IMG/VR virus record: IMGVR_UViG_3300027849_000014
Coordinates: 1-59,488 of that record
Direction: 5' to 3' (one strand)
Length of the DNA stretch: 59,488 nucleotides
Source: a virus
This document shows positions 1 through 59,488 of the stretch, in pieces. The stretch's first letter is position 1; the number at the start of each line of letters is the position of its first letter. Made by a program: the position numbers and the translations under genes. The notes under the pieces were generated by a model that worked only from the letters and a program-made list of their open reading frames with translations, had not been told where the DNA came from and made no database searches.

Positions 1-467
1 CATTAAACTCTATAGGGAATGTTGGTATATTCTCTTGGTTAATATAAAATAATCCTAAATTTGGTCTTGCTATATCAGTTGAATCATCAACCATAGCTCC
101 AAAGTTTAGAGGATTATTTGTATATCCTCCAAATCCATTAAAGTCTACAGCCTCAACATTGGAACGATTACTTGTAAAAAATATATTACCTGCTCCAACC
201 TCAATAGAACCTATAGCAACAACATGAGCTGTAGCTTCAGGAGTTAAGGATGCAATACATTTTAAATTGTAATAATCATATTCTATACCGCCTACATTAA
301 TCGTAGTAGCTAATTTACTTATTCCTGCAAATTGCCCTTCAGCACCTTTTTCCAGAACAGTAGCTCCTGTAACTCCACTCATTATTTCTTCGTATGTATA
401 TATCTGCCTTTGACTATTTGTTACTTGTGAGCCTCTTTCAGTTAAGTCTACTGACGGATTAAATCCT
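1..467. repeat. Terminal repeat, left copy (97.4% identical to 59022-59488)
   Basis: Bases 1-467 align without a gap to 59022-59488 with 12 substitutions (at 14, 26, 32, 50, 110, 140, 157, 209, 229, 233, 273 and 340). The last 127 bases are identical. Confidence 0.95.
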
Positions 468-496
468 ACAAACTGTTCATTGCTTGGTGTTGCCAT
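1..496 (-). CDS. Virion-associated hypothetical protein, 3' end outside window (left copy)
   Basis: This gene is cut by the left edge. Reading from the ATG at 494-496, the protein starts MATPSNEQFVGFNPSVDL and stays open to base 1. An internal in-frame ATG at 380-382 is a possible later start, but the 38 residues before it are in frame without a stop, so I prefer the upstream start. The same protein, with four amino-acid differences in the shared part, is found at the right edge, where its stop codon is visible; together they give a protein of about 200 residues. I do not recognise the family. It sits among small genes of the late unit, and the beta-rich, glycine-rich composition suits a small virion protein, which is inference. 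Confidence 0.75.
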   Translation of the reverse strand, partial: MATPSNEQFVGFNPSVDLTERGSQVTNSQRQIYTYEEIMSGVTGATVLEKGAEGQFAGISKLATTINVGGIEYDYYNLKCIASLTPEATAHVVAIGSIEVGAGNIFFTSNRSNVEAVDFNGFGGYTNNPLNFGAMVDDSTDIARPNLGLFYINQENIPTFPIEFN

Positions 497-514
497 TATT
501 ATTATTTTATCTTA

Positions 515-694
515 TTATTTATTATCGTAAGGAAACATTCTGTTTAAACTATCTCTTCGTGCTCCACATCCACAGGGTTTTCCTGTTGCCTTGCTTACAG
601 TATCAACTACTTTTTTAATTCCTGTTGCGGTTGTTACTCTTTCTATTGTATCTCCTAGCCCTCTAGATTTAAGTTTTACTGGTGTTGACTTCAT
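515..694 (-). CDS. Small basic protein with CxCG motif, 59 aa
   Basis: A 59-residue frame starting at the ATG at 692-694 and ending with TAA at 515-517. The next gene upstream in the unit ends with TAA at 695-697, directly against this start, which supports both calls. The N-terminal half is rich in Lys, Arg and Thr; a PCGCGARRD stretch near residue 41 has two cysteines one residue apart. I do not recognise a family. The back-to-back packing and position in the late unit suggest a small virion-associated protein, but no function can be assigned. Confidence 0.6.
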   Translation of the reverse strand: MKSTPVKLKSRGLGDTIERVTTATGIKKVVDTVSKATGKPCGCGARRDSLNRMFPYDNK

Positions 695-820
695 TTATTT
701 ACAGTTACATTTTTTACTATCACCCGTACACTTAGTACATGGTTCGTAATTTTTAAACATCAATTTATACATTAATGAGTTCCATTCTTTTTTTAAAAAA
801 AGTAAAAATCTTTTTCTCAT
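695..820 (-). CDS. Small cysteine-rich protein, 41 aa
   Basis: A 41-residue frame from the ATG at 818-820 to TAA at 695-697, three bases downstream of the previous stop in the unit. The first 25 residues are basic and hydrophobic (KRFLLFLKKEW, then LMYKLMF). The C-terminal part has four cysteines arranged CTKC and CNC, which could bind a metal ion. The gene is too short for a family assignment; tight spacing on both sides is the main support. Confidence 0.55.
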   Translation of the reverse strand: MRKRFLLFLKKEWNSLMYKLMFKNYEPCTKCTGDSKKCNCK

Positions 821-823
821 TAT

Positions 824-1039
824 TTATTTTTTAATTATAGACGAAAGGTGAGAACCTACTTTTTCTTTAGCGATACACTGATGCTCATAGCTCATGCTGT
901 GGTCTCCGCCATAAGAATGACCATAGTCTTTCTTAGACATTGCTTTTGATTCATTTCGTCTAGACTTCATGGACTGAGTCTTCTTTCCATTTTTTGCAGC
1001 CATCGACTCATCGAGTCTTGAGTTGTATCCTTGTTTCAT
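824..1039 (-). CDS. Small hydrophilic basic protein, 71 aa
   Basis: The protein is rich in Lys, Ser, His, Gly and Tyr, with a central repeat-like part (KKDYGHSYGGDHSM) and no hydrophobic core, so it is probably flexible or folds only in the particle. It lies three bases from each neighbour within the run of small late genes. I do not recognise it. Similar short Lys/Ser-rich proteins are common in marine phage virion clusters, but that is weak support for function. Confidence 0.6.
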   Translation of the reverse strand: MKQGYNSRLDESMAAKNGKKTQSMKSRRNESKAMSKKDYGHSYGGDHSMSYEHQCIAKEKVGSHLSSIIKK

Positions 1040-1042
1040 AAT

Positions 1043-1264
1043 CTATTTTTTTTTATTTTTTAATATTTTCTTTACGCTTCCGTCATTAAAGGTAATTGAA
1101 TCTCTACTTGTTCCATGGCCATAATGCATAGTCCCTGTAATTTGTGAAGCTGCTGTTTTTTTTTGGTGCGCTGCGGTTTCTGAAGCCATGTGCTTTTTGA
1201 GTAGCCCTTGAGCTTCAATACACCTTGCTTTTTTAACTGGGTCTTTAATAGAATTACACGACAT
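1043..1264 (-). CDS. Small basic protein, 73 aa
   Basis: The N-terminal part (MSCNSIKDPVKKARCIEAQG) has two cysteines and looks helical. The middle is rich in Thr, Ala and His, and the C-terminus is strongly basic (KKILKNKKK). A Bacteroidetes-type -7 element, TATCTTTG on the minus strand, lies at 1283-1290 about 20 bases upstream of the start, so this gene may also have its own promoter inside the late unit. Function unknown. Confidence 0.6.
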   Translation of the reverse strand: MSCNSIKDPVKKARCIEAQGLLKKHMASETAAHQKKTAASQITGTMHYGHGTSRDSITFNDGSVKKILKNKKK

Positions 1265-1282
1265 AAGTTTATTTTTACTTTA

Positions 1283-1318
1283 CAAAGATACTAATTTATT
1301 TTTTAGATTTTTCGCCAA
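1283..1318 (-). promoter_or_regulatory. Possible internal late promoter
   Basis: On the minus strand TATCTTTG (1290 to 1283) matches the Bacteroidetes -7 consensus TAnnTTTG. A TTG at 1318-1316 could be the -33 element, but the 25-base spacing is longer than the usual 17-23. It sits just upstream of the 73-residue gene and within the end of the 84-residue gene. Confidence 0.35.
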
Positions 1319-1550
1319 CACACTTCCATCTCTTACGAGATAAATTGTTTGGAGTGTTAGGGTCGTTTTGTTTTTTCTTACTTAATCTTGTTTTAATCCC
1401 ATAGCTTCTTGCGCAGTAAGAATCACCCTTAGATGTACCAGGCCTTACCCTGGGGCCACCACTCCTGGCACTACCTGCCTGGCCATAGCTAACCTTCTTA
1501 CCTGTTGAGGTAATTTTAACTTTTGCTTTTCCAGCTCTTGGTTTAGCCAC
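1296..1550 (-). CDS. Small Lys/Gly-rich phage virion protein, 84 aa
   Basis: The protein starts MAKPRAGKAKVKITSTGKK and continues with glycine-rich basic sequence, a SYCARSYGI stretch and a C-terminal SRKRWKC motif. This layout (basic glycine-rich head, YCARS, then RKxWxC) recalls a family of small conserved proteins in marine phage virion clusters, which I remember as DUF6321-like but cannot check. The two conserved cysteines and the Trp in the C-terminal half may form a small metal-binding or disulphide-stabilised unit. It lies between the fibre-like 247-residue gene and the small late genes. Confidence 0.7.
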   Translation of the reverse strand: MAKPRAGKAKVKITSTGKKVSYGQAGSARSGGPRVRPGTSKGDSYCARSYGIKTRLSKKKQNDPNTPNNLSRKRWKCVGEKSKK

Positions 1551-1578
1551 AACTACCTAGTGTATCCTTCTTTGCCAT

Positions 1579-2322
1579 TTATAATATTTGTTCAAATATT
1601 AAATACGCTTCCATCTCTGCATCATCGGATGCAATATCGCCACCATTAGTTTGCCCACTTATATTAATAATATCTCCTGCTAAAAAAATTGTTGGAGCAC
1701 CAAGGTATGTTTTATTAGGGAAGGTTCCGTTGTCAGGCTGACCTAATGACAATCCTAAGAGCACTGTTGCTGATGCGCTATAATTTGATGTGTCTGTAGC
1801 AGAAGCCTGATTGTTTATCATTGTTCTAACAGATACATCCCATGATGCTCCAGCTGCCGTAATGTTTAAAGGTGTGTCGTGTATCCACTTCATACTAGCA
1901 GAGACAAGCTTACAATCAAAAGGCACTTGAAACACAGAGCTGTTTGCCGCTACAGGAGATGCTGATGCTGCAAACTCTAGCGTATCCCCAAATATTCCTG
2001 GGTCTCCACCAAATAAATTCTTCCATATACCTACTACAGAGAACAATGCGCCTCTTTCTCTGGAGATTGTTATTAGTCCTGCGTCCTCAGTAATTAATAT
2101 TCCGTTATCACCTAGCAATGTAATGTCACTAACTGAGCTATCAGAACCTATTAGTTCTATATCAACCTCGTTAGTTCCAACTTCGTTTGCATCTAAGGTA
2201 TAAAATACACCCACCTTATCTGTAGGTATCTGCATGTTATCTAGGTCTTTGTACCCAACCAGAAAGTCTACATCATCTGGATTTACAGTTGCAATAAACT
2301 GTGAAAATTTTTTATTTGCCAT
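1579..2322 (-). CDS. Putative fibre or tail-tip protein with virion-anchor N-terminus, 247 aa
   Basis: The first 40 residues (KKFSQFIATVNPDDVDFLVGYKD) resemble the N-terminus of the 1026-residue fibre at 53844-56924, which has DYLIGTSS in the equivalent place. This D-[FY]-L-[IV]-G pattern is common at the virion-binding end of flavobacterial phage fibres. The rest is beta-rich, with many Ser, Thr, Asn and Gly and no catalytic motif, and residues 120-247 look like a compact beta-sandwich. I infer a short fibre, spike or receptor-binding subunit. It is shorter than most fibres, so an adaptor role is an alternative. Confidence 0.6.
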   Translation of the reverse strand: MANKKFSQFIATVNPDDVDFLVGYKDLDNMQIPTDKVGVFYTLDANEVGTNEVDIELIGSDSSVSDITLLGDNGILITEDAGLITISRERGALFSVVGIWKNLFGGDPGIFGDTLEFAASASPVAANSSVFQVPFDCKLVSASMKWIHDTPLNITAAGASWDVSVRTMINNQASATDTSNYSASATVLLGLSLGQPDNGTFPNKTYLGAPTIFLAGDIINISGQTNGGDIASDDAEMEAYLIFEQIL

Positions 2323-2341
2323 CTTTAATTATTTATTTTTA

Positions 2342-2500
2342 TTATATGCATAGCTCTGGTTTCATTCTGCTGTCGCCAATTACTAATTCTTGTTCACAGA
2401 AATCATCAGCCTCAGTAATTATAAAGCATATATCTGGAATATTCTCATTACGTTTATCCTGAAATGGTATACCATTTCCGTTTCCTATACCTGTTCCCAT
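2342..2500 (-). CDS. Small hypothetical protein, 52 aa
   Basis: The start is the ATG at 2498-2500, overlapping the stop of the upstream gene by one base, and the TAA is at 2342-2344. The N-terminus is glycine- and asparagine-rich (MGTGIGNGNGIPF) and the rest is acidic with three cysteines. The overlap with the previous gene indicates translational coupling and is the best evidence that it is real. Function unknown. Confidence 0.55.
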   Translation of the reverse strand: MGTGIGNGNGIPFQDKRNENIPDICFIITEADDFCEQELVIGDSRMKPELCI

Positions 2501-2730
2501 TATGCTGTTCTTGTATTTCTTTTTTTATACGCCTTTTTGTGCTCACCTAATCTACCCAATCCTCTTATTACTGGGGGTCCTTTCTTATTATTTTTCTTTG
2601 TGTCTGTAACTAGGTTGGTTCTATTTTTTTTTCCTTGAAGCTTAGCAAGTATATTGTTTCTAAAGTTCAACGCATCTAGCGCTTCCTTGTCTATAACATC
2701 TTTCGATTTGTCTTTTGGTTCGGTTGGCAT
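2500..2730 (-). CDS. Small basic protein, first gene of the leftward late unit, 76 aa
   Basis: The protein is highly charged (MPTEPKDKSKDVIDKEALDA, then a run of Lys, Arg and Asn) and has no hydrophobic segment. It is the first gene downstream of the minus-strand promoter at 2749-2781, so it would be the leader gene of a leftward unit that continues through the circular junction to 22965. It is divergent from the winged-helix-like gene at 2770. Function unknown; a DNA- or RNA-binding role would suit its charge but is inference. Confidence 0.6.
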   Translation of the reverse strand: MPTEPKDKSKDVIDKEALDALNFRNNILAKLQGKKNRTNLVTDTKKNNKKGPPVIRGLGRLGEHKKAYKKRNTRTA

Positions 2731-2745
2731 AATTTATTATCTTTG
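2714..2745 (+). promoter_or_regulatory. Plus-strand promoter for the regulator/SET pair
   Basis: TTTG at 2714-2717 and TATCTTTG at 2738-2745 are 20 bases apart, matching the Bacteroidetes promoter pattern TTTG, 17-23 bases, TAnnTTTG. Transcription would start near 2752, about 18 bases before the ATG at 2770. The element overlaps the 5' end of the divergent gene and lies against the minus-strand promoter. Confidence 0.7.
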
Positions 2746-2748
2746 TTG

Positions 2749-2781
2749 CAAAGTTACAAAATTTAATTTATGTCTATTCAA
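2749..2781 (-). promoter_or_regulatory. Minus-strand promoter at the head of the late unit
   Basis: On the minus strand TAACTTTG (2756 to 2749) matches TAnnTTTG, and a TTG (2781 to 2779) lies 22 bases upstream, within the accepted Bacteroidetes range. The two opposed promoters leave only three bases between their -7 boxes, so polymerase binding on one strand should exclude the other; the -33 box lies inside the divergent coding region. This is the best candidate for the main late promoter. Confidence 0.65.
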
Positions 2782-3201
2782 GGTTCTGATTATCTAAAAT
2801 ACTGGAGGGTTATAAGATATTTTATAAAATCCAAATACGGTTTAACACAGGCTGACCTAGATATTCTTCTGTTCCTGTACTCTGAAAAATATTTTTCTAA
2901 AGATAGATTCGATGAGTTCGATGAGCTACTGTCGTGGGATATAAATAGATTTGATAAGCTGCTTAGAGACAACTGGATTGAAGTATTTAGGAAGGGGTCT
3001 AAAAACAAAAGAGGAATATATCAGCTGTCCTACAAGACTGTAAGAATCATTAGCGGTATATACGATAAGCTAGAAGGGAAAGAAATTCCAACAAGTAGTT
3101 CCTTTAACCCTATGTTCGCTAAGAATGTATCATACACCGACAAGGTGTATCGAAATTTTATAATAGAACTTAATAAAGAAATTCGTGAATCAAAAAAATA
3201 A
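2770..3201 (+). CDS. Winged-helix-like DNA-binding protein, 143 aa
   Basis: The sequence has a helical layout typical of winged-helix regulators: TQADLDILLFLYSEKYF (about residues 27-43), a second helix DELLSWDINRFDKLLRDNWIEVF (47-70), and a basic turn with a beta hairpin (RKGSKNKRGIYQLSYKTVRI, 71-90). This recalls MarR/PadR-type folds, where the hairpin forms the wing. The 3' end overlaps the SET gene by 17 bases. Its place at a divergent promoter pair suggests that it controls the switch to late transcription. That role is inferred; the fold call is moderate because no single motif is diagnostic. Confidence 0.5.
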   Translation: MSIQGSDYLKYWRVIRYFIKSKYGLTQADLDILLFLYSEKYFSKDRFDEFDELLSWDINRFDKLLRDNWIEVFRKGSKNKRGIYQLSYKTVRIISGIYDKLEGKEIPTSSSFNPMFAKNVSYTDKVYRNFIIELNKEIRESKK

Positions 3202-3568
3202 GTTTGACATTCAGCCTGTGCTGGATGCTCTCAACATAACTATAGAAGAGCTCGATGAGTTATCAAACACAGGTCCTGTTATTAGAATGAAATCTCATAC
3301 AGCTTACTGTAAACAATCTGAAGTTCATGGATATGGTATGTTTGCTAAGAAAGATATAGCTAAGGATGAAATAATAGGAATGGCTTCTATGGATAATAAA
3401 TATAAAACATATCTAGGTAGATACACCAACCACTCTAACTATCCCAATATTTGTTTTTTATATAATGAAACAAATGACTTAGTAGCAAAGGCAACGCAAG
3501 CAATAACAAAAGGAGAAGAACTGTTTTTAAATTACTCATTACATATTATATCTCCAGAGAAACTATAG
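3185..3568 (+). CDS. SET-domain protein (putative lysine methyltransferase), 127 aa
   Basis: Three SET signatures are in order: HGYGMFAKKDI (residues 48-58, S-adenosylmethionine-binding strand), NHSNYPN (82-88, the NHS core with Asn and His that contact the cofactor) and GEELFLNY (110-117, with the catalytic Tyr). There is no cysteine-rich pre- or post-SET part, so this is a minimal SET protein, as in other viral and bacterial examples. It is translationally coupled to the winged-helix-like gene. SET enzymes methylate protein lysines; possible targets are a host nucleoid or RNA-polymerase protein or a phage protein, which the sequence cannot decide. The gene ends against the convergent GroES-like gene with a 6-base overlap. 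Confidence 0.85.
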   Translation: MNQKNKFDIQPVLDALNITIEELDELSNTGPVIRMKSHTAYCKQSEVHGYGMFAKKDIAKDEIIGMASMDNKYKTYLGRYTNHSNYPNICFLYNETNDLVAKATQAITKGEELFLNYSLHIISPEKL

Positions 3569-3820
3569 TACCACAACAACAGCAGACTCCTGTATTAGAG
3601 TATACTTCTCATCGTGTATAATCATCTTGTGCCCATTACCTTTATCATAATAAATTTCATCCCCAACATTAATACAGCTAACTTCTGAACCAACATTATC
3701 CACAACGCCTTTACTGTATCTAAATTTAGACACGTCTTCAGACGATAGTAATAATCCTGAAGATGTTTTAATCTCTTCCTTAACTTCTGTTATTAATAAA
3801 TTTCTTCCTATTAGTTTCAT
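3563..3820 (-). CDS. groES: GroES-like co-chaperonin, 85 aa
   Basis: The 85 residues follow the GroES fold: an N-terminal strand (IGRNLLITEVKEE), a mobile-loop-like part with the hydrophobic tripeptide needed to bind GroEL (SSGLLLSSED, residues 20-29, equivalent to GIVL), a strand RYSKGVVDNVG, VGDEIYYDKG and a closing strand. E. coli GroES has 97 residues, so this version is slightly shorter in the roof and loop. It is the distal gene of a three-gene unit with a zinc-ribbon protein (ATGA overlap) and GroEL. It presumably caps the phage GroEL, though it could also act with host GroEL. The convergent SET gene overlaps its stop. Confidence 0.85.
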   Translation of the reverse strand: MKLIGRNLLITEVKEEIKTSSGLLLSSEDVSKFRYSKGVVDNVGSEVSCINVGDEIYYDKGNGHKMIIHDEKYTLIQESAVVVVL

Positions 3821-3969
3821 AATGTTTGATAAATTAAAATTGTTTCTACTGAGCAGTCATCGTTAGGACACGAGTGGTTAGATACTATCCCTTCGTCTTC
3901 CATTCCGTAATCTTCATAGCTATGGTCTCCTCCCCATATTAATTCTTTTTCGCACACACTACATTTCAT
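3817..3969 (-). CDS. Zinc-ribbon-like small protein between GroES and GroEL, 50 aa
   Basis: The frame runs from the ATG at 3967-3969 to TGA at 3817-3819. It overlaps the start of the GroES-like gene (ATGA) and begins two bases after the GroEL stop, so the three genes form one unit. It has a CSVC knuckle at the N-terminus and a C-PNDD-C pair near residue 35, a pattern expected for a single zinc ribbon. The rest is acidic (GMEDEG). I do not recognise a family; a phage zinc-ribbon adaptor is the best description. Confidence 0.65.
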   Translation of the reverse strand: MKCSVCEKELIWGGDHSYEDYGMEDEGIVSNHSCPNDDCSVETILIYQTL

Positions 3970-3971
3970 AT

Positions 3972-5573
3972 CTATTTAGTTTCGTATGAGCGCGCCATTG
4001 TTACAATAGCGTTAGTTGAAAGAATAGTTACAGCAACAGACACAGCGTTTTCAAGTGCGGTCCTGGTTACCTTGAGGGGGTCTATAACTCCCATGTCTAT
4101 TAGGTTTCCATGCTTACAATTCTTTAAGTCATAACCCTCACCAGTAAGTGGTGGCTTCGGATATATAGAATCAAAATCTTTCCCTGAGTTCTCAATGATT
4201 TGTCTAGCTGGTGCCTGAAGTGCATACTTCATTATACTGGCAGCAATCTTTTCTTCAGCTGTCGGTGAACATGGTTCGCAGATTTCATATCCTAATCCAT
4301 ATAAAGTCATCCCACCTCCAGGAAGTATTCCCTCTTCCAAGGCAGAACGTACTGCACATACAGCATCATCTACCCTGTCGAACAACTCCTTCTGTTCAAG
4401 GTCTGTGTTACCACCAACATATATCACACCTATACCTCCAGTTAGCGAAGCTATACGTGACATGATAAAATCTTTTTCAAGTTTTGTTTTTGCAATATCA
4501 CATGAGGCCTTTAGTTGTTTAACTCTTTTATCTATATCCTCATGCTTATCAGAATCATCCTTCAGGATAACTGTTGAGCCACGACCAACTATCACCTTGG
4601 CAGCATGACCCAAATCCTCAGCGGTTATAATGCTAAGGTCATCCCCAGTTTTTTCTGAAAAATATGTAGCGCCCACAGTATAAGCAATGTCCTGCATCAG
4701 CTCGTGCTGCTTGTATCCAAAGTTAGGTGGAGCTATATTACATATCTTTAAATTGTTCTTCATCACATTAGCGGCTAATGTGTTTATTACATTCACAGAT
4801 GTTGGAGCTATGATAAGAAGCTTCTGGTTCTTCTGAATGATTGGCTTAAGTATATTCTCTATCTGAAGTATATTACTTATCTCCGCATCGGATACCATAA
4901 TATAAACATCCTCTAGTATACACTCATCTTTCCTTTGGTCATTAATAAACAGCGGTGATGAATATCCTCTGTCAACCTTTATACCTTCCGTAGTTTCATA
5001 GTAGGTAGAACTTGTTTGTGATTTCTCTACAGTAACCACACCGTCTTTACCAACCTGCTTATATACATTAGCTATCGTAGTACCAAGGTCCTTGTCATTG
5101 TTCGCTGATATAATAGCAACGTCCCTCATCTTCTTCTTTGACAATCTTTTAGATTCATCCTTAAGACCAAGCACTACCTCTTTCGTTAGCTCATTAATAT
5201 GACGCAGTACCTCTGTCCTGTTTACACCATCACCAATAAGTTCCGTACCCTTCTTAACCAAAGCTTCGGTTAATACTATAGCCGTTGTCGTTCCATCTCC
5301 AGCTGAGGTGGCAGTCTTGTCAGCAGCCTCCTTCATCATACGAACCGCTAGGTTCTCGACAGGGTCGATAAGGTTAATAGACCTAGCTACCGTCACGCCA
5401 TCTTTCGTAACAGTAATGCCTCCGATATGTTCTTCTGATTCTATTAGTACAGTATTACCTTGAGGACCAAGTGTGCTCTTAACTGCGTTTGATAATTTTG
5501 TAATTCCCGATATAAGTTTATCCCTACCGTCCTTACCGAAGCGAAGCTCCTTAGGTGAAAATCCTTGATTCAT
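3972..5573 (-). CDS. groEL: Phage-encoded chaperonin GroEL (HSP60), 533 aa
   Basis: This is an ATP-dependent folding chamber protein. Equatorial signatures are KLSNAVKSTLGPQGN (26-40), TKDGVTVARSI (56-66, with the catalytic-type Asp) and AGDGTTTAIVL (91-101). The distal nucleotide region carries RVDDAVCAVRSALEEGILPGGG near residues 394-415, with the conserved hydrolysis-type Asp. Length is close to cellular GroEL (548), but the Gly-Gly-Met tail is absent and the protein ends MARSYETK. The apical domain is more divergent, as expected if it folds phage clients such as capsid subunits. It has its own promoter at 5598-5628 and is followed by a zinc-ribbon gene and a GroES-like gene. A cytoplasmic double-ring complex is expected from the family. 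Confidence 0.93.
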   Translation of the reverse strand: MNQGFSPKELRFGKDGRDKLISGITKLSNAVKSTLGPQGNTVLIESEEHIGGITVTKDGVTVARSINLIDPVENLAVRMMKEAADKTATSAGDGTTTAIVLTEALVKKGTELIGDGVNRTEVLRHINELTKEVVLGLKDESKRLSKKKMRDVAIISANNDKDLGTTIANVYKQVGKDGVVTVEKSQTSSTYYETTEGIKVDRGYSSPLFINDQRKDECILEDVYIMVSDAEISNILQIENILKPIIQKNQKLLIIAPTSVNVINTLAANVMKNNLKICNIAPPNFGYKQHELMQDIAYTVGATYFSEKTGDDLSIITAEDLGHAAKVIVGRGSTVILKDDSDKHEDIDKRVKQLKASCDIAKTKLEKDFIMSRIASLTGGIGVIYVGGNTDLEQKELFDRVDDAVCAVRSALEEGILPGGGMTLYGLGYEICEPCSPTAEEKIAASIMKYALQAPARQIIENSGKDFDSIYPKPPLTGEGYDLKNCKHGNLIDMGVIDPLKVTRTALENAVSVAVTILSTNAIVTMARSYETK

Positions 5574-5597
5574 AATTTAAGTGTATTTAATTTAATG

Positions 5598-5628
5598 CAA
5601 ATATAGTAAATAATTTTATCACACACAA
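5598..5628 (-). promoter_or_regulatory. Promoter of the GroEL unit
   Basis: On the minus strand TTG (5628 to 5626) and TATATTTG (5605 to 5598) are 20 bases apart, a full match to the Bacteroidetes pattern. Transcription would start near 5591, giving a leader of about 18 bases before the GroEL ATG. Confidence 0.7.
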
Positions 5629-5732
5629 TGTTGAGACTAGGTCTCCCTATATATATATATATAATTATATGTTTATTGCGTTAAAAATTTTTGACGTTTT
5701 GGTTTTCTTTTATAACATTCTTAACATTAGTA

Positions 5733-5743
5733 CTGATAATCAA
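5733..5743. promoter_or_regulatory. Palindromic site 1 (CTGATAATCAA)
   Basis: This is one of four copies of an 11-base palindrome, CTGAT-A-ATCAG, here with the last base changed to A. It lies about 105 bases upstream of the -33 box of the GroEL promoter. Confidence 0.45.
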
Positions 5744-5759
5744 ATAGTTAACTAAATAA

Positions 5760-5781
5760 ACTCAACACAAACTCAACACAA
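5760..5781 (+). repeat. Tandem 11-base repeats (2 x ACTCAACACAA)
   Basis: Two adjacent identical copies. Very similar repeats (ACTCGACACAA) occur at 15822-15843, and a single copy occurs at 7508-7518 inside a small frame. Confidence 0.8.
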
Positions 5782-5809
5782 ACATAACATCGCCTTGACA
5801 CTATGGCAC

Positions 5810-5834
5810 AAAAAAAAGAGGGCACAACCCCTCC
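5810..5834 (-). terminator. Terminator after the 58-aa gene
   Basis: On the minus strand a stem GAGGG/CCCTC (5833-5829 with 5822-5818) with a six-base loop is followed by eight T residues (opposite A at 5810-5817). It lies about 45 bases past the stop of the 58-residue gene and would separate that gene from the GroEL unit. Confidence 0.75.
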
Positions 5835-5879
5835 TTCTTCTTAGGCTATGCCTAATCATCAAACACTACGCAATCATAG

Positions 5880-6056
5880 TTACTTAAATCTCTTCATTCT
5901 AGCGCTGGCCATTTCGTTACCCTCCGCTATCATGCTAACTTTATCCGCACGCTTTACTTCCTGTCGCAGTCTTGCAGCTTTACTTATTCCGCTTTCTAAT
6001 TCAGGAGCATTGTTTATTAATCTCCCGTTTGCAATTGTATAGTCACTGTACATCAT
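5880..6056 (-). CDS. Small charged helical protein, 58 aa
   Basis: The frame starts with ATG at 6054-6056 (a second ATG follows immediately) and ends with TAA at 5880-5882. The predicted protein is almost entirely helical and charged (ISKAARLRQEVKRADKVSMIAEGNEMASARMKRF) and has no membrane segment. A -7-like element, TATCTTTA on the minus strand at 6078-6071, lies 15 bases upstream, and a good terminator follows, so it looks like a stand-alone gene. Function unknown. Plus-strand reading of the same DNA also has an open frame, but with less plausible composition and no start signals. Confidence 0.6.
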   Translation of the reverse strand: MMYSDYTIANGRLINNAPELESGISKAARLRQEVKRADKVSMIAEGNEMASARMKRFK

Positions 6057-6070
6057 ATCTGTTTTTTTTG

Positions 6071-6106
6071 TAAAGATACAAATTTTTTTAGATAGGCATA
6101 ACCAAA
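6071..6106 (-). promoter_or_regulatory. Weak promoter of the 58-aa gene
   Basis: The minus strand has TATCTTTA (6078 to 6071), one base away from TAnnTTTG, with TTTG (6106 to 6103) 24 bases upstream. The spacing is one base longer than usual. Confidence 0.35.
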
Positions 6107-6558
6107 GGGTTCTATAGCACTCTACGTCAGCGAGGCCACAGCGGAAAGTGATTTTTTAAAAGCACCCCCCCTGATGATTTCAGGATTTTATCTCTGGTTT
6201 TTTTAGCTTTTTATCTGGAGCCCCTCCCCCATGGCTGCGCTCTAGCGCTGCACGTAAAGAACCCAGCCCGTACAAGCGCGCGCCTCCCTACGTTACACGT
6301 AATCCCTACCCCATACCCCCACATATCCCGTATCCTACCCAACAAAGACTCTCAGGTGCATAGAGATGCGCCTTAACCTCTGCGCTATCTGGTGGAGCTT
6401 AAACAAAGCATAGGGAACAATATGCCCGTAAGCCTCTGACTCTAAGCAATTTAACTGCGAAAGCACGCACTCTGACACAATTGTTATTTAGAATGAATAT
6501 AAACAACAAAAATAAGTATCTGAACCTCAGCTAGTTATAAGTTATTTTGCCTTAGGGC
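6107..6558. other. Gene-free region with C-rich tract and short hairpins
   Basis: No open frame with acceptable composition was found on either strand over about 450 bases. The region is richer in G and C than its surroundings. It contains a hairpin CCTGA/TCAGG at about 6171-6185, a short inverted repeat GCGCT/AGCGC near 6237-6250, and a strongly C-rich plus strand between about 6290 and 6340 (described separately). It lies between a leftward gene and the rightward early promoter, so it is a candidate site for replication or packaging control; nothing visible decides this. Confidence 0.5.
6304..6340 (-). other. G-quadruplex motif on the minus strand
   Basis: The plus strand has C runs at 6304-6306, 6309-6312, 6316-6320, 6327-6329 and 6338-6340. 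On the minus strand the last four read in order give G3, 6 bases, G5, 3 bases, G4, 2 bases, G3, which fits the standard G3+N1-7 quadruplex rule. Such clustering is unexpected in an AT-rich phage. Confidence 0.55.
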
Positions 6559-6589
6559 TTGTGTAGTACCCTTAAATAGACTATTTTTG
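6559..6589 (+). promoter_or_regulatory. Early promoter
   Basis: TTG at 6559-6561 and TATTTTTG at 6582-6589 are 20 bases apart, a full match to the Bacteroidetes consensus. It is the only strong plus-strand promoter seen upstream of the early gene run. Transcription from about 6596 would give a leader of roughly 340 bases and place the two palindromic sites (6632 and 6673) just downstream of the start, where a bound repressor could block elongation. Confidence 0.65.
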
Positions 6590-6631
6590 AACCAGAGATA
6601 AACGCTCCTTGACATTTTGAGATATAACGCA

Positions 6632-6642
6632 CTGATAATCAG
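6632..6642. promoter_or_regulatory. Palindromic site 2 (CTGATAATCAG)
   Basis: A perfect 11-base palindrome around a central A, about 36 bases downstream of the predicted early transcription start. The next copy begins exactly 41 bases further on, about four helical turns, so two dimers could bind the same DNA face. Confidence 0.55.
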
Positions 6643-6672
6643 ACAGTTAGCTACTTTAAGCTACCTATCTCG

Positions 6673-6683
6673 CTGATAATCAG
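6673..6683. promoter_or_regulatory. Palindromic site 3 (CTGATAATCAG)
   Basis: Identical to site 2 and 41 bases from it. It sits inside a possible small hairpin TCGCT/AGCGA (6670-6674 with 6692-6696). Confidence 0.55.
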
Positions 6684-6936
6684 GTACTTATAGCGACCAG
6701 CACATGTGAACTCAAGTGCGCCCTATCCATCTAAGCAAAGCCTATCAACGAATAGGATGCCAAGCTAGAGAGCTGTAACAGGCTTTAGGAATAGGGTGAC
6801 GTGGGGTGCAGTGTGCGAGCATGGTGATGCCAGCCCGATAACCAAGGGGGGTATCACCGCAAAATAACCAGCATCTGGATGACAGGCTAGTGAGAGCGAC
6901 ACTCATGCTGGGGACTAACTTTTAAATTAAATAACG

Positions 6937-7314
6937 ATGCAATTAACTACAAAACAAATGGAATGTAAAGATGAGTTTAGAATACTAGCTACAATGCTTA
7001 ATGACGCTGAGGTGAAGATAGATAAGCTTACCGAGGTTGGGACGTACATGGTGAAAGTAAGCACTAAGCATTTCGCCATGACGCTCAGGAAGAACGTAGC
7101 TGTATGCCCCCTGAACGTACTACAGCAAGGTGTTCGTACATGGAGCATGAGGCTAACAAACTCAAACGGCAGACAGGTAATGTACGCCTCAAGTATGCAC
7201 CCATCTGTATCCAGCCACATGGGAGACCTAATCTCAAAGCATGAGGATGCTAATGAGGTTGATTACAGGGCAGATGATTGGTCAGAGCTGGAGGCTTACG
7301 CTGGGCTTAAGTAG
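6937..7314 (+). CDS. Hypothetical protein, first early gene, 125 aa
   Basis: This is the first gene after the early promoter and structured leader. The N-terminal 45 residues look helical and charged (MECKDEFRILATMLNDAEVKIDKL); the centre has alternating hydrophobic residues (GTYMVKVSTKHFAMTLRKNVAV), suggesting a small mixed alpha/beta fold. No motif is recognised. First genes of phage early units often encode host-takeover proteins, which would suit this position, but that is inference. The gene ends TAG, and a tRNA-like hairpin follows after ten bases. Confidence 0.7.
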   Translation: MQLTTKQMECKDEFRILATMLNDAEVKIDKLTEVGTYMVKVSTKHFAMTLRKNVAVCPLNVLQQGVRTWSMRLTNSNGRQVMYASSMHPSVSSHMGDLISKHEDANEVDYRADDWSELEAYAGLK

Positions 7315-7323
7315 ATTACCACC

Positions 7324-7366
7324 ACAGGGATTGGAACGATAGGGGTGTTCGACTCACCCCCCCTGT
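7324..7366 (+). ncRNA. tRNA acceptor/T-arm-like hairpin between genes
   Basis: ACAGGG (7324-7329) pairs with CCCTGT (7361-7366), and GGGGTG (7342-7347) pairs with CACCCC (7355-7360). The two 3' strands are directly adjacent, so the helices should stack into a 12-pair rod, the same length as the acceptor plus T arm of a tRNA. The seven-base loop TTCGACT matches the T-loop rule (TTCRANY). The D and anticodon arms are replaced by 12 unpaired bases, so it is not a tRNA gene. It may be a processing signal for tRNA enzymes or a decoy. Confidence 0.45.
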
Positions 7367-7391
7367 ACTAACTTAATTAAATTCAATACCT

Positions 7392-7481
7392 ATGGCTTAC
7401 TTTCCTTTACTTATCCTAGCTCTTGTGATAATCACAGCAGCTTTACTTTTTAAAAACCAAATCAAAAATTTCTTAAAATAA
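7392..7481 (+). CDS. Very small membrane protein, 29 aa
   Basis: The frame is ATG at 7392 to TAA at 7479-7481. It is one hydrophobic segment (FPLLILALVIITAALLF) followed by a basic tail (KNQIKNFLK), the layout of a single-pass inner-membrane peptide with its C-terminus inside. The next gene begins six bases after the stop. Short phage membrane peptides can disturb host envelope functions; nothing more specific can be said. Confidence 0.5.
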   Translation: MAYFPLLILALVIITAALLFKNQIKNFLK

Positions 7482-7487
7482 ATCACT

Positions 7488-7565
7488 ATGAAAAAAACGC
7501 TAAAAAAACTCAACACAATCCTAATCGAATTTGCTAACGGTGCTGCATTTGCACTAAGAAATTAA
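7488..7565 (+). CDS. Very small basic protein, 25 aa
   Basis: MKKTLKKLNTILIEFANGAA and five more residues. It is an amphipathic basic peptide in the run of small early genes, five bases before the next start. Its DNA includes one copy of the 11-base repeat ACTCAACACAA (7508-7518), so the segment may matter as DNA rather than as a gene. Low confidence. Confidence 0.35.
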   Translation: MKKTLKKLNTILIEFANGAAFALRN

Positions 7566-7570
7566 TCACT

Positions 7571-7723
7571 ATGACAAACCTAGAAAAACTAGCTCAGTAC
7601 TACTACAACGAAGACAATTTATCAACCATCAAATTTGACAAGCACGGCAGACCGTACATCCAGAACAACGGACGTATCATGCTCTCCAGAAGAACAGAGT
7701 ACAGCTACAGCTTTGCTCACTAA
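7571..7723 (+). CDS. Small hypothetical protein, 50 aa
   Basis: ATG at 7571 to TAA at 7721-7723. The protein is Tyr-, Asn- and Arg-rich (LAQYYYNEDNLSTIKFD, then GRIMLSRRTEYSYSF) and probably forms a small beta-containing fold. It is followed after five bases by the first hammerhead-like element. Function unknown. Confidence 0.55.
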   Translation: MTNLEKLAQYYYNEDNLSTIKFDKHGRPYIQNNGRIMLSRRTEYSYSFAH

Positions 7724-7728
7724 AATCA

Positions 7729-7781
7729 GGTTAACTGATGATTGCTAATTGCATGAAAGCCCCGTACAGGGGCTATTAACC
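7729..7781 (+). ncRNA. Hammerhead-ribozyme-like element 1
   Basis: Read as RNA, the order is helix I strand GGTTAA (7729-7734), core CTGATGA (7735-7741), helix II TTGCTAATTGCAT (7742-7754), core GAAA (7755-7758), helix III GCCCC/GGGGC (7759-7763 with 7769-7773, loop GTACA), then T7774, A7775 and helix I partner TTAACC (7776-7781). This is the complete type I hammerhead layout, with the predicted cut after A7775. Helix I has six perfect pairs. Weak points are helix II (a U-U at the core end, then only three pairs) and an A at the cleavage site where C is usual. Cutting would leave 23 bases before the next ATG. Confidence 0.62.
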
Positions 7782-7798
7782 AAATAACAACTAGAATT

Positions 7799-8038
7799 AT
7801 GAGTATCAAATCAAACATTTTAACTGAAATCTCTAAGACATTTCAAACAATCGGCTGGGACACAGCAGAGGCAAAGGGAAAGCTTACCAACGACACGGGC
7901 ATGATACCAGCAGCATTTGAGAAGGAGATGACCATAGAGTACATGAAGGCTAACAACGTACTGTACACGCTTGAGTCTATTGAAAACGATGTAAAAAAGA
8001 TAAAAATGCTAATAGAATTACTAAACGATAACAACTAG
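7799..8038 (+). CDS. Hypothetical helical protein, 79 aa
   Basis: This gene follows the first hammerhead-like element by 17 bases. The sequence is helical throughout, with a C-terminal coiled-coil-like part (NNVLYTLESIENDVKKIKMLIELL, from about residue 51). No family is recognised. A stop of the TAG-AGCT-ATG type links it to the next gene, as for many genes here. Confidence 0.65.
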   Translation: MSIKSNILTEISKTFQTIGWDTAEAKGKLTNDTGMIPAAFEKEMTIEYMKANNVLYTLESIENDVKKIKMLIELLNDNN

Positions 8039-8042
8039 AGCT

Positions 8043-8255
8043 ATGAAAAGTTTAAACAACATCAAAGAGACGTTTGCTAAAGGAAATCAAAACGGTAAGC
8101 TAGAGCTAGGTCGCGTTACTTATTGGTTTAACCTTAATGAATTGAGAATTAATCAAGACCTTGATGGGTTTGCATCTAATAGAGCACCGCTATACTATGA
8201 TAATGAGGCTAAATTCTATGCGGCTGTAAAGAGAGTATTAAACAAACAAAACTAA
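8043..8255 (+). CDS. Hypothetical protein, 70 aa
   Basis: The protein mixes polar and aromatic residues (GRVTYWFNLNELRINQDL, then APLYYDNEAKFYAAVKRVL), consistent with a small alpha/beta fold ending in a helix. It begins four bases after the previous stop. Function unknown. Confidence 0.6.
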   Translation: MKSLNNIKETFAKGNQNGKLELGRVTYWFNLNELRINQDLDGFASNRAPLYYDNEAKFYAAVKRVLNKQN

Positions 8256-8258
8256 ACT

Positions 8259-8498
8259 ATGACAATGTACAAAGTAGTAACAATAGACCAATTTGGTCTT
8301 AACGTAACACAGGAAGATGGGTTTAAAAACTCATCAGATGCACAGGAAGAGGCTAATGATTGCATCGAAAGATGGGGAGAACAATTTGGTCAGGATTTTT
8401 GGGTAGAGCCTTACGAACCAGAGCCATACAAGAAGCCAAGGGGATACAACAATAACGCAGTCGATGGCTGGGAAGACATTTATCAATTAGAAGAGTAA
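8259..8498 (+). CDS. Hypothetical acidic protein, 79 aa
   Basis: The protein is acidic and rich in Trp, Pro and Tyr toward the end (FWVEPYEPEPYKKPRGYNNN). A second ATG two codons in could also be used. Its stop overlaps the beginning of a multibranched RNA element in the following gap. Function unknown. Confidence 0.6.
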   Translation: MTMYKVVTIDQFGLNVTQEDGFKNSSDAQEEANDCIERWGEQFGQDFWVEPYEPEPYKKPRGYNNNAVDGWEDIYQLEE

Positions 8499-8499
8499 C

Positions 8500-8632
8500 A
8501 CTACTCACCACTCTAGTGCAGTCAAAATAATGGTGTCCAACCTGACACTCAATCACTTGAGGTACGAAGGAAGTAAGAGTAGTAATCACAGGCGCTGTTG
8601 ACAGCCTTGAGCAGAGCAATACTGCTGCCTGT
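8500..8632 (+). ncRNA. Multibranched structured intergenic RNA
   Basis: The 155-base gap after the previous gene holds two folded domains. Domain 1 is closed by ACTACTC (8500-8506) with GAGTAGT (8577-8583) and contains hairpins GTGTC/GACAC (about 8533-8549) and CTCAA/TTGAG (about 8548-8561). Domain 2 is a three-way junction: ACAGGC (8588-8593) with GCCTGT (8627-8632), enclosing GCTG-TTGA-CAGC (8594-8605) and GCAG/CTGC (8611-8614 with 8622-8625). No poly-T follows, so it is not a simple terminator. No known RNA class is recognised. Confidence 0.45.
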
Positions 8633-8653
8633 ATCTAACCAACACGATTAATT

Positions 8654-8893
8654 ATGAAATTAAAATTTAAAGTATGTGACCTAACGGGAGCAGTAGAGTC
8701 ATCTGGAATTATTGGAGATAACAACTACAATGTAGCACTACATGATGCCTCATTTTTTGGCAGCAACACTTTCATTGATAGGGGGTATAAGTATACTGTT
8801 TTCCAAAATGGATTTAAAACCAAGGAGAGTACTAAGTATCACGACCTAAGTGAATTAATGAACAAAGATATATCATTTTATATAAAATTTTAA
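8654..8893 (+). CDS. Hypothetical protein, 79 aa
   Basis: The sequence alternates hydrophobic and polar residues (MKLKFKVCDLTGAVESSGII, then a glycine- and asparagine-rich middle), suggesting a small beta fold. It is the first gene after the multibranched RNA element and ends five bases from the next small gene at 8896. Function unknown. Confidence 0.6.
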   Translation: MKLKFKVCDLTGAVESSGIIGDNNYNVALHDASFFGSNTFIDRGYKYTVFQNGFKTKESTKYHDLSELMNKDISFYIKF

Positions 8894-8895
8894 CT

Positions 8896-9033
8896 ATGAA
8901 AGCACAAAACAACAGCGATGCTTACCTGAAGCTGCTACTAGACGAAGGTAGGATATCATTTAAAAATTATTTTTTTAGACAGGGCGCAGAGAAGCTGGGC
9001 ATTAAAACTTATGAATTAATTAACAACAGATAA
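8896..9033 (+). CDS. Small hypothetical protein, 45 aa
   Basis: ATG at 8896 to TAA at 9031-9033. Two helices seem likely (SDAYLKLLLDEGRISFKNYF and RQGAEKLGIKTYELINN), with a helix-turn-helix-like spacing that is too short to assign. It fits exactly between its neighbours, with TAA-AACT-ATG linking to the next gene. Confidence 0.55.
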   Translation: MKAQNNSDAYLKLLLDEGRISFKNYFFRQGAEKLGIKTYELINNR

Positions 9034-9037
9034 AACT

Positions 9038-9355
9038 ATGAAAACTAAAATCAAATTGAAAGAAGGATACGGACAGGGCTTTATGCCACTAGGCGCATCA
9101 TACAAAAACTACACAATGCTGGTAGCAATCGCTAACTACTCTGAAAACGGGGTGTGTTACAATGACGCAATGGAGATGCTGGACGAAGACACCAGCATAG
9201 AAAAGTACCACTCCAAAATTAGGCTTCTGGAGGGGCTAGGAGGCTTCATGAGGGCTGTATGCACAGAAGACTTTGCCTTGGCATGGAACAGGGCAGATGG
9301 CAGCAACAGAGACGCTCTTCTGGAGGCTTTAAAAAATAATGAGATAGAGCTATAA
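9038..9355 (+). CDS. Hypothetical acidic protein, 105 aa
   Basis: The protein is acidic and mostly helical after a short N-terminal strand (ENGVCYNDAMEMLDEDTSIE, then RLLEGLGGFMRAVCTEDFAL). No catalytic motif is seen. The second hammerhead-like element starts one base after its stop codon, so self-cleavage there would leave this gene at the 3' end of its RNA segment. Function unknown. Confidence 0.65.
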   Translation: MKTKIKLKEGYGQGFMPLGASYKNYTMLVAIANYSENGVCYNDAMEMLDEDTSIEKYHSKIRLLEGLGGFMRAVCTEDFALAWNRADGSNRDALLEALKNNEIEL

Positions 9356-9356
9356 A

Positions 9357-9409
9357 GGTTAACTGATGATTGCTAATTGCATGAAAGCCTCCTCTGGAGG
9401 CTATTAATC
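9357..9409 (+). ncRNA. Hammerhead-ribozyme-like element 2
   Basis: The same order as element 1: GGTTAA (9357-9362), CTGATGA (9363-9369), TTGCTAATTGCAT (9370-9382), GAAA (9383-9386), helix III GCCTCC/GGAGGC (9387-9392 with 9396-9401, loop TCT), T9402, A9403 and TTAATC (9404-9409). Helix III differs from element 1 in both strands yet still pairs, and helix I keeps pairing through one G-U. This covariation argues for a selected RNA structure rather than a copied piece of DNA. Cleavage after A9403 would leave 18 bases before the next start at 9422. Confidence 0.62.
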
Positions 9410-9421
9410 AAATCAAATACT

Positions 9422-9904
9422 ATGAAGACTACAATCAAATTATCAAACAAGATGGAAAGATACCAAGCAAGAAATGGGTATCACGTACAGGTTAATCTAA
9501 ACTACACCGCTACGGTCAGAAACCTTAGGGAGTTTGTTGAGTACATCAACAGCCCAGAGTCAGACCTTGACCTAGAGTTTTTTGGGAACATACTAAGCTA
9601 CGACAGTACAGTAGATGATGAGTTTAAGCACGGGCTTAACACAATCATAGCTGAGGTGAAGGGCTTTGCAGTGTTTAACGCACAGTTTAAGCACACTTAC
9701 ATCGAGTGTAAGGAAGAGAAGGAGACCATCAGCATAAAGACCAGCAACGGTAAGCTAATCACCTTCAGCGTGATGTACAATCAGTGCGTAGATGTAAAGT
9801 ACCACAACGGTCAGGATGATTTCAAAATAATTGGGTTTCATGGGGGGCAGACTCCTGTGCCACACACAGCCGTAACACTACAAACAATCTTATTAAACAA
9901 CTAG
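9422..9904 (+). CDS. Hypothetical protein, 160 aa
   Basis: I use the ATG at 9422 (MKTTIKLSNKMERYQ). A longer reading from 9377 would begin inside the hammerhead-like element and add 15 residues without good composition. The protein looks like a mixed alpha/beta fold with two beta-rich parts (NGYHVQVNLNYTATVRNL and ETISIKTSNGKLITFSVMY). No family is recognised. The linkage to the next gene, TAG-AATT-ATG, is typical of this cluster. Confidence 0.65.
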   Translation: MKTTIKLSNKMERYQARNGYHVQVNLNYTATVRNLREFVEYINSPESDLDLEFFGNILSYDSTVDDEFKHGLNTIIAEVKGFAVFNAQFKHTYIECKEEKETISIKTSNGKLITFSVMYNQCVDVKYHNGQDDFKIIGFHGGQTPVPHTAVTLQTILLNN

Positions 9905-9908
9905 AATT

Positions 9909-10427
9909 ATGGAAAGAACTTTAAAATTTAAGACAGACAAAGCAACAGATTGGTACATCACCAAAGAGTTTGCAGACGACAAACACATGCGTAATTTTAT
10001 TGCGTATGTGTGCAGAACAAAGAAGGGATACACCCTTGACGAAGTATTTATTAATCAAACAGAGTATAAAACTTGTGACAGGTGTTGTTATGATATCGTA
10101 GATAATGACGGCGATATTATGGAACACGTTTGCACTGATGAAATTGAATTAAATTCAAGAGAGGACAACAAACTAATTGCAGAATTTATGGGTATGAAAT
10201 ATTCAGATGAAAAAAGTTTCAATAATGGAGAATGGACACATTCAATTAAATCATTGAGTAAATTTGAAACCTCTTGGGATTGGCTGATGCCTGTATGTCA
10301 ACAAATTGACAAATACCTAGAGGATAATATATCGCTGATAGGATACTTTGATGATTGCTTAAGGTCTAATGATATAGACGTAAGGTATCAAGCTGTAGTA
10401 GAATTTATTAATCAATTAGACAACTAA
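9909..10427 (+). CDS. Protein with cysteine cluster and ABA-sandwich-like C-terminus, 172 aa
   Basis: Two parts are visible. Residues 1-80 include a possible metal site (CDRCCYDIVDNDGDIMEHVC). Residues 93-172 begin NKLIAEFMGMKYSD and contain TSWDWLMPVCQQID and VVEFINQLDN. The second part is clearly related to the next gene, whose protein consists only of that module. The LIAEFMG / SWDWLMPV layout recalls the Phage ABA sandwich family known from Bacteroidetes phages; its function is not established. The pair probably arose by duplication, with one copy fused to the cysteine-containing part. Confidence 0.6.
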   Translation: MERTLKFKTDKATDWYITKEFADDKHMRNFIAYVCRTKKGYTLDEVFINQTEYKTCDRCCYDIVDNDGDIMEHVCTDEIELNSREDNKLIAEFMGMKYSDEKSFNNGEWTHSIKSLSKFETSWDWLMPVCQQIDKYLEDNISLIGYFDDCLRSNDIDVRYQAVVEFINQLDN

Positions 10428-10431
10428 AATT

Positions 10432-10731
10432 ATGAAAGACAATAAACTAATAGCAGAATTTATGGGGCTATCAATCAAAGAGGGGGTATGTTACTATACT
10501 GACGCAGATGATATGTTCCCTATGGGTGTCGAGGTTGAAGAACCGCACCTACCCTACGACACCTCTTGGGATTGGCTTATGCCTGTGGTTGAGAAAATAT
10601 CAGATGCAAAATCATGGAGCATAAACGCAACATTAGAATGGTTAAGTGAAAGCCAAGATAGGGATGGTTTTTATGATAGGGATGGCATCTTCCAATCAGT
10701 AGTAGAATTTATTAATCAATTAAACAGATAG
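10432..10731 (+). CDS. ABA-sandwich-like protein, 99 aa
   Basis: The protein begins NKLIAEFMGLSIKEG after three residues and carries TSWDWLMPVVEKIS and a C-terminal VVEFINQLNR. It is a stand-alone version of the C-terminal module of the preceding gene, which it follows after four bases. Similar modules occur widely in Bacteroidetes phages and are thought to be small alpha-beta-alpha sandwich proteins of unknown role. Confidence 0.6.
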   Translation: MKDNKLIAEFMGLSIKEGVCYYTDADDMFPMGVEVEEPHLPYDTSWDWLMPVVEKISDAKSWSINATLEWLSESQDRDGFYDRDGIFQSVVEFINQLNR

Positions 10732-10735
10732 AGTT

Positions 10736-10909
10736 ATGAAAGAAATTGTAATACAAGAGATAGTAAAAAGACTAGAAATAGTACAGGAAGATTTAGAAAT
10801 GTTACAAGACGGGAGCTGGGAGCCAGATGACGAGTCTTGTGAGGCAAGTTTGCATAACCTTAATTATGCTATAAAAGAATTATCTAACAGTTTAAATTTA
10901 AAAAAATAA
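10736..10909 (+). CDS. Small helical protein, 57 aa
   Basis: ATG at 10736 to TAA at 10907-10909. The sequence is a long acidic helix followed by a second one (IVKRLEIVQEDLEMLQ and LHNLNYAIKELSNSL), so a helical hairpin or dimer is likely. It is spaced four bases from both neighbours. Function unknown. Confidence 0.55.
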   Translation: MKEIVIQEIVKRLEIVQEDLEMLQDGSWEPDDESCEASLHNLNYAIKELSNSLNLKK

Positions 10910-10913
10910 AATT

Positions 10914-11993
10914 ATGAGCATCAAACACATCACACCGCTAGATTACAGATACATGGAAAACATTAGCTGGGAGAAAAAAGTATCATACGCAGAGGTAACC
11001 TTTACTGTGAGTACAGGGGCTATTGAGCAAACCATTAAAGCCAATGTAGACACCAACGGGAAAGGGCTTTACGAGGCGCTAGTAGACCAAAGAATAATTG
11101 CTGAGTCAGACCATGTAAGAAAGGAGATTAACAGCATGGTTAAGCGCAATGTTGACAAGTACTGCGAAAGAAAGATAAGGGTATACAAAAGCGGAGTAAG
11201 GATACACAACGAGCTTGTAGACCTTGTAGTAAAGGATAAAAGAACAACTGTCTGGGAGCCTGAGAAAAACAACGGGGCTGTGAAGCCTGAAGAGTTGGTT
11301 GTAAGAGACCGCGTAAGTAACCTAAGCAATGAGGAGTTTTCTGGTAGATTATCTGATGACTCTTACCCCGTATACATTACTGCTTGGGCACACCCATCAA
11401 TTACCAAAGAGCCCTGTAAGTGTTCAATAAATTTCTGGATGAAGGATAAAGACGATGTTACAGACATACCTTACAGCCTACCTGAGTTTACGTTAGGGCT
11501 CAGGTCTCTTGTCACGAATACTAATGACGGTGTGCTACGCAGAAAAGAACATATAATTGACCTTATATACTCTGATGACAGGGGTATGTACCACTCTTAC
11601 GTGATACAGGATACAGGCAGAAGGGTTAAGCTTAACACCTTCATAGCCATGGCTAGACAGTACAACAGAGAAAAGGAAGCCCTGATAAACAAGAGCTTGG
11701 TAGAGAATGTAAACTACAGAGAGGTGCTGGCTAAACTACAGGAGATGTACCCTGGGTTACCGATATCTAAGAAAGAGGTTTATCAGACCAGCTTTAACAG
11801 AGACTTCCATGGATACTGGGGCAGAAGAAGATACCTAAAGTGTATTGTTGTTGAGTTTCCTGACACGAGTCAGTTGTTTTACAACGAAGAGAAAGCATGC
11901 GAAGAGAAAGAGCTGGTAGTTTCAGGGATGCATGATGTTTCCCTTATGACACCTGAGCAAGCAGTAAAAAAATTAATTAATCAAAACAAATAG
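10914..11993 (+). CDS. Hypothetical protein, 359 aa
   Basis: This is the largest gene of the first half of the early unit. The N-terminal third is charged and mixed (ENISWEKKVSYAEVTFTVS); the centre has aromatic and Pro-rich parts (SYPVYITAWAHPSI, PCKCSINFWMKDKDD); the C-terminal third carries a conserved-looking YWGRRRYLKCIVVEFPD. I cannot assign a family, a nuclease motif or an NTP-binding loop. The composition fits a soluble cytoplasmic protein. Alternatives such as a host-shutoff or DNA-modification factor cannot be tested by eye. Confidence 0.6.
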   Translation: MSIKHITPLDYRYMENISWEKKVSYAEVTFTVSTGAIEQTIKANVDTNGKGLYEALVDQRIIAESDHVRKEINSMVKRNVDKYCERKIRVYKSGVRIHNELVDLVVKDKRTTVWEPEKNNGAVKPEELVVRDRVSNLSNEEFSGRLSDDSYPVYITAWAHPSITKEPCKCSINFWMKDKDDVTDIPYSLPEFTLGLRSLVTNTNDGVLRRKEHIIDLIYSDDRGMYHSYVIQDTGRRVKLNTFIAMARQYNREKEALINKSLVENVNYREVLAKLQEMYPGLPISKKEVYQTSFNRDFHGYWGRRRYLKCIVVEFPDTSQLFYNEEKACEEKELVVSGMHDVSLMTPEQAVKKLINQNK

Positions 11994-11996
11994 ACT

Positions 11997-12338
11997 ATGT
12001 TACACACAAGAAAATTTAACGGAAGAGAGTACACCATACAGAACGAGGGGTACAGCAACAGCAGAGGGTGGGGACACATCTCTAAGCTTTACATGAACGG
12101 CATGTACATGGGGCAAAGAAAAGTAAAGTACATCAACAGAACGTGGGAGTCCTACAGGTTTCGCTCATGCATGCAGATACTAATTCATGGCATGCTTGAG
12201 GACAGGATAGACATGCACCTTGCAGACTACAAGGAACAGAACGGCATCAAGAGATTAACAAAAAAACGTAGAGAGGAAGCCATGCAATTTGCAGACGACA
12301 GGATAGACGACTTAACAAATCTTTACAAATCAATATAA
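11997..12338 (+). CDS. Hypothetical basic protein, 113 aa
   Basis: The N-terminal half is beta-like and aromatic (KFNGREYTIQNEGYSNSRGW and SKLYMNGMYMGQRKVKYI). The C-terminal half is helical and basic (GIKRLTKKRREEAMQFADDR). The charge suggests nucleic-acid contact, but no motif supports this. It starts three bases after the previous stop. Confidence 0.6.
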   Translation: MLHTRKFNGREYTIQNEGYSNSRGWGHISKLYMNGMYMGQRKVKYINRTWESYRFRSCMQILIHGMLEDRIDMHLADYKEQNGIKRLTKKRREEAMQFADDRIDDLTNLYKSI

Positions 12339-12350
12339 AAACAAACAGAT

Positions 12351-12785
12351 ATGAAACACGAAGTAATATGTTACGCAACAGGAGACGTTCTTTTTAAAAG
12401 CGTCTCCAGAAGAGAGTGCGGTCAATGGATAGACGACAACGACCTAGGCTTAGGCGATGTGTCAATAAAAGAAAAGCCTTTCACCTTTAAAGACCTAGTC
12501 TTTAAGAGCCACAAGGTATTCCCTAAGGCTTGGGCATCAAGGATGGAGTTCGACAACGGAACTTTTATATCTGTTGTTGGGGGACATGAGTTTCTTTACG
12601 GCAATGGGTTCTCAAGCTTTGAGGTTATGAGTACGGTGACAGATAGAAGGGGAGAGTTTGGCGGAGTAGATAGCTGGATGTCTGTAGAACAGATAACAAG
12701 AAGGATGAGATACCTTCAGGCGCTGCCTAAAACTATTGATACCAGAAAGAACGAAGGGGGATATCATATAATAACTAACAACTAA
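12351..12785 (+). CDS. Hypothetical protein, 144 aa
   Basis: The sequence is mixed alpha/beta: a CYATGDVLFKSVSRRECG start, a central FDNGTFISVVGGHEFLYGNGF beta-rich part and a helical end (SVEQITRRMRYLQAL). No family is recognised. It is followed by two very small genes before the next promoter. Confidence 0.6.
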   Translation: MKHEVICYATGDVLFKSVSRRECGQWIDDNDLGLGDVSIKEKPFTFKDLVFKSHKVFPKAWASRMEFDNGTFISVVGGHEFLYGNGFSSFEVMSTVTDRRGEFGGVDSWMSVEQITRRMRYLQALPKTIDTRKNEGGYHIITNN

Positions 12786-12797
12786 ACACAAGAGACC

Positions 12798-12956
12798 ATG
12801 GTAAAAGACCAGCTATTTAAAGTAAAGCTTTCTAACTCTAAGGACAGTATCCTAGTCAGGACTAGGTACACCTTTGATTTACAGGAGGCAAGGAGATGGA
12901 AGACAGAGGCTCCATACGGTGAGATTATTAACGCTCAAAACAATAAGATACAATGA
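12798..12956 (+). CDS. Small hypothetical protein, 52 aa
   Basis: ATG at 12798 to TGA at 12954-12956; the stop overlaps the ATG of the next frame (ATGA), indicating coupled translation. The protein is basic and beta-like (DQLFKVKLSNSKDSILVR, then FDLQEARRWKTEAP). Function unknown. Confidence 0.5.
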   Translation: MVKDQLFKVKLSNSKDSILVRTRYTFDLQEARRWKTEAPYGEIINAQNNKIQ

Positions 12957-13093
12957 AGATAAAACAGCACAAGGTGTTACCCTCAGGGGTACACTCGGTC
13001 ATAGACCAAGACAACGTAGTTCATATATTTACAGAGGAAGAGTTCAGGCAAATACATTGGTGGACAAGAGCCAAGATGTTCTTGGAGTTATGA
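12953..13093 (+). CDS. Small hypothetical protein, 46 aa
   Basis: ATG at 12953, overlapping the previous stop, to TGA at 13091-13093. The sequence (MKIKQHKVLPSGVHSVIDQD, then a helical EEEFRQIHWWTRAKMFL) is plausible for a small folded protein. It is the last gene before the internal promoter at 13112. A longer frame in another reading phase over this stretch has poorer composition and no linkage to its neighbours. Confidence 0.5.
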   Translation: MKIKQHKVLPSGVHSVIDQDNVVHIFTEEEFRQIHWWTRAKMFLEL

Positions 13094-13111
13094 TAAATTA
13101 ATGTCAATTTG

Positions 13112-13142
13112 TTGTACTATTGATAAACATTCTGTAAATTTG
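13112..13142 (+). promoter_or_regulatory. Internal early promoter before the replication genes
   Basis: TTG at 13112-13114 and TAAATTTG at 13135-13142 are 20 bases apart; an alternative TTTG at 13108-13111 gives 23. Both fit the Bacteroidetes rule. Transcription would start near 13149, about 30 bases before the DnaA-IV-like gene, so the replication and recombination genes can be expressed separately from the small early genes. Confidence 0.65.
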
Positions 13143-13178
13143 CAGTTCATTAAATACTAATAAATAAACTAAAATCAA

Positions 13179-13481
13179 ATGCACTATTCAATTTTTAAAG
13201 AGTACCAGTCTCAGGTATCTGAGCTGTATGATGTCAACCAAGACGAGATATTTACCAAGAGCAAGCGAAGAGATATAGTAGACGCAAGGCAGATGCTGTA
13301 CTATCTATGCTCCGAAAGACCTATGCGTGTTAGATATATAAAGCAGTACATGGCAGACCACGGGTATAGCGTAGGTCACTCTACAATTATACATGGAATA
13401 AAATTAATAAGACAAAGAGCTGAGCACGATGAAGACTTGATGTCTATAATTAAAACAATAAAATCATGTGTAATAATTTAG
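13179..13481 (+). CDS. DnaA domain IV-like DNA-binding protein, 100 aa
   Basis: The protein resembles the C-terminal DNA-binding domain of the bacterial initiator DnaA and nothing else of it. Residues 20-45 (QDEIFTKSKRRDIVDARQMLYYL) correspond to the basic loop and first helix, and GHSTIIHG (66-73) corresponds to the DnaA signature DHTTVLHA that reads the DnaA box. There is no ATPase domain. It is the first gene after the internal promoter and precedes the recombination genes. It may bind iterated origin sites and recruit the replisome, or compete with host DnaA; both are inference. Confidence 0.75.
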   Translation: MHYSIFKEYQSQVSELYDVNQDEIFTKSKRRDIVDARQMLYYLCSERPMRVRYIKQYMADHGYSVGHSTIIHGIKLIRQRAEHDEDLMSIIKTIKSCVII

Positions 13482-13870
13482 AGAATGTTTTTCAGGAGGC
13501 AGCGATTGACAGGATGTCTGTCAGTTTAGACGGATATGGATACGACTCATTGCTGTACCTCGGTTGTAAGATAACCAAAGACAAGGAGCTGGGTGATGTA
13601 GTGATACAGAACGTATCTCTTGGTGGAGATTATTATAAGAAAATATCTCACGAAGAGGAGAAGGTCTTCATTGATAAGGGCTGGAGATACGGGGTGTATA
13701 GCCTATGTGTAAATACTTATAAGGCAAAGCTCGACACGATTGAGCTAGGGATTAAGGATGAGATGAACACTAAGCAGAACCCTAAAAGAATTAAGCACCT
13801 AAAAAATCACAGAGAAAGATTATTAAAAAAGTATAATAAAATTAATTTAAAACTAAACAATTATGAGTAA
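13466..13870 (+). CDS. Hypothetical protein, 134 aa
   Basis: The start overlaps the DnaA-IV-like gene by 16 bases, and the end overlaps the annealing-protein gene by eight bases, so it is translationally linked to both. The N-terminal 80 residues look mixed (SVSLDGYGYDSLLYLGCKIT), and the C-terminal 50 are strongly basic and helical (KRIKHLKNHRERLLKKYNK), likely a nucleic-acid-binding or coiled tail. Its place suggests a role in replication or recombination, but no family is recognised. Confidence 0.6.
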   Translation: MCNNLENVFQEAAIDRMSVSLDGYGYDSLLYLGCKITKDKELGDVVIQNVSLGGDYYKKISHEEEKVFIDKGWRYGVYSLCVNTYKAKLDTIELGIKDEMNTKQNPKRIKHLKNHRERLLKKYNKINLKLNNYE

Positions 13871-14492
13871 AGCAAAATCAGTTTTCGAGACATTGAACTC
13901 TATCAATGTAAATGACAAGGTAGAAAAGAAGAACAACCTAACGTACCTATCATGGGCGTGGGCGTGGGCAGAGGTAAAGAAGAACTACCCTACCGCAACG
14001 TACACTATCTATGAGGATGCAGACGGGATGTTCTACCACTCAGACATCAGGTCTGCATGGGTAAAAACAGGTGTAACTATCGAGGGTATAGAACATATTG
14101 AATACCTACCCGTGATGGACTTCAGAAACAATTCTATTCTTCTGGATAAGCTATCGTCTGTTGACGTAAACAAAACCATACAGCGTAGCTTAACAAAGGC
14201 TATCGCAAGACATGGGTTAGGACTTTATGTGTATGCTGGAGAGGACTTACCTAGCGGTGAGGCAAAGCAAACAACAGGCAGACCAGCAGCTAAGAAGCCA
14301 GCTCAAACTAAGCCTTCTTTACAAACGACAGTGACGCACATAAACCTAGAGATAGGAGATGATAATTGGGATAGAGTTATGAAGTATGTAGTCGACAACA
14401 AAGACAAAGGTCTTAAGGTTATTGGAGAACAGCTGACTAAAAAATATAAAATGTCAACGATAGTTAAAAAAGAAATAGCAAAAGCAATATAG
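13863..14492 (+). CDS. Sak-type single-strand annealing protein (DUF1071-like), 209 aa
   Basis: The N-terminus shows the DUF1071/Sak signature: VFETLNSINVNDKVEKKNN followed by LTYLSWAWAWAEVKKNYP (about residues 27-44), then a strand-rich part with VTIEGIEHIEYLPVMDFRN and, near residue 115, NKTIQRSLTKAIARHGLGLY with AGEDLP. This family anneals complementary single strands in phage recombination. The C-terminal 60 residues are a variable tail after a Pro/Thr-rich linker. It lies directly before a RecE-like exonuclease, the usual partner. DUF1071 proteins are around 200-250 residues, so it appears full length. Confidence 0.88.
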   Translation: MSKAKSVFETLNSINVNDKVEKKNNLTYLSWAWAWAEVKKNYPTATYTIYEDADGMFYHSDIRSAWVKTGVTIEGIEHIEYLPVMDFRNNSILLDKLSSVDVNKTIQRSLTKAIARHGLGLYVYAGEDLPSGEAKQTTGRPAAKKPAQTKPSLQTTVTHINLEIGDDNWDRVMKYVVDNKDKGLKVIGEQLTKKYKMSTIVKKEIAKAI

Positions 14493-14494
14493 AT

Positions 14495-15226
14495 ATGAAA
14501 GACATCATCAAACAATTACAAGACGACAAGGAGTACTACACAGGGGTTGGAAGAAATTATCTTTCCAACTCAGACATAGGAGACCTGATTAAAAATCCTA
14601 AGAACTTTAGGAAACCAAGAGAGGACAACAAAAACTTTCTTGTAGGCAGATACTTTCACCAGCTAATACTGGAACCAGAGAAGGCGGCAGCCACACCACA
14701 CGTAGACTTAGCCTCCAGGAACAGCAAGGCTTACAAAGAATTCATTGCTGAAAACAATCTAGAGATAGCCCTGCTTACAAAGGAGAAGCTAATGATGGAA
14801 GACCTAGTTGAAAGTATGCTCAATGTGAAGGACATCAGGGCTTTGATACAGGAAGAAGGTGTTCAGTATGAGGTGCCTATGATAAAAGAAATACATGGTG
14901 AAATGTGGAAGGGCAAGGCAGATATTGTAGGCTCAGAATATATTTTTGATATCAAAACAACAGGCGCTATAGATAAGTTTAAGTGGAGTGTTCGTGATTA
15001 TAATTACGACAGCCAAGCTTATATATATCAACAGCTTTTTGGAAAGCCCCTTGTGTTTTTAGTTGTGGACAAGACAACTAAGATGATAGGCATGTACTCT
15101 GTAAGTGACGAGAGCTTAGAACGTGGTGAGCAGAAGGTTGCCAAGGCTGTTGCGCAGTACAGAAAATTCTATGGTGATATGCCAGAGGAAGATATAAACC
15201 AATTCTATTTTTATGATGAGGTTTAA
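14495..15226 (+). CDS. RecE/exonuclease VIII-like PD-(D/E)XK nuclease, 243 aa
   Basis: The catalytic order of the PD-(D/E)XK exonuclease VIII group is visible: NYLSNSDIGDLIKNP at the N-terminus, an early His in GRYFHQLILEPE (51-62), GKADIV (140-145, metal-binding Asp), FDIKTT (151-156, Asp-x-Lys) and QAYIY (174-178, the helix that closes the site). Such enzymes resect one strand of duplex DNA to make overhangs for the annealing protein. The gene starts two bases after the annealase stop, forming a Red/RecET-like pair, and overlaps the following small gene. Confidence 0.87.
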   Translation: MKDIIKQLQDDKEYYTGVGRNYLSNSDIGDLIKNPKNFRKPREDNKNFLVGRYFHQLILEPEKAAATPHVDLASRNSKAYKEFIAENNLEIALLTKEKLMMEDLVESMLNVKDIRALIQEEGVQYEVPMIKEIHGEMWKGKADIVGSEYIFDIKTTGAIDKFKWSVRDYNYDSQAYIYQQLFGKPLVFLVVDKTTKMIGMYSVSDESLERGEQKVAKAVAQYRKFYGDMPEEDINQFYFYDEV

Positions 15227-15383
15227 AGAGATGCTCCTTAAAAAGTACAAGGAGATATACAGAAGTAAGGATGTGATATGGCTTGAAGTTCCGATGAGCT
15301 GTGTCACACGAAAGGCTAAGGATAATATTATCATAGCCACAATAGAAACATTGGAGCAGAAAATAAATATTTTAAACCATTAA
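15216..15383 (+). CDS. Small basic protein, 55 aa
   Basis: ATG at 15216 (overlapping the end of the exonuclease gene by 11 bases) to TAA at 15381-15383, two bases before the SSB-like gene. The protein is basic at its N-terminus (MRFKEMLLKKYKEIYRSKD) and helical at its C-terminus. Its position between exonuclease and SSB-like genes suggests a DNA-metabolism role, but no family is recognised. Confidence 0.55.
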   Translation: MRFKEMLLKKYKEIYRSKDVIWLEVPMSCVTRKAKDNIIIATIETLEQKINILNH

Positions 15384-15385
15384 TT

Positions 15386-15658
15386 ATGGCAGTAAACACA
15401 GATGAAATTGTATTCGCAGACGGTTTCAAATTCAGAAAGAAACATCCTAATCAAAAAGATTTTGTACTAGGAAGTTTAAGTATCAAGGTTGATGACGCAA
15501 TCACATTTTTAAAAGCCAACTCAAAAAACGGTTGGGTAAATGTAGGTATCAAGGAAAGTAAGGCAGGAAATCCTTACATGTTTGTTGACAACTTTGAACC
15601 AAAGCAAACAGAGGCGGTAACCAAAACTCATTTAGATGAGAGTGACGTACCCTTCTAA
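15386..15658 (+). CDS. Single-stranded-DNA-binding-like protein with SSB tip, 90 aa
   Basis: The last seven residues, DESDVPF, closely match the acidic tip of bacterial SSB (DDDIPF), the peptide that binds partner proteins such as recombinases and helicases. The first 70 residues form a likely single OB-type beta fold (FADGFKFRKKHPNQKDFVLG, then GWVNVGIKESKAGNPYMFVD) with exposed aromatic and basic residues. It is shorter than cellular SSB (about 178). Placement after annealase and exonuclease and before the primase-helicase supports a replication/recombination SSB. A terminator follows. Confidence 0.7.
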   Translation: MAVNTDEIVFADGFKFRKKHPNQKDFVLGSLSIKVDDAITFLKANSKNGWVNVGIKESKAGNPYMFVDNFEPKQTEAVTKTHLDESDVPF

Positions 15659-15665
15659 AAATAAT

Positions 15666-15694
15666 GGGGTGTGTAACAGCGCCCCAAAATTTTT
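15666..15694 (+). terminator. Terminator after the SSB-like gene
   Basis: GGGGTGT (15666-15672) pairs with GCGCCCC (15679-15685), seven pairs including two G-U, with a six-base loop; a T run follows at 15690-15694. It sits eight bases past the stop and closes the recombination gene group. Confidence 0.6.
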
Positions 15695-15713
15695 GTGCTA
15701 ATATATTTTACCA

Positions 15714-15759
15714 TATAGGGTTTATTATTCAATGCTTTTATTTATTTTTATTCCCTATA
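15714..15759. promoter_or_regulatory. Inverted repeat TATAGGG...CCCTATA
   Basis: Two seven-base arms separated by 32 bases of very AT-rich DNA. They may form a hairpin in RNA or bind a protein as two half sites. Confidence 0.4.
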
Positions 15760-15793
15760 CGAGACCAGAAAGATAACATTATCGACACAGACA

Positions 15794-15804
15794 CTGATAA
15801 TCAG
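15794..15804. promoter_or_regulatory. Palindromic site 4 (CTGATAATCAG)
   Basis: Identical to sites 2 and 3; here the symmetry extends to 13 bases (ACTGATAATCAGT). It lies 56 bases upstream of the primase-helicase start. Confidence 0.55.
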
Positions 15805-15810
15805 TTACTT

Positions 15811-15843
15811 AAGCAACACAAACTCGACACAAACTCGACACAA
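15811..15843 (+). repeat. Tandem 11-base repeats (two exact, one degenerate)
   Basis: AAGCAACACAA, then ACTCGACACAA twice, without gaps. Compared with 5760-5781 the exact copies differ only by A to G at one position. Confidence 0.75.
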
Positions 15844-15859
15844 TTAAATCAAACACAGC

Positions 15860-18277
15860 ATGACAGCAAAAGAAATCACAATTTTTCAGAACATTAAAGA
15901 GACCTCAACCCCTTTCTTTAGGGGCTTGGACTTTATTATTGACAGAATAAAAAGCGGTGCATCAAAAGACCTAGTCAAAAGAATCCGCACAGAGAAGGAC
16001 AAGTCACAAAGGAATGAGCTAAAGAAAAACCTTCCAGCAATATGTTTCTCTGGTACGTTTAACAAACGCAACGACTCATCTATTATTAAGCACTCAGGTT
16101 TTATATGCCTAGACTTTGATGGGTATGAAAACAACAAAGAACTCTTAACAGATAAAGAGAAGCTAACAAAAAGTAATTTTGTATACTCAGTCTTTATATC
16201 TCCATCAGGTAAGGGATTAAAAGCTCTGGTTAAAATACCTCAGGACATTGACAATCATGTAAACTATTTTAATAGTCTTGAGATGCACTTCAACAACCCA
16301 CACTTTGATACTACCTGTAAAAATATATCAAGGGTATGTTACGAGTCATACGACCCGTTGGTATACGTAAACAAAAACTCTAGTGTATGGGAGGAGATTA
16401 AAGAAAAGGAATACACAGAGGTTAATAGTAAGTTGGACATGCCAACCATTCCAATCACTGATGAGAACAAGGTGGTTGAAATACTTGTTAAGTGGTGGGT
16501 AAAGAAGTACCCAATGGTTGAGGGGCAGAGAAACAACAACTGTTTTATACTAGCCTCAGCGTTTAACGACTTCGGTATTAATAAATCTTTAGCTGGATAT
16601 GTGCTGCAGAACTACAGAACAAAAGACTTTACAGAGACAGAGATAAACCAGACAATAAGTTCTGCCTATGCTCAGACACAAAACCATGGGACAAAGTACT
16701 ATGAAGACGAGGAAAGAGTTAACAACATAAGGGTAAAGCTGAGACGAGGAGAGTCTAAAAAGAAAATAAAATCACAGCTTGAAGAGAGCCACATAGAGCC
16801 AAGAGTAATAGAGGCTGTGCTCAACAGGGTAGAGGAGGAGAACGAACAGAAACAATTCTGGACTAAGTCAGACAAGGGTGTAATAAAGATAGTGCATATA
16901 CTATTCAAGCAGTTCCTTGAGGACAATGGCTTTTATAAGTACAGCCCAGAGGGTAGTAAGAACTATGTGTTTGTTAAGGTAACCAACAACCTCGTTGACC
17001 ACACAGATGAGAAGTATATAAAAGACTTTGTATTAAACAGCGTTATAGAGCTGGACGATGCGTCAATATACAATCACTTTGCAGACCAGGTAAGGTACTT
17101 TAGAGAGGATTTCCTGACACTTCTCTCAACGATTGACATCTACTTTGTTGAGGACAATAAGACCACCTCATACCTGTACTATAAGAACTGTGCTATCAAG
17201 GTGACAGAGAAAGATGTAGAGATAATAGACTACATAGACCTCAATGGTTTTGTTTGGAAAGACCACGTTATAGACAGAGCCTTCAACAGGTGTGAGGTAG
17301 GTGACTGCGACTACAAACAATTCATAAAAAATGTATGTGCTTCTGATGATGGTAGAATAAAATCAATGGAGTCTACAATCGGTTTCCTAATGCATGGGTA
17401 CAAGAATTTATCTTACTGCCCTGCAATAATTCTAAACGATGAGGTTATAAGTGACAACCCAGAGGGAGGGACAGGTAAAGGATTGTTTATGAACGCGCTA
17501 CAGAAAATGAAGAAGGTGGTAACGATAGATGGAAAGTCTTTTACTTTTGAAAGAGCATTTGCCTACCAACTTGTGTCAGCTGACACACAGATACTTGTGT
17601 TCGATGATGTAAAAAAGGGGTTTGATTTTGAGAGATTGTTTTCTGTGGTAACAGAAGGACTTACGCTTGAAAAGAAAAACAAGGACGCAATAAAAATTCC
17701 GTTTAGTAAGTCACCTAAGATTGCAATCACAACTAACTACGCCATCAAGGGAGCAGGTAATTCTTTTGCTCGTAGAAAGTGGGAGCTTGAACTACACCAG
17801 CACTACAATAAAAACTATACGCCTATAGATGAGTTCGGTAAGCTAATGTTTGGAGACTGGAACGATGAGGACTGGTGCAAGTTTGACAACTACATGGTGG
17901 GATGTATGATGGGATACCTAAAGACAGGCTTAGTCAAGAGTAAGTTTGTTAACCTTAAGATACGACAGCTGTCTGCGGAGTCTTCACATGATTTCATAGA
18001 GTGGCTAGGGTTAATAGCTGGGAGTGAGATGAGCGCTAATATATATATTGACTCAAGGATACACACCAACACTCTGTACCAGGATTTTATATCAGAGTAC
18101 CCAGACTACGGGCCTAAATCTAGGCTGTCTATAACACAGGTTAGATTTAATAAGTGGCTTACAGCCTATGCTGTCTACAAGACGGGAGCTCAACCTGAAA
18201 AGGGAAGAGATGCTACAGGTAGGTGGATGAGATTAAAAAAAGCAGACGAAGTTAACGTTCAAACCTCACTATTATGA
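15860..18277 (+). CDS. Primase-helicase: BT4734/VirE-N-like head with SF3-type ATPase, 805 aa
   Basis: The N-terminal 150 residues carry the BT4734/VirE_N-like pattern seen in Bacteroidetes primases: a CFSGTFNKRND strand, ICLDFDGYE (82-90, acidic metal-site type) and SPSGKGLKALVKI (113-125). After a PriCT-like middle part the C-terminal half is an SF3-type helicase: Walker A EGGTGKGLF at about 533-541, Walker B ILVFDDV near 577, sensor-type KIAITTNYA near 619 and an Arg-rich RRKWELEL near 637. It should lay primers and unwind DNA at the fork. It is the main replication protein seen; no DNA polymerase is encoded, so it probably works with host polymerase. It overlaps the next helicase by four bases. 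Confidence 0.85.
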   Translation: MTAKEITIFQNIKETSTPFFRGLDFIIDRIKSGASKDLVKRIRTEKDKSQRNELKKNLPAICFSGTFNKRNDSSIIKHSGFICLDFDGYENNKELLTDKEKLTKSNFVYSVFISPSGKGLKALVKIPQDIDNHVNYFNSLEMHFNNPHFDTTCKNISRVCYESYDPLVYVNKNSSVWEEIKEKEYTEVNSKLDMPTIPITDENKVVEILVKWWVKKYPMVEGQRNNNCFILASAFNDFGINKSLAGYVLQNYRTKDFTETEINQTISSAYAQTQNHGTKYYEDEERVNNIRVKLRRGESKKKIKSQLEESHIEPRVIEAVLNRVEEENEQKQFWTKSDKGVIKIVHILFKQFLEDNGFYKYSPEGSKNYVFVKVTNNLVDHTDEKYIKDFVLNSVIELDDASIYNHFADQVRYFREDFLTLLSTIDIYFVEDNKTTSYLYYKNCAIKVTEKDVEIIDYIDLNGFVWKDHVIDRAFNRCEVGDCDYKQFIKNVCASDDGRIKSMESTIGFLMHGYKNLSYCPAIILNDEVISDNPEGGTGKGLFMNALQKMKKVVTIDGKSFTFERAFAYQLVSADTQILVFDDVKKGFDFERLFSVVTEGLTLEKKNKDAIKIPFSKSPKIAITTNYAIKGAGNSFARRKWELELHQHYNKNYTPIDEFGKLMFGDWNDEDWCKFDNYMVGCMMGYLKTGLVKSKFVNLKIRQLSAESSHDFIEWLGLIAGSEMSANIYIDSRIHTNTLYQDFISEYPDYGPKSRLSITQVRFNKWLTAYAVYKTGAQPEKGRDATGRWMRLKKADEVNVQTSLL

Positions 18278-19512
18278 TAGAGTTTAGAGACTACCAACAA
18301 AAAATTATTGATGACGGGGTTAAGATAATATCTGAAAAAGGATTTCTTTATCTAGCAATGGAGGTTAGGACAGGTAAGACCCTGACTAGCCTGGGTATAG
18401 CAGAGAAGATGGGGTACGAAAATGTTTTGTTCCTTACAAAGAAGAAGGCTATCAGTTCTATAACACACGACAACGATATGATGTGCCCCACATCTTTTAT
18501 TTTGTTTGTTATAAACTACGAGAGTATGCACAAGCTACCCAACATAAAGTGGGACTTGATTATTCTGGACGAAGCCCATGGTATGGGTGCGTTTCCCAAG
18601 CCCAACAAGAGAGCTAAAGATGTTAGAACTATTATAAGCAAGACAGGTTGTGATGTCTGTTTGTTGTCAGGAACACCAACACCTGAGTCGTACAGTCAGA
18701 TGTACCACCAGGTGTATGGTATTCCAAAGAATCCTTTCAGACAATACCCTAGTTTCTATAAGTTCTCTCATGACTACGTAGATGTTAAAGAGAAAAAGAT
18801 AAACAGTATGTACATAAGGGACTACACTAGAGGCCACGACTCTATAATTCAGAAGATGAAACCATACACCATATCTTACACACAGAAGGAGGCAGGGTTT
18901 GAGAACGATATTATAGAGGAGGTGCTTGAGGTAGAGATGAGTGATGCAACGTATAACATAACCTCAAAACTTAAAAAGTATTTAGTGGTTGAGGGTAAGG
19001 ACGAGGTTATACTTGCGGACACACCAGTGAAACTTATGATGAAGCTTCATCAGATATACAGCGGAACTGTAAAGTTTGAGAGTGGAAACTCTATGATACT
19101 AGACCTAAGTAAAGCTCAGTTTATATACGATAACTTTTGCTTAATGAAGGTAGGAATATTCTATAAGTTTAAGCAGGAACTAAACGCTTTGAAGGAGGTG
19201 TATGGCGACCAGCTCTGCACAGAGATAGACGAGTTTAATTCTACAGACAAGACCATAGCGCTACAGATAGTAAGCGGAAGGGAGGGAATCAGTTTGCGTA
19301 ATGCAGAGTATCTGGTGTACTACAACATAGACTTCAGCGCAACAAGCTACTGGCAGAGCCGAGATAGGATGACCACTAAGGACAGTAAGCTTAGTAAAAT
19401 ATTCTGGGTGTTCGCTAAGGGAGGTATAGAAAAACAAATATACAAAGCGGTGACAAAGAAAAAGGACTACACCTTGCGTCACTTTAAAAAAGATTTATTA
19501 ACTTTAAATTAA
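18274..19512 (+). CDS. SF2 DEAH-type helicase (SNF2-like), 412 aa
   Basis: Helicase motifs are in order: Q-motif-like FRDYQQKII at the N-terminus, Walker A MEVRTGKTLTS (29-39), WDLIILDEAHGMG near 92-104 (motif II), LLSGTPTPESY near 129-139 (motif III), IVSGREGISL near 330 (motif V) and YWQSRDRMTT near 360 (motif VI, arginine finger). Length and layout match the short phage SF2/SNF2 helicases used in replication restart or branch migration. The start overlaps the primase-helicase stop (ATGA), so the two are probably made together. Confidence 0.85.
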   Translation: MIEFRDYQQKIIDDGVKIISEKGFLYLAMEVRTGKTLTSLGIAEKMGYENVLFLTKKKAISSITHDNDMMCPTSFILFVINYESMHKLPNIKWDLIILDEAHGMGAFPKPNKRAKDVRTIISKTGCDVCLLSGTPTPESYSQMYHQVYGIPKNPFRQYPSFYKFSHDYVDVKEKKINSMYIRDYTRGHDSIIQKMKPYTISYTQKEAGFENDIIEEVLEVEMSDATYNITSKLKKYLVVEGKDEVILADTPVKLMMKLHQIYSGTVKFESGNSMILDLSKAQFIYDNFCLMKVGIFYKFKQELNALKEVYGDQLCTEIDEFNSTDKTIALQIVSGREGISLRNAEYLVYYNIDFSATSYWQSRDRMTTKDSKLSKIFWVFAKGGIEKQIYKAVTKKKDYTLRHFKKDLLTLN

Positions 19513-19517
19513 ATACA

Positions 19518-19727
19518 ATGGTAGAAGCACTTGGCTGGCTAACTATAGCCTGGATAATAATGTCAGTAGGAAAGTCAATAGGGAAGATGATATGGCCTGA
19601 GGACTGGGGACCTGGAGTCATAAAGGACAGGGAGAAAAACGAATGGCCTTCGGAAGAAAGCCAGGAGGATATGACAAGAAGGATATGGCCTGACAAAGAA
19701 CACAAAGAGAAAGATGAACTTCAATAA
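19518..19727 (+). CDS. Small protein with N-terminal membrane segment, 69 aa
   Basis: Residues 4-25 (ALGWLTIAWIIMSVGKSIGK) form one hydrophobic segment; the rest is charged and Trp/Pro-rich (IWPEDWGPG, later IWPDKEHKEK), with two similar IWP-type motifs. It is probably a single-pass inner-membrane protein with a cytoplasmic tail. It overlaps the nuclease-like gene that follows by 14 bases. Function unknown. Confidence 0.55.
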   Translation: MVEALGWLTIAWIIMSVGKSIGKMIWPEDWGPGVIKDREKNEWPSEESQEDMTRRIWPDKEHKEKDELQ

Positions 19728-20091
19728 TGATTTTAAATACGACCTTGAGATAGGAAAGGAAGGAGAAAGAATTGTTGATTCATTATTCAAAGACAAACTA
19801 ATTGAGGTAAAAAGAGACAGCTGGGTTGGAAGGTCAGGGAATATAGCGATAGAGTACGAGAGTAGAGGCAAGCCATCAGGGATAGCAACAACCCAGGCAG
19901 ACTACTGGATAATAATATTCTCAAAGGAATATCAGGACAAGGTTATGTATGTCTTTGAAACTCAGCTGCTTAAGAAGGTGTCTAGAGAATACTTTAGACA
20001 AGGCAGTGTCAAGGCAATGGGTGACAACAACACGTCCATGGCTGTGCTTATTCCTATAAAAGAAATTAGTAACTTTATAAAACATAAATGA
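19714..20091 (+). CDS. Putative PD-(D/E)XK endonuclease, 125 aa
   Basis: The pattern GKEGERIVDSLF (residues 14-25, helix with Glu), LIEVKRDSW (Glu-x-Lys, about 28-38), then NIAIEYESRGKPSGIATTQADYWI is typical of small phage PD-(D/E)XK nucleases, where the Glu-x-Lys pair binds metal and Gln/Tyr lie on the following helix. Similar proteins occur in many Bacteroidetes phages. The substrate cannot be told; recombination intermediates are plausible because a VRR-NUC gene follows with a four-base overlap. Confidence 0.65.
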   Translation: MNFNNDFKYDLEIGKEGERIVDSLFKDKLIEVKRDSWVGRSGNIAIEYESRGKPSGIATTQADYWIIIFSKEYQDKVMYVFETQLLKKVSREYFRQGSVKAMGDNNTSMAVLIPIKEISNFIKHK

Positions 20092-20327
20092 CAGAACAAC
20101 AGATACAGGCGAAGAGAATTAAACAGCTTGAGGCTGAGGGTTATTATGTTATTAAACTTATTAAGACAAACAAGAACGGCATACCTGACCTTGTTGCTAT
20201 ACCCCCCAACTGTGGTGTTATATTCAGCGAAGTTAAAACCGCTAAGGGAAAGGTGTCTGCGCTACAGGAGTATAGACTAAAAGAATTAAAGAAGCATGGA
20301 GTACAGACTGAGATTTATAGAGGGTGA
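20088..20327 (+). CDS. VRR-NUC domain nuclease, 79 aa
   Basis: This is a minimal VRR-NUC protein: QIQAKRIKQLEAEGYYVIK at the N-terminus, NGIPDLVAIPP (about 35-45, metal-binding Asp), FSEVKTAKGKVSALQ (about 51-65, Glu-x-Lys followed by the helix with Gln) and a LKELKKHGVQTEI end. Phage VRR-NUC proteins are dimeric structure-specific nucleases that cut branched or flapped DNA, such as Holliday junctions. It is probably used to resolve recombination or replication intermediates before packaging. Confidence 0.88.
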   Translation: MTEQQIQAKRIKQLEAEGYYVIKLIKTNKNGIPDLVAIPPNCGVIFSEVKTAKGKVSALQEYRLKELKKHGVQTEIYRG

Positions 20328-20622
20328 ATACGAGTACGAGGTTGACGAAAACTTTATTGAAATACTAAGAGAGATGCCTGAAGATTTAGCGATGGACATA
20401 GCTTCTCAGATAGAATTTAATTCAGACATACTACCTGCGACTGGATTCAGCACCAAGGTATTTGCTGGTGTAACAAAAGACCTAGACCAACCAGTTTTTT
20501 TCTGTGTTGAGTACGCAAAAGAAGAAGGAGAGAACACTATATACATAGACATAGAAGAGGTAGACTCTGACACGTATTTAGATTTATATTTAATCAAACA
20601 AACATTACAATGGCAAACTTAA
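20296..20622 (+). CDS. Hypothetical acidic protein, 108 aa
   Basis: The protein is acidic and beta-rich (YEYEVDENFIEILREMPEDL, then TIYIDIEEVDSDTYLDLYLI). The start chosen overlaps the VRR-NUC gene by 32 bases; later Met codons exist, so the start is uncertain. It also overlaps the second DnaA-IV-like gene by 13 bases. No family is recognised; strong acidity could fit a DNA mimic, which is speculation. Confidence 0.55.
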   Translation: MEYRLRFIEGEYEYEVDENFIEILREMPEDLAMDIASQIEFNSDILPATGFSTKVFAGVTKDLDQPVFFCVEYAKEEGENTIYIDIEEVDSDTYLDLYLIKQTLQWQT

Positions 20623-21134
20623 CAAGAGAAAATAGACTTAAGAAAATAGTAAACACAGTTTTTGACGTAGACGTTATGGAGAAAACCAGGAAGCGAGAAG
20701 TGGTAGAGGCCAGGATGGTGTACTGCCGCATACTTATGGACGAGGGATATAAAACCCTATCAAGAACAGCCAAGAGCCTGGACAAGCATCACGCCACAGT
20801 TATACATTATAATAATTCCTTTAAGTATGTTATAAAAGCAGACGATAAATTGTATGAATTGTATGAGCGATGTGTTAAAATGTTTACAGAACCACAGCGA
20901 GTAGAAAAAGAATTAACACTGGTTGAATGTAAAAATTTAATATTTACTTTGGAAAACAAAATAAAAAACTTAACTTTGAATTTATCTAGTCTAAATTTAG
21001 AGCATGAAATATTTATAAAAAGACAAAAGGTTTACCATGATATTTATAAAACGATACATGAGAGGGTAAACAAAAAGAACATCAAACAAGTTACACGCAA
21101 ACTTAACACATACCTAAATGGAATACACAGTTAA
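20610..21134 (+). CDS. Second DnaA domain IV-like protein with helical tail, 174 aa
   Basis: Residues 16-75 again resemble DnaA domain IV: VFDVDVMEKTRKREVVEAR (basic loop), then HHATVIHY (60-67) at the position of DHTTVLHA. Unlike the 100-residue protein at 13179, it has an additional C-terminal part of about 90 residues that is helical (LTLVECKNLIFTLENKIKNL, then a basic end) and may form a coiled coil. The two proteins could bind the same sites as partners or competitors. No ATPase domain is present. Confidence 0.7.
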   Translation: MANLTRENRLKKIVNTVFDVDVMEKTRKREVVEARMVYCRILMDEGYKTLSRTAKSLDKHHATVIHYNNSFKYVIKADDKLYELYERCVKMFTEPQRVEKELTLVECKNLIFTLENKIKNLTLNLSSLNLEHEIFIKRQKVYHDIYKTIHERVNKKNIKQVTRKLNTYLNGIHS

Positions 21135-21354
21135 CGACATAGAAAAGATTATAAGCTTTACATCATGGAACACAAGTAAAAAAATTGATGAGCTTTTAAG
21201 GATAGATTGTTATATGTATACAAACCTAGGGCTTGACTCTAGTTCTAAGGAAAGAACTACCGCTAGTAAAAACTCTAGGAAAATATATAGGGCAATAAAA
21301 AATTTAGATTATAAAATCGGTAATGATTTTTTAATTGCAATGGACAGAAGCTAA
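21118..21354 (+). CDS. Hypothetical protein, 78 aa
   Basis: The protein is polar and helical (VNDIEKIISFTSWNTSKKID, then TASKNSRKIYRAIKNLDYKI). It overlaps the upstream gene by 17 bases and shares one base with the next start. Function unknown. Confidence 0.55.
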   Translation: MEYTVNDIEKIISFTSWNTSKKIDELLRIDCYMYTNLGLDSSSKERTTASKNSRKIYRAIKNLDYKIGNDFLIAMDRS

Positions 21355-21545
21355 TGAACCCGAACACCTCGCTGGAGAAAAGAAGAATAGAACACGTTAA
21401 CAACCTAACGAACAGTCTTCACGACTCATGCGATGAAATCTACGAGTCTTTAATAGACCATGATTACAACCATTGTAAAAAAATTTCTAAAGAATTAATC
21501 TTAAAGCTAAAAGATATGATTGATTCTATGGAAGATGATTTATAA
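21354..21545 (+). CDS. Hypothetical helical protein, 63 aa
   Basis: Two charged helices are predicted (SLEKRRIEHVNNLTNSLHDS and HCKKISKELILKLKDMIDS). It begins on the last base of the preceding stop codon, a tight coupling that supports expression. Function unknown. Confidence 0.55.
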   Translation: MNPNTSLEKRRIEHVNNLTNSLHDSCDEIYESLIDHDYNHCKKISKELILKLKDMIDSMEDDL

Positions 21546-21555
21546 AACAGCAGTC

Positions 21556-22590
21556 ATGAAAAAAAAATTAAAGACCAATAGGCTTAGGCTAAAGGACGAT
21601 GAGTTAAATATAATAGAAGAGTATAGGGGGCTAAAGAAAGCGGCTGAGGCAAGCGGCATTGACGTAGACACAGTGAAGCACGCCTGGTTAAAGAGTGACA
21701 AGGCAAGCTTGTTCGTTAAGAACCCTAACTTCCAAACACAGAAACAAAAAGATTTTGTTGAGAAGCTAATCAAGGAACTTGACAAGCACTCTCCTCAGTA
21801 TAAAAAAATTAGGAGAAAAAAATCTAAGTCAGGACACCTCATGGTGCTGGACCCAGCCGACATACACATAGGTAAACTCTGCTCAAGGCTAGAGACAGGC
21901 CAGGAATATAATTCACAGATAGCAGTACAAAGAGTCTTGAACGGAGTCAATGGTATATTAAAATCATCTAACGGGTTTGATATAGATATGATTAACTTCA
22001 TAGGCGGCAACGACATACTGCATATTGATTCTCCTAAGAGACAAACAACAGGGGGCACACCTCAGGATACAGATGGGATGTGGTATGAGAATTTTTTAGT
22101 TGCTAAAAAACTTTACGTTGATGTTATTGAATTGTTGTTATCAATATCTGATATTCACTTCACCTTTAACCCAAGCAATCACGATTACATAAGCGGCTTC
22201 ATGTTAGCTCAGACAATCGAAAGCCATTTCAGACACTGTAAAAATATTACGTTTGATAATACTATGGCTCACAGAAAATACTTTAGGTATCATAATAATT
22301 TAATTGGAACCACACATGGAGATGGTGCAAAGTCCGCAGACCTTCCAAGCCTTATGGCTCACGAGAGCAGGGACTGGACTGACTGTACTAAAAGATATTT
22401 CTATACACACCACGTACACCACAAAACAAGTAAAGATTTTATTGGATGTACCGTTGAGAGTCTTAGGAGTCCAAGCACTGCAGACTCCTGGCATCACAAG
22501 AAAGGATACACTGGCGCGGTTGAGGGAGTTGAGGCATTTATACACCACAAAGTACATGGTCAGATAGCAAGGCTAACCCACATATTCTAA
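21556..22590 (+). CDS. Calcineurin-like metallophosphoesterase, 344 aa
   Basis: I use the ATG at 21556; an upstream in-frame ATG would overlap the previous gene. The N-terminal 90 residues include a helix-turn-helix-like part (GLKKAAEASGIDVDTVKHAW), possibly for DNA binding. The catalytic domain then shows DPADIHIGKL (Asp-x-His, about 99-108), FIGGNDIL near 148-155, NPSNHDY near 205, GTTHGDGA near 251 and HHVHHK near 285. These are the five metal-binding blocks of calcineurin-like phosphoesterases. Phage members may be DNA nucleases of the SbcD/Mre11 type or nucleotide phosphatases; there is no SbcC partner here. Confidence 0.82.
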   Translation: MKKKLKTNRLRLKDDELNIIEEYRGLKKAAEASGIDVDTVKHAWLKSDKASLFVKNPNFQTQKQKDFVEKLIKELDKHSPQYKKIRRKKSKSGHLMVLDPADIHIGKLCSRLETGQEYNSQIAVQRVLNGVNGILKSSNGFDIDMINFIGGNDILHIDSPKRQTTGGTPQDTDGMWYENFLVAKKLYVDVIELLLSISDIHFTFNPSNHDYISGFMLAQTIESHFRHCKNITFDNTMAHRKYFRYHNNLIGTTHGDGAKSADLPSLMAHESRDWTDCTKRYFYTHHVHHKTSKDFIGCTVESLRSPSTADSWHHKKGYTGAVEGVEAFIHHKVHGQIARLTHIF

Positions 22591-22964
22591 TGTCTGAAAA
22601 AGATAAAGCAATACTAAAGTTTACTGAAAGGTTTGAGGGCTCGCACAAAAACCTAGGGCCTAGCGATGTAGACTACAGGGTGTATGATAAGCAGGGTAAT
22701 TTAATAGCATTCGCTTTAGTAATACCTACAGATAAAGAAATTAAATCCTGCTATCCCTTGCAGGTTAGCCTAAACAATCTATCAAAGCTATCCCTTAAAA
22801 GATTAAACCCTGTTATAATATGGGCTTGTCTTGATGGTATTATGTACGGTAAAATAAATTCTATATCAGGCACAGTGTCTTGGCAGGGCACATCAGAACT
22901 AAGCTCAGAGCTTGTTGTAATGTACCCAAAACAAAAGACATTTAATTATGCCAGACACTATTAG
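22590..22964 (+). CDS. Hypothetical protein at the end of the early unit, 124 aa
   Basis: The gene shares one base with the stop of the phosphoesterase and ends immediately before the convergent giant gene. The layout, SDVDYRVYDKQGNLIAFALV then YPLQVSLNNLSKLSLKRLNPVIIWACLDGIMYG, is like a small alpha/beta fold of the PD-(D/E)XK type, but the expected Glu-x-Lys is not visible (ALVIPTD in its place). I therefore leave it unassigned. No terminator is visible between the two converging units. Confidence 0.55.
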   Translation: MSEKDKAILKFTERFEGSHKNLGPSDVDYRVYDKQGNLIAFALVIPTDKEIKSCYPLQVSLNNLSKLSLKRLNPVIIWACLDGIMYGKINSISGTVSWQGTSELSSELVVMYPKQKTFNYARHY

Positions 22965-25900
22965 TTAAAAGTCTTCATATATTTCTTTCTTCAAGTCTCT
23001 CTTCATCTTTCTAATATCTGACTTTACTTCTTCTACTTCTTCCATTGTTCCTCCAGGACCATACTTATCCTTATACATTTCAGGAAACATCGCCTTCAGT
23101 TTAGTCTTACTCATTGGTGTATATGTTTCTCCGCCTTCATTCTTTGGTCTGTAAGAAGGAGAGATACCCATCACGTCATACGTAGCGTCATCCATTTCTT
23201 CGTCTTCACCACCAAACAAATTGTACAACCCAATGAAAGGGTCAAGCTGTGCTCCTATAGTTATCTCTGTTATTACTCTAAGCGCGGCCTCTACTTCTCC
23301 GACATCCTTCTTGGTAAGCTTTCTGTACTTAGCTATTACACTAGCTATAGGGTTAACAACATCATCGCTAAACCTAAGCCCTTCCTGTTTATATTCTTCA
23401 CCTTTGATTCCAGCTATTGCTCTACCTGCTACATCAAACCCTTCAACAGCTGAGCCCACAAATGGTAATTGATATATAAGATTCAGTCCCATCATAGCCT
23501 CACCCATTTTTTTAAGAGCAGCCTCCTTGTCTTCGTCATCTCCTTTAACAAACTTAGCAATGTTAGATGCCCCTACAAATAACACGTTGGCTACCATCAT
23601 GTTTAATGCTAAAGCTCTTGTGTCTTTTGAGCGCGGCATTTTACCTTTTGATATACTCCTTGTTATATTGGTTGTGCTAGACATAACCTTATTAATCTGA
23701 AGGAATAATGTACTACCGAACATAGTGAACGCCCTTTGAAATGCGTTGCCATTCATCTGTAAAGGAATCTTATCTGTCCCCCGTCTTGATTGTTGAGTAG
23801 GGTTATAGTTATTAAAAGCCGCAAGAGCTTCAGCCTTAGACATACCATTTTTTATGTTACGCTTATAGTTAATCATGTATCCCATAACCCCAAGCACATC
23901 ACCAATAACAGTAGGTGCAGCAGCAGCTGTTTTAAACTTAGCCTGTATCTTCTTGCGTTGACTTCCCGTCAGCTCCTTCTTCTTAAAGGTTTGAGCCCCA
24001 GACTCTAGCCCGTACACATCACCTTCAAGCCCTTGCTCTATTCTCTTTCTAAATGTAGGAGATATCTCCATGGCTAGTCTTATAGCTCCTTTCTTTCCAA
24101 CCAAGTCTTTACCTAAAGACAGTACGTTAACCGCACCATCAATCATAAACATTGGATAGTCAACAGCCTTCCTAATTACACGAGGAACCTTAGACCCTTC
24201 AGGAAAATAACTATAGTCTTCAAATGCATTTACAAAAGACGTGGCCTGCTTGATTATTTGTACCGCTTTAAAAGCTAGGGCAAATCCTGTAAACTTAGAC
24301 TGCAGCTTGGATATAAATTTTACAGTTCCTGACGCATCTTTACCAGCGTCTGGATTGATAGCAAAGTTTACAGCTCTCTTGACTGCCGAGTCAACCCCAG
24401 TCGAATTGAGTAAAGCTTGAACAGATTTAATCTTAAATAAATTGTTTAACCTCTGTGTTCCTACAGCATACGCCTTGTATTTTTCCATGGTCTCAACATG
24501 GTTGTTAAGAACAGACGTAAACGAACCTGCGTGCAGCTTAACATCGGAGGTTGTGTCTACCCTCTCCTTAAAAGCAGGAGCAGCCTCAGCATTAAAGACT
24601 CCGTTAAAGTCTCCGCCATCTAGTAGCTTCCCCATCTTTTCGCTGTTAACACTAAGTGTAGATGTTGGAAAGTAGTTGTTGACATACCCTAGGTTTACGT
24701 CATTAACATAGGAGTAAACCTCGTTTACACTTTCGTAGTACTCGTTACTTAGAAAGTCTACAGACTTCTCTGTAAACTCTACAGCCTCTATACCTATAAT
24801 GCCTTTGATATTCTCTATAACCTCAGGGGTTATACCTTGAGCCTCAAGCTTCGCTCTCTGTATATCATTTAAACTCAACGCATATATACGCATTAGTTCG
24901 TCTGCACTAAAGATGTCTGTATATTCATTTCCAGTATCACTACGTTTTAATTTTAATTTATGAACGCCAGTGTTTAGTTTAGAATAAATTTCTCTTACCC
25001 CTTTAGTAATTCCAGGGATTGTGTTAGCAATGTTATCAAGCTTCTCTCTTGTTTGGAAAACACCTCCGTTGTTTATGTCATCCATTCGGTTCAAGGCAGC
25101 GTATACATTCTTCGTAAAGAAATCTTTTCCTCTGGTTACCCTATCAAGAGTATTGCTTAAGGTACCAAGGTGCTGTAGCATCAACTTAAAGTTTTTAATA
25201 TACTCACTAGCCGTAGTAAACTTCATGCTTTCAGCTAAGGTAGAAAGCCCTTTGCCTATTTCAAAGTTTCTAAAGTGAGAAAGTATTTCATTCTTTCTAG
25301 CGTCACGCTCATTCTCATTTAGAACATTGCCATCTTTATCAAACAGAATAGGATTGGTATCTTTAATCTGATTGTCTGCCTCCTCTTCCATTTTTCTATT
25401 AGCCTCAGCCCTTGCTAGTCTTCTGGACTTAAACACAGCAATGGACTCAGCTCTAACATCTTTAACCTGTTGCATAAGCTCTTGAACTTCTTCAAGATTC
25501 ATATTAGAAACATCTCCAAAGGTATCAAACGCTAGTGCTAAGTTTAATAGAGCCTGCTCTTTCTGTGTAAGAGTCTCTCCTTTAATCCCACGTTTCTTGC
25601 GCTGCATTTCACGCCTCTGCTTATCTATAATGAGGCTTATTTCTAAAGCTTCTGTCTGAAGCTTCTGTTGTATATCAAGCAGCGTATCAGCATCAGCCAT
25701 AAGCACCTGCTTAACAGCACTGAAATAGCTCTGTCCTTCCTTACTTAATCCTTTAGCCCTACGCTTACCTGACTTCGTAAACGCGGTCATGGCTTTTGAC
25801 TTAACAAGCTTGAGCAAATCCTTAACTAAAGCCTTCTTCATTTTCTGCTGCTGCTTCTCTACAATATTCATAACATACTCGGTGTCTGCCTGGAATGTAT

Positions 25901-28900
25901 CAACTGTAGATTTACCAACCCTAGATATGAGGTTGTTAATTTGAGCCTGAGTATATGTTTTAGATTTAGGTAGTGACTTTCTTATGAAGTTTTTAAGCTG
26001 AGTCTGTGAAGCCTTAAGGTTCTTCTCATTTATCTTACGCTGCCTTAGGTTGTTTTTAATGGCTGCTATTTCTTTTTGTACCGTAACATTAGAGCGACTG
26101 TTTAAAGTCTTGTCAAAGTCTACCAATAGCTCCATCTGAGTTTGTTCTGGTTGCGCCTGGTATATAGGATTAGCTTTCATCAGGTCCATAGCTTTCTGTC
26201 TAACCTCTGCCATCGTCTTACCTTTGGATGCAAAGTTAGACAAGGCTTCTCTAACCTCAGAGAATAACTTGATACCATCCTGTACTCCGCTTTCAACTCT
26301 ACCAAACGCATCTGGTAACTGAGTAAATGCATCTACCTTTACCTCCATAGCAGCAGCTATATCTGCTGCTGGAAACTTTCTTCCCTTAAGTACCGCTTTA
26401 ATAGATGCGTCTGAGAATCCGTTTCTTCTACCAGTTTCTATTATAGAATTCATACTCTGGTCAGACTTAAGCATGGCTTCCTTTAGCTCTGTCGAGAAAG
26501 TTTTTAACTGAGCATCGGTTAGTTTCACAGGTTTACCGCTAAAGATATCTGCCATTGCAGTACCTAGGAACTCATCCATTGTTAGGTCCTGAATCTCCTG
26601 TGTTGTTAGGTCCTTAGACAGTTTAAATTCTTGTCTTACATAATCCCACACCGCAGTAATCCAATCCTTAACCTGCTGCTTTAAACTTGCATCCACTACG
26701 CTCTCACCTCTGTTACCGATGAGTGTTGCCATTGCTTCTTCAGTAGCCTTGTTTACATCACCATCAAAACGCTTGAGTAATTTCTTATACAGCTCAGTCT
26801 GTTGTACAATCTCTGCACCACGCTTATATATCTTCTTACCTTTAGGTGTTAATGACAGATGCTTTACCCACACATGACCCATCTCATGAATAGCTGTGTT
26901 GTAAAGCTCAGACTTTGAATCGTGAACATCTTTATTAATAAAGATGTTACCATCCTTAGTCATACCATACACAACAGTATCTCCTCTTAGGTATGCTGTT
27001 ACGTCAGGGCTCTCTAACAATTGGTTCATAGTAGCCTGGTCGGTAGATATATTAACAAAAGGAAAGCTTCGATTCATAAAATCTAAAAGCCTACCCTCTT
27101 CAGTCACACCAACAATAGTTCCTTGGAACTCTCTGTTAGTCATACCCATTTGAACAGGGATTACCTCTGATAATCTTTTCTTATCTGACCTTTTTCTATT
27201 TTTCCCTGCATTTTCATTAGCCTTACCAAGCACAGCATTATTATATGCAGACGGAAACAATTCAAGAACAGACTGAGGCTGTTCTATAACACCTATTATT
27301 TTTCCTCTGGGACCAACAGGATAGTTAGGGTGATTAGTTTTTTCAATACCAGGATTAAGAACATCAATACCTGTGATTGTAAAGACTGAGCGCACAGGAG
27401 TATTTTTAAGCTGAGGCTCTGTAAGAACATCCGTAATAGAACCAAGGTGTAGCTTAGCTTTGCTTTCTGCTGAAGGGTTTTCACCAAGCAGTGCTTTAGC
27501 AACAGGGTTCGATGGGGTCCCAGGTTTTACCGCCTTACCAGTAGGACTGTTAGGCTTACCATACCCTAGATTACCTGTGATTACATTGACTGATGTAATA
27601 GCCTTTAAATTCTTTAAAGCTTTAGGTGTTAGTAATCCGTCTATTGTTTTTGCCTTAACACTTTTGTCCATTTTTTGAACATCCTCAATAGATTTTATTT
27701 GCTCAGCGTACTGCTTAAGTGTACTAGGTTTTACCGCATTACCAGATAAACCCACTCCATCTTTTATAGCTTGCTGTAGCTTAGTTTTTTTTGTTTCTAA
27801 TCTCTCTCTAAAAACATTCAAAGCCTCTACTCTCTGAGCCTTAGGGAACGAGGATATGTTGTCAGCCATTACACGAACAACAGCTTCATTGCTAAGTATA
27901 GAGTCTGTCTCCATCTTAACAATTGACATAGGAACTAATCCGTTATACTCAGGATTAGCTGCCCACCAATTTTTAAAAAGTTCTTTGTTGTTGTTATATA
28001 TCTTGGTCGCTGTAGAAATCTGACCCTTGACAGTGTTGTTATCGATGCTTGCCCATGCAAGATTCTCATGCCCCTTCACACCGTTAAATCCTAGGCCACC
28101 CTTTAAATTTTTTATAACCTTGCCTGTAGATGGGTTGACTACGTTACCAGTTCTAAGCTGGTCTGATATACTGAACATGGTAGGGATACCATCAATGACA
28201 TCTATTGTAACAATAGGTAAAGGTCTTCCTCCGTTCTCCTTTAGTCTTTCGTTTAGTTCTTGTACATCAATCTTAGGGGCATTAGGGTTTGTCTCGGTTA
28301 TCTCGACAACCGCACCATCCGTATCTTCGGACATTGCCTCAACAATTTCATTCACATCTGTGAATCCTTCTTTACTCTGCTCCTCCTTTAACTTGAAGTC
28401 AACATTGGCATCGTTCTCAAACTCTGATTCTAAGTCTGCCTCTAGGTCTGCAACCTCTTGAGCTGCAGCTGTCTCACTTGCTTTGAGTTCTTCAAACCCT
28501 GAATAGTATTCTTCGGTAGTAACACCCTCAAACTTAGAGTCGTTCTCTATTGCTTTGAGGAGCGTGCTATAAAGGTCTCCCCCAGTTTGTCTGTCTTGGG
28601 ACCGTTTGCTCGCAGACTTTCTAAGAATTTCTTTCCTTTTTCCCTGGTCGACATAGATGGAGTTGACTGGTCGGTAGCTTTGTTTATCATAAGTAATGTT
28701 GTTAGCTTCTAATTCTTCTACAAAGATACCAATTTTATCTTGTAGTTCTGGGTTATCAAATTCAAATATGTTTATGAAACTTACCTCCCCTGTATCTTCA
28801 TTGACACTGAAGTCTGTTATACCTGACTTCTCTAGAGCATTGATAACACCCTGACTATCTGATACGGTAAGAACATACTCATTCCCGTTGTGCTCCTTAG

Positions 28901-31900
28901 AGCCCTCCTCTACGTACTCTGCGGCTATGCTACTCTCCTGAGTTTCAGGAGCTAACGCAGCTGAGATTGCAGCGTACTCTTGAGCCTGCTCTATTGACGC
29001 GTCCTTAAGTACTACCCTTGTTGATATCTCAACTATCTCTTTGCCAGCATCGTTCTTATATCCACCGATACCTTCTTCAATCTCAACCTCAACACCAAGC
29101 TGTTCGCCAATGGCTGTTAAGTTTTCTTTGTACGCCTGGTACTCTTTAGTTTTTCTTAAGGCAACAGCGTCCTCAACTGTTTTAATTGTTGTATCAAAGA
29201 ACGGAGCCACAGCAACTATGGTTTCTGCCTTTGTCTTTGTATCTGTTGTTGTCTTTGTGCTTGCCTTTGATTTAACCATGACAGGTAAATCAATATCAAT
29301 ACTATAGGTATTAGGTTTTCTTGGCACTTTCTTTTCTCCAGGTCTAGGTGGTGGAGAAGGAGGTGATTTCTTTTTCTTTATTGTTGCGGTTATACCTGGG
29401 TAGGCAGCCTCAATCTTAGCCAGCTCGGCCTCAGCCTCAACAAGCTCTGTGGTTGAATAATTATTGTAAGCCGTTTCGGAATTTTCAGCTACAGATTCTT
29501 TTGTTGCATTGTTGTACGCTGTTTTTCTGGTGACAACATTACCATCTGAATCAACTTTAGTATCCATGTTAGATTTGTTGAAGGACCTTAGTCCTCCTGT
29601 AGATATTGAACTGGTCTCAACAACCTCTGCTCCATCTGGTAATGTAGCCTCAGCAGACGTAATCATATTCTTGAACGCGCCTCCTGTAGACTCCATCTTA
29701 GCGGAGAACATATTTGTTGCCTTGCCATCTTCATATACCCTAACGTATCCAACAAAATTATTTTTGTCTGTGCTACTAATTATAGCATCAACAACTCCTG
29801 TGTCTTGATTCACGTATGTGGCTGTCGCAACTCCTTGTTCATCAGCATCTGTGATTTCTTTTATGGCTGCCTTACCAGGAAGTCTTTTGTCTGTGTGTGC
29901 ATCTCCAAAAGTATCTCTTTGCTCTGGAGATATAGCAGCTTCATCAGGGTTTTTAAATACTAACTGTTTCGTTTCGGTGGTCTCAACCCCTGGGGTTTCT
30001 TCGATGGATACTCCTTCTCCCACTCCTGTGCTATCTTCGGTTTGTTCGCGTGCATCCACGCCCTCTGTTTCTGTGATTTGAACGGCATCTAGTTTTTCAT
30101 TTAATATTTTAGTAACTTCTTTATCATTGGCAACCTTACCATTAAACTGGGTAAGCTGACGAGCATTCATTCTACCAAGCTTCTTTAAAAACTCAGTTCT
30201 GCTATAAGTTTTTCCATCTATTACATACTGAGACAGAGCCTCTCTTGTGTCAGTGGTCTCAACCCCTGGAGAAAAGACAGCCTCTATCCTTGCTTTAATC
30301 TCTGCAGGAGCTAATTTTTTGTTCTCTATTAAAAATGCAATCTCTGCATTAATATCTTTTATCTTCTGACCGAATATTTCTTTACGATTGGTGTCTGCAG
30401 AGTACTCCTCTTTAGCGGACAGCAACTGCATAAGCCTTGTCTTCACAAGTTTATTTTTTTCGTTGCTCTTCCCCATACCAAAGTCAAGCATGTTGTCTGC
30501 GTCCTTAGAAAGCCCTAAGTTTTTTTGTATTCGCTGTGCCTGGTCGGCATTAATTTGTCCAAGCTCAAGCATGTTGTTTGTCCACGCAGATACTCTTGTG
30601 TCGCTTTCTTGTGACAATTCCTGAACTATAAAATCCATCTCGGTAAGCTTAGAGGCAAGCTCTATCTTACTCAATCTTTTTATGTCCATCACCTTGTTGA
30701 TTATCATGCTTGATGTGTTGTTTCCAAAACCACCAATACCTTCTGCAGCTATTTCTTTAAAATCTAATTCATCACCAACATTAACTTGAGCAAGTCCCTC
30801 TCCAAGCATTTCTGTAGCAGGGTCAACTATCAATCGCTCTGCTACCTGTGATACAACCTTCTTTGTTCTTGAAGCTGTTTTACCAACTTTAAACACGCGC
30901 CCTGCAGCGCCTGCGGTTATGAAGTCTACAAGAGCAATTGGAACACCACGCTTTATACCTCTTTCTTTTGCTGTTGCCCAAATCTCTGGGTCGTTTATAG
31001 CCTTCACAACATCCTGTGGGTTTAGAACATCTAGGCCTTTATCCTCCATAGCTGCAAAAAACTCATTGGTATACTCCATAGCAAAAGATGTCATCGCCAT
31101 ACCTGTCTTCATACCCTGTCTCGCGCCAAATACAGCTCCTGCTCCTGTAGTTACTACACCACCAGGTCCTGTAACAATCCCTGCCGACCCAATTAAAGCC
31201 CCAGTCCCAGCACCTGTAACCGTACTAGCCGCCACAAGTTCTGCTCCGTAAGGAAGCATCATACCTATAGAGTTTATAGCCATAACAAAAGCTGTTTCAA
31301 ATGGATTAGCGTTAAACGCATCAAGAGATTCTCTAAATCCTGTAGCCCTGTTCCACCTTGATAACTGTCTAGACTGTTTTCTGCCTTGATTTTTTCCTTT
31401 TAATGCAGATATCATTTCAGCCGCCTTCTTAACATCCTCTTCGTTGTTAATGTCTAGATTTTGAAAATCAAAAGGCATACCTGTGCTTAGCTGAAGTATA
31501 ACTTCAGATGCGTTTCCATCGTTTAGCCCAGCGCGGAGCTCTCCGTAAACCGCAGACGCGCCATCTTCCATATCCTGGGTTATTGATTTGTCATACTTAG
31601 CGCTGTAAAAAGTTTTAGAGGTTTCATATAAATCAGCAGCGTGCTGTCTCTCTACGTTTATTGATTTGGCCTGTATCCTAAGGTCGTCTATTAGCTCTGC
31701 CTGTGTTTCATTTGTGGGTACGACATTGTATAGGTCTTTGACAGGTACACCAAATTCTTTTAAAGACAAAACCTCTAGCTCGTCCTGAGCAAACAGTAGC
31801 TGTCTATTTTCTTTGGCTGCTTTCTGGGATAATGCTTCGTATTTTTTGTGTGTCTTAAGGTCAAACTCTTCTCTGAGCTTAATTTTTTCTTCGGTATTAA

Positions 31901-33311
31901 CCTCAAGGTATAGTTCGTTTTCTATTTCTCGCTGCTCTTTTGCAACCTGAGAAGCATCGTCTCTAAGCACTCCGCTTACATAATAACCACCGTACAATTC
32001 TTTTTCTTCTGGAGTCAGCTCACTAATTAAATCCCTGCCCAAATCATCTACCTGTTCGTCTAAAAAAATTCTAGTGTCTCTAGCTTTTAGGTACTGCTGA
32101 TACTTATCATCCTCTGCCGTAAAGTTTAAGCCAGCTTCAGAATATAATTGTTTACCTATTACGTTTGTTGCGTGAGTATCTTTCCAAGAACCTTCAGCAA
32201 ACTTAGCTGCTTCTTCTGCAGTTTTAAACTCAAAGACTTCACCTCTTTCTTCAGCTAACTTTTTAGCTTCTTCAAAATCAAGCTCCATCCAGTCCTTAGG
32301 TTTGCTTCCATAAAAACTAGGGTCCTTAGGAAACAGTGTAGGGATAGCATAAAATCTACCATTAGCCTCGTAGTCAGTCATAAGAACTGTAGACTCAGTT
32401 CCGTCTTCGTTTATTCTTGGAGCTACACGTAGATTCTGTGCCTTGTCTGATTGAAAGGCAAGGTCTTCAAGCTCGCTATCTTGGTACTCTTGCTTAGCGT
32501 TGTTGGTTATAAAGTCTTTTAGTTTCTTAGACTCTAGTACTTCAGACGATAACATAAAGGGCTGTAGGTCTATGGTCTCTGTTGCTGTTCCATTAAAGTT
32601 TGAAACAATAATAGCATCCCCCATGCCTGTCTGTTCAAATGTAAATCCGTATTTTAGAAACCTATCTCTTAGTAAAGCAATTGCAGTCTCTTCATCCTGT
32701 TTTATAAGTTCAGTATTAATAACTGAAAGGTCCTGCTGAAAAGCATCGCCTTCTTGTTGAAGTAACAAGCTGTCTTGCCTCTGCTTTGCTTCAAGATTCT
32801 TTTGCTCTTGTTCTTCAGCCAGGAAATTAGCCATGTCCTCAGGCCTCTGCTGCTGGTAAATCTCATTTTCTGCTCTGAATTCTTCAATTGCAGTACCAGC
32901 ACTGTCAATTTCTTGTTGCCTATAAGCGTCCACCTCACTGCTGTCAGGATACATTCCTATAGGCTCCTGCGCTTGTGTGCTGGGAGCTTGAAGAAGTTCC
33001 TCTAGCTCAGCTTCAGTGGGATTTTGTATTGGTGAACCGTCAGTTTCTGACGAATCCAAAGAACCAGCTTCCCCACTGGATTCCGTAACGACTTTTTTTT
33101 TTACTGTAGCTGGAGGCTTTGCTCCAATCAATTCTGCGTAAGCATCCTTTGAGTCGCGATAGCCTGCCTCTACATAAAGGCCGAACATATCGTTCAATGC
33201 TGCAGGATTATTCTTCATTAGCTCTGAAAACTGTTCAAGGGTTCCATCGTATCCCGTGGACACAAACATTCTGTGTGACTGCTCTAACTGCTCTTTATCT
33301 ATGTTTAACAT
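22965..33311 (-). CDS. Giant polyvalent virion protein with zincin metalloprotease motif, 3448 aa
   Basis: This single frame of 10.3 kb takes up about 17 percent of the genome. Visible parts: a charged, Glu/Gln-rich N-terminal third; a glycine-rich hydrophobic stretch (about residues 675-740); a Pro-rich linker (about 1310-1330); a zinc-peptidase motif IHEMGHVW near 2140 followed by EEAMATLIG as a likely third ligand; long coiled-coil segments; and a conserved-looking C-terminus (FNNYNPTQQSRRG near 3174, then FTMFGSTLFLQINKV). This matches phage polyvalent proteins that are packed in the capsid and injected with the DNA, like N4 vRNAP (about 3500 residues) in size. I see no clear RNA-polymerase motifs. 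It closes the late unit after two other internal virion proteins. Confidence 0.8.
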   Translation of the reverse strand: MLNIDKEQLEQSHRMFVSTGYDGTLEQFSELMKNNPAALNDMFGLYVEAGYRDSKDAYAELIGAKPPATVKKKVVTESSGEAGSLDSSETDGSPIQNPTEAELEELLQAPSTQAQEPIGMYPDSSEVDAYRQQEIDSAGTAIEEFRAENEIYQQQRPEDMANFLAEEQEQKNLEAKQRQDSLLLQQEGDAFQQDLSVINTELIKQDEETAIALLRDRFLKYGFTFEQTGMGDAIIVSNFNGTATETIDLQPFMLSSEVLESKKLKDFITNNAKQEYQDSELEDLAFQSDKAQNLRVAPRINEDGTESTVLMTDYEANGRFYAIPTLFPKDPSFYGSKPKDWMELDFEEAKKLAEERGEVFEFKTAEEAAKFAEGSWKDTHATNVIGKQLYSEAGLNFTAEDDKYQQYLKARDTRIFLDEQVDDLGRDLISELTPEEKELYGGYYVSGVLRDDASQVAKEQREIENELYLEVNTEEKIKLREEFDLKTHKKYEALSQKAAKENRQLLFAQDELEVLSLKEFGVPVKDLYNVVPTNETQAELIDDLRIQAKSINVERQHAADLYETSKTFYSAKYDKSITQDMEDGASAVYGELRAGLNDGNASEVILQLSTGMPFDFQNLDINNEEDVKKAAEMISALKGKNQGRKQSRQLSRWNRATGFRESLDAFNANPFETAFVMAINSIGMMLPYGAELVAASTVTGAGTGALIGSAGIVTGPGGVVTTGAGAVFGARQGMKTGMAMTSFAMEYTNEFFAAMEDKGLDVLNPQDVVKAINDPEIWATAKERGIKRGVPIALVDFITAGAAGRVFKVGKTASRTKKVVSQVAERLIVDPATEMLGEGLAQVNVGDELDFKEIAAEGIGGFGNNTSSMIINKVMDIKRLSKIELASKLTEMDFIVQELSQESDTRVSAWTNNMLELGQINADQAQRIQKNLGLSKDADNMLDFGMGKSNEKNKLVKTRLMQLLSAKEEYSADTNRKEIFGQKIKDINAEIAFLIENKKLAPAEIKARIEAVFSPGVETTDTREALSQYVIDGKTYSRTEFLKKLGRMNARQLTQFNGKVANDKEVTKILNEKLDAVQITETEGVDAREQTEDSTGVGEGVSIEETPGVETTETKQLVFKNPDEAAISPEQRDTFGDAHTDKRLPGKAAIKEITDADEQGVATATYVNQDTGVVDAIISSTDKNNFVGYVRVYEDGKATNMFSAKMESTGGAFKNMITSAEATLPDGAEVVETSSISTGGLRSFNKSNMDTKVDSDGNVVTRKTAYNNATKESVAENSETAYNNYSTTELVEAEAELAKIEAAYPGITATIKKKKSPPSPPPRPGEKKVPRKPNTYSIDIDLPVMVKSKASTKTTTDTKTKAETIVAVAPFFDTTIKTVEDAVALRKTKEYQAYKENLTAIGEQLGVEVEIEEGIGGYKNDAGKEIVEISTRVVLKDASIEQAQEYAAISAALAPETQESSIAAEYVEEGSKEHNGNEYVLTVSDSQGVINALEKSGITDFSVNEDTGEVSFINIFEFDNPELQDKIGIFVEELEANNITYDKQSYRPVNSIYVDQGKRKEILRKSASKRSQDRQTGGDLYSTLLKAIENDSKFEGVTTEEYYSGFEELKASETAAAQEVADLEADLESEFENDANVDFKLKEEQSKEGFTDVNEIVEAMSEDTDGAVVEITETNPNAPKIDVQELNERLKENGGRPLPIVTIDVIDGIPTMFSISDQLRTGNVVNPSTGKVIKNLKGGLGFNGVKGHENLAWASIDNNTVKGQISTATKIYNNNKELFKNWWAANPEYNGLVPMSIVKMETDSILSNEAVVRVMADNISSFPKAQRVEALNVFRERLETKKTKLQQAIKDGVGLSGNAVKPSTLKQYAEQIKSIEDVQKMDKSVKAKTIDGLLTPKALKNLKAITSVNVITGNLGYGKPNSPTGKAVKPGTPSNPVAKALLGENPSAESKAKLHLGSITDVLTEPQLKNTPVRSVFTITGIDVLNPGIEKTNHPNYPVGPRGKIIGVIEQPQSVLELFPSAYNNAVLGKANENAGKNRKRSDKKRLSEVIPVQMGMTNREFQGTIVGVTEEGRLLDFMNRSFPFVNISTDQATMNQLLESPDVTAYLRGDTVVYGMTKDGNIFINKDVHDSKSELYNTAIHEMGHVWVKHLSLTPKGKKIYKRGAEIVQQTELYKKLLKRFDGDVNKATEEAMATLIGNRGESVVDASLKQQVKDWITAVWDYVRQEFKLSKDLTTQEIQDLTMDEFLGTAMADIFSGKPVKLTDAQLKTFSTELKEAMLKSDQSMNSIIETGRRNGFSDASIKAVLKGRKFPAADIAAAMEVKVDAFTQLPDAFGRVESGVQDGIKLFSEVREALSNFASKGKTMAEVRQKAMDLMKANPIYQAQPEQTQMELLVDFDKTLNSRSNVTVQKEIAAIKNNLRQRKINEKNLKASQTQLKNFIRKSLPKSKTYTQAQINNLISRVGKSTVDTFQADTEYVMNIVEKQQQKMKKALVKDLLKLVKSKAMTAFTKSGKRRAKGLSKEGQSYFSAVKQVLMADADTLLDIQQKLQTEALEISLIIDKQRREMQRKKRGIKGETLTQKEQALLNLALAFDTFGDVSNMNLEEVQELMQQVKDVRAESIAVFKSRRLARAEANRKMEEEADNQIKDTNPILFDKDGNVLNENERDARKNEILSHFRNFEIGKGLSTLAESMKFTTASEYIKNFKLMLQHLGTLSNTLDRVTRGKDFFTKNVYAALNRMDDINNGGVFQTREKLDNIANTIPGITKGVREIYSKLNTGVHKLKLKRSDTGNEYTDIFSADELMRIYALSLNDIQRAKLEAQGITPEVIENIKGIIGIEAVEFTEKSVDFLSNEYYESVNEVYSYVNDVNLGYVNNYFPTSTLSVNSEKMGKLLDGGDFNGVFNAEAAPAFKERVDTTSDVKLHAGSFTSVLNNHVETMEKYKAYAVGTQRLNNLFKIKSVQALLNSTGVDSAVKRAVNFAINPDAGKDASGTVKFISKLQSKFTGFALAFKAVQIIKQATSFVNAFEDYSYFPEGSKVPRVIRKAVDYPMFMIDGAVNVLSLGKDLVGKKGAIRLAMEISPTFRKRIEQGLEGDVYGLESGAQTFKKKELTGSQRKKIQAKFKTAAAAPTVIGDVLGVMGYMINYKRNIKNGMSKAEALAAFNNYNPTQQSRRGTDKIPLQMNGNAFQRAFTMFGSTLFLQINKVMSSTTNITRSISKGKMPRSKDTRALALNMMVANVLFVGASNIAKFVKGDDEDKEAALKKMGEAMMGLNLIYQLPFVGSAVEGFDVAGRAIAGIKGEEYKQEGLRFSDDVVNPIASVIAKYRKLTKKDVGEVEAALRVITEITIGAQLDPFIGLYNLFGGEDEEMDDATYDVMGISPSYRPKNEGGETYTPMSKTKLKAMFPEMYKDKYGPGGTMEEVEEVKSDIRKMKRDLKKEIYEDF

Positions 33312-33324
33312 GCTTTAATTTTAA

Positions 33325-35259
33325 TTACTTAGTGTTGTAGGCTGAACCAACTCCTTTTCTATCAAGTCTGGTTGTATATGTTGGTGCACCTGAAGCTTTT
33401 CCTCCGTTGTTCTTAATGTATAACGCCTGCTGCACCATAGACTCCTCAGTTCCACTTTGCTTTGTAATGAAGTCTCTTAGCATTTGCATAGAATTACCAC
33501 CCGTTATGTTAATATCTTCAGAGTAAACCGTTATACCTTTAGGGGTTTTGTATTTAACCCTAACGACCTGACCTCTAGTAGCGCCTGTATTGCTTCGTGT
33601 TTCAAGGTTGAATCCAGCTGGCATACTGTCAGTAAACTTAACCACAAAGTTATCGTTAGCATCATCCGCATCGGTTACAGCAGTACTCTTTATGGCAGCT
33701 TCTGTGGTGGTATCAAACTTCGTTTCTAGTATTCTTTTAAAGGCATCACCCTGGCTTTCTGTTGTTGATTGCCCTTGTCTGTTAGCAAAAACGTTTTTAA
33801 TAACACCCTGCGATAGTCTTCTAACACCATCACCTGTACCTCCACCACGACCCATAACAGTCTCTATATCATCTACGCCATGCACAAAGTTACCTAACCT
33901 CGCCCAATCTTCTAGCGTTATATTCTCTGCGTCATAAGGAATAACTTGGTTAAGAGTTGAGTCTTTATAAGTAACCTCAATTTCACCAGTTTTAGTTATG
34001 TCAATAGCTAGTATACTGTCTGAACCATCATTCCTTTTTCCTTTAGCTAAATCAGAGTTTAGTAGGTTAGTTATGGCAGTCCTTTTTTGTTCGTTAGTTC
34101 CATAGTACAACGTGTTCCATGAGCTTACAATTTCATCTTCAGCCTTCTCAATCTTAGTATTATTTTTTGTCGTATCAGTTTTTCTAGGTTCCGTGTAAAC
34201 GCTCTTTGTTTCTTTGTAGTCTAGTTTATTTCTGAAGTTTGTTTGTGCGGTTTTGAATACAGCTGCATTTTGGTCTGTGGTCATATCAACCGTTATTGTT
34301 CCACTTCCATCATCCTTTACTAGAACGTAGTTTTTACCATCCTTCACCTTACCTTTAAGAGCTGGGTCAAGAGTTGGGTAGTATCTGTTTCTGTCTTTAT
34401 CAAACACTAAGCTGTTTGTAAGTATCGACAACGAATGGTATTCGTTACCAGTATAACTCTCAATCATCTCCTTTTCAAACTTCTCAAAATCACTTATTGC
34501 ATCAGTCAGAGCACCGTCTTCGTCACGTCCTCTCTTTGTAGGGTCTAGGAGTGATTCTATAGTTCCTACATAGTTTTCTCCACCTGCATTCCTTATAGCT
34601 GTTGTAAACTCAGCAACATTATCTGCCTCTAGAGTCATTGTTCCATTCAAATCAAACTTATCGTACTGTTGCTTATACCTGTTTCTCATTTGATTAACAG
34701 TCATGTGGTGTTCTGGGCTATTTGATAGCTTTCTTTCGACCCCTTCTCCTACGTAGGTGCCAATACTTACCTGACCGCTTTCCATATTTATAAAAGTTCC
34801 TGCGTTACTAAGATTAGCAAGCCCTTCTATATTCTCCATAAGCATAGACTCAAGTACTTGATTCTCATCATTTTTAAACCTAAGCATTTTTGTATCGTAC
34901 TCCTTTTGGTATTCTTTACTTAATCCAAAAAGGCTGTTAGTGTCGTCCCTTAAATTTTGACGAGCTACAGTATATTGTCTGTCGGACATTATACCATTTT
35001 TAAAAAGCCTATCCTGAATAAGCCTAGCTCTTGATGCGTCTGTTGCATGATTGAGCGCAAAGGTGTTAGCGGTTTTATAGTCGCCAGAAGGAGCCTCATC
35101 CAGTGTAGTCTGATAGTCTATTGAGTCCTGTTCTATTTCGTCTCTTCTGTCCTGTCTATCTTTACCAGCCTTTAAAAGACCATCACTTAGTTCCTTGCCA
35201 ATAGTCTGCCAATCAAGTGCAGTGCTATTTTCTCTCTCTATATATCCGTAGTAGCTCAT
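33325..35259 (-). CDS. Internal virion (ejection) protein, 644 aa
   Basis: The protein is hydrophilic with helical, Lys/Asp/Glu-rich segments (TIGKELSDGLLKAGKDRQDR, then YQKEYDTKMLRFKNDENQV) and no membrane segment. It lies between a gp14-like internal protein and the giant protein, the position of ejected core proteins in podoviruses. The C-terminal 150 residues are more beta-like (VVRVKYKTPKGITVYSEDIN). No family motif is certain; the role rests on composition and location. Confidence 0.6.
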   Translation of the reverse strand: MSYYGYIERENSTALDWQTIGKELSDGLLKAGKDRQDRRDEIEQDSIDYQTTLDEAPSGDYKTANTFALNHATDASRARLIQDRLFKNGIMSDRQYTVARQNLRDDTNSLFGLSKEYQKEYDTKMLRFKNDENQVLESMLMENIEGLANLSNAGTFINMESGQVSIGTYVGEGVERKLSNSPEHHMTVNQMRNRYKQQYDKFDLNGTMTLEADNVAEFTTAIRNAGGENYVGTIESLLDPTKRGRDEDGALTDAISDFEKFEKEMIESYTGNEYHSLSILTNSLVFDKDRNRYYPTLDPALKGKVKDGKNYVLVKDDGSGTITVDMTTDQNAAVFKTAQTNFRNKLDYKETKSVYTEPRKTDTTKNNTKIEKAEDEIVSSWNTLYYGTNEQKRTAITNLLNSDLAKGKRNDGSDSILAIDITKTGEIEVTYKDSTLNQVIPYDAENITLEDWARLGNFVHGVDDIETVMGRGGGTGDGVRRLSQGVIKNVFANRQGQSTTESQGDAFKRILETKFDTTTEAAIKSTAVTDADDANDNFVVKFTDSMPAGFNLETRSNTGATRGQVVRVKYKTPKGITVYSEDINITGGNSMQMLRDFITKQSGTEESMVQQALYIKNNGGKASGAPTYTTRLDRKGVGSAYNTK

Positions 35260-35270
35260 ATATTATAATA

Positions 35271-36170
35271 CTAATTTTTTAATTTCAACTGATACAACAC
35301 CGAGTCTCTTTGCTCTGGGGTAAGCTCCAGCATAAAGTTCTGAAACTCCGCCTGACTCATGTCCGCAATGTCGGTTAAATCTGTTCTAACAGCCTCCACT
35401 AATTTCGTTTGTTCCACACCATTTTCATCTTTAAAAGTTTTACTGACTTGCTTAGCAGGAAGGTTCCCTCCTAGCTCCAACTTACTTATTTCAGTTTGGT
35501 ATTGAGTTTGCATCCCTGGAAGTTTCTGTGTGTTAAATTCTTTTCTGCTTAAGTCAGAATCTCTTCTCTGTTGCCTGGTATATTTCTTTTGTTTTCTTCC
35601 AAGCTCTTTTGCTTCAGAAGATTTTCCGTAGGTGCTTGCTGTTGCCATGTTTGCACCCTGCATTGCAGCGCTTGCAACGCCCTGCATTGCTGCGGCATTA
35701 CCTGCAGCAGCAGAATCTGATAAAGCAGCGGCTGCTTGCTGAGCACCTGCCACCTCTCCAAGCTTTAACTGAATTCCTATGTCATTTTTTCTAGTTTCCT
35801 CATCAGCCTTAAGTCTTTCTAAATCCATCAGCTCTTGTCCCATTGCTGTCCTCTGTCCTCCTGCTGCTTCAGTTACTCCAGCCTGTACCCTGCTGCTTCC
35901 AGCTAGTACTCCACGCTGGTCTCCCTCGCGGACACTATCCATTTCTGTTTTGGCCGCTGTCTTTAACGCATCTGACTCTCTTTCATAGGCCTCTGTCTGA
36001 ATCGAAAGTGCAGCCATCTCGTTTTTAGTTAAAGCTTTCTCAACTTCCTTCATTGCGATATCCGCTGTTAGTTCTGCTGCTTCTGCTGCTCTCTTATCTT
36101 TACCAGCCTGAATAAAACCCATGGCGGTGGTTCCTACTGTTATTGCTAATGCTGCTATTGCTCCTGACAT
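35271..36170 (-). CDS. T7 gp14-like internal virion protein, 299 aa
   Basis: The N-terminus is a short hydrophobic segment (IAALAITVGTTAMGFIQAG), followed by Ala/Glu-rich helices (KRAAEAAELTADIAMKEVEK) and an Ala/Met-rich stretch around residues 150-190. This is the typical layout of internal core proteins of the gp14 type, which leave the head and form part of a channel through the host envelope. Its place immediately before the larger internal proteins agrees. It overlaps the start region of its neighbour at 36155 by 16 bases. Confidence 0.7.
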   Translation of the reverse strand: MSGAIAALAITVGTTAMGFIQAGKDKRAAEAAELTADIAMKEVEKALTKNEMAALSIQTEAYERESDALKTAAKTEMDSVREGDQRGVLAGSSRVQAGVTEAAGGQRTAMGQELMDLERLKADEETRKNDIGIQLKLGEVAGAQQAAAALSDSAAAGNAAAMQGVASAAMQGANMATASTYGKSSEAKELGRKQKKYTRQQRRDSDLSRKEFNTQKLPGMQTQYQTEISKLELGGNLPAKQVSKTFKDENGVEQTKLVEAVRTDLTDIADMSQAEFQNFMLELTPEQRDSVLYQLKLKN

Positions 36171-36682
36171 AATAATTTTTTATTTAGTATAACGTGCTCA
36201 GGAAGTTCTTTATAGTTTTCTGTATAAACCTCTTTCTCAGCTTCCTCTATTGTTGTTGCGTCTGTTCTATAAACACAAACCCAGGTTGTGTCTTCATGGA
36301 TATAAGCAACTCTTTGTGTACCTATATCGGTCATGACCTTCATGGGTCCCTTTATTCTTTTAACCTCTCCTGTGTCTGACACAATAGACATCTCTCCTTT
36401 TAAAAAAAAAGATGGATGACTTTGCTTATGTATAAAGCTAACCACCAGCATACCCTTAGGCATAAATATTTCTCTAGTGTATAACCCGTCTTTCAAGTGA
36501 TGATTAACTGGCATTACCTCATCCATTTCTGGAGTGTGATGCACAACCGAATCCTCATGGGATATAAGTCCCTCCTTAAACAACCTAATGTTTTCCCAAA
36601 GAACACCTCTATGTTTATGAACATGCTCTAGTATATTTTCTGGCTTATTTTTTTTTCTCTTAAACAAACTTAATATACCCAT
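36155..36682 (-). CDS. Cupin-like hypothetical protein, 175 aa
   Basis: A basic start (MGILSLFKRKKNKPE) is followed by a helical part and then a beta-barrel-like region: LYTREIFMPKGMLVVSFIHK, HPSFFLKGEMSIVSD, GPMKVMTDIGTQRVAYIHED and TTWVCVYRTD. This alternation of strands with Gly, Pro and His is what cupin-fold proteins look like, and such proteins occur among virion genes of several marine phages. It may be a structural component or a small binding protein; the metal-binding His pattern is incomplete. A -7 element (TATCTTTG) lies at 36691-36698. Confidence 0.5.
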   Translation of the reverse strand: MGILSLFKRKKNKPENILEHVHKHRGVLWENIRLFKEGLISHEDSVVHHTPEMDEVMPVNHHLKDGLYTREIFMPKGMLVVSFIHKQSHPSFFLKGEMSIVSDTGEVKRIKGPMKVMTDIGTQRVAYIHEDTTWVCVYRTDATTIEEAEKEVYTENYKELPEHVILNKKLLCQEQ

Positions 36683-36690
36683 AGCTTTTA

Positions 36691-36698
36691 CAAAGATA
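36691..36698 (-). promoter_or_regulatory. Possible late -7 element
   Basis: TATCTTTG on the minus strand, nine bases upstream of the cupin-like gene. No TTG lies at the right distance, so it is only a partial promoter. Confidence 0.3.
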
Positions 36699-36704
36699 TG
36701 AATT

Positions 36705-37511
36705 TTATGGGAAACTTTTAAACACTTGACTTTTTACAGCAAACAATTCTGTGGCATTGGTATTGTTGTTTGTTAAAGTGAATTCACAAAAATGACCCAT
36801 CACACCCTGAGACTCTGCTATAGAGTTTTTAATGTATAAGAAATATTCATTATCTGATGGTATAGGTCCTGCTCCTGGAACAACAGTATTAATTACAACC
36901 TTAGACGTTCCATCGTTTAATAGAACAACAGACGTAACTATACCTGCCAGGCTGGGCTGTAGAACCCCTAGAACCTCAACTCCAAAATAAAACGCATCTC
37001 CAATAGACAGCATAGAGTCTATTATAGTTGGGGGAACAAACGTAATCTCTGTCTCTACAAGTCCAACCTGTATACTGTCACTTACACCTATTCCCGTTAG
37101 TGAGCGTAAAGGATATTGGTCTGCGTTTGCTGGAACACTTCCTTCGTTTCTAATGTAAGAGAACCAGTCTCCTTCCTTCTGTTCAAACTCAGAAGAGTTA
37201 ATAAATCCAGTTGTCTGTAAGTCTGTTACAAAAGTTCCTGCCCAAGAATCATCTCCCTCTAGGGCAATTGTTTTAAATTTTTTGTTTTCCAAGGGACCGT
37301 CATTAAATATACTTGTTAGCGTAGACACCCCTTGCTCTCCGTAAAAATTATTTCTTACATCGTTTGTATTGTGCTCGTAAAGGTTACCACCTTTAAAGCT
37401 ATACATAAACTGATTCATTCCTTTTACAATCTCAGGATAGTAAGAATAAAAAGAAGGCCAACCCTTAGAGGATTCGCTGTATGTTAGTGTGTATAAAAAG
37501 TTTTCTTCCAT
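36705..37511 (-). CDS. Structural protein, probable tail component, 268 aa
   Basis: The N-terminal half is aromatic and beta-rich (LYTLTYSESSKGWPSFYSYY, then GGNLYEHNTNDVRNNFYGEQ), and FKTIALEGDDSWAG follows near residue 80. I recall this layout (SKGWPSF, GGNLYEHN, FKTI..EG) from structural proteins of marine phages that follow the stabilisation protein. The C-terminal half is a regular beta domain without catalytic motifs. It is probably part of the tail or its nozzle; the exact position in the particle is not known. Confidence 0.6.
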   Translation of the reverse strand: MEENFLYTLTYSESSKGWPSFYSYYPEIVKGMNQFMYSFKGGNLYEHNTNDVRNNFYGEQGVSTLTSIFNDGPLENKKFKTIALEGDDSWAGTFVTDLQTTGFINSSEFEQKEGDWFSYIRNEGSVPANADQYPLRSLTGIGVSDSIQVGLVETEITFVPPTIIDSMLSIGDAFYFGVEVLGVLQPSLAGIVTSVVLLNDGTSKVVINTVVPGAGPIPSDNEYFLYIKNSIAESQGVMGHFCEFTLTNNNTNATELFAVKSQVFKSFP

Positions 37512-37520
37512 ATTTTTAAA

Positions 37521-38006
37521 TTAAACAGTGTCACATGCATATCCTATTCCACATTCTAGAATATTTACAATGAACTGACCTTCCATCTCTAATATTTTAA
37601 AACTAGTTGAAGGGCTGGAGGTATTCCCTACAAACTCTGATACAGCATAAAAACCATCCTGGCCATCAGGGAGCAGCGGTTCAACTATTTCATCTCCAAG
37701 AACTATTTGAGTATAGCTATTACCAGAAACAGTAGTAAACTCTACGTCTATATCATAATTAGCAGCGAGCTGGCAAAAAGTATTGCAGGGGTCTTCCTCT
37801 ATTAGAACCCTAAAGAAGCTAGGCGGAACACACTCCTCTGGACAATTCTGAGCAGGCTGTAAAACACAGTTAATCAGCTCACGCGCAATGTTCTCGTCAG
37901 AATAAAATCCATCAGGGGCACAGGTATCCATTCCAATATCTGTAAAGATGGCAGTTGATGACGCAAGGTCGGGTCCGTTTAGGTAATATGTTTCAAGCTG
38001 TGGCAT
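37521..38006 (-). CDS. Cysteine-rich structural protein, 161 aa
   Basis: The protein is acidic and contains at least eight cysteines (CAPDGFYSD, CVLQPAQNCPEECVPPSF, CNTFCQLA, CGIGYACDTV), unusual for a cytoplasmically made virion protein. The 1485-residue gene upstream ends with a similar cysteine cluster. The DGFY motif occurs twice, suggesting an internal repeat. It lies among tail genes, so a small tail-associated protein is likely. Confidence 0.55.
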   Translation of the reverse strand: MPQLETYYLNGPDLASSTAIFTDIGMDTCAPDGFYSDENIARELINCVLQPAQNCPEECVPPSFFRVLIEEDPCNTFCQLAANYDIDVEFTTVSGNSYTQIVLGDEIVEPLLPDGQDGFYAVSEFVGNTSSPSTSFKILEMEGQFIVNILECGIGYACDTV

Positions 38007-38017
38007 TATATTTTATT

Positions 38018-41000
38018 TTAAGGTTCTTGACAATCGCAGCAAGCGTTCTGAAGGCTTGATGTTGAATAGCATAAGCTTGCAGGTGTTGACTGCCTGTAGT
38101 CGTATACTAAATATAAATTTCCTCCCGTCACTGGCATTATAAATTCTCCAGAATAAACTGTCGGTGCCTGGCTAACATTCAAAGGAAGCGGAGCTCCTGC
38201 ATCATTTAGTAAGCTTGCTATCCCAGCAGGTGTTGGCGGATAATTTGTGCTTGTGCTTAAGGAGTAAAATGAATCTTGAGCAGGGTCGAACACAAAACTA
38301 TCCGTTGGTCTCTTGTTAGATATAATACTTACCTGAGCTCCGTTAGCAGGAACAACACCTGCCCCTTGTGGAGCTACTATGTTTGTATATTGACTTATAA
38401 CAAAGGTGCCTGTATCGTCTAAAAATGTAACCTGCTCGCTATGAAGCGGTGATACAAACGTGCCGTCTGTCCATCTATATTCATTATGTATATTGTTACC
38501 AGCATCAGGTTTGTTTGTTAAACATATCTGATACACCCTAATGGTTGACGGAGCAGGACAAGCAAGCCTAACTGTTAAAGAAGAGTTTTTCTTACCCTCA
38601 ATAAACACTGTTGCTGTGTTTTGTGAAACACTGTTCTTGTCAAAAATCCATCCAGTTGTTCCGTTACTTAGAACGGTAGTAGGGACAACGTCAACAGAGT
38701 TATATCTAACCCTAATAGAACTAAGCTCAGAACCTGATGGTGTCTGTGCGGTTACGGTCAAAGCCGTATCTCCAACTACTGTACCTAGGTCTAAGCAGTA
38801 CTCAACAGATTTATCATTATTAAAAGTAAACTCTCTATTGATGCCACAGGCAATACACTCCTCTTCTGAAGGCAGCTCTGTTGGATTCATACTAAGAACA
38901 TACTCGTTCATGTACGGGTCAAACCCTCCAATTTTTTGATAATTGATACTTGATATAAACCTGTCTCTAAACCAAGACCTCATTCCTGATTCAGACACAA
39001 CTGTTAATTGTTCATTAGAACCTGAGGACCCTGTTAGTTTTATAACAGCTCCCCTTTTAGCGTCTGTAAAATACTTATCAAACCCCCAGGAACAGAAGCT
39101 CTCAGGGTTTCTAGATATTCCGTACTCTTCAATCCTAGCTATCTGTGTTCCTAGCACCTCTGGTATAGAGGCAACTGTACCTCCTCCAACTGAGTCGCTA
39201 ATCAGGTTCTTACCTGCTAACACATAAGATATCTTATCCTCTTGAAGCACAAGTATATCGGTTTCCCTACCGCTTAATTTTTCAATAGGTCCGTATACAT
39301 CCTCAAGCGGCTTAAAGTTTAGTAGCCCTAGGTTAAATTCATTAAGCTTATTTACATTACTCTCATCATTGTATACGCCACTATATGTTAGGTCTGAAAA
39401 ACGATGTGCCTGTCTAAACTCTACCTCAGATGTAGAGGTAGTTCTTTCGCCTAAAGAAAATTCTTTACCCACAACAGAGTCACGAATCCTATAGCTCTCA
39501 ACCCCGTTACCAAAAGAAAAACAATTAAAGAAATCAGTTTTAATAATAGCTGGCTGAGTCGCTGTCTGATTCTGTATATTACCTTCGTGTGTTCCAGTAT
39601 CTTTATCAATACTATAAACATCAGCTGACTCATACCATAAATCAGGAGTTGCATCCTGTGGTTCTGTTTCAAAAACTAGCGTGGTCTCAGCCCTGAACAC
39701 TTCAATTGTAGCGTCAATACATGCGCGTCTTTTCTGACTATTTGCAGCACCTGCACAGCTATTAGTACCTACAAGGCCTAGGGACAATGAATTTGTAGGG
39801 TCTCCTGCAGTCCCACTTTCATCACCTTCTATAAACTGCCATTGATAAATACATCTATCCGCAGGCATCTGTCCATCCCCTGGAACTCGTAGGACTGGGT
39901 CATAGTAATTAGCAAAGTAAGGAGGAGGACAATCCTGGTCTCCAGCAACTTCAACCCTACCGCCATCAAGTCTTGACGCGATGTTGTCTCCATCAAAAAA
40001 CTCTTTGAAATTATCATAGTCCTGAGAGGCTACCAATTTAAGCTCTAGTATATACGCTCTTTTTTCACACTTTCCGTTAGTACCGTTCCTGTTAAATGTA
40101 ACATTTATATTTACCCTAGACCCCTGAGGTATGTCGTACTGTAAATAGAGTCCAGGATTATCTACATCTGGAATACTTACAGGGTATGACAGTCTTGGGT
40201 GCTCACCTTTTCTTTGTCCACAATTGCTTTTTGCCCCTTCTAATATAAATGGAAGCTCAGCCTCTACTACCGTAAAGTCATTAGGAATAATTTTCATGTA
40301 AGTCCCTGCAGGTATTGGAATCTCTTGACCCCCTGAAAACTGTGGCGCAGGGACTATAAAATTTCTAGTCTCAGCAGTCTTGGTTAATACGGTAGCGTAC
40401 TGACATCTAGATGTTACACCACTTGTATCAGCCTTTACCCTTAGCCTATCTCCTTCCTGAACCTTTCTTGCGTTCTCACCCTCTAATAAAAAGAATACCG
40501 CAGATGTTGTAGTGTCAGCTATAAAAAGATTTGAATACACTGTATTGTAATCTTCAAAGTCAGGCTTCATAACAAACTTATATCTATCAGCCCAAGAAGG
40601 CGCAAGCTGTTCTTGTGGAATAGTTACCTGTACAGAGTTCTGGGTTGCAGATTTTGAGCATCCTACATGAACTGTGTTCTGTGGGCTAACCAAGGCTGTA
40701 CTAGAACGATTAAACTCATCCATATATACTATACCTATCTCATAATCTCTATCGCTATGAAGACTCTTTGGGTTTCCTGTACTTATAAACGTACCGCTTG
40801 ATGAAGATACCTGGTAGTACTCGTATACATTAAATGTTGGATTAGCTAAATCATCAACAAACCTCATAGCAATAGGAACAATACCTATCTCTGTACTTGA
40901 CGGAGAACTTATTATTGTTATTGGTTGTCCTTCTCCACTAATACCACTAGCAAATTTACTTAACGCATCTAGGTTGTTAGGTATCGTACAGTTAAAGTTA

Positions 41001-42475
41001 TCTGTTACGGTGCTACCGTCACAAGAGGTTTCATTCCCTGGCACACTATCATACACAGGTTTTATATTGGCTGCGGTTCCTAGTAAATTAACAAACGATG
41101 GGTCAATAGATAGTTCATAAACACTGTTAAAATCAACAGGAAGGTTAAAAGAAAAGTCTAGCTCTAAGTTACTTGATGTCTGAGTTGGTGCAGGTGTGTC
41201 TCCACTGAAGCCTTGATGCCCATATCTAATCTCAAAAAATAAAGTTGTTCCTGCTTTTAGCTCAACATCAGCAAGGTCAAAAAATGCCGCTGCATTTGGT
41301 GTGCTTCTCTGAACATCAATAGAGTAAATATAAGCAATGCTAAAGTCTGGAAATTCTCCTATCCCAATCTCTTCAGAAATAAGTTCTGTAAAATATTCTA
41401 GTTTTATGGGGTTCAGATTCAAGTCCTCCAGGTCATACCCGTCCACATAGTTTCCGTATATTAAACGGTTACCCATAACTGTCTGAGCCTGAGCCTTTAG
41501 CGGCACATTGTCAAACATTCTAACAAGCTGCGTTGCGTTAAGAACTGTATATATTTTACTATTGTTAAAGCTTAAAATATAGTTAGTGTTGTCTGCGTAT
41601 CCTAAGTTTTGTTTATTAAATAACTCAATTGACTTTATAACATTGCTTGTGGTTTCTTTGAAGACAACCTCTACAGATTTCACCAACCTTCCCCCACTAT
41701 TGAATGTAACATTGGCGCTGTTAAAAGCGTTTACCATTCCTTCATTTAAACCTGAGTCTATAGTATACTCAAAGCTCTTAGGCACAAATGCAGGTTCGCA
41801 AAACTGAGACAATGCAGAGTACTCTCCGTCCTCATATCTATATCTGTATGCAAATGTTATAAATCTTTCTTCTAAAAAATTTTCTTCACCAGAAACATTA
41901 ACCAGCTCAAAAGTTGGTGCCTGTGTAGGCGGCTTTTTAATAACCAACAATTGTTCAGCTAGGTCTGGAGCTACTGAATCATAATTTCTTTTTATGTTTA
42001 TAACCCTAGGCTGGTTGTAGTTGTCTGTCCAGAACAACAGGTCTTCAACTCTGTTAACGCCTGTGATTAAATATCTAGAATTAAAATTAAGAACTGATAT
42101 CTCGTCTGGAACTAAAGGACTTGAAGTTGTTACAACATGATATGTAAGCAGTGTTTGTGTTACGTTAAAAGATACCACTAGGTCAGCTATCCCACCATTA
42201 AAGGATGAGTCATGAATAAACCAGTATATAGTTTCTCTTTGTCCGTCTTCAAAAGCACCTATACACTTAGCCTGTTCGCTTAACGGAGTCCCGTTTATAC
42301 TTAAATTAGTCAGTCTGGTATTTCCTTTTGCGTTTTCAACAGAGCCTACCTCTGAGTCTTCTGTAGAACCAAGCCTTACGTTTAACGCATCAATATACTC
42401 ACCGTTAGGCAATAAGCGTTCATCAACGCTCTTGTTCATTCGACCTGCAATAAAATTTCTAGTAATTTCTGCCAT
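38018..42475 (-). CDS. Stabilisation/muzzle-type tail protein, 1485 aa
   Basis: The N-terminus (ITRNFIAGRMNKSVDERLLP, then GEYIDALNVRLGSTEDSEVG) is the signature I associate with stabilisation proteins of crAss-like phages, distantly like the P22 gp10 tail factor. The remainder is very long, beta-rich, and scarce in Lys and Arg, as expected for a tube or muzzle made of repeated beta domains. It ends in a cysteine cluster (NACCDCQEP). It follows two ring-type protein genes in the same order as in crAss-like phages. I expect it to plug or extend the portal-ring assembly. Confidence 0.75.
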   Translation of the reverse strand: MAEITRNFIAGRMNKSVDERLLPNGEYIDALNVRLGSTEDSEVGSVENAKGNTRLTNLSINGTPLSEQAKCIGAFEDGQRETIYWFIHDSSFNGGIADLVVSFNVTQTLLTYHVVTTSSPLVPDEISVLNFNSRYLITGVNRVEDLLFWTDNYNQPRVINIKRNYDSVAPDLAEQLLVIKKPPTQAPTFELVNVSGEENFLEERFITFAYRYRYEDGEYSALSQFCEPAFVPKSFEYTIDSGLNEGMVNAFNSANVTFNSGGRLVKSVEVVFKETTSNVIKSIELFNKQNLGYADNTNYILSFNNSKIYTVLNATQLVRMFDNVPLKAQAQTVMGNRLIYGNYVDGYDLEDLNLNPIKLEYFTELISEEIGIGEFPDFSIAYIYSIDVQRSTPNAAAFFDLADVELKAGTTLFFEIRYGHQGFSGDTPAPTQTSSNLELDFSFNLPVDFNSVYELSIDPSFVNLLGTAANIKPVYDSVPGNETSCDGSTVTDNFNCTIPNNLDALSKFASGISGEGQPITIISSPSSTEIGIVPIAMRFVDDLANPTFNVYEYYQVSSSSGTFISTGNPKSLHSDRDYEIGIVYMDEFNRSSTALVSPQNTVHVGCSKSATQNSVQVTIPQEQLAPSWADRYKFVMKPDFEDYNTVYSNLFIADTTTSAVFFLLEGENARKVQEGDRLRVKADTSGVTSRCQYATVLTKTAETRNFIVPAPQFSGGQEIPIPAGTYMKIIPNDFTVVEAELPFILEGAKSNCGQRKGEHPRLSYPVSIPDVDNPGLYLQYDIPQGSRVNINVTFNRNGTNGKCEKRAYILELKLVASQDYDNFKEFFDGDNIASRLDGGRVEVAGDQDCPPPYFANYYDPVLRVPGDGQMPADRCIYQWQFIEGDESGTAGDPTNSLSLGLVGTNSCAGAANSQKRRACIDATIEVFRAETTLVFETEPQDATPDLWYESADVYSIDKDTGTHEGNIQNQTATQPAIIKTDFFNCFSFGNGVESYRIRDSVVGKEFSLGERTTSTSEVEFRQAHRFSDLTYSGVYNDESNVNKLNEFNLGLLNFKPLEDVYGPIEKLSGRETDILVLQEDKISYVLAGKNLISDSVGGGTVASIPEVLGTQIARIEEYGISRNPESFCSWGFDKYFTDAKRGAVIKLTGSSGSNEQLTVVSESGMRSWFRDRFISSINYQKIGGFDPYMNEYVLSMNPTELPSEEECIACGINREFTFNNDKSVEYCLDLGTVVGDTALTVTAQTPSGSELSSIRVRYNSVDVVPTTVLSNGTTGWIFDKNSVSQNTATVFIEGKKNSSLTVRLACPAPSTIRVYQICLTNKPDAGNNIHNEYRWTDGTFVSPLHSEQVTFLDDTGTFVISQYTNIVAPQGAGVVPANGAQVSIISNKRPTDSFVFDPAQDSFYSLSTSTNYPPTPAGIASLLNDAGAPLPLNVSQAPTVYSGEFIMPVTGGNLYLVYDYRQSTPASLCYSTSSLQNACCDCQEP

Positions 42476-42477
42476 GT

Positions 42478-43401
42478 TTATTTAATCCACTTATCCATAC
42501 CTCTGATGTTCTGTAATAAACGACCAGGGTGTATATTGCTAATTCTTAATTTAGCGTTACGTAACAGGGCTGAACTTCTTTTTCTAGCTCTACTCACAAC
42601 GTATTCTGTTACTCCAAACTTTCCATTCAATATAGCAAACTGAATATAAGCGTAAACATATTCTTCAAATAGTTTATTAACACTTATCAAGGTATCATCT
42701 CCGCCCTCCATTCCGTCTGACACATACTCTAGTATACAAAGCTCTCCTGCCATATCAGAGCTAAAGTTTATAACGCCAGCTTTTTTGTTTATTTTAAATG
42801 TTGGATTAGAGTTTGCTGTCTCTGTGTTTAATCCAAACGCTCCTCCAATACCATAATCAAAATACCAGGCTCCATCAATACAGTATCCTTCTCTGTTATT
42901 GTAGGGGCTGCTCTGGTTTAGGTAAATACTTCTTTTAGTTCCTTCTATTCTTTGAAGGTCTATCGTGGACGTAGACGGCTTTAAAATGTTTCCGTCCTCA
43001 TCGAATAATATTCTACAATCATTGTCCTGTAGGTATGCGCTGCTCCAGTTAGTTTGGATGTTCTCAGTTAAAGGCCTAAGAACACCATCTTTATATAAAG
43101 ATATTCTTACCCAGTTTACATAGTCTGAAGGCAGAACATACCTGAGCGTGTCACACACGTCAAGTTCAAGTATCTTTAATTCTTTAAAAGCATCGTAGTT
43201 AAGTTCCTGTACAGCTCTCTTCGCGTGAAACAATACTCTATATCTTTCTTCGTTGTTTATTAAACTATGGTTGCCTGCGTACATTAACATAAAGTTGTTA
43301 ACTATATCGTACAGACTTACGTATTGGTATGACCCCCAGTTAGCATCTTCTGGTGAGTTTCCATTATTTTCATAGTACTGATATTCGCTTAGGTATGACA
43401 T
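42478..43401 (-). CDS. Ring/head-tail connector-type protein, 307 aa
   Basis: The N-terminal part has the pattern YVSLYDIVNNFMLMYAGN, then FHAKRAVQELNYDAFKE and LRYVLPSDYVNWVRISLYKD, which resembles ring and adaptor proteins of crAss-like phages. It should sit below the portal. It overlaps the upstream gene by one base (ATG inside TAATG), so the two are probably made in fixed ratio. The C-terminus (ARKRSSALLRNAKLRIS) is basic and may contact DNA or the portal. Confidence 0.65.
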   Translation of the reverse strand: MSYLSEYQYYENNGNSPEDANWGSYQYVSLYDIVNNFMLMYAGNHSLINNEERYRVLFHAKRAVQELNYDAFKELKILELDVCDTLRYVLPSDYVNWVRISLYKDGVLRPLTENIQTNWSSAYLQDNDCRILFDEDGNILKPSTSTIDLQRIEGTKRSIYLNQSSPYNNREGYCIDGAWYFDYGIGGAFGLNTETANSNPTFKINKKAGVINFSSDMAGELCILEYVSDGMEGGDDTLISVNKLFEEYVYAYIQFAILNGKFGVTEYVVSRARKRSSALLRNAKLRISNIHPGRLLQNIRGMDKWIK

Positions 43402-44432
43402 TATTTTTCGTTTTGATTATCTGTTGTATCTAGAACCTGTCCAAACTGAGCAATTTCAGTTTCTCTAATAGACATTCCTGCATACTGTAGTATCTTATTA
43501 ACTAAAGACGGCTCATCATCAAGGGGTAATTCAAAATCCTGATACAAAGGACTAGAAGGATTAAAAGCAGGTGTGCCTCCAACAAGTGATGCGTATGTCC
43601 ATTTCGGGTCTTTCGGGTATCTTATGTACTGACACAGAATTCTACCTAAAGAAGTCTGACCTTCGTTTACACCAACCTGTAAATCCTGTGGGTAAACTTG
43701 AATCACAGTATTATTATTAGAATATGCAGGAAATAATTCTGTTGGCTTAGTCAGGTTAGACATGTTCAATTGAGTTATCTTTCTATTGGTAACCTTCTCG
43801 CAGTCGTTCACTCCATTTGATAAACTTAATATGCAGTAGCTATCCCCTGTAGCTGAAAAAATATCTGCGTCTAAATACAAAAGGCTAGTGTCTGTTTGGT
43901 CTACGAATAATACGCTTGCAACTTTACTTGTCGTTTTATTAACCACAACATCGCTAGGCTTTACGCCAATGGTTGAAAAATTTAAAGCTGAATCTTTCAT
44001 CGTGTTTACAGCAACTAAAGATAAAGTGTTCGTACTTTGAACAACAAGGTACTTAGTTAAAAGTAAAACCTTATTAATTAAATAATAATCAGAGCCTGTA
44101 GTGGGAGTAGTAGGGACGCTATATGATGCAGATGCAGATGGCAATGTCAATGTTTGAGCAGTCCCGTTTGCATATACAGGAACTAGAAAGTTTTGTTCTG
44201 AAAATATATCTATCGCTTCCTCGTAACCTCTCGTTAAATCAGCTAAGCCAATACCAGACGCTCTGGCGTTCTCCTTCATGAGCTGATAGTTATACTGATA
44301 AAAGTAGTCTTCAAAAATATCTAGCTGCGCTTGCTTAGCGTATAAGTTAAAATCACTAGGCGTAATATAGCCATAGTTATTTTTATTAAGAACCGACAGC
44401 ACCGTTTCTCGTACTGAATTTATTATACTCAT
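43401..44432 (-). CDS. Ring/adaptor-type protein, 343 aa
   Basis: The sequence begins with a helical part (SIINSVRETVLSVLNKNNYG, YITPSDFNLYAKQAQLDIFE) that I recognise from the connector region of crAss-like phages, followed by a beta-rich body and a helical C-terminus (PSLVNKILQYAGMSIRETEI). It lies downstream of a strong terminator and has a -7 element of its own, so its level can be set apart from that of the capsid protein. Confidence 0.6.
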   Translation of the reverse strand: MSIINSVRETVLSVLNKNNYGYITPSDFNLYAKQAQLDIFEDYFYQYNYQLMKENARASGIGLADLTRGYEEAIDIFSEQNFLVPVYANGTAQTLTLPSASASYSVPTTPTTGSDYYLINKVLLLTKYLVVQSTNTLSLVAVNTMKDSALNFSTIGVKPSDVVVNKTTSKVASVLFVDQTDTSLLYLDADIFSATGDSYCILSLSNGVNDCEKVTNRKITQLNMSNLTKPTELFPAYSNNNTVIQVYPQDLQVGVNEGQTSLGRILCQYIRYPKDPKWTYASLVGGTPAFNPSSPLYQDFELPLDDEPSLVNKILQYAGMSIRETEIAQFGQVLDTTDNQNEK

Positions 44433-44450
44433 CTGTCTATTTATTTACAG

Positions 44451-44458
44451 CAAAGATA
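44451..44458 (-). promoter_or_regulatory. Possible promoter before the ring-type genes
   Basis: TATCTTTG on the minus strand, 19 bases upstream of the 343-residue gene and just downstream of a terminator. A second TATCTTTA occurs near 44534. No -33 TTG at the usual distance. Confidence 0.4.
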
Positions 44459-44460
44459 AG

Positions 44461-44496
44461 CAAAAAAAAAAGAGGCTACATTTCTGCGGCCTCTTC
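44461..44496 (-). terminator. Terminator after the 250-aa gene
   Basis: On the minus strand AGAGGC/GCCTCT (44494-44489 with 44476-44471), extended by one A-T pair, with a loop of about 12 bases, is followed by an uninterrupted T run opposite A residues 44462-44470. Confidence 0.85.
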
Positions 44497-44551
44497 TAAT
44501 TGTAAGGAGTAATCAATTCCTATGCTAAAAAAACTTTTGTAAAGATATACA

Positions 44552-45304
44552 TTATTTTTTGTTTTCAAGATTTTTTTCAAGAAACTTTAATACTTCAATA
44601 CCTTCGTCAGACTGAAGATAACCAGCTACTACGTAGAAAGGGTCTTCTCCAAAAGGAATGTTAACCATTCTTTTTTTATTCTTGTCTGTATTAAAATATA
44701 CATCCTTCTTGTGATTTTTAAATATTAGTACCTTGTGAGAAAAGAACTCTTTTACTTTAGAGTTTAGCTTTAACGTAGGGTCCTTTACTGCTCGTAAAAA
44801 TTCTGCTGGCGCTTGCTCAGCATATATTAATATATCTCTTTTTAATTCTGCTGATGTTGTTCTTGATATATCTGTATTAAAAAGAACTCTAGCTAAAGAT
44901 TCCACTTGGTCTATTTCTAATTGACGAGCCTCTATAAGAGCGTCAACTCTAGAATTTAAAACAGCCATCTCTTCTTGAGCATCTTTCTCTACATCTACTT
45001 CTATGAATTTAGAACCATTCATAGGGTGGTAGTGTAGGAATTCTTGAAGTGATTGATTAGTTCTTGGAACAGATAAAAATCCATCCTCAAACACAATCGG
45101 CTCTACTATAGCGTTTCCATCTTGCTCGTCCTCAAAGGGACTTTTCTGATTTCTAGCATAACGCAGGGCTCTATTGGTACCTGAAGCTTCATCAAAATGC
45201 ATTAAGGGATATCTTCTTGAGTTTCTAGTTGGCAGCATAAAAGAAAGAGGAGCTGCATCTCTTGTTAGTTTGTAAGTCTTGTTGACTAATTGTTTAGTTT
45301 TCAT
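44552..45304 (-). CDS. Head-associated structural protein, 250 aa
   Basis: The N-terminal third is beta-like with a clear start (LTRDAAPLSFMLPTRNSRRY, then LMHFDEASGTNRALRYARNQ), the middle is helical and acidic, and the C-terminus includes VNIPFGEDPFYVVAGYLQSD. It lies alone between two terminators downstream of the major capsid gene. I infer a capsid-associated protein (decoration or head-completion). A similar gene follows the capsid gene in related marine phages, but I cannot name the family. Confidence 0.55.
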   Translation of the reverse strand: MKTKQLVNKTYKLTRDAAPLSFMLPTRNSRRYPLMHFDEASGTNRALRYARNQKSPFEDEQDGNAIVEPIVFEDGFLSVPRTNQSLQEFLHYHPMNGSKFIEVDVEKDAQEEMAVLNSRVDALIEARQLEIDQVESLARVLFNTDISRTTSAELKRDILIYAEQAPAEFLRAVKDPTLKLNSKVKEFFSHKVLIFKNHKKDVYFNTDKNKKRMVNIPFGEDPFYVVAGYLQSDEGIEVLKFLEKNLENKK

Positions 45305-45323
45305 TTGATTATAATTTAATTAT

Positions 45324-45360
45324 TAAAAAAAAAAGGAGGGCATATTTATATACCCTCCTA
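45324..45360 (-). terminator. Terminator after the capsid gene
   Basis: On the minus strand AGGAGGG/CCCTCCT (45359-45353 with 45340-45334) with a 12-base loop, followed by a T run opposite A residues 45326-45333. It lies 14 bases after the capsid stop. Confidence 0.88.
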
Positions 45361-45373
45361 TTATTTAAACTAC

Positions 45374-46846
45374 TTAATCTTGGAAGATTACGAAGTTGTT
45401 TGCACCCATAGTACATACACATCTTTCAGATAGGAAATTTACTTCCATCGCATCTAAATCAGATGTCATTGCACCACCAGCTGAACCTGTAATCCAAGTC
45501 TTGTACTTTCTGTCTTCAGTTTCTGAAGCTCTGTAACGTACATGTAAGAAAGGACGCTTAGCATTCTTCCCAAGGATTTGGTCATAAACAGTAGTAGAAC
45601 CTGCTGGTACTAACATTCCGTTTACAGCTCCTACTCCAGTTAAACCACCTCTCATAGTTGGGTCGTTTAAGTATTTCCAGTCAGACTTGTAAAAGTCATA
45701 ACCTCTACGGAATCCTGTGAATCCAAGGTTTAATGCCATCTCCTCGTCATTGTCAAACAATCCGTAAGATGTACCACCTGCTCCGTAAGAGTTTTGTGAC
45801 GCTAACATATCATCAATATCAAATCCAAACTGTCTGTTTAAGAAAAGTACGTTCTCTTCAATCGCACCTTGCTTATCTAAACGAGAGATAATTGCATCAA
45901 AGTCTGCAAGAGCAACGGGGTTTCCACCAGCCCATACATTTCCTCTAGTTTCCACTGCGTGGAAGATACCTTCAGAACCTTTGTTTCCTACATCTCCACC
46001 AGCTGCAATTGCTCCAGAACCTGCTTCTGCTGGCACTGCTTCAATCATTGCTGTCTCTAGGTAGTCATCAAAACGCAAACGAGTTTCATGCTCAGACTTC
46101 AAGTACCATAAGTATCCTGAAGCTCCGTTCTCTGTAGTTACTTCAATCCATCCGATTTGAGCCATATCAGAACCTGATACTGCATACTTATCTTTGATGA
46201 TGATTGGAGAGTTGTCGAAGATTTCATCTTCAGCCTCTAAAGAACCCTGCATTCCGTTACTTCCTTTTTTGAATTCAGAACCATAGATAAAGATAGTTAC
46301 ATCTGCATTACCTGCACCTGTACCACCTGTAAATCCTGCAGCATTATAAAACGCTACTGTGATTTGGTTATCATTTAATCCACCTGCAACACCTACTGCT
46401 GTTACAATTCCTTTGAATTCTCCTGAACCGTCATTGTTAGTAACAACTAAAGTTTGACCTACACGAATAGCAATAGTTCCAGCTGTTAAGCCTGTTGCAG
46501 CTCGGTCTGGTACTAACGCATCGTTAATATCAAATGTTACGTTGTCTCCAGCGATTACTGCGCCAGTTCCACACTGTGTATATTTAGTGTGTAATCTTCC
46601 TTGCTCTGCCCACTTTACTAAGTCTGAGTTACTTGGTAGCTCAGCTCCTACTAAACGTAAGAAAGAAGAAATAGTTCTGTTACCATAACGCTCAAATTCT
46701 TTTTCATAAGTGTCTGGTAAATACTGATTCAAAAAGTTGAAATCAGTAATGTAATTTGTAGCCAACGGCACCTGTTGTGGTGCTGGCTGTAGTTGAAAAC
46801 CTGGTCCTACTGGGGTAGTATTCGGTCCTAATAATTGTCCTGCCAT
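45374..46846 (-). CDS. Major capsid protein (crAss-like/HK97 fold expected), 490 aa
   Basis: Length and sequence layout fit the major capsid proteins of crAss-like and related phages (about 490-500 residues): a Pro/Gln-rich N-terminus (GPNTTPVGPGFQLQPAPQQV), then TDFNFLNQYLPDTYEKEFER, a Gly/Thr-rich inserted beta domain (about 95-190), SGYLWYLKSEHETRLRF and a C-terminal region with RPFLHVRYRASETEDRKYKT. Codon choice looks more selected than in the neighbours. The gene is preceded by a scaffold-type protein and portal and followed closely by a strong terminator, as expected for a highly expressed gene. Confidence 0.85.
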   Translation of the reverse strand: MAGQLLGPNTTPVGPGFQLQPAPQQVPLATNYITDFNFLNQYLPDTYEKEFERYGNRTISSFLRLVGAELPSNSDLVKWAEQGRLHTKYTQCGTGAVIAGDNVTFDINDALVPDRAATGLTAGTIAIRVGQTLVVTNNDGSGEFKGIVTAVGVAGGLNDNQITVAFYNAAGFTGGTGAGNADVTIFIYGSEFKKGSNGMQGSLEAEDEIFDNSPIIIKDKYAVSGSDMAQIGWIEVTTENGASGYLWYLKSEHETRLRFDDYLETAMIEAVPAEAGSGAIAAGGDVGNKGSEGIFHAVETRGNVWAGGNPVALADFDAIISRLDKQGAIEENVLFLNRQFGFDIDDMLASQNSYGAGGTSYGLFDNDEEMALNLGFTGFRRGYDFYKSDWKYLNDPTMRGGLTGVGAVNGMLVPAGSTTVYDQILGKNAKRPFLHVRYRASETEDRKYKTWITGSAGGAMTSDLDAMEVNFLSERCVCTMGANNFVIFQD

Positions 46847-46868
46847 TTTTTTATTTTTTTAAATGTGG

Positions 46869-47954
46869 TTAATTTCTTTTAATACTCTTAATCTTTAACC
46901 CCTTACCTTCACTTGCATTTACTGCACGATATTGAGTTCCACCTTTTACGGTTGTCTCTGGAGCAGAACGTGTAGTCATATTGATGTTCTTCATCTTTCT
47001 GGTTACGTTATCCGTTGCTGCGGCCATACCTTGCTCATAAAAATACCTAGCGAACTTGTCAGGGTTCATTGCTGCTGATAATGCTTTATGATACTCACCT
47101 GCATTCTTAACTAATCCATCTTCATTTAAGTGTTGGGAAATAAAATTCACCACACTTCCTTGAGATTTTTTAATTTCCTCTGCAGAACCACCTGGATTGT
47201 AAAATAAATTTACATCATCAATAGAAACCTTAAAACCTTTAAAGTCTTGATTCAGTACCTTTTCTGTTTCCTTGTTAAAGAAATCTACTTTCCTGGACTG
47301 TTCTTCTTTTTGAGTATTTGCACTCTCAACATATTGCTTGTACGCCTTGTAGTCTTCGCTGTCCTCAGAAATACCAGTTGCGCTTGACTCAAGCGGCTGG
47401 TGATACATTTCTTTTTGTTCATTGAAAAACTTCTTAGCTTTTACAATAGCCTTTTTCTTTTTTAACTTAGCTCTTTTAACATCAGTCTCGTCATCAATGT
47501 CCTCATCATATTGATAGTCCTCCATTAATAATTCAACGTCATCTTTATCTATACCTTCTTCGGTAGCTAAAAGATACTCGGTTAAAATCTGGTCATCTTC
47601 TAAAGAATCAATGTCTCTGTTTAATTTAACATAGTCCTCAATCCCTCTTCCAGTTTTCTTTTTATATTCAAAATAAGCGGATACATCTTCTGGTAACTCT
47701 TCATTACCTTCTTTCTCTGTAAACAACTGGTCTACAGATGATATATCTTTATCATACCTGTTCTTAATAAAGTCAAGTACATCTTTTTCTTCTAGCTGAG
47801 GACTTGTTGTTTCTTCTGAAACAGTTGTTTCCTCCACAGCTGTTGGCTGTGTTTGCTCTTCGTGCTTCTCTTCAACTTTTTGAATTAAAGATTCCTCTAC
47901 TTGAGCTGCTGATTTTTCTTCTACAGAACCTACTTCTTTTACTGTGTATTCCAT
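46869..47954 (-). CDS. Scaffolding protein, 361 aa
   Basis: The protein is very acidic, with a disordered Glu/Thr/Gln-rich N-terminus (SAAQVEESLIQKVEEKHEEQ), long helices (DDETDVKRAKLKKKKAIVKA) and a C-terminus that turns basic (MKNINMTTRSAPE, then LKIKSIKRN). An acidic helical body with a basic capsid-binding end is characteristic of phage scaffolds. The gene sits between portal and major capsid protein, the standard place. A TATATTTG -7 element lies upstream at 47972-47979. Confidence 0.72.
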   Translation of the reverse strand: MEYTVKEVGSVEEKSAAQVEESLIQKVEEKHEEQTQPTAVEETTVSEETTSPQLEEKDVLDFIKNRYDKDISSVDQLFTEKEGNEELPEDVSAYFEYKKKTGRGIEDYVKLNRDIDSLEDDQILTEYLLATEEGIDKDDVELLMEDYQYDEDIDDETDVKRAKLKKKKAIVKAKKFFNEQKEMYHQPLESSATGISEDSEDYKAYKQYVESANTQKEEQSRKVDFFNKETEKVLNQDFKGFKVSIDDVNLFYNPGGSAEEIKKSQGSVVNFISQHLNEDGLVKNAGEYHKALSAAMNPDKFARYFYEQGMAAATDNVTRKMKNINMTTRSAPETTVKGGTQYRAVNASEGKGLKIKSIKRN

Positions 47955-47971
47955 TTGATTAAATTTTAGTA

Positions 47972-47979
47972 CAAATATA
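47972..47979 (-). promoter_or_regulatory. Possible promoter before scaffold and capsid genes
   Basis: TATATTTG on the minus strand, 18 bases upstream of the scaffold start, in the 53-base gap after the portal gene. A -33 TTG at normal distance is missing. Confidence 0.35.
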
Positions 47980-48007
47980 GTACAATTAATTATTACATTT
48001 TATTTAC

Positions 48008-50443
48008 TTATCTTGGGTCAAATTCTGCTAAATCAAAACCATCTAGGCTGTCTTCATTAGACTCAAACCTTTGAGGTGGTAAATTATTTTTTCTTTGATT
48101 TATAAGTCTTGACTGTTCGCTGTTCGCCTGACTTATTCTGCCTGACTTGGCCGACTCTCTGCCTGCTTCCCTTGTTGCTAAGGCCTCAGCCTCCATTCCA
48201 TTAAGCTGCTGGTTATAGCTAAACTCTTCAGCCATAAGCATGCTTTTAAGTTGAGCCTGATTCTTCATCTTCTCTATTTCAAAAGCTATCTCCGCTTGTT
48301 TCATTTGCATTTTGGCCTGCATCTCCGCTTGAGATTTCTGCATTGCCATCTGGCCTGCCATCTGCTGAGATTTTAATTGTGAAGCCGCTTGCATCTGCTG
48401 TTGAAGCATAGCCGCTTTCTGGTCTGCGTCTTGCTTCTGCTTTCTTTTTACTTTAAGCAATTGATTAGCAAGCTTTATGTTTTTTATTTCTCTAATATCA
48501 ATTGCATCTTCAAGATTAATATCTCCCTTAGATAAAGCCATCTGAATGTTCTGCTCCAGCTTAGCCTTCTCTTCTTCGTCAGGGGCTACATCTATAAATA
48601 TTCCAAAGTCGTATATGTATAAATCTGAAATATCATTTAATATACTTACGTTATATTTTCCTATCTTATTAATGAAGTCATCTTTAAAATCCGAGTACTC
48701 TAATACATCTGCAATTCTATATGTTAAAGCCTCTGACAATGTTCTATATATATATAAACTACCCTGAAGTATGTGTCTAGTTGCTGTGTTAGAATTTAAA
48801 GCGGCAAGCTTCTGTAATCCTACTAGAGAATTAGGGTCGGGACTAGAGCCATCTCTCGCCTCGTTTAAGCCTGTTACCTGGCGAATCATCCCTAGGTAAT
48901 GGTTATAGTTAGATATAAGCATTTGAGTCTTACTAGCTCCGCTATTGGATGTCAGTTGCTGTATAGGTACACGAGCTTGATTGAAATCTCCGTCTTGTGT
49001 GTAGCTTCTACCAACTACACTACCAGTCTGAAAATATAATCTTAATGCGTCTTCAGGGTTGTAGGCTTGTCCTGTCCCTAGGTCTACTTCACTTAATCCA
49101 TCCGCGTCAATAAACACACCGTCTGGAACAACTCTTGCTATTACCTGCTGTAGTTTTAAATGAGTAAGCTGTATGAGGTCTGTAAACGGAATCATTCTTC
49201 TAACTAAAGATTCAATAACTCCCTTGTACATTCTTGGTGCTACCGCTACGTAATTAGGCATAGCGTGTTGAGAGGCTGACTGAGGTCTTACCATATTCTT
49301 AGCAAGCTCCCATTTTAAAATTATATCCGTACCCATCACCATTACACCGTCATACCAAACGTCAATTGTTTTAGACACCTTTTCAAACTTGCCGTCTTCC
49401 ATCATATCTAAAGGAGGATTAAATCGGTCGTCTTTCTCAATCATTTTTACTCCTCCATTATCAGAAACTTTTTTCTTATAAACCATTTTTTTTGTGGTCT
49501 TATAATTAAAGTATAACAATGTCACTGTGTCTCTAGTAAAAATATCATTCTGCTGCATCTGCGCAACATTATAATAGTCATACCAGCTTTGACTGTACTT
49601 GGATATTTTCTCTAAGTCTTCATTCGTAAGGCTTGGGTCTATCTTTAAGAGCTCTGTGATTGGAACCACTTTTATTTCTCCCCAATAGAAACAGTCTTTA
49701 AAGTGTGGGTCTTCTGTATAGCTGTATACTATATTAGCAGGGTCTACATACGAGACCTGAACCCCTGAACCTGGCAGAAACTCATGCTTTGCACAACCAA
49801 TACCTATAACTGTTAAGTCATAGTCTATTCTTTTTCTTGTATCATCGTAATGGTTCTCCGAAAACATTGTGTCAATCGCCTCTTCCTCAGCTATCTCTAT
49901 AGCTGGCTTATAGTTAAGGGTCATATACAGGGTAAGCTCTTCATCGTTCTCAGGAATACTCTCAGGGTTCATAGTAAACGGGTCTACACCTGTTGCTTTT
50001 TGAATGTCCAGAAGAAGGTCTTTAGCCGCCATCTGCGACTCAACTATATCTTGATACTTACTTCTTTTACCCTGTGACAAAGCGTCCTGAGCATAGGCCT
50101 TAACTTTAAAAAGTCTATCAGACATTCCGTTAACAACTATATCTACAAACTTAGGAAGTATAGGGACGGGTGTCCAGTCAAGGTTTAGGTAAGACAAGTC
50201 TCCGTCTACTGCCAGTTCACTTTTATATTTTGCAACAGACTGTTCGCCTCTTGCATATAAACGAAGTCTATGAAAATCTCTCCACTGACCGTAGTATCTA
50301 CTTCCATTGCCGTCTTTCTTAAACCACTCATACTGTATCGCTTGCCCTATCTGTAAGCCAAACTCATCAGTGGCTTTTTCGGCATCTGATACAAATTGAC
50401 TAGGGAATCCTACAGATGAAATATCTATCTTAACTTCTTTCAT
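48008..50443 (-). CDS. Portal protein, 811 aa
   Basis: The N-terminal third contains WRDFHRLRLYARGEQSVAKY and a following YLNLDWTPVPILPKFVDIVV, typical of crAss-like portals. The middle includes the clip and stem regions (VRRMIPFTDLIQLTHLKLQQ and a TGLNEARDGSSPDPNSLVG loop). The C-terminal 150 residues form a Gln/Met/Lys-rich coiled barrel helix (about 655-740). The length is typical for portals with long barrels in podoviruses. It would form the dodecameric entry vertex. It starts one base before the terminase stop region, so packaging genes are coupled. Confidence 0.85.
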   Translation of the reverse strand: MKEVKIDISSVGFPSQFVSDAEKATDEFGLQIGQAIQYEWFKKDGNGSRYYGQWRDFHRLRLYARGEQSVAKYKSELAVDGDLSYLNLDWTPVPILPKFVDIVVNGMSDRLFKVKAYAQDALSQGKRSKYQDIVESQMAAKDLLLDIQKATGVDPFTMNPESIPENDEELTLYMTLNYKPAIEIAEEEAIDTMFSENHYDDTRKRIDYDLTVIGIGCAKHEFLPGSGVQVSYVDPANIVYSYTEDPHFKDCFYWGEIKVVPITELLKIDPSLTNEDLEKISKYSQSWYDYYNVAQMQQNDIFTRDTVTLLYFNYKTTKKMVYKKKVSDNGGVKMIEKDDRFNPPLDMMEDGKFEKVSKTIDVWYDGVMVMGTDIILKWELAKNMVRPQSASQHAMPNYVAVAPRMYKGVIESLVRRMIPFTDLIQLTHLKLQQVIARVVPDGVFIDADGLSEVDLGTGQAYNPEDALRLYFQTGSVVGRSYTQDGDFNQARVPIQQLTSNSGASKTQMLISNYNHYLGMIRQVTGLNEARDGSSPDPNSLVGLQKLAALNSNTATRHILQGSLYIYRTLSEALTYRIADVLEYSDFKDDFINKIGKYNVSILNDISDLYIYDFGIFIDVAPDEEEKAKLEQNIQMALSKGDINLEDAIDIREIKNIKLANQLLKVKRKQKQDADQKAAMLQQQMQAASQLKSQQMAGQMAMQKSQAEMQAKMQMKQAEIAFEIEKMKNQAQLKSMLMAEEFSYNQQLNGMEAEALATREAGRESAKSGRISQANSEQSRLINQRKNNLPPQRFESNEDSLDGFDLAEFDPR

Positions 50444-52693
50444 CTATCTTATTAAATCGCTTGTTAATCCCTTATTGGTATACCTCGCAAAGTTAATGGA
50501 AATTTTCGAGCTTTTCTTTTCAGGTGTATAAAGATGTTTTTGGCAGGCCATTATAGCTAAGCCACTACTAATTGAAGCATCAAACTTGGTTCTATTGGAT
50601 ATGTCAAACTTAGCCCAATCCTCTAGCGTCCTAGTAAAAACCATTGTCCCCATTAGGTCAGAGTCTCTAAATGTTTCCTCTATATCTAAGCCCACATGTT
50701 TTTCAATATATGATTCTATTGCCGCAGCATGAGCCTGCTTTATATCTTCACTTGAGTTAGGTATACCACCCAGCTCTCTTTCTGTTATAGATAGTTTATT
50801 GTACGGCTTGTCAGGTCTATTAATACAGAACCCTCGATAGCCTCTATTCTTAAAATGGTAAAGCAGTCTAGGCTTATTGTTCTCTATAAGTATAGGCATT
50901 CCATAAAAGACACAGGCCATTAGCACTTCTTCAAAAAATATCTCTGCTGTTTGCGGTCTCGCCACATACTCAAGAAAAAACTCATTGCTAGGAGCTTCGT
51001 CCATATTAAACTTAGTTAGCCCATGCAGCGCACCGTTAGATGCTCCGCCACCAACAGTTCCTGAGATGTCATAGCTATCACATCCAAATGCGCCAAGGTG
51101 TTCATTGGCAGGTAATTTTCTTCCATTCCTATTTATAAATCTATTCTGTAAATTTTTGTTTGGAGTCCATGATACTAAAAACCTTCCTCCTCTGTTTGGA
51201 GTCCATATTACTTCTGTATCTTTTATTCCGTTCTTCCATGAAAACGAACCTCTTGTTAAGTGGTGCTCCCTTATAACAGAATCGTTGTAGTCTATCTGCT
51301 GATAAATTCTTGTTAAATTAAATAAAGATTGCTTACTCTCATCTCTGAACGCATGTGATTCTGTTCTAGGAAATTGTCTGTAGAATTCATTCAAAGCATC
51401 AGGGTCACTCTTTAAAGAGTCTACCTCATTCTCCCAATAATCAATTGCACCTTGATTTATTTTTTCTCCATCTACACCAAGCAAGGGTTTAACGGGAGCT
51501 CTGAATACAGGCATGCCATACCTGTCTATAAATCCTTCCATGTTCCACTCCATTGGAATAAACAAACTATATAATCCGCTTTTAGTTTGTCCGTTGGAAT
51601 TTCTTTTTTCTAATGATGAGTCTTCAAATAGCTTTTTAAAGTTAGCCCCTCCTTTGCTCAAGGCATTAGAAGTAGAACCCATCATACATTTACCAATAAC
51701 CCTACTACCTAAACGTAAACAGGTCTTTGTAACTCGCCAGTTATTTAGTATGTTGTTAGGCTTTATCCATTTTCCGCTTTCATCATGAACAAGTAGTAAT
51801 AACTTTTCTCCATCATAAGAGTTGTCGTCAGTGTTTTTCCAGTCAATGGTTGTATCTAACCCTAACAGTTCTTCTGTGTCTGACTTATACATATTCTTTT
51901 TTGTAATCTTAGACGCAGGTATCCTAAACGCTAGTTCTGTTTTAGGCTTATCCATACCGTCCTGAATAGGCTTAAAAAAGAAAGGCAATCTATTTGCTAT
52001 AGGAACAACCTTGTCTGTAAACATTTTCTTTGAATCAGAACCTGTCTTTGATAGAATACCAACCCTCGCATCCTTAGCTAAGGTTCCTGTATTTACACAC
52101 TCCGATGAGCCCATATAAGAAAACCCTGACCTCCTTATCTTAAGGTACGTCATTCCAAAGGACCTAGTGTCTGCCTTGCATGCCTCCCAAAAAATATAAA
52201 ATATTCTATTAGCTTCCCTGTAATCTGGATAACCAACATCAATAGAAGTCCATTGAAGGTACATGTAATGAGCGCCAGTTATATATGTGTGCTCTCCGTT
52301 GTTATAAAACCAATGCCCCAACTCCCTACTGTCAAACTCTTTTTCTATATAGTCTACCCAGTTGTTTTTAAATTCATTAGGCATTTCATTCCATTGAAAT
52401 ATAGATTGAATTTTATTAAGCTGTTTAGGTATGTCAATTCGTTCCCAGTATTGCATAGCCTTAGACTTAGAGCGAGAATGTATTTTCTTAGGAACTTTTG
52501 GTAAAGCAATTATCAGCCCCTGAACATTTAACACCTCTCCTATCTCACCGCTTTTAGATATACATATTAAGTCATACTTTTCATTGTATCCGTAATCCCA
52601 ACTCTTGTTTCTGTTCTTGTTGGAGAGTACTGACTTAGGCACATAATCTTCTAAAGATTTATACAGCGCTTTATTTTGACCTTCTTTCTGCAA
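50444..52693 (-). CDS. Terminase large subunit, 749 aa
   Basis: This is the DNA-packaging motor. The ATPase has RRSGFSYMGSSE at about 189-200 in the Walker A position, LLLLVHDESGKW near 295-305 (Walker B with catalytic Glu) and MGSTSNALSKGG near 340-350 (coupling motif). The nuclease domain has FGCDSYDIS near 535-543 (metal Asp), a central ILIENNKPRLLYHF and a late FDASISSGLAIMAC near 706 (Asp). The Walker A site lacks the usual GKS/GKT lysine, though an arginine pair precedes it, as in some other large terminases. Length and overall layout fit crAss-like TerL. Confidence 0.87.
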   Translation of the reverse strand: MQKEGQNKALYKSLEDYVPKSVLSNKNRNKSWDYGYNEKYDLICISKSGEIGEVLNVQGLIIALPKVPKKIHSRSKSKAMQYWERIDIPKQLNKIQSIFQWNEMPNEFKNNWVDYIEKEFDSRELGHWFYNNGEHTYITGAHYMYLQWTSIDVGYPDYREANRIFYIFWEACKADTRSFGMTYLKIRRSGFSYMGSSECVNTGTLAKDARVGILSKTGSDSKKMFTDKVVPIANRLPFFFKPIQDGMDKPKTELAFRIPASKITKKNMYKSDTEELLGLDTTIDWKNTDDNSYDGEKLLLLVHDESGKWIKPNNILNNWRVTKTCLRLGSRVIGKCMMGSTSNALSKGGANFKKLFEDSSLEKRNSNGQTKSGLYSLFIPMEWNMEGFIDRYGMPVFRAPVKPLLGVDGEKINQGAIDYWENEVDSLKSDPDALNEFYRQFPRTESHAFRDESKQSLFNLTRIYQQIDYNDSVIREHHLTRGSFSWKNGIKDTEVIWTPNRGGRFLVSWTPNKNLQNRFINRNGRKLPANEHLGAFGCDSYDISGTVGGGASNGALHGLTKFNMDEAPSNEFFLEYVARPQTAEIFFEEVLMACVFYGMPILIENNKPRLLYHFKNRGYRGFCINRPDKPYNKLSITERELGGIPNSSEDIKQAHAAAIESYIEKHVGLDIEETFRDSDLMGTMVFTRTLEDWAKFDISNRTKFDASISSGLAIMACQKHLYTPEKKSSKISINFARYTNKGLTSDLIR

Positions 52694-52952
52694 ATCCTTG
52701 TTTTGTGTTTACTTTATTATCACTACCATCTAAATCTAAAGCGGCTCTCTCTGCTTCTATTCTGTTTAGTATTTCAAACGCATCGAATATTGCGAGCTTT
52801 TTAGTTGCTGCCGCATTCTTTAATCTGTCTGCTGCTAAGTCGTCTTCGGGGTCGTGCTTTATAATGTCTTCTCTTGCAACTTTTATTAACTGCTCCACCG
52901 CGCTTCTGGCAGCAGATATAATATCTAGTTTTATTTCTGTGTTTGATTTCAT
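52671..52952 (-). CDS. Small helical protein before the terminase, 93 aa
   Basis: The protein is helical and charged (IKLDIISAARSAVEQLIKVA, then ADRLKNAAATKKLAIFDAFE), with a flexible basic end. It overlaps the terminase start by 23 bases and the upstream gene by four bases. Position and composition would fit a terminase small subunit, but no recognisable DNA-binding motif is present, so this remains a suggestion. Confidence 0.5.
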   Translation of the reverse strand: MKSNTEIKLDIISAARSAVEQLIKVAREDIIKHDPEDDLAADRLKNAAATKKLAIFDAFEILNRIEAERAALDLDGSDNKVNTKQGFAERRSK

Positions 52953-53512
52953 AGTATCATTGTTATTTGATGGTCGAACATACGATAAAGCTTTTCTCCA
53001 TCAACCTCAAACTCATACTCGCTGTCAGGCTTAAAAGAAATTAAATCTCCCTTCTTAACTCCTTGGCTAATTAATTTTTCGTTTGGAATCTCTACTAAAC
53101 CAACCAAAGGTTCTTCCTTTGTGTTCTTAAATATAATAGACTCTTTTGTTTTTACTGGCTTTATGTAGCAGTACCTATCATGGGCATGCCAAACATTATC
53201 TTGTTTGTATGCAAAGTACTGGTCGTGGTCTACTAAGAATAGGTTGTCTTTAAAAAAACTTTTACCGCTTCTCCTTTGTCCCCTGATGTCGTTGTAGAAT
53301 TTAAAAACATTGTGATGAACAAGGAGGGTGTCTCCTTCTTTTATGGGACCAGAATAATTTATAGGCAATGCTTTTACTTCGGCATATCTATTTGAATATC
53401 TTACATCCTCCTCTGAAGAGCTGACTAAAAAGTCTATACCTCCAATGTTTTTAGTATTGGAGTATCTTTTATTTTCTCTGGGGGTTACTATAAAGTCTGT
53501 TGGTGATTTCAA
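52949..53512 (-). CDS. Tandem GroES-like (Cpn10-fold) protein, 187 aa
   Basis: Two GroES-like halves are visible. The first has IGGIDFLVSSSEEDVRYSN followed by AEVKALP and IKEGDTLLVHHNVFKFYND. The second has LVGLVEIPNEKLISQGVKKG, DLISFKPDSEYEFEVDGEKL and a closing YRMFDHQITMIL, which aligns well with the GroES end (VGDIVIF...., EVLIM, DILAIV). GroES-type hydrophobic mobile loops are not obvious. It lies next to the terminase and far from the GroEL unit, so it may be a chaperonin cap for virion subunits or a Cpn10-fold structural protein. Confidence 0.55.
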   Translation of the reverse strand: MKSPTDFIVTPRENKRYSNTKNIGGIDFLVSSSEEDVRYSNRYAEVKALPINYSGPIKEGDTLLVHHNVFKFYNDIRGQRRSGKSFFKDNLFLVDHDQYFAYKQDNVWHAHDRYCYIKPVKTKESIIFKNTKEEPLVGLVEIPNEKLISQGVKKGDLISFKPDSEYEFEVDGEKLYRMFDHQITMIL

Positions 53513-53733
53513 AAGTTTATGTTGTATTCAATGGACACAGGCATAGCAGGGCTAAACTCTTTCCAAAGAACAATAACATCATCTTCTTCTATGTAAATCT
53601 TGTAGGACTGTAATACAGAGTCGTACTTTATTAAATGAATCTTGTATGCTCCATTCAAAACGTTCTGACCTACCAGGTAATGCATAGCTCCAGACTTATA
53701 ATCTGGACCGACAGATATTTTTCTTATATCCAT
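53509..53733 (-). CDS. Conserved small protein, 74 aa
   Basis: The sequence MDIRKISVGPDYKSGAMHYL and the following VLNGAYKIHLIKYD have a look I recall from small proteins next to terminase or chaperonin-like genes in marine phages; the function is not known to me. It is a beta-rich fold (SYKIYIEEDDVIVLWKEF). It overlaps the tandem GroES-like gene by four bases, so the two may act together. Confidence 0.6.
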   Translation of the reverse strand: MDIRKISVGPDYKSGAMHYLVGQNVLNGAYKIHLIKYDSVLQSYKIYIEEDDVIVLWKEFSPAMPVSIEYNINF

Positions 53734-53756
53734 TATATTAAATTAAAAATTTATAT

Positions 53757-53825
53757 TATCTTTGTTCAAGTCTCTACAACATCAAGTCAATGGTTTTCGA
53801 TTTCGGTCAATTCTGTTGACTTTTT
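53757..53825 (+). ncRNA. Possible short antisense-direction RNA between fibre and terminase genes
   Basis: A plus-strand -7 box TATCTTTG (53757-53764) is followed about 40 bases later by a hairpin GTCAA-TTCTG-TTGAC (53806-53820) and T5 (53821-53825). An alternative longer helix pairs AAGTCAA (53784-53790) with TTGACTT (53816-53822). Together these could make an RNA of about 55 bases opposite to the late message. No -33 box is visible, so support is modest. Confidence 0.3.
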
Positions 53826-53843
53826 ACTTTAAATAAAATTCAC

Positions 53844-56800
53844 TTAAGCATAAAGCGTAACGCTTGTCATAGCCCCATCGTTTCCAACCAACTGTCCATC
53901 TGCTAATACTCCTGCTGGAGTATATGTTCTAAATAAAAACTCTTTATACTCTTGTAATACTCCTCCTATAGTTTGACTTCCTAGTGTGTAACTGTAAACC
54001 CTAGCTACACTATCCCCAAACTGCAATGCTAGTTTGTTTCTATCTGTAGGTACGGTTGCAGGGGTGTAAGTTACTTTGATTCTAAACTCTCCAGTTCCAT
54101 TCTTTGAAAATTGCAGCTCTCTAAATGTAGTCGGAGTACTTACTGAGTCTCCTACAAACAATGTTGAAGATTGTGTTGTTGCAATTGCTGGAGCACCTGA
54201 TGGAAATAATTCAGTTAGCTGACCTACCCATGATAAAGGCTGACTTGCGTCAGTTTCTATAACCTGACCCTGTGCTGTAACTCCTAATGTTTTAGCTACC
54301 GTTCCTGTAACAGTTCCACTTCCGTAAGAAGGTAAAGAAACAATTCCTGCTTTAGTTATCTCTAATGCGTTAGACTCATTTCCTGCTGTCGCTCCATTAC
54401 CTATAACATAAAGCATATCTGTTGCAACCCACGCGTCTACACTTCCAGGAGTTCCTACTAAGTTGAATGAACCTAAAACAGTTTCACGATAAGATGTAGA
54501 CTCTAGGCTTGTACCTACTGCAAGGCCTTGTTCACCAGCAACCCTACTACCGCTTCCTATTGCCATCCCTTTTGGTGCTGTTAAAAACACTGTGTTTTCA
54601 GAACCAATACTAAATCCTTGTGGAGCATTAACTTGATTCTCGTCCCCCCATGCGTTTGATTTAGTTGCTGTAGTTTCGTTTCCAGTTCCTAAAGATATTG
54701 AATAAGAACCTGATGCTGTATTGTCTTCTGCTCCAAGAGCTATTGAAAAGTTTCCAGATGCTTCATTGTCAGTTCCAAGTGCAAACGAGGAAGTTCCTGA
54801 TGAAACATTGGAGCCACCTATAGCTACAGCATCATCCCCTGATGCTGTTGAGTTTATACCCAAAGCAACACAACCTACTGATAATGAGCTGTTTCCTTCT
54901 CCAACTGCAAATGAGCGTTTCCCTTGAGTCAATGCACCTGCCATAGCTACTGACTCTTGACCTTCTGCTCTTGAAAGAGGATTAACGGCAAAGGCTCCTC
55001 TTTCTACTGCTATACCTGATGACAATGCTGTTGAGTTTTCTCCTATTGCAATACTTTCATTTCCTAGAGCACTAGAGTACTTAGCTCTTGCGTTAGCTTT
55101 ATATCCTGCCGCAAAACCATATCCTTGGTCTTGGCTGGGAGTGATAATAATTCCTATATGAGTTCCAACAGCAACTGTGAAAACACTATCACCTACTATC
55201 TCCCAAATATTAGTAGAAGTTTCTATAGCTGAAAGAACTACAATTGGAGTTAAAGGATATTCAGTCAGAGAAGGTATAAATATTTCGTCACCTGCGGCTA
55301 TTGTTCCGTCAAGTATGGTTGCTTCAACTGAGCTTGTGGTTGGTTGACTTATAACTGTTGCAAGCACCGCACCTGAAACTGATTTTCCAAGCGCAACATC
55401 AGCATCCCAAGCTGCGAAAGATTCATCATTGGCGGCAAACGAAGCCTTACCATAAGAAAGAGTCTTGTTTCCTAAAGATACACTGCCTTCTCCATAAGAA
55501 TAAGCGGCTGCCCCAATGGCTATTGAACTATTACCCTCTGCTTTACTGTCACTACCTACTGCAAAAGAAGTTGCGGCATAAGCATCAGAGCCGTTTCCCA
55601 TCGCTACAGACGAACCGCCTGAAGCTTTAGAGCTTTTACCTACTGCAAATGACCACGCGCCAGATGCGGTAGTGTCTCCACCAAGGGCTACAGCAGCATC
55701 TGCAGAAGCCTCTGTGCTTAATCCTATAGATACAGCACCTTCAGCTGAAGAAATTGTATTAGTTCCTATAGCTATAGACCCTATGCCTGTCGCCAATGAG
55801 TCCTTACCTATAGCTATTGCGTACTGCTCACCAGTCTCTGCTCCGAAACCTACTGCAAAAGAAGCTGCCCCTTGCGATTTAGCCTGCTCCATCAAAGCAA
55901 TAGATGACTCGCTTGAAGCAACAGCTGATGAACCTAATGCAAATGAATAATCTGCTTTAGCCTCTGCTCCTCTTCCAACTGCAAATGAAAAATCTCCATC
56001 CGCTTTACTATCTTGTCCAAAAGAATTAGCTCCCTCTCCATCTGCCTCTCCACTTCCAGTGGTGTCATTGAATATTAAAGAGTTTACTCCTAGTCCATTT
56101 TTTATTTTTGAATCACCTAGTTCATTTGGGCTTGTCCATATTGCAACAGTGCCAGCTGTTCCACTACCTGTAAGAACAGATGAGTTGTCAATCTTATCCC
56201 AGAATACGTTACCTAATAAATCTTCAGATATAATTGCCCAGTCACCAATTTCCCAGTCTGTAATTGTTCCCCCTCCTTGAGTAGGAAGTGGTGTCGTACC
56301 AGCTGTAGAAACTATCCAGTAGTATCCAGTGTTCGCAGGTGAGATTGCAATAAGGGTTAAAGAAGGGAAGTTTGTACTAGCGTTCCAGCCTCCTTGGAAT
56401 TCTAATCCTGAGCCTTGATAGTTCTCCCATCGTACTGTTCCATCAGTTTGTGAAACTAATACCTGCTCTCCGCTACCTACGTTACCTGCTCCATCAGCAA
56501 CCTGACCAAGTAGTACCGCTTCTCCTGAGCTGGTAAATTTTCCTTGTACAGTTAAATATGTTTCCATCATGACCCCGTCTATAAATAAAGACGTGCCTGT
56601 AACTCCAAGTTTACCTCCAACCGAAATATCTTCTGCAACAGTTAAAGAGCCTAAACCAAAACCGTTGTTTAGCGTTACCGTGTTTCCTGCAAAGTCTTGA
56701 AACAGCAGTGAATTAACCAATGTGTTTTGAGTACTAAACATTGCAATTCTAAATGCGTCTCCATCTAAAATTGTTTCTGCAGTAAAATTAGCAATGTCAC

Positions 56801-56924
56801 CTAGCGTAAAAGTTTTTGTCTGCTTTGGAACAGGACTCGAACTTGATGAGGTTCCAATTAAATAGTCTCCACTTTCTATTGGAGATTGATTAGGGTACGA
56901 TAAGGTGTTACTAATTTTAGCCAT
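53844..56924 (-). CDS. Tail fibre with YadA-type head repeats, 1026 aa
   Basis: The N-terminus has the virion-anchor pattern (SGDYLIGTSSSS, about 18-29, then KTFTLGDIANF). A short-chain beta part follows, then two blocks (about 290-515 and 630-795) made of 14-16-residue repeats of the type S-x-A-x-G, such as SFAVGRGAEAKADYSFALG. These repeats are those of the YadA/trimeric-adhesin head, where each turn adds one layer to a trimeric left-handed roll. A non-repeat insert lies between the blocks. The C-terminal 170 residues form a separate beta domain, probably receptor-binding. A trimeric host-recognition fibre is strongly suggested. Confidence 0.82.
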   Translation of the reverse strand: MAKISNTLSYPNQSPIESGDYLIGTSSSSSPVPKQTKTFTLGDIANFTAETILDGDAFRIAMFSTQNTLVNSLLFQDFAGNTVTLNNGFGLGSLTVAEDISVGGKLGVTGTSLFIDGVMMETYLTVQGKFTSSGEAVLLGQVADGAGNVGSGEQVLVSQTDGTVRWENYQGSGLEFQGGWNASTNFPSLTLIAISPANTGYYWIVSTAGTTPLPTQGGGTITDWEIGDWAIISEDLLGNVFWDKIDNSSVLTGSGTAGTVAIWTSPNELGDSKIKNGLGVNSLIFNDTTGSGEADGEGANSFGQDSKADGDFSFAVGRGAEAKADYSFALGSSAVASSESSIALMEQAKSQGAASFAVGFGAETGEQYAIAIGKDSLATGIGSIAIGTNTISSAEGAVSIGLSTEASADAAVALGGDTTASGAWSFAVGKSSKASGGSSVAMGNGSDAYAATSFAVGSDSKAEGNSSIAIGAAAYSYGEGSVSLGNKTLSYGKASFAANDESFAAWDADVALGKSVSGAVLATVISQPTTSSVEATILDGTIAAGDEIFIPSLTEYPLTPIVVLSAIETSTNIWEIVGDSVFTVAVGTHIGIIITPSQDQGYGFAAGYKANARAKYSSALGNESIAIGENSTALSSGIAVERGAFAVNPLSRAEGQESVAMAGALTQGKRSFAVGEGNSSLSVGCVALGINSTASGDDAVAIGGSNVSSGTSSFALGTDNEASGNFSIALGAEDNTASGSYSISLGTGNETTATKSNAWGDENQVNAPQGFSIGSENTVFLTAPKGMAIGSGSRVAGEQGLAVGTSLESTSYRETVLGSFNLVGTPGSVDAWVATDMLYVIGNGATAGNESNALEITKAGIVSLPSYGSGTVTGTVAKTLGVTAQGQVIETDASQPLSWVGQLTELFPSGAPAIATTQSSTLFVGDSVSTPTTFRELQFSKNGTGEFRIKVTYTPATVPTDRNKLALQFGDSVARVYSYTLGSQTIGGVLQEYKEFLFRTYTPAGVLADGQLVGNDGAMTSVTLYA

Positions 56925-56927
56925 TGT

Positions 56928-57164
56928 TTATTCTTTTTTTTCGGTGACCTCTCCTGTCTGTAAATTAATCACAGATTGGTCTCCGTATTTTTTTATTAGC
57001 TCCTGTTCAAGCTGCACAAACTTACTCTTAATTGATTTTATGTTTGTGATAATACCTTCCTTTTGAATCTCTAATTCTCCAACAGATATTTTAGCTTTCG
57101 TAAAAGCACTTTGTAAATCTTGTAAATTATTTAATTCCTCTTGCGTTAGTTTTTTGCTTTCCAT
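56928..57164 (-). CDS. Small coiled-coil protein, 78 aa
   Basis: One long charged helix is predicted (LTQEELNNLQDLQSAFTKAK, then KEGIITNIKSIKSKFVQLEQ), without membrane segments. Similar short coiled-coil proteins accompany fibre or lysis genes in other phages and may trimerise or act as chaperones. It ends three bases before the fibre start and has an upstream TATCTTTG element at 57193-57200. Confidence 0.6.
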   Translation of the reverse strand: MESKKLTQEELNNLQDLQSAFTKAKISVGELEIQKEGIITNIKSIKSKFVQLEQELIKKYGDQSVINLQTGEVTEKKE

Positions 57165-57192
57165 TTTATTGAATTTAATTTTAATATTTATA

Positions 57193-57200
57193 CAAAGATA
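57193..57200 (-). promoter_or_regulatory. Possible promoter before the coiled-coil and fibre genes
   Basis: TATCTTTG on the minus strand, 29 bases before the start of the 78-residue gene, in the gap after the holin. A suitable -33 box is not visible. Confidence 0.35.
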
Positions 57201-57204
57201 CTAT

Positions 57205-57600
57205 TTATTTTTTTGTGATTTTTATTTTGTCTGCTATCTTCTCAGCACTTCTACCCACAACGTATCCTCCTATACCTATTTGTAGCAGGGTCCAAAACTC
57301 TCCTTCCAATATTGGTATTGGCCATCCAAACAAAGGGGCAGCAAACTTATTGTATATAACAATAAATCCAAAAGACAACATAAGCATTGGCCTCCAACTT
57401 CTTTGCAGCCAGTTTCCTTTAGCTTCAGCTAAGATAATATCAGTTTGCATTTTCTGTAGCTCCAATTGTTTTTGAATAAGAATTTGCTTAATTACATTCT
57501 CTGCTTTTATTTTTTCTTCTTTAGATGTAAACAATTCATCTAGCCCTCCTAGTAGGTCTTTTATTAAAGTTCCACCAAACCAGTCTATTATTTTTTTCAT
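57205..57600 (-). CDS. Holin of the GTA 3TM type, 131 aa
   Basis: The N-terminal half is a charged helix (LFTSKEEKIKAENVIKQILI, LQKMQTDIILAEAKGNW). It is followed by WLQRSWRPMLMLSFGFIVIY and a second hydrophobic part LLQIGIGGYVVGRSAEKIAD. The SWRP motif before the first hydrophobic segment, and the GGY-x-x-GRS-x-E end, are typical of the holin family first described in gene transfer agents. It would permeabilise the inner membrane for the amidase, whose gene overlaps it by four bases upstream. Confidence 0.8.
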   Translation of the reverse strand: MKKIIDWFGGTLIKDLLGGLDELFTSKEEKIKAENVIKQILIQKQLELQKMQTDIILAEAKGNWLQRSWRPMLMLSFGFIVIYNKFAAPLFGWPIPILEGEFWTLLQIGIGGYVVGRSAEKIADKIKITKK

Positions 57601-58007
57601 AACTTTTTATATTCATTAGTTGCATCAAAGCTTGGACAAGCCTTGTTTGAGAAATCTCTATGGCCATGTATAATGGCTTCGGGGAAAATATTTTTAAGCA
57701 ATAACAGTAATACTAAAAATGAAGATTTTTGTTCTGTTGTTCTGTTATCTTCAGGGCACATGTCTGCGTCAACTCCTCCAGCATAGCATATTCCTATAGA
57801 AGTTTTGTTGTAGCCTTTTGTGTGTGCGCCAGATTTTTCTAATGGTCTTCCTATTTCTATCTGACCATCTCTTTTAATAAAAAAATGGTAGCCAATACCT
57901 GACCACCCATTCTCTAAATGCCATTCATTTACTCGTTCTGCATCTACATCCATGTGAGGTGGAGTTGCTGAGCAATGAATAATTATTTTATTTATTTTTC
58001 TTTTCAT
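57597..58007 (-). CDS. N-acetylmuramoyl-L-alanine amidase (T7 lysozyme-like endolysin), 136 aa
   Basis: This is an Amidase_2 enzyme cutting between muramic acid and the peptide of peptidoglycan. Zinc ligands equivalent to those of T7 lysozyme are visible: His11 (INKIIIHCSATP), His116 (IHGHRDF) and Cys124 (NKACPSFD). Tyr40 (GIGYHFFIKRDG) and Lys122 match the catalytic residues. The length is slightly below T7 lysozyme (151). No signal peptide or cell-wall-binding domain is present, so it depends on the adjacent holin. The upstream membrane-protein gene overlaps its start. Confidence 0.92.
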   Translation of the reverse strand: MKRKINKIIIHCSATPPHMDVDAERVNEWHLENGWSGIGYHFFIKRDGQIEIGRPLEKSGAHTKGYNKTSIGICYAGGVDADMCPEDNRTTEQKSSFLVLLLLLKNIFPEAIIHGHRDFSNKACPSFDATNEYKKL

Positions 58008-58149
58008 TATAATTAATCCATATTCTTTGAGCCGTATACACGATAGAACCTGTTAATAGAATTAATTTTAAAACCATTTCAACGTGTGTGAAAGACACCA
58101 CTAAGCTCAATGAGTTGAGCGTATAAATTTTTATATCCTGCAAGGTCAT
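57988..58149 (-). CDS. Small membrane protein of the lysis cluster, 53 aa
   Basis: ATG at 58147-58149 to TAA at 57988-57990, overlapping the amidase start by 20 bases. A hydrophobic segment (EMVLKLILLTGSIVYTAQRI, about residues 24-43) lies between a short polar head and a basic tail (NEKKNK). It could be a second holin/antiholin or an inner-membrane spanin component; no lipobox is seen. Confidence 0.55.
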   Translation of the reverse strand: MTLQDIKIYTLNSLSLVVSFTHVEMVLKLILLTGSIVYTAQRIWINYNEKKNK

Positions 58150-58220
58150 TATTCTTTTATAAGTGTATACTCTACATTAAGGTCTAACATCATACTGTTT
58201 GTTTGATTACTCTCTACCAT
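58149..58220 (-). CDS. Very small peptide, 23 aa
   Basis: ATG at 58218-58220 to TAA at 58149-58151. The stop overlaps the next ATG (TAATG), and the start overlaps the previous stop by seven bases, so it fills the gap exactly. It is an acidic peptide (MVESNQTNSMMLDLNVEYTL plus three residues). The linkage is the only support. Confidence 0.35.
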   Translation of the reverse strand: MVESNQTNSMMLDLNVEYTLIKE

Positions 58221-58477
58221 AATGCGCGTATTTCTCCAGCTGTTGTTCCTGTATCGTAAACTTGAATTACGTTTACAGGAAAAAATTGTCCTGCATAGCA
58301 CCCAACAAATATTATATCATCACCTCCAGCAGTTTGAACTCTTACATTTCCTGGAAGCCCTATATATAAAGCGCAACCATTATTTATTCCCTCTGGGTTA
58401 GACAGGCTAGGAATCAAAGTGGTATCACTTGGGGTTACCACAGCAGCTCTGTTAGCTGTTAATTTTGTATATGCCAT
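58214..58477 (-). CDS. Small conserved virion protein, 87 aa
   Basis: The protein MAYTKLTANRAAVVTPSDTT, with later CALYIGLPGNVRVQTAGGDD and a closing EIRALW, follows a pattern I know from small structural proteins in many tailed phages (AAVVTPSDTT, CxLYIG, G-x-x-P-V). It is a compact beta fold without catalytic residues and is usually found among tail or fibre genes. A decoration, spike or head-fibre base role is possible. Confidence 0.68.
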   Translation of the reverse strand: MAYTKLTANRAAVVTPSDTTLIPSLSNPEGINNGCALYIGLPGNVRVQTAGGDDIIFVGCYAGQFFPVNVIQVYDTGTTAGEIRALW

Positions 58478-58496
58478 TTTTTGTTTTTTTTATAAT

Positions 58497-58910
58497 TTAT
58501 GATTCTTTAGGAGGAAATCTTTTTTGTAGTCTTTCAAGAAGAGATGCTCTTTTTTCTGCCATTGCCAATTGCTTTTCTTCTTTATTCTTAGGTATATTGC
58601 CTTTAAATGGAAGCGGCACAGGTGTTCCCTTTGGAGGTACTCTGCCTGCAAATCTAGAAGTCTTTGATGCATAAGCCAAATTGCCTGGCTCTTCTTTAAC
58701 GTCAATTATAATCTCTGAATACTCTAAATCTTTTGTTGCATCAGCCACAGGAAATTCATCTTTGATTACTGTTCCTCTTTTTACATCTCCTTCCAACACT
58801 ACTTCTGCCTCTGCTTCCCCTTCATATTTATATTCTACTTTGTAGGTTGCCTCTATTGGTCTAAGTAATGTTTCTTTTTCGTCTGTTACTTTTATTAGTG
58901 TATCTTCCAT
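58497..58910 (-). CDS. Hypothetical acidic protein, 137 aa
   Basis: The protein is acidic and beta-like in its first 80 residues (YKVEYKYEGEAEAEVVLEGD) and ends in a basic helical part (KEEKQLAMAEKRASLLERLQ). A Pro-rich stretch (GRVPPKGTPVPLPFKG) separates the two. No family is recognised; it lies between two small virion-type genes. Confidence 0.6.
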   Translation of the reverse strand: MEDTLIKVTDEKETLLRPIEATYKVEYKYEGEAEAEVVLEGDVKRGTVIKDEFPVADATKDLEYSEIIIDVKEEPGNLAYASKTSRFAGRVPPKGTPVPLPFKGNIPKNKEEKQLAMAEKRASLLERLQKRFPPKES

Positions 58911-58914
58911 TTTT

Positions 58915-59488
58915 TTAAGCTATTGTAAATTCTACAGTTGTATTTTTTTGAGCAATAAAATCCATATCAACATAAACATCACATTCAAAATTTGCAGCAT
59001 CTGCTGCTACGATGAACATTGCATTAAACTCTATTGGGAATGTTGGGATATTTTCTTGGTTAATATAAAACAATCCTAAATTTGGTCTTGCTATATCAGT
59101 TGAATCATCAACCATAGCTCCAAAGTTTAGGGGATTATTTGTATATCCTCCAAATCCATTGAAGTCTACAGCCTCAATATTGGAACGATTACTTGTAAAA
59201 AATATATTACCTGCTCCAACCTCAATAGAGCCTATAGCAACAACATGAGTTGTGGCTTCAGGAGTTAAGGATGCAATACATTTTAAATTGTAAGAATCAT
59301 ATTCTATACCGCCTACATTAATCGTAGTAGCTAATTTACTTATTCCTGCAAATTGCCCTTGAGCACCTTTTTCCAGAACAGTAGCTCCTGTAACTCCACT
59401 CATTATTTCTTCGTATGTATATATCTGCCTTTGACTATTTGTTACTTGTGAGCCTCTTTCAGTTAAGTCTACTGACGGATTAAATCCT
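58915..59488 (-). CDS. Virion-associated hypothetical protein, 5' end outside window (right copy)
   Basis: The stop is TAA at 58915-58917, and the frame stays open to the right edge, so the start lies outside. By comparison with the left edge the full protein has about 200 residues, starting 38 residues before the internal Met at 59401-59403. The body is beta-rich (VGGIEYDSYNLKCIASLTPE, then FECDVYVDMDFIAQKNTTVE). Compared with the left copy it differs in four residues (Gln for Glu, Ser for Tyr, Thr for Ala and Ile for Val). It is most likely the same gene seen twice across a circular junction. Confidence 0.75.
   Translation of the reverse strand, partial: GFNPSVDLTERGSQVTNSQRQIYTYEEIMSGVTGATVLEKGAQGQFAGISKLATTINVGGIEYDSYNLKCIASLTPEATTHVVAIGSIEVGAGNIFFTSNRSNIEAVDFNGFGGYTNNPLNFGAMVDDSTDIARPNLGLFYINQENIPTFPIEFNAMFIVAADAANFECDVYVDMDFIAQKNTTVEFTIA
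59022..59488. repeat. Terminal repeat, right copy
   Basis: Matches 1-467 exactly to the window edge. Collapsing the two copies gives a unit of 59,021 bases. Confidence 0.95.

Follow-up and report, generated by a model that had tools for sequence, protein, structure and literature searches.

Two hammerhead elements between small phage genes

The window analysed here is the whole of a 59,488-base virus record (IMGVR_UViG_3300027849_000014, positions 1 to 59,488). Its plus strand carries, from about 6.9 to 22.6 kb, a block of small unknown ORFs followed by genes for a Sak-like annealing protein, a primase/helicase-similar protein, a helicase and an exonuclease, and its minus strand encodes GroEL, the portal and the terminase. 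By GroEL, the closest named relative is the podovirus isolate ctfjg026 (MW202828.1, 62% identical), in which a search for hammerheads found none. A layout in common with the Flavobacterium elemoviruses hints weakly at a host among the Bacteroidota.

Element 1 (7729-7781, plus strand) lies between two small ORFs of the same strand, one of 50 amino acids (7571-7723) and one of 79 (7799-8038). It starts 5 nt past the stop codon ending at 7723, and its predicted cut falls 23 nt ahead of the ATG at 7799. The 5' strand of helix I, GGTTAA (7729-7734), forms six Watson-Crick pairs with TTAACC (7776-7781), a helix that covaries in relatives, and is followed by the conserved catalytic core CTGATGA (7735-7741, C3 to A9). 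In helix II, TTGCTAATTGCAT (7742-7754), a U7742-U7754 mismatch occupies positions 10.1/11.1, and above it the pairs 7743-7753, 7744-7752 and 7745-7751, which covary in relatives, close a UAAUU loop. After the core letters GAAA (7755-7758, G12 to A15.1) comes the helix III hairpin GCCCC-GTACA-GGGGC (7759-7773, -9.9 kcal/mol by folding), the predicted 3'-terminal hairpin of the upstream message. T7774 is U16.1 and A7775 is A17; the cut is placed by homology between 7775 and 7776, such that the message of the 79-residue ORF would begin at 7776.

Element 2 (9357-9409, plus strand) starts 1 nt past the stop codon of an ORF of 105 amino acids (9038-9355, plus strand), and its predicted cut is 18 nt ahead of the ATG at 9422, which in the ORF list opens a plus-strand ORF (9422-9904) whose message would begin at 9404. 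Its helix I strand GGTTAA (9357-9362) pairs with TTAATC (9404-9409) with one G-U pair. The core CTGATGA (9363-9369), a helix II identical to that of element 1 (9370-9382, with the mismatch U9370-U9382), GAAA (9383-9386) and a helix III hairpin GCCTCC-TCT-GGAGGC (9387-9401, -9.1 kcal/mol by folding) are followed by U16.1 (T9402) and A17 (A9403), with a predicted cut between 9403 and 9404. The first-pass annotation had described this order of parts, the six helix I pairs with a single G-U in the second copy, and the distances to the neighbouring stop and start codons, and each of these details can be read from the sequence.

Identification as type I hammerheads

In both copies the type I core is complete (C3 U4 G5 A6 N7 G8 A9 and G12 A13 A14, with A15.1-U16.1). 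The parts come in the sequence I-core-II-GAAA-III-UH-I; helices II and III are closed and helix I is open, the arrangement that marks type I. Helix III is a closed hairpin in each, the reverse of type III, in which helix I is closed and helix III open. Residue 17 is H rather than G in both (A7775 and A9403). The G-C pair at 10.1/11.1, which is conserved but not defining, is absent, and U-U is found in its place. A tertiary contact between loop II and helix I, which serves activity at low Mg2+, may be hinted at indirectly: helix I is fixed at 6 bp with an A on either side, and in stems of 13 nt loop II is UNANU-like.

R1, a covariance model, rests on 39 further type I hammerheads from phages, all with G-C at 10.1/11.1, and includes no window sequence and no U-U element. 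This model of canonical relatives finds element 1 at 7727-7783 (53.3 bits, E 4e-10) and element 2 at 9355-9411 (48.2 bits, E 8e-9), and the next match in the window scores 16.7 bits (E 0.36), the E-values being rough. An Rfam search of the window matched neither element at the gathering score or at E 10, RF00163 (Hammerhead_1) included, an outcome that the first-pass annotation had listed among those that would count against it. The missing match says little, because the same model reaches only two (on contigs L388 and L337) of dozens of G-C phage relatives; as an argument against a hammerhead it was dropped, given that most of the canonical G-C phage hammerheads in the loci tested likewise escape Rfam.

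The pattern CTGANGA-N13-GAAA occurs three times in the window against 0.14 expected, and a more complete pattern that includes U-U and TATT is present twice, where shuffles give an expectation of 0.00. The third match to the shorter pattern, at 16458, lacks hammerhead helices.

Covariation and core conservation among relatives

Two copies alone prove little, because a single duplication could yield a near-identical pair. The earlier proposal that the differing helix III sequences are covariation holds for the pairing, which is present in both copies, and is weak as covariation, the copies being near duplicates; relatives were used instead. These were gathered from viral contigs, which are fragments, by core pattern. 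A first scan gave three contigs in which the sequences of helices I and III differ yet pair, all with U-A ahead of helix I, and a wider scan gave at least 119 stretches. Among the 102 distinct core-only matches listed with full flanks, 91 complete a hammerhead (11 type I and 80 type III), a count that, like the other element counts, is shaped by the descriptor thresholds. With shuffled flanks a mean of 0.5 are completed (maximum 3). When the downstream flanks are re-dealt among the matches, the mean is 25.6 (maximum 36), a high figure because many type III elements have CAG-like ends in common.

Alignment of 17 type I elements with U-U reveals two-sided change in 13 of 14 base pairs. In this alignment 99.2% of cells pair, a value that is partly built in, since an element had to show four pairs in helix I and four in helix III to be admitted. 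The filter was lighter on the three pairs of helix II that lie above the U-U, and it did not touch the count of two-sided changes. Sliding the partner strand by one to three columns leaves 26-45% of cells paired. Chance, or a simple duplicated inverted repeat, could be argued from the 34 identical bases that elements 1 and 2 share, which mean that the copies are not independent. Compensatory changes across hundreds of relatives, the shuffle expectation given above and the match to an independent model all speak against this reading, which has practically no probability left and which, on these sequence comparisons, is already refuted. The independent model together with the covariation across 17 elements settles the hammerhead identity, such that the claim that both window elements are complete type I hammerheads is confirmed as an observation and strongly supported by core, order, covariation and model alike.

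Core conservation was also followed in 106 type I structures that lie in the examined loci and are unmatched by the type I and U-U scan patterns. The ten-letter core is perfect in 104, and the two exceptions are both U4C only; the same search of reversed sequence gave no such structures. U4C is described as lowering activity in vitro while leaving viroids infectious (PMC3088659). That helices I and III and the core might prove broken in related phages had been named beforehand as a way for the proposal to fail, and all three are unbroken in the relatives. Because the unpaired core is near-perfect in these unselected elements, catalysis itself appears to be under selection. A hammerhead-shaped RNA might also be kept without catalysis, as a binding site or a stabiliser of mRNA, given that the helix III hairpin is stable and that such a fold might by itself stop nucleases or be bound by a protein. 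Such a role would hardly call for an unpaired core kept with U4C as its sole exception, nor for its retention through the permutation from type I to type III, and this alternative is judged very unlikely.

A sub-class marked by U10.1-U11.1 and A17

The U-U pair and the A at the cut site were regarded in the first-pass annotation as weak points. They turn out to be the linked signature of a recurring sub-class. When 10.1/11.1 is left free and the remainder of helix II is fixed as UGC/GCA, U-U is found in 74 of 78 distinct matches. For type I, with elements selected for TATT excluded, U-U goes with A17 in 21 cases and with another residue in 3, and G-C with A17 in 17 and another in 179 (odds ratio 74, p 4e-16); for type III the counts are 159 and 14 for U-U and 28 and 48 for G-C (odds ratio 19, p 3e-19), these p-values being inflated by shared ancestry. 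After clustering at 70% identity outside both sites, a set that spans many different helix II stems, the linkage remains at p 2e-8 for type I and 1e-12 for type III. Its repetition in two architectures is a stronger argument than the p-values.

The share of U-U was estimated from scans blind to 10.1/11.1 and to residue 17, rather than from scans with TATT fixed. In type I, residue 17 of the U-U elements is A in 7 and C in 1, and that of the G-C elements is A in 30 and C in 83. The type III counts are 74 A, 7 C and 4 U with U-U, and 13 A, 22 C and 2 U with G-C, and in one type III class most elements (85 of 129) have U-U. In most loci that hold both kinds, the U-U elements have A17 and the G-C elements have C17 or A17. 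The element-carrying kin of the window (portal about 80-90% identical) are G-C/C17, and both window copies are U-U/A17. As judged from these comparisons, the window elements belong to a large and largely uncatalogued phage sub-class marked by U10.1-U11.1 and A17.

Each of the two features is expected to slow a hammerhead. The N7 of G10.1 is part of the A9/G10.1 metal site, a site connected to the scissile phosphate that follows residue 17, and from general knowledge of hammerhead structures a physical link between 10.1 and residue 17 through this site is plausible. The combination could be a second self-consistent active-site solution in which, without the N7 of G10.1, the metal or the attacking nucleotide is handled differently and A17 is preferred, and which emerged, or was favoured by selection, in phage hammerheads of both types; this is offered as a tentative possibility. 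What was suspected to be a pair of defects is a natural, recurring combination at two positions joined, by general knowledge of hammerhead structures, through the best studied metal site of the ribozyme, and sequences made by evolution could test the debate over the role of the metal.

Other pairs at 10.1/11.1 (U-C, A-A, A-C and C-A, for example on L349, L436, L470 and L478) are rarer and mostly go with C17 or U17, not A17. A separate group on L014, L026, L047, L071 and L098 has U-U and apparently C17; its hammerhead-like core sits within longer complementary arms, CTAGCCCTGC...GCAGGGG, and may be part of a larger structured RNA.

Placement, message ends and the proposed mechanism

Across 365 distinct type I elements, the start lies at the upstream stop codon (median -1 nt), and the predicted cut is followed by the next ATG at a median distance of 24 nt; only 3 of the 365 are inside a long ORF, compared with 46% of random positions. 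In kin elements the TAA of the gene sits within helix I. This placement between stop and start supports the earlier suggestion that a polycistronic message is split between genes.

The layout of the upstream end is also shared. Helix III forms a hairpin below -5 kcal/mol in 84% of type I elements. In type III, where helix III is not closed, a strong hairpin abuts the element upstream in 76% of cases versus 34% of comparable gaps (200 sequences), rarely with a T-run behind it. Two permuted designs would therefore lead to one product, an upstream 3' hairpin and a fresh downstream 5' end, and the hairpin may have a protective role.

The most probable explanation, held with good though not full confidence, is that two type I hammerheads of the U-U/A17 phage sub-class divide the transcript and leave upstream ends capped by hairpins. 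The sequence, covariation, core, placement, linkage and hairpin layout are observed, and the cleavage, the chemistry of the ends and any influence on how stable or how well translated the messages are would be what they imply. Both elements would be transcribed within a polycistronic message of small phage genes, and each would fold and cut the strand it lies in, one after A7775 and the other after A9403. Downstream, the message would begin with a 5'-hydroxyl and a leader of 18-23 nt ahead of its start codon; upstream, it would end in a 2',3'-cyclic phosphate immediately past the GC-rich hairpin of helix III. A long transcript would thereby be split into shorter messages, with a 3' hairpin gained by each upstream piece, and self-cutting would do the job that terminators or RNases do elsewhere. 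Published cleavage of clustered prophage hammerheads in vitro, and a halovirus 5' end mapped close to a hammerhead cut site, speak for it (PMC3088659). Against this explanation stands the presence in both copies of the two features expected, on general knowledge, to slow cutting, along with the missing Rfam matches, the lack of hammerheads in MW202828.1 and the inactivity of 4 of 18 consensus hammerheads assayed in 2011.

A further complication is a predicted hairpin, AUCAG-GUUAA-CUGAU (7725-7739, plus strand), that would hide the core of element 1. This alternative fold is calculated at -20.0 kcal/mol versus -16.7 for the hammerhead, 3.3 more stable with tertiary contacts left uncounted. An upstream AUCAG able to pair with the core CUGAU is found for element 1 only, and element 2 has no competing hairpin. 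That difference between the copies, and the co-occurrence of two rate-lowering features, would suit a refinement rather than an opposite of the preferred explanation, namely that the ribozymes are deliberately slow and tunable: the linked U-U/A17 would keep cleavage slow enough for full-length and cut messages to be present together, or a protein, an RNA chaperone or the competing fold would time the cut. The AUCAG/CUGAU hairpin is absent in relatives inspected by eye, and a U-U majority in a whole type III class would be odd for a mere brake; this refinement is considered rather unlikely.

The pair of ribozymes could instead excise the 1,628-nt piece between them (7776-9403), to be circularised, for example by an RtcB-type ligase, into a circular phage message. 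Eukaryotic retrozymes form circles, and two type I elements in the same direction would give matching 5'-hydroxyl and cyclic-phosphate ends. Other phages carry hammerheads in runs in nearly every gap (13 in 11 kb) and not in pairs, and circular products were sought and not found in the 2011 study (PMC3088659), which together make a circle highly improbable. Division of the transcript into hairpin-ended messages remains the preferred reading, and the sequences suggest that many environmental phages may shape their message ends by RNA self-cutting, with the upstream piece usually ending in a hairpin.

Relation to known hammerheads

Hammerheads in prophages and haloviruses were described by Perreault et al. 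in 2011 (PMC3088659), and the phage association was repeated in a 2017 review (PMC6155905). According to the 2011 paper, three prophage clusters cleave in vitro, 4 of 18 consensus hammerheads assayed are inactive, the hammerhead cut site of a halovirus is no more than 3 nt from a mapped 5' end, and U10.1-U11.1 is a surprising rare natural variant and the best tolerated mispair (PMC3088659). Phage hammerheads, the proposal that long transcripts are cut into gene-length messages, and isolated U-U cases were thus already published there. The open-access literature, as distinct from subscription papers and preprints, yielded no report of the U-U/A17 linkage, of the scale among environmental phages or of the common 3'-hairpin layout, and the linked, widespread sub-class and the layout look new.

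The window elements share with the Rfam family RF00163 the part order, the core, the open helix I and the NUH cut site, and differ from it in U10.1-U11.1 instead of G-C, in A17 and in a helix I of constant length, 6 bp, with an A next to each end. The prophage clusters of 2011 are likewise placed between phage genes and proposed to cut long transcripts, whereas an A17 linkage and a 3'-hairpin layout are undescribed in the text available (PMC3088659). The HHphage elements of haloviruses HF1 and HF2 also directly precede a gene, in a polycistronic message made early, but are variant by an insertion beside C3 and belong to an archaeal host at high salt (PMC3088659). The U-U type III phage hammerheads (for example on L008 and L028) have the same core, U-U/A17 pairing and position in gene gaps, but are circularly permuted, with helix I closed by a UGUGUG-like loop, a short and open helix III, and an extra upstream hairpin in place of the closed helix III.

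Distribution and turnover

A scan of genome contigs gave 25 pattern matches, of which by inspection only those on L143 (a Rhodobacteraceae MAG) and L150 (a gammaproteobacterial MAG) are hammerheads; the others were set aside as apparent coincidences. The U-U sub-class would on this evidence be essentially viral. Single elements used as blastn queries against 50,697 named phages gave no convincing match in the case of U-U sequences of either type, and a G-C query reached Flavobacterium elemoviruses and the Methylophilales phage MEP301. The elemovirus has a type I element at L540 15995-16056 (54.1 bits with R1) as well as a type III at 13934, and MEP301 has a type I at L541 700-755 (63.5 bits with R1); unlike the window copies, both type I elements have G-C at 10.1/11.1 and C17. 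These cultured Flavobacterium and Methylophilales phages with G-C relatives make the shaping of message ends checkable, and a widespread set of phage ribozymes goes undetected by the reference RNA models. In the cultured elemovirus, the type I hammerhead (within L540 15962-16069, MT497073.1 16960-17067) lies beneath an antisense 'hypothetical protein', elemo89C_phanotate43, which is probably a false gene call.

Elements are gained and lost as units between genes, as sequence comparison at the site of copy 2 illustrates: the kin contig L640 reads GAGATAGAGCTATGAAGTATTATC and the window GAGATAGAGCTATAAAGGTTAACTGATGA, with the same gene end and with the ribozyme absent behind the L640 relative of ORF 9038-9355. 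The opposite case is ORF 8259-8498, whose relative has a hammerhead behind it in L640 and L641, where the window has a 155-nt gap (8499-8653). Strong hairpins are predicted in this gap (MFE -40.5 kcal/mol, with a z of only -1.7 versus shuffles); it has no Rfam match at E 10 and nothing similar in the loci examined, and is possibly another processing element. The gap before ORF 7571 (7315-7400) contains a strong hairpin, GGGGTG-ttcgact-CACCCC, flanked by ACAGGG/CCCTGT, and has no Rfam match.

In L542 (MW202828.1 36000-60850), a palindrome, GTGTCGTTAACGACAC, is repeated in at least five gaps between small genes (near 8476-8574, 8798-8841, 9593-9632, 9883-9926 and 11650-11709), the kind of place that hammerheads occupy in other phages. 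Some phage contigs are rich in hammerheads, with close to one per gene gap (L039, L334, L388, L164, L337 and L413), the 11-kb run of 13 being that of L039. One contig with several type I hammerheads, L346, also carries a twister-P3 ribozyme at 6669-6747 (Rfam, 40.3 bits).
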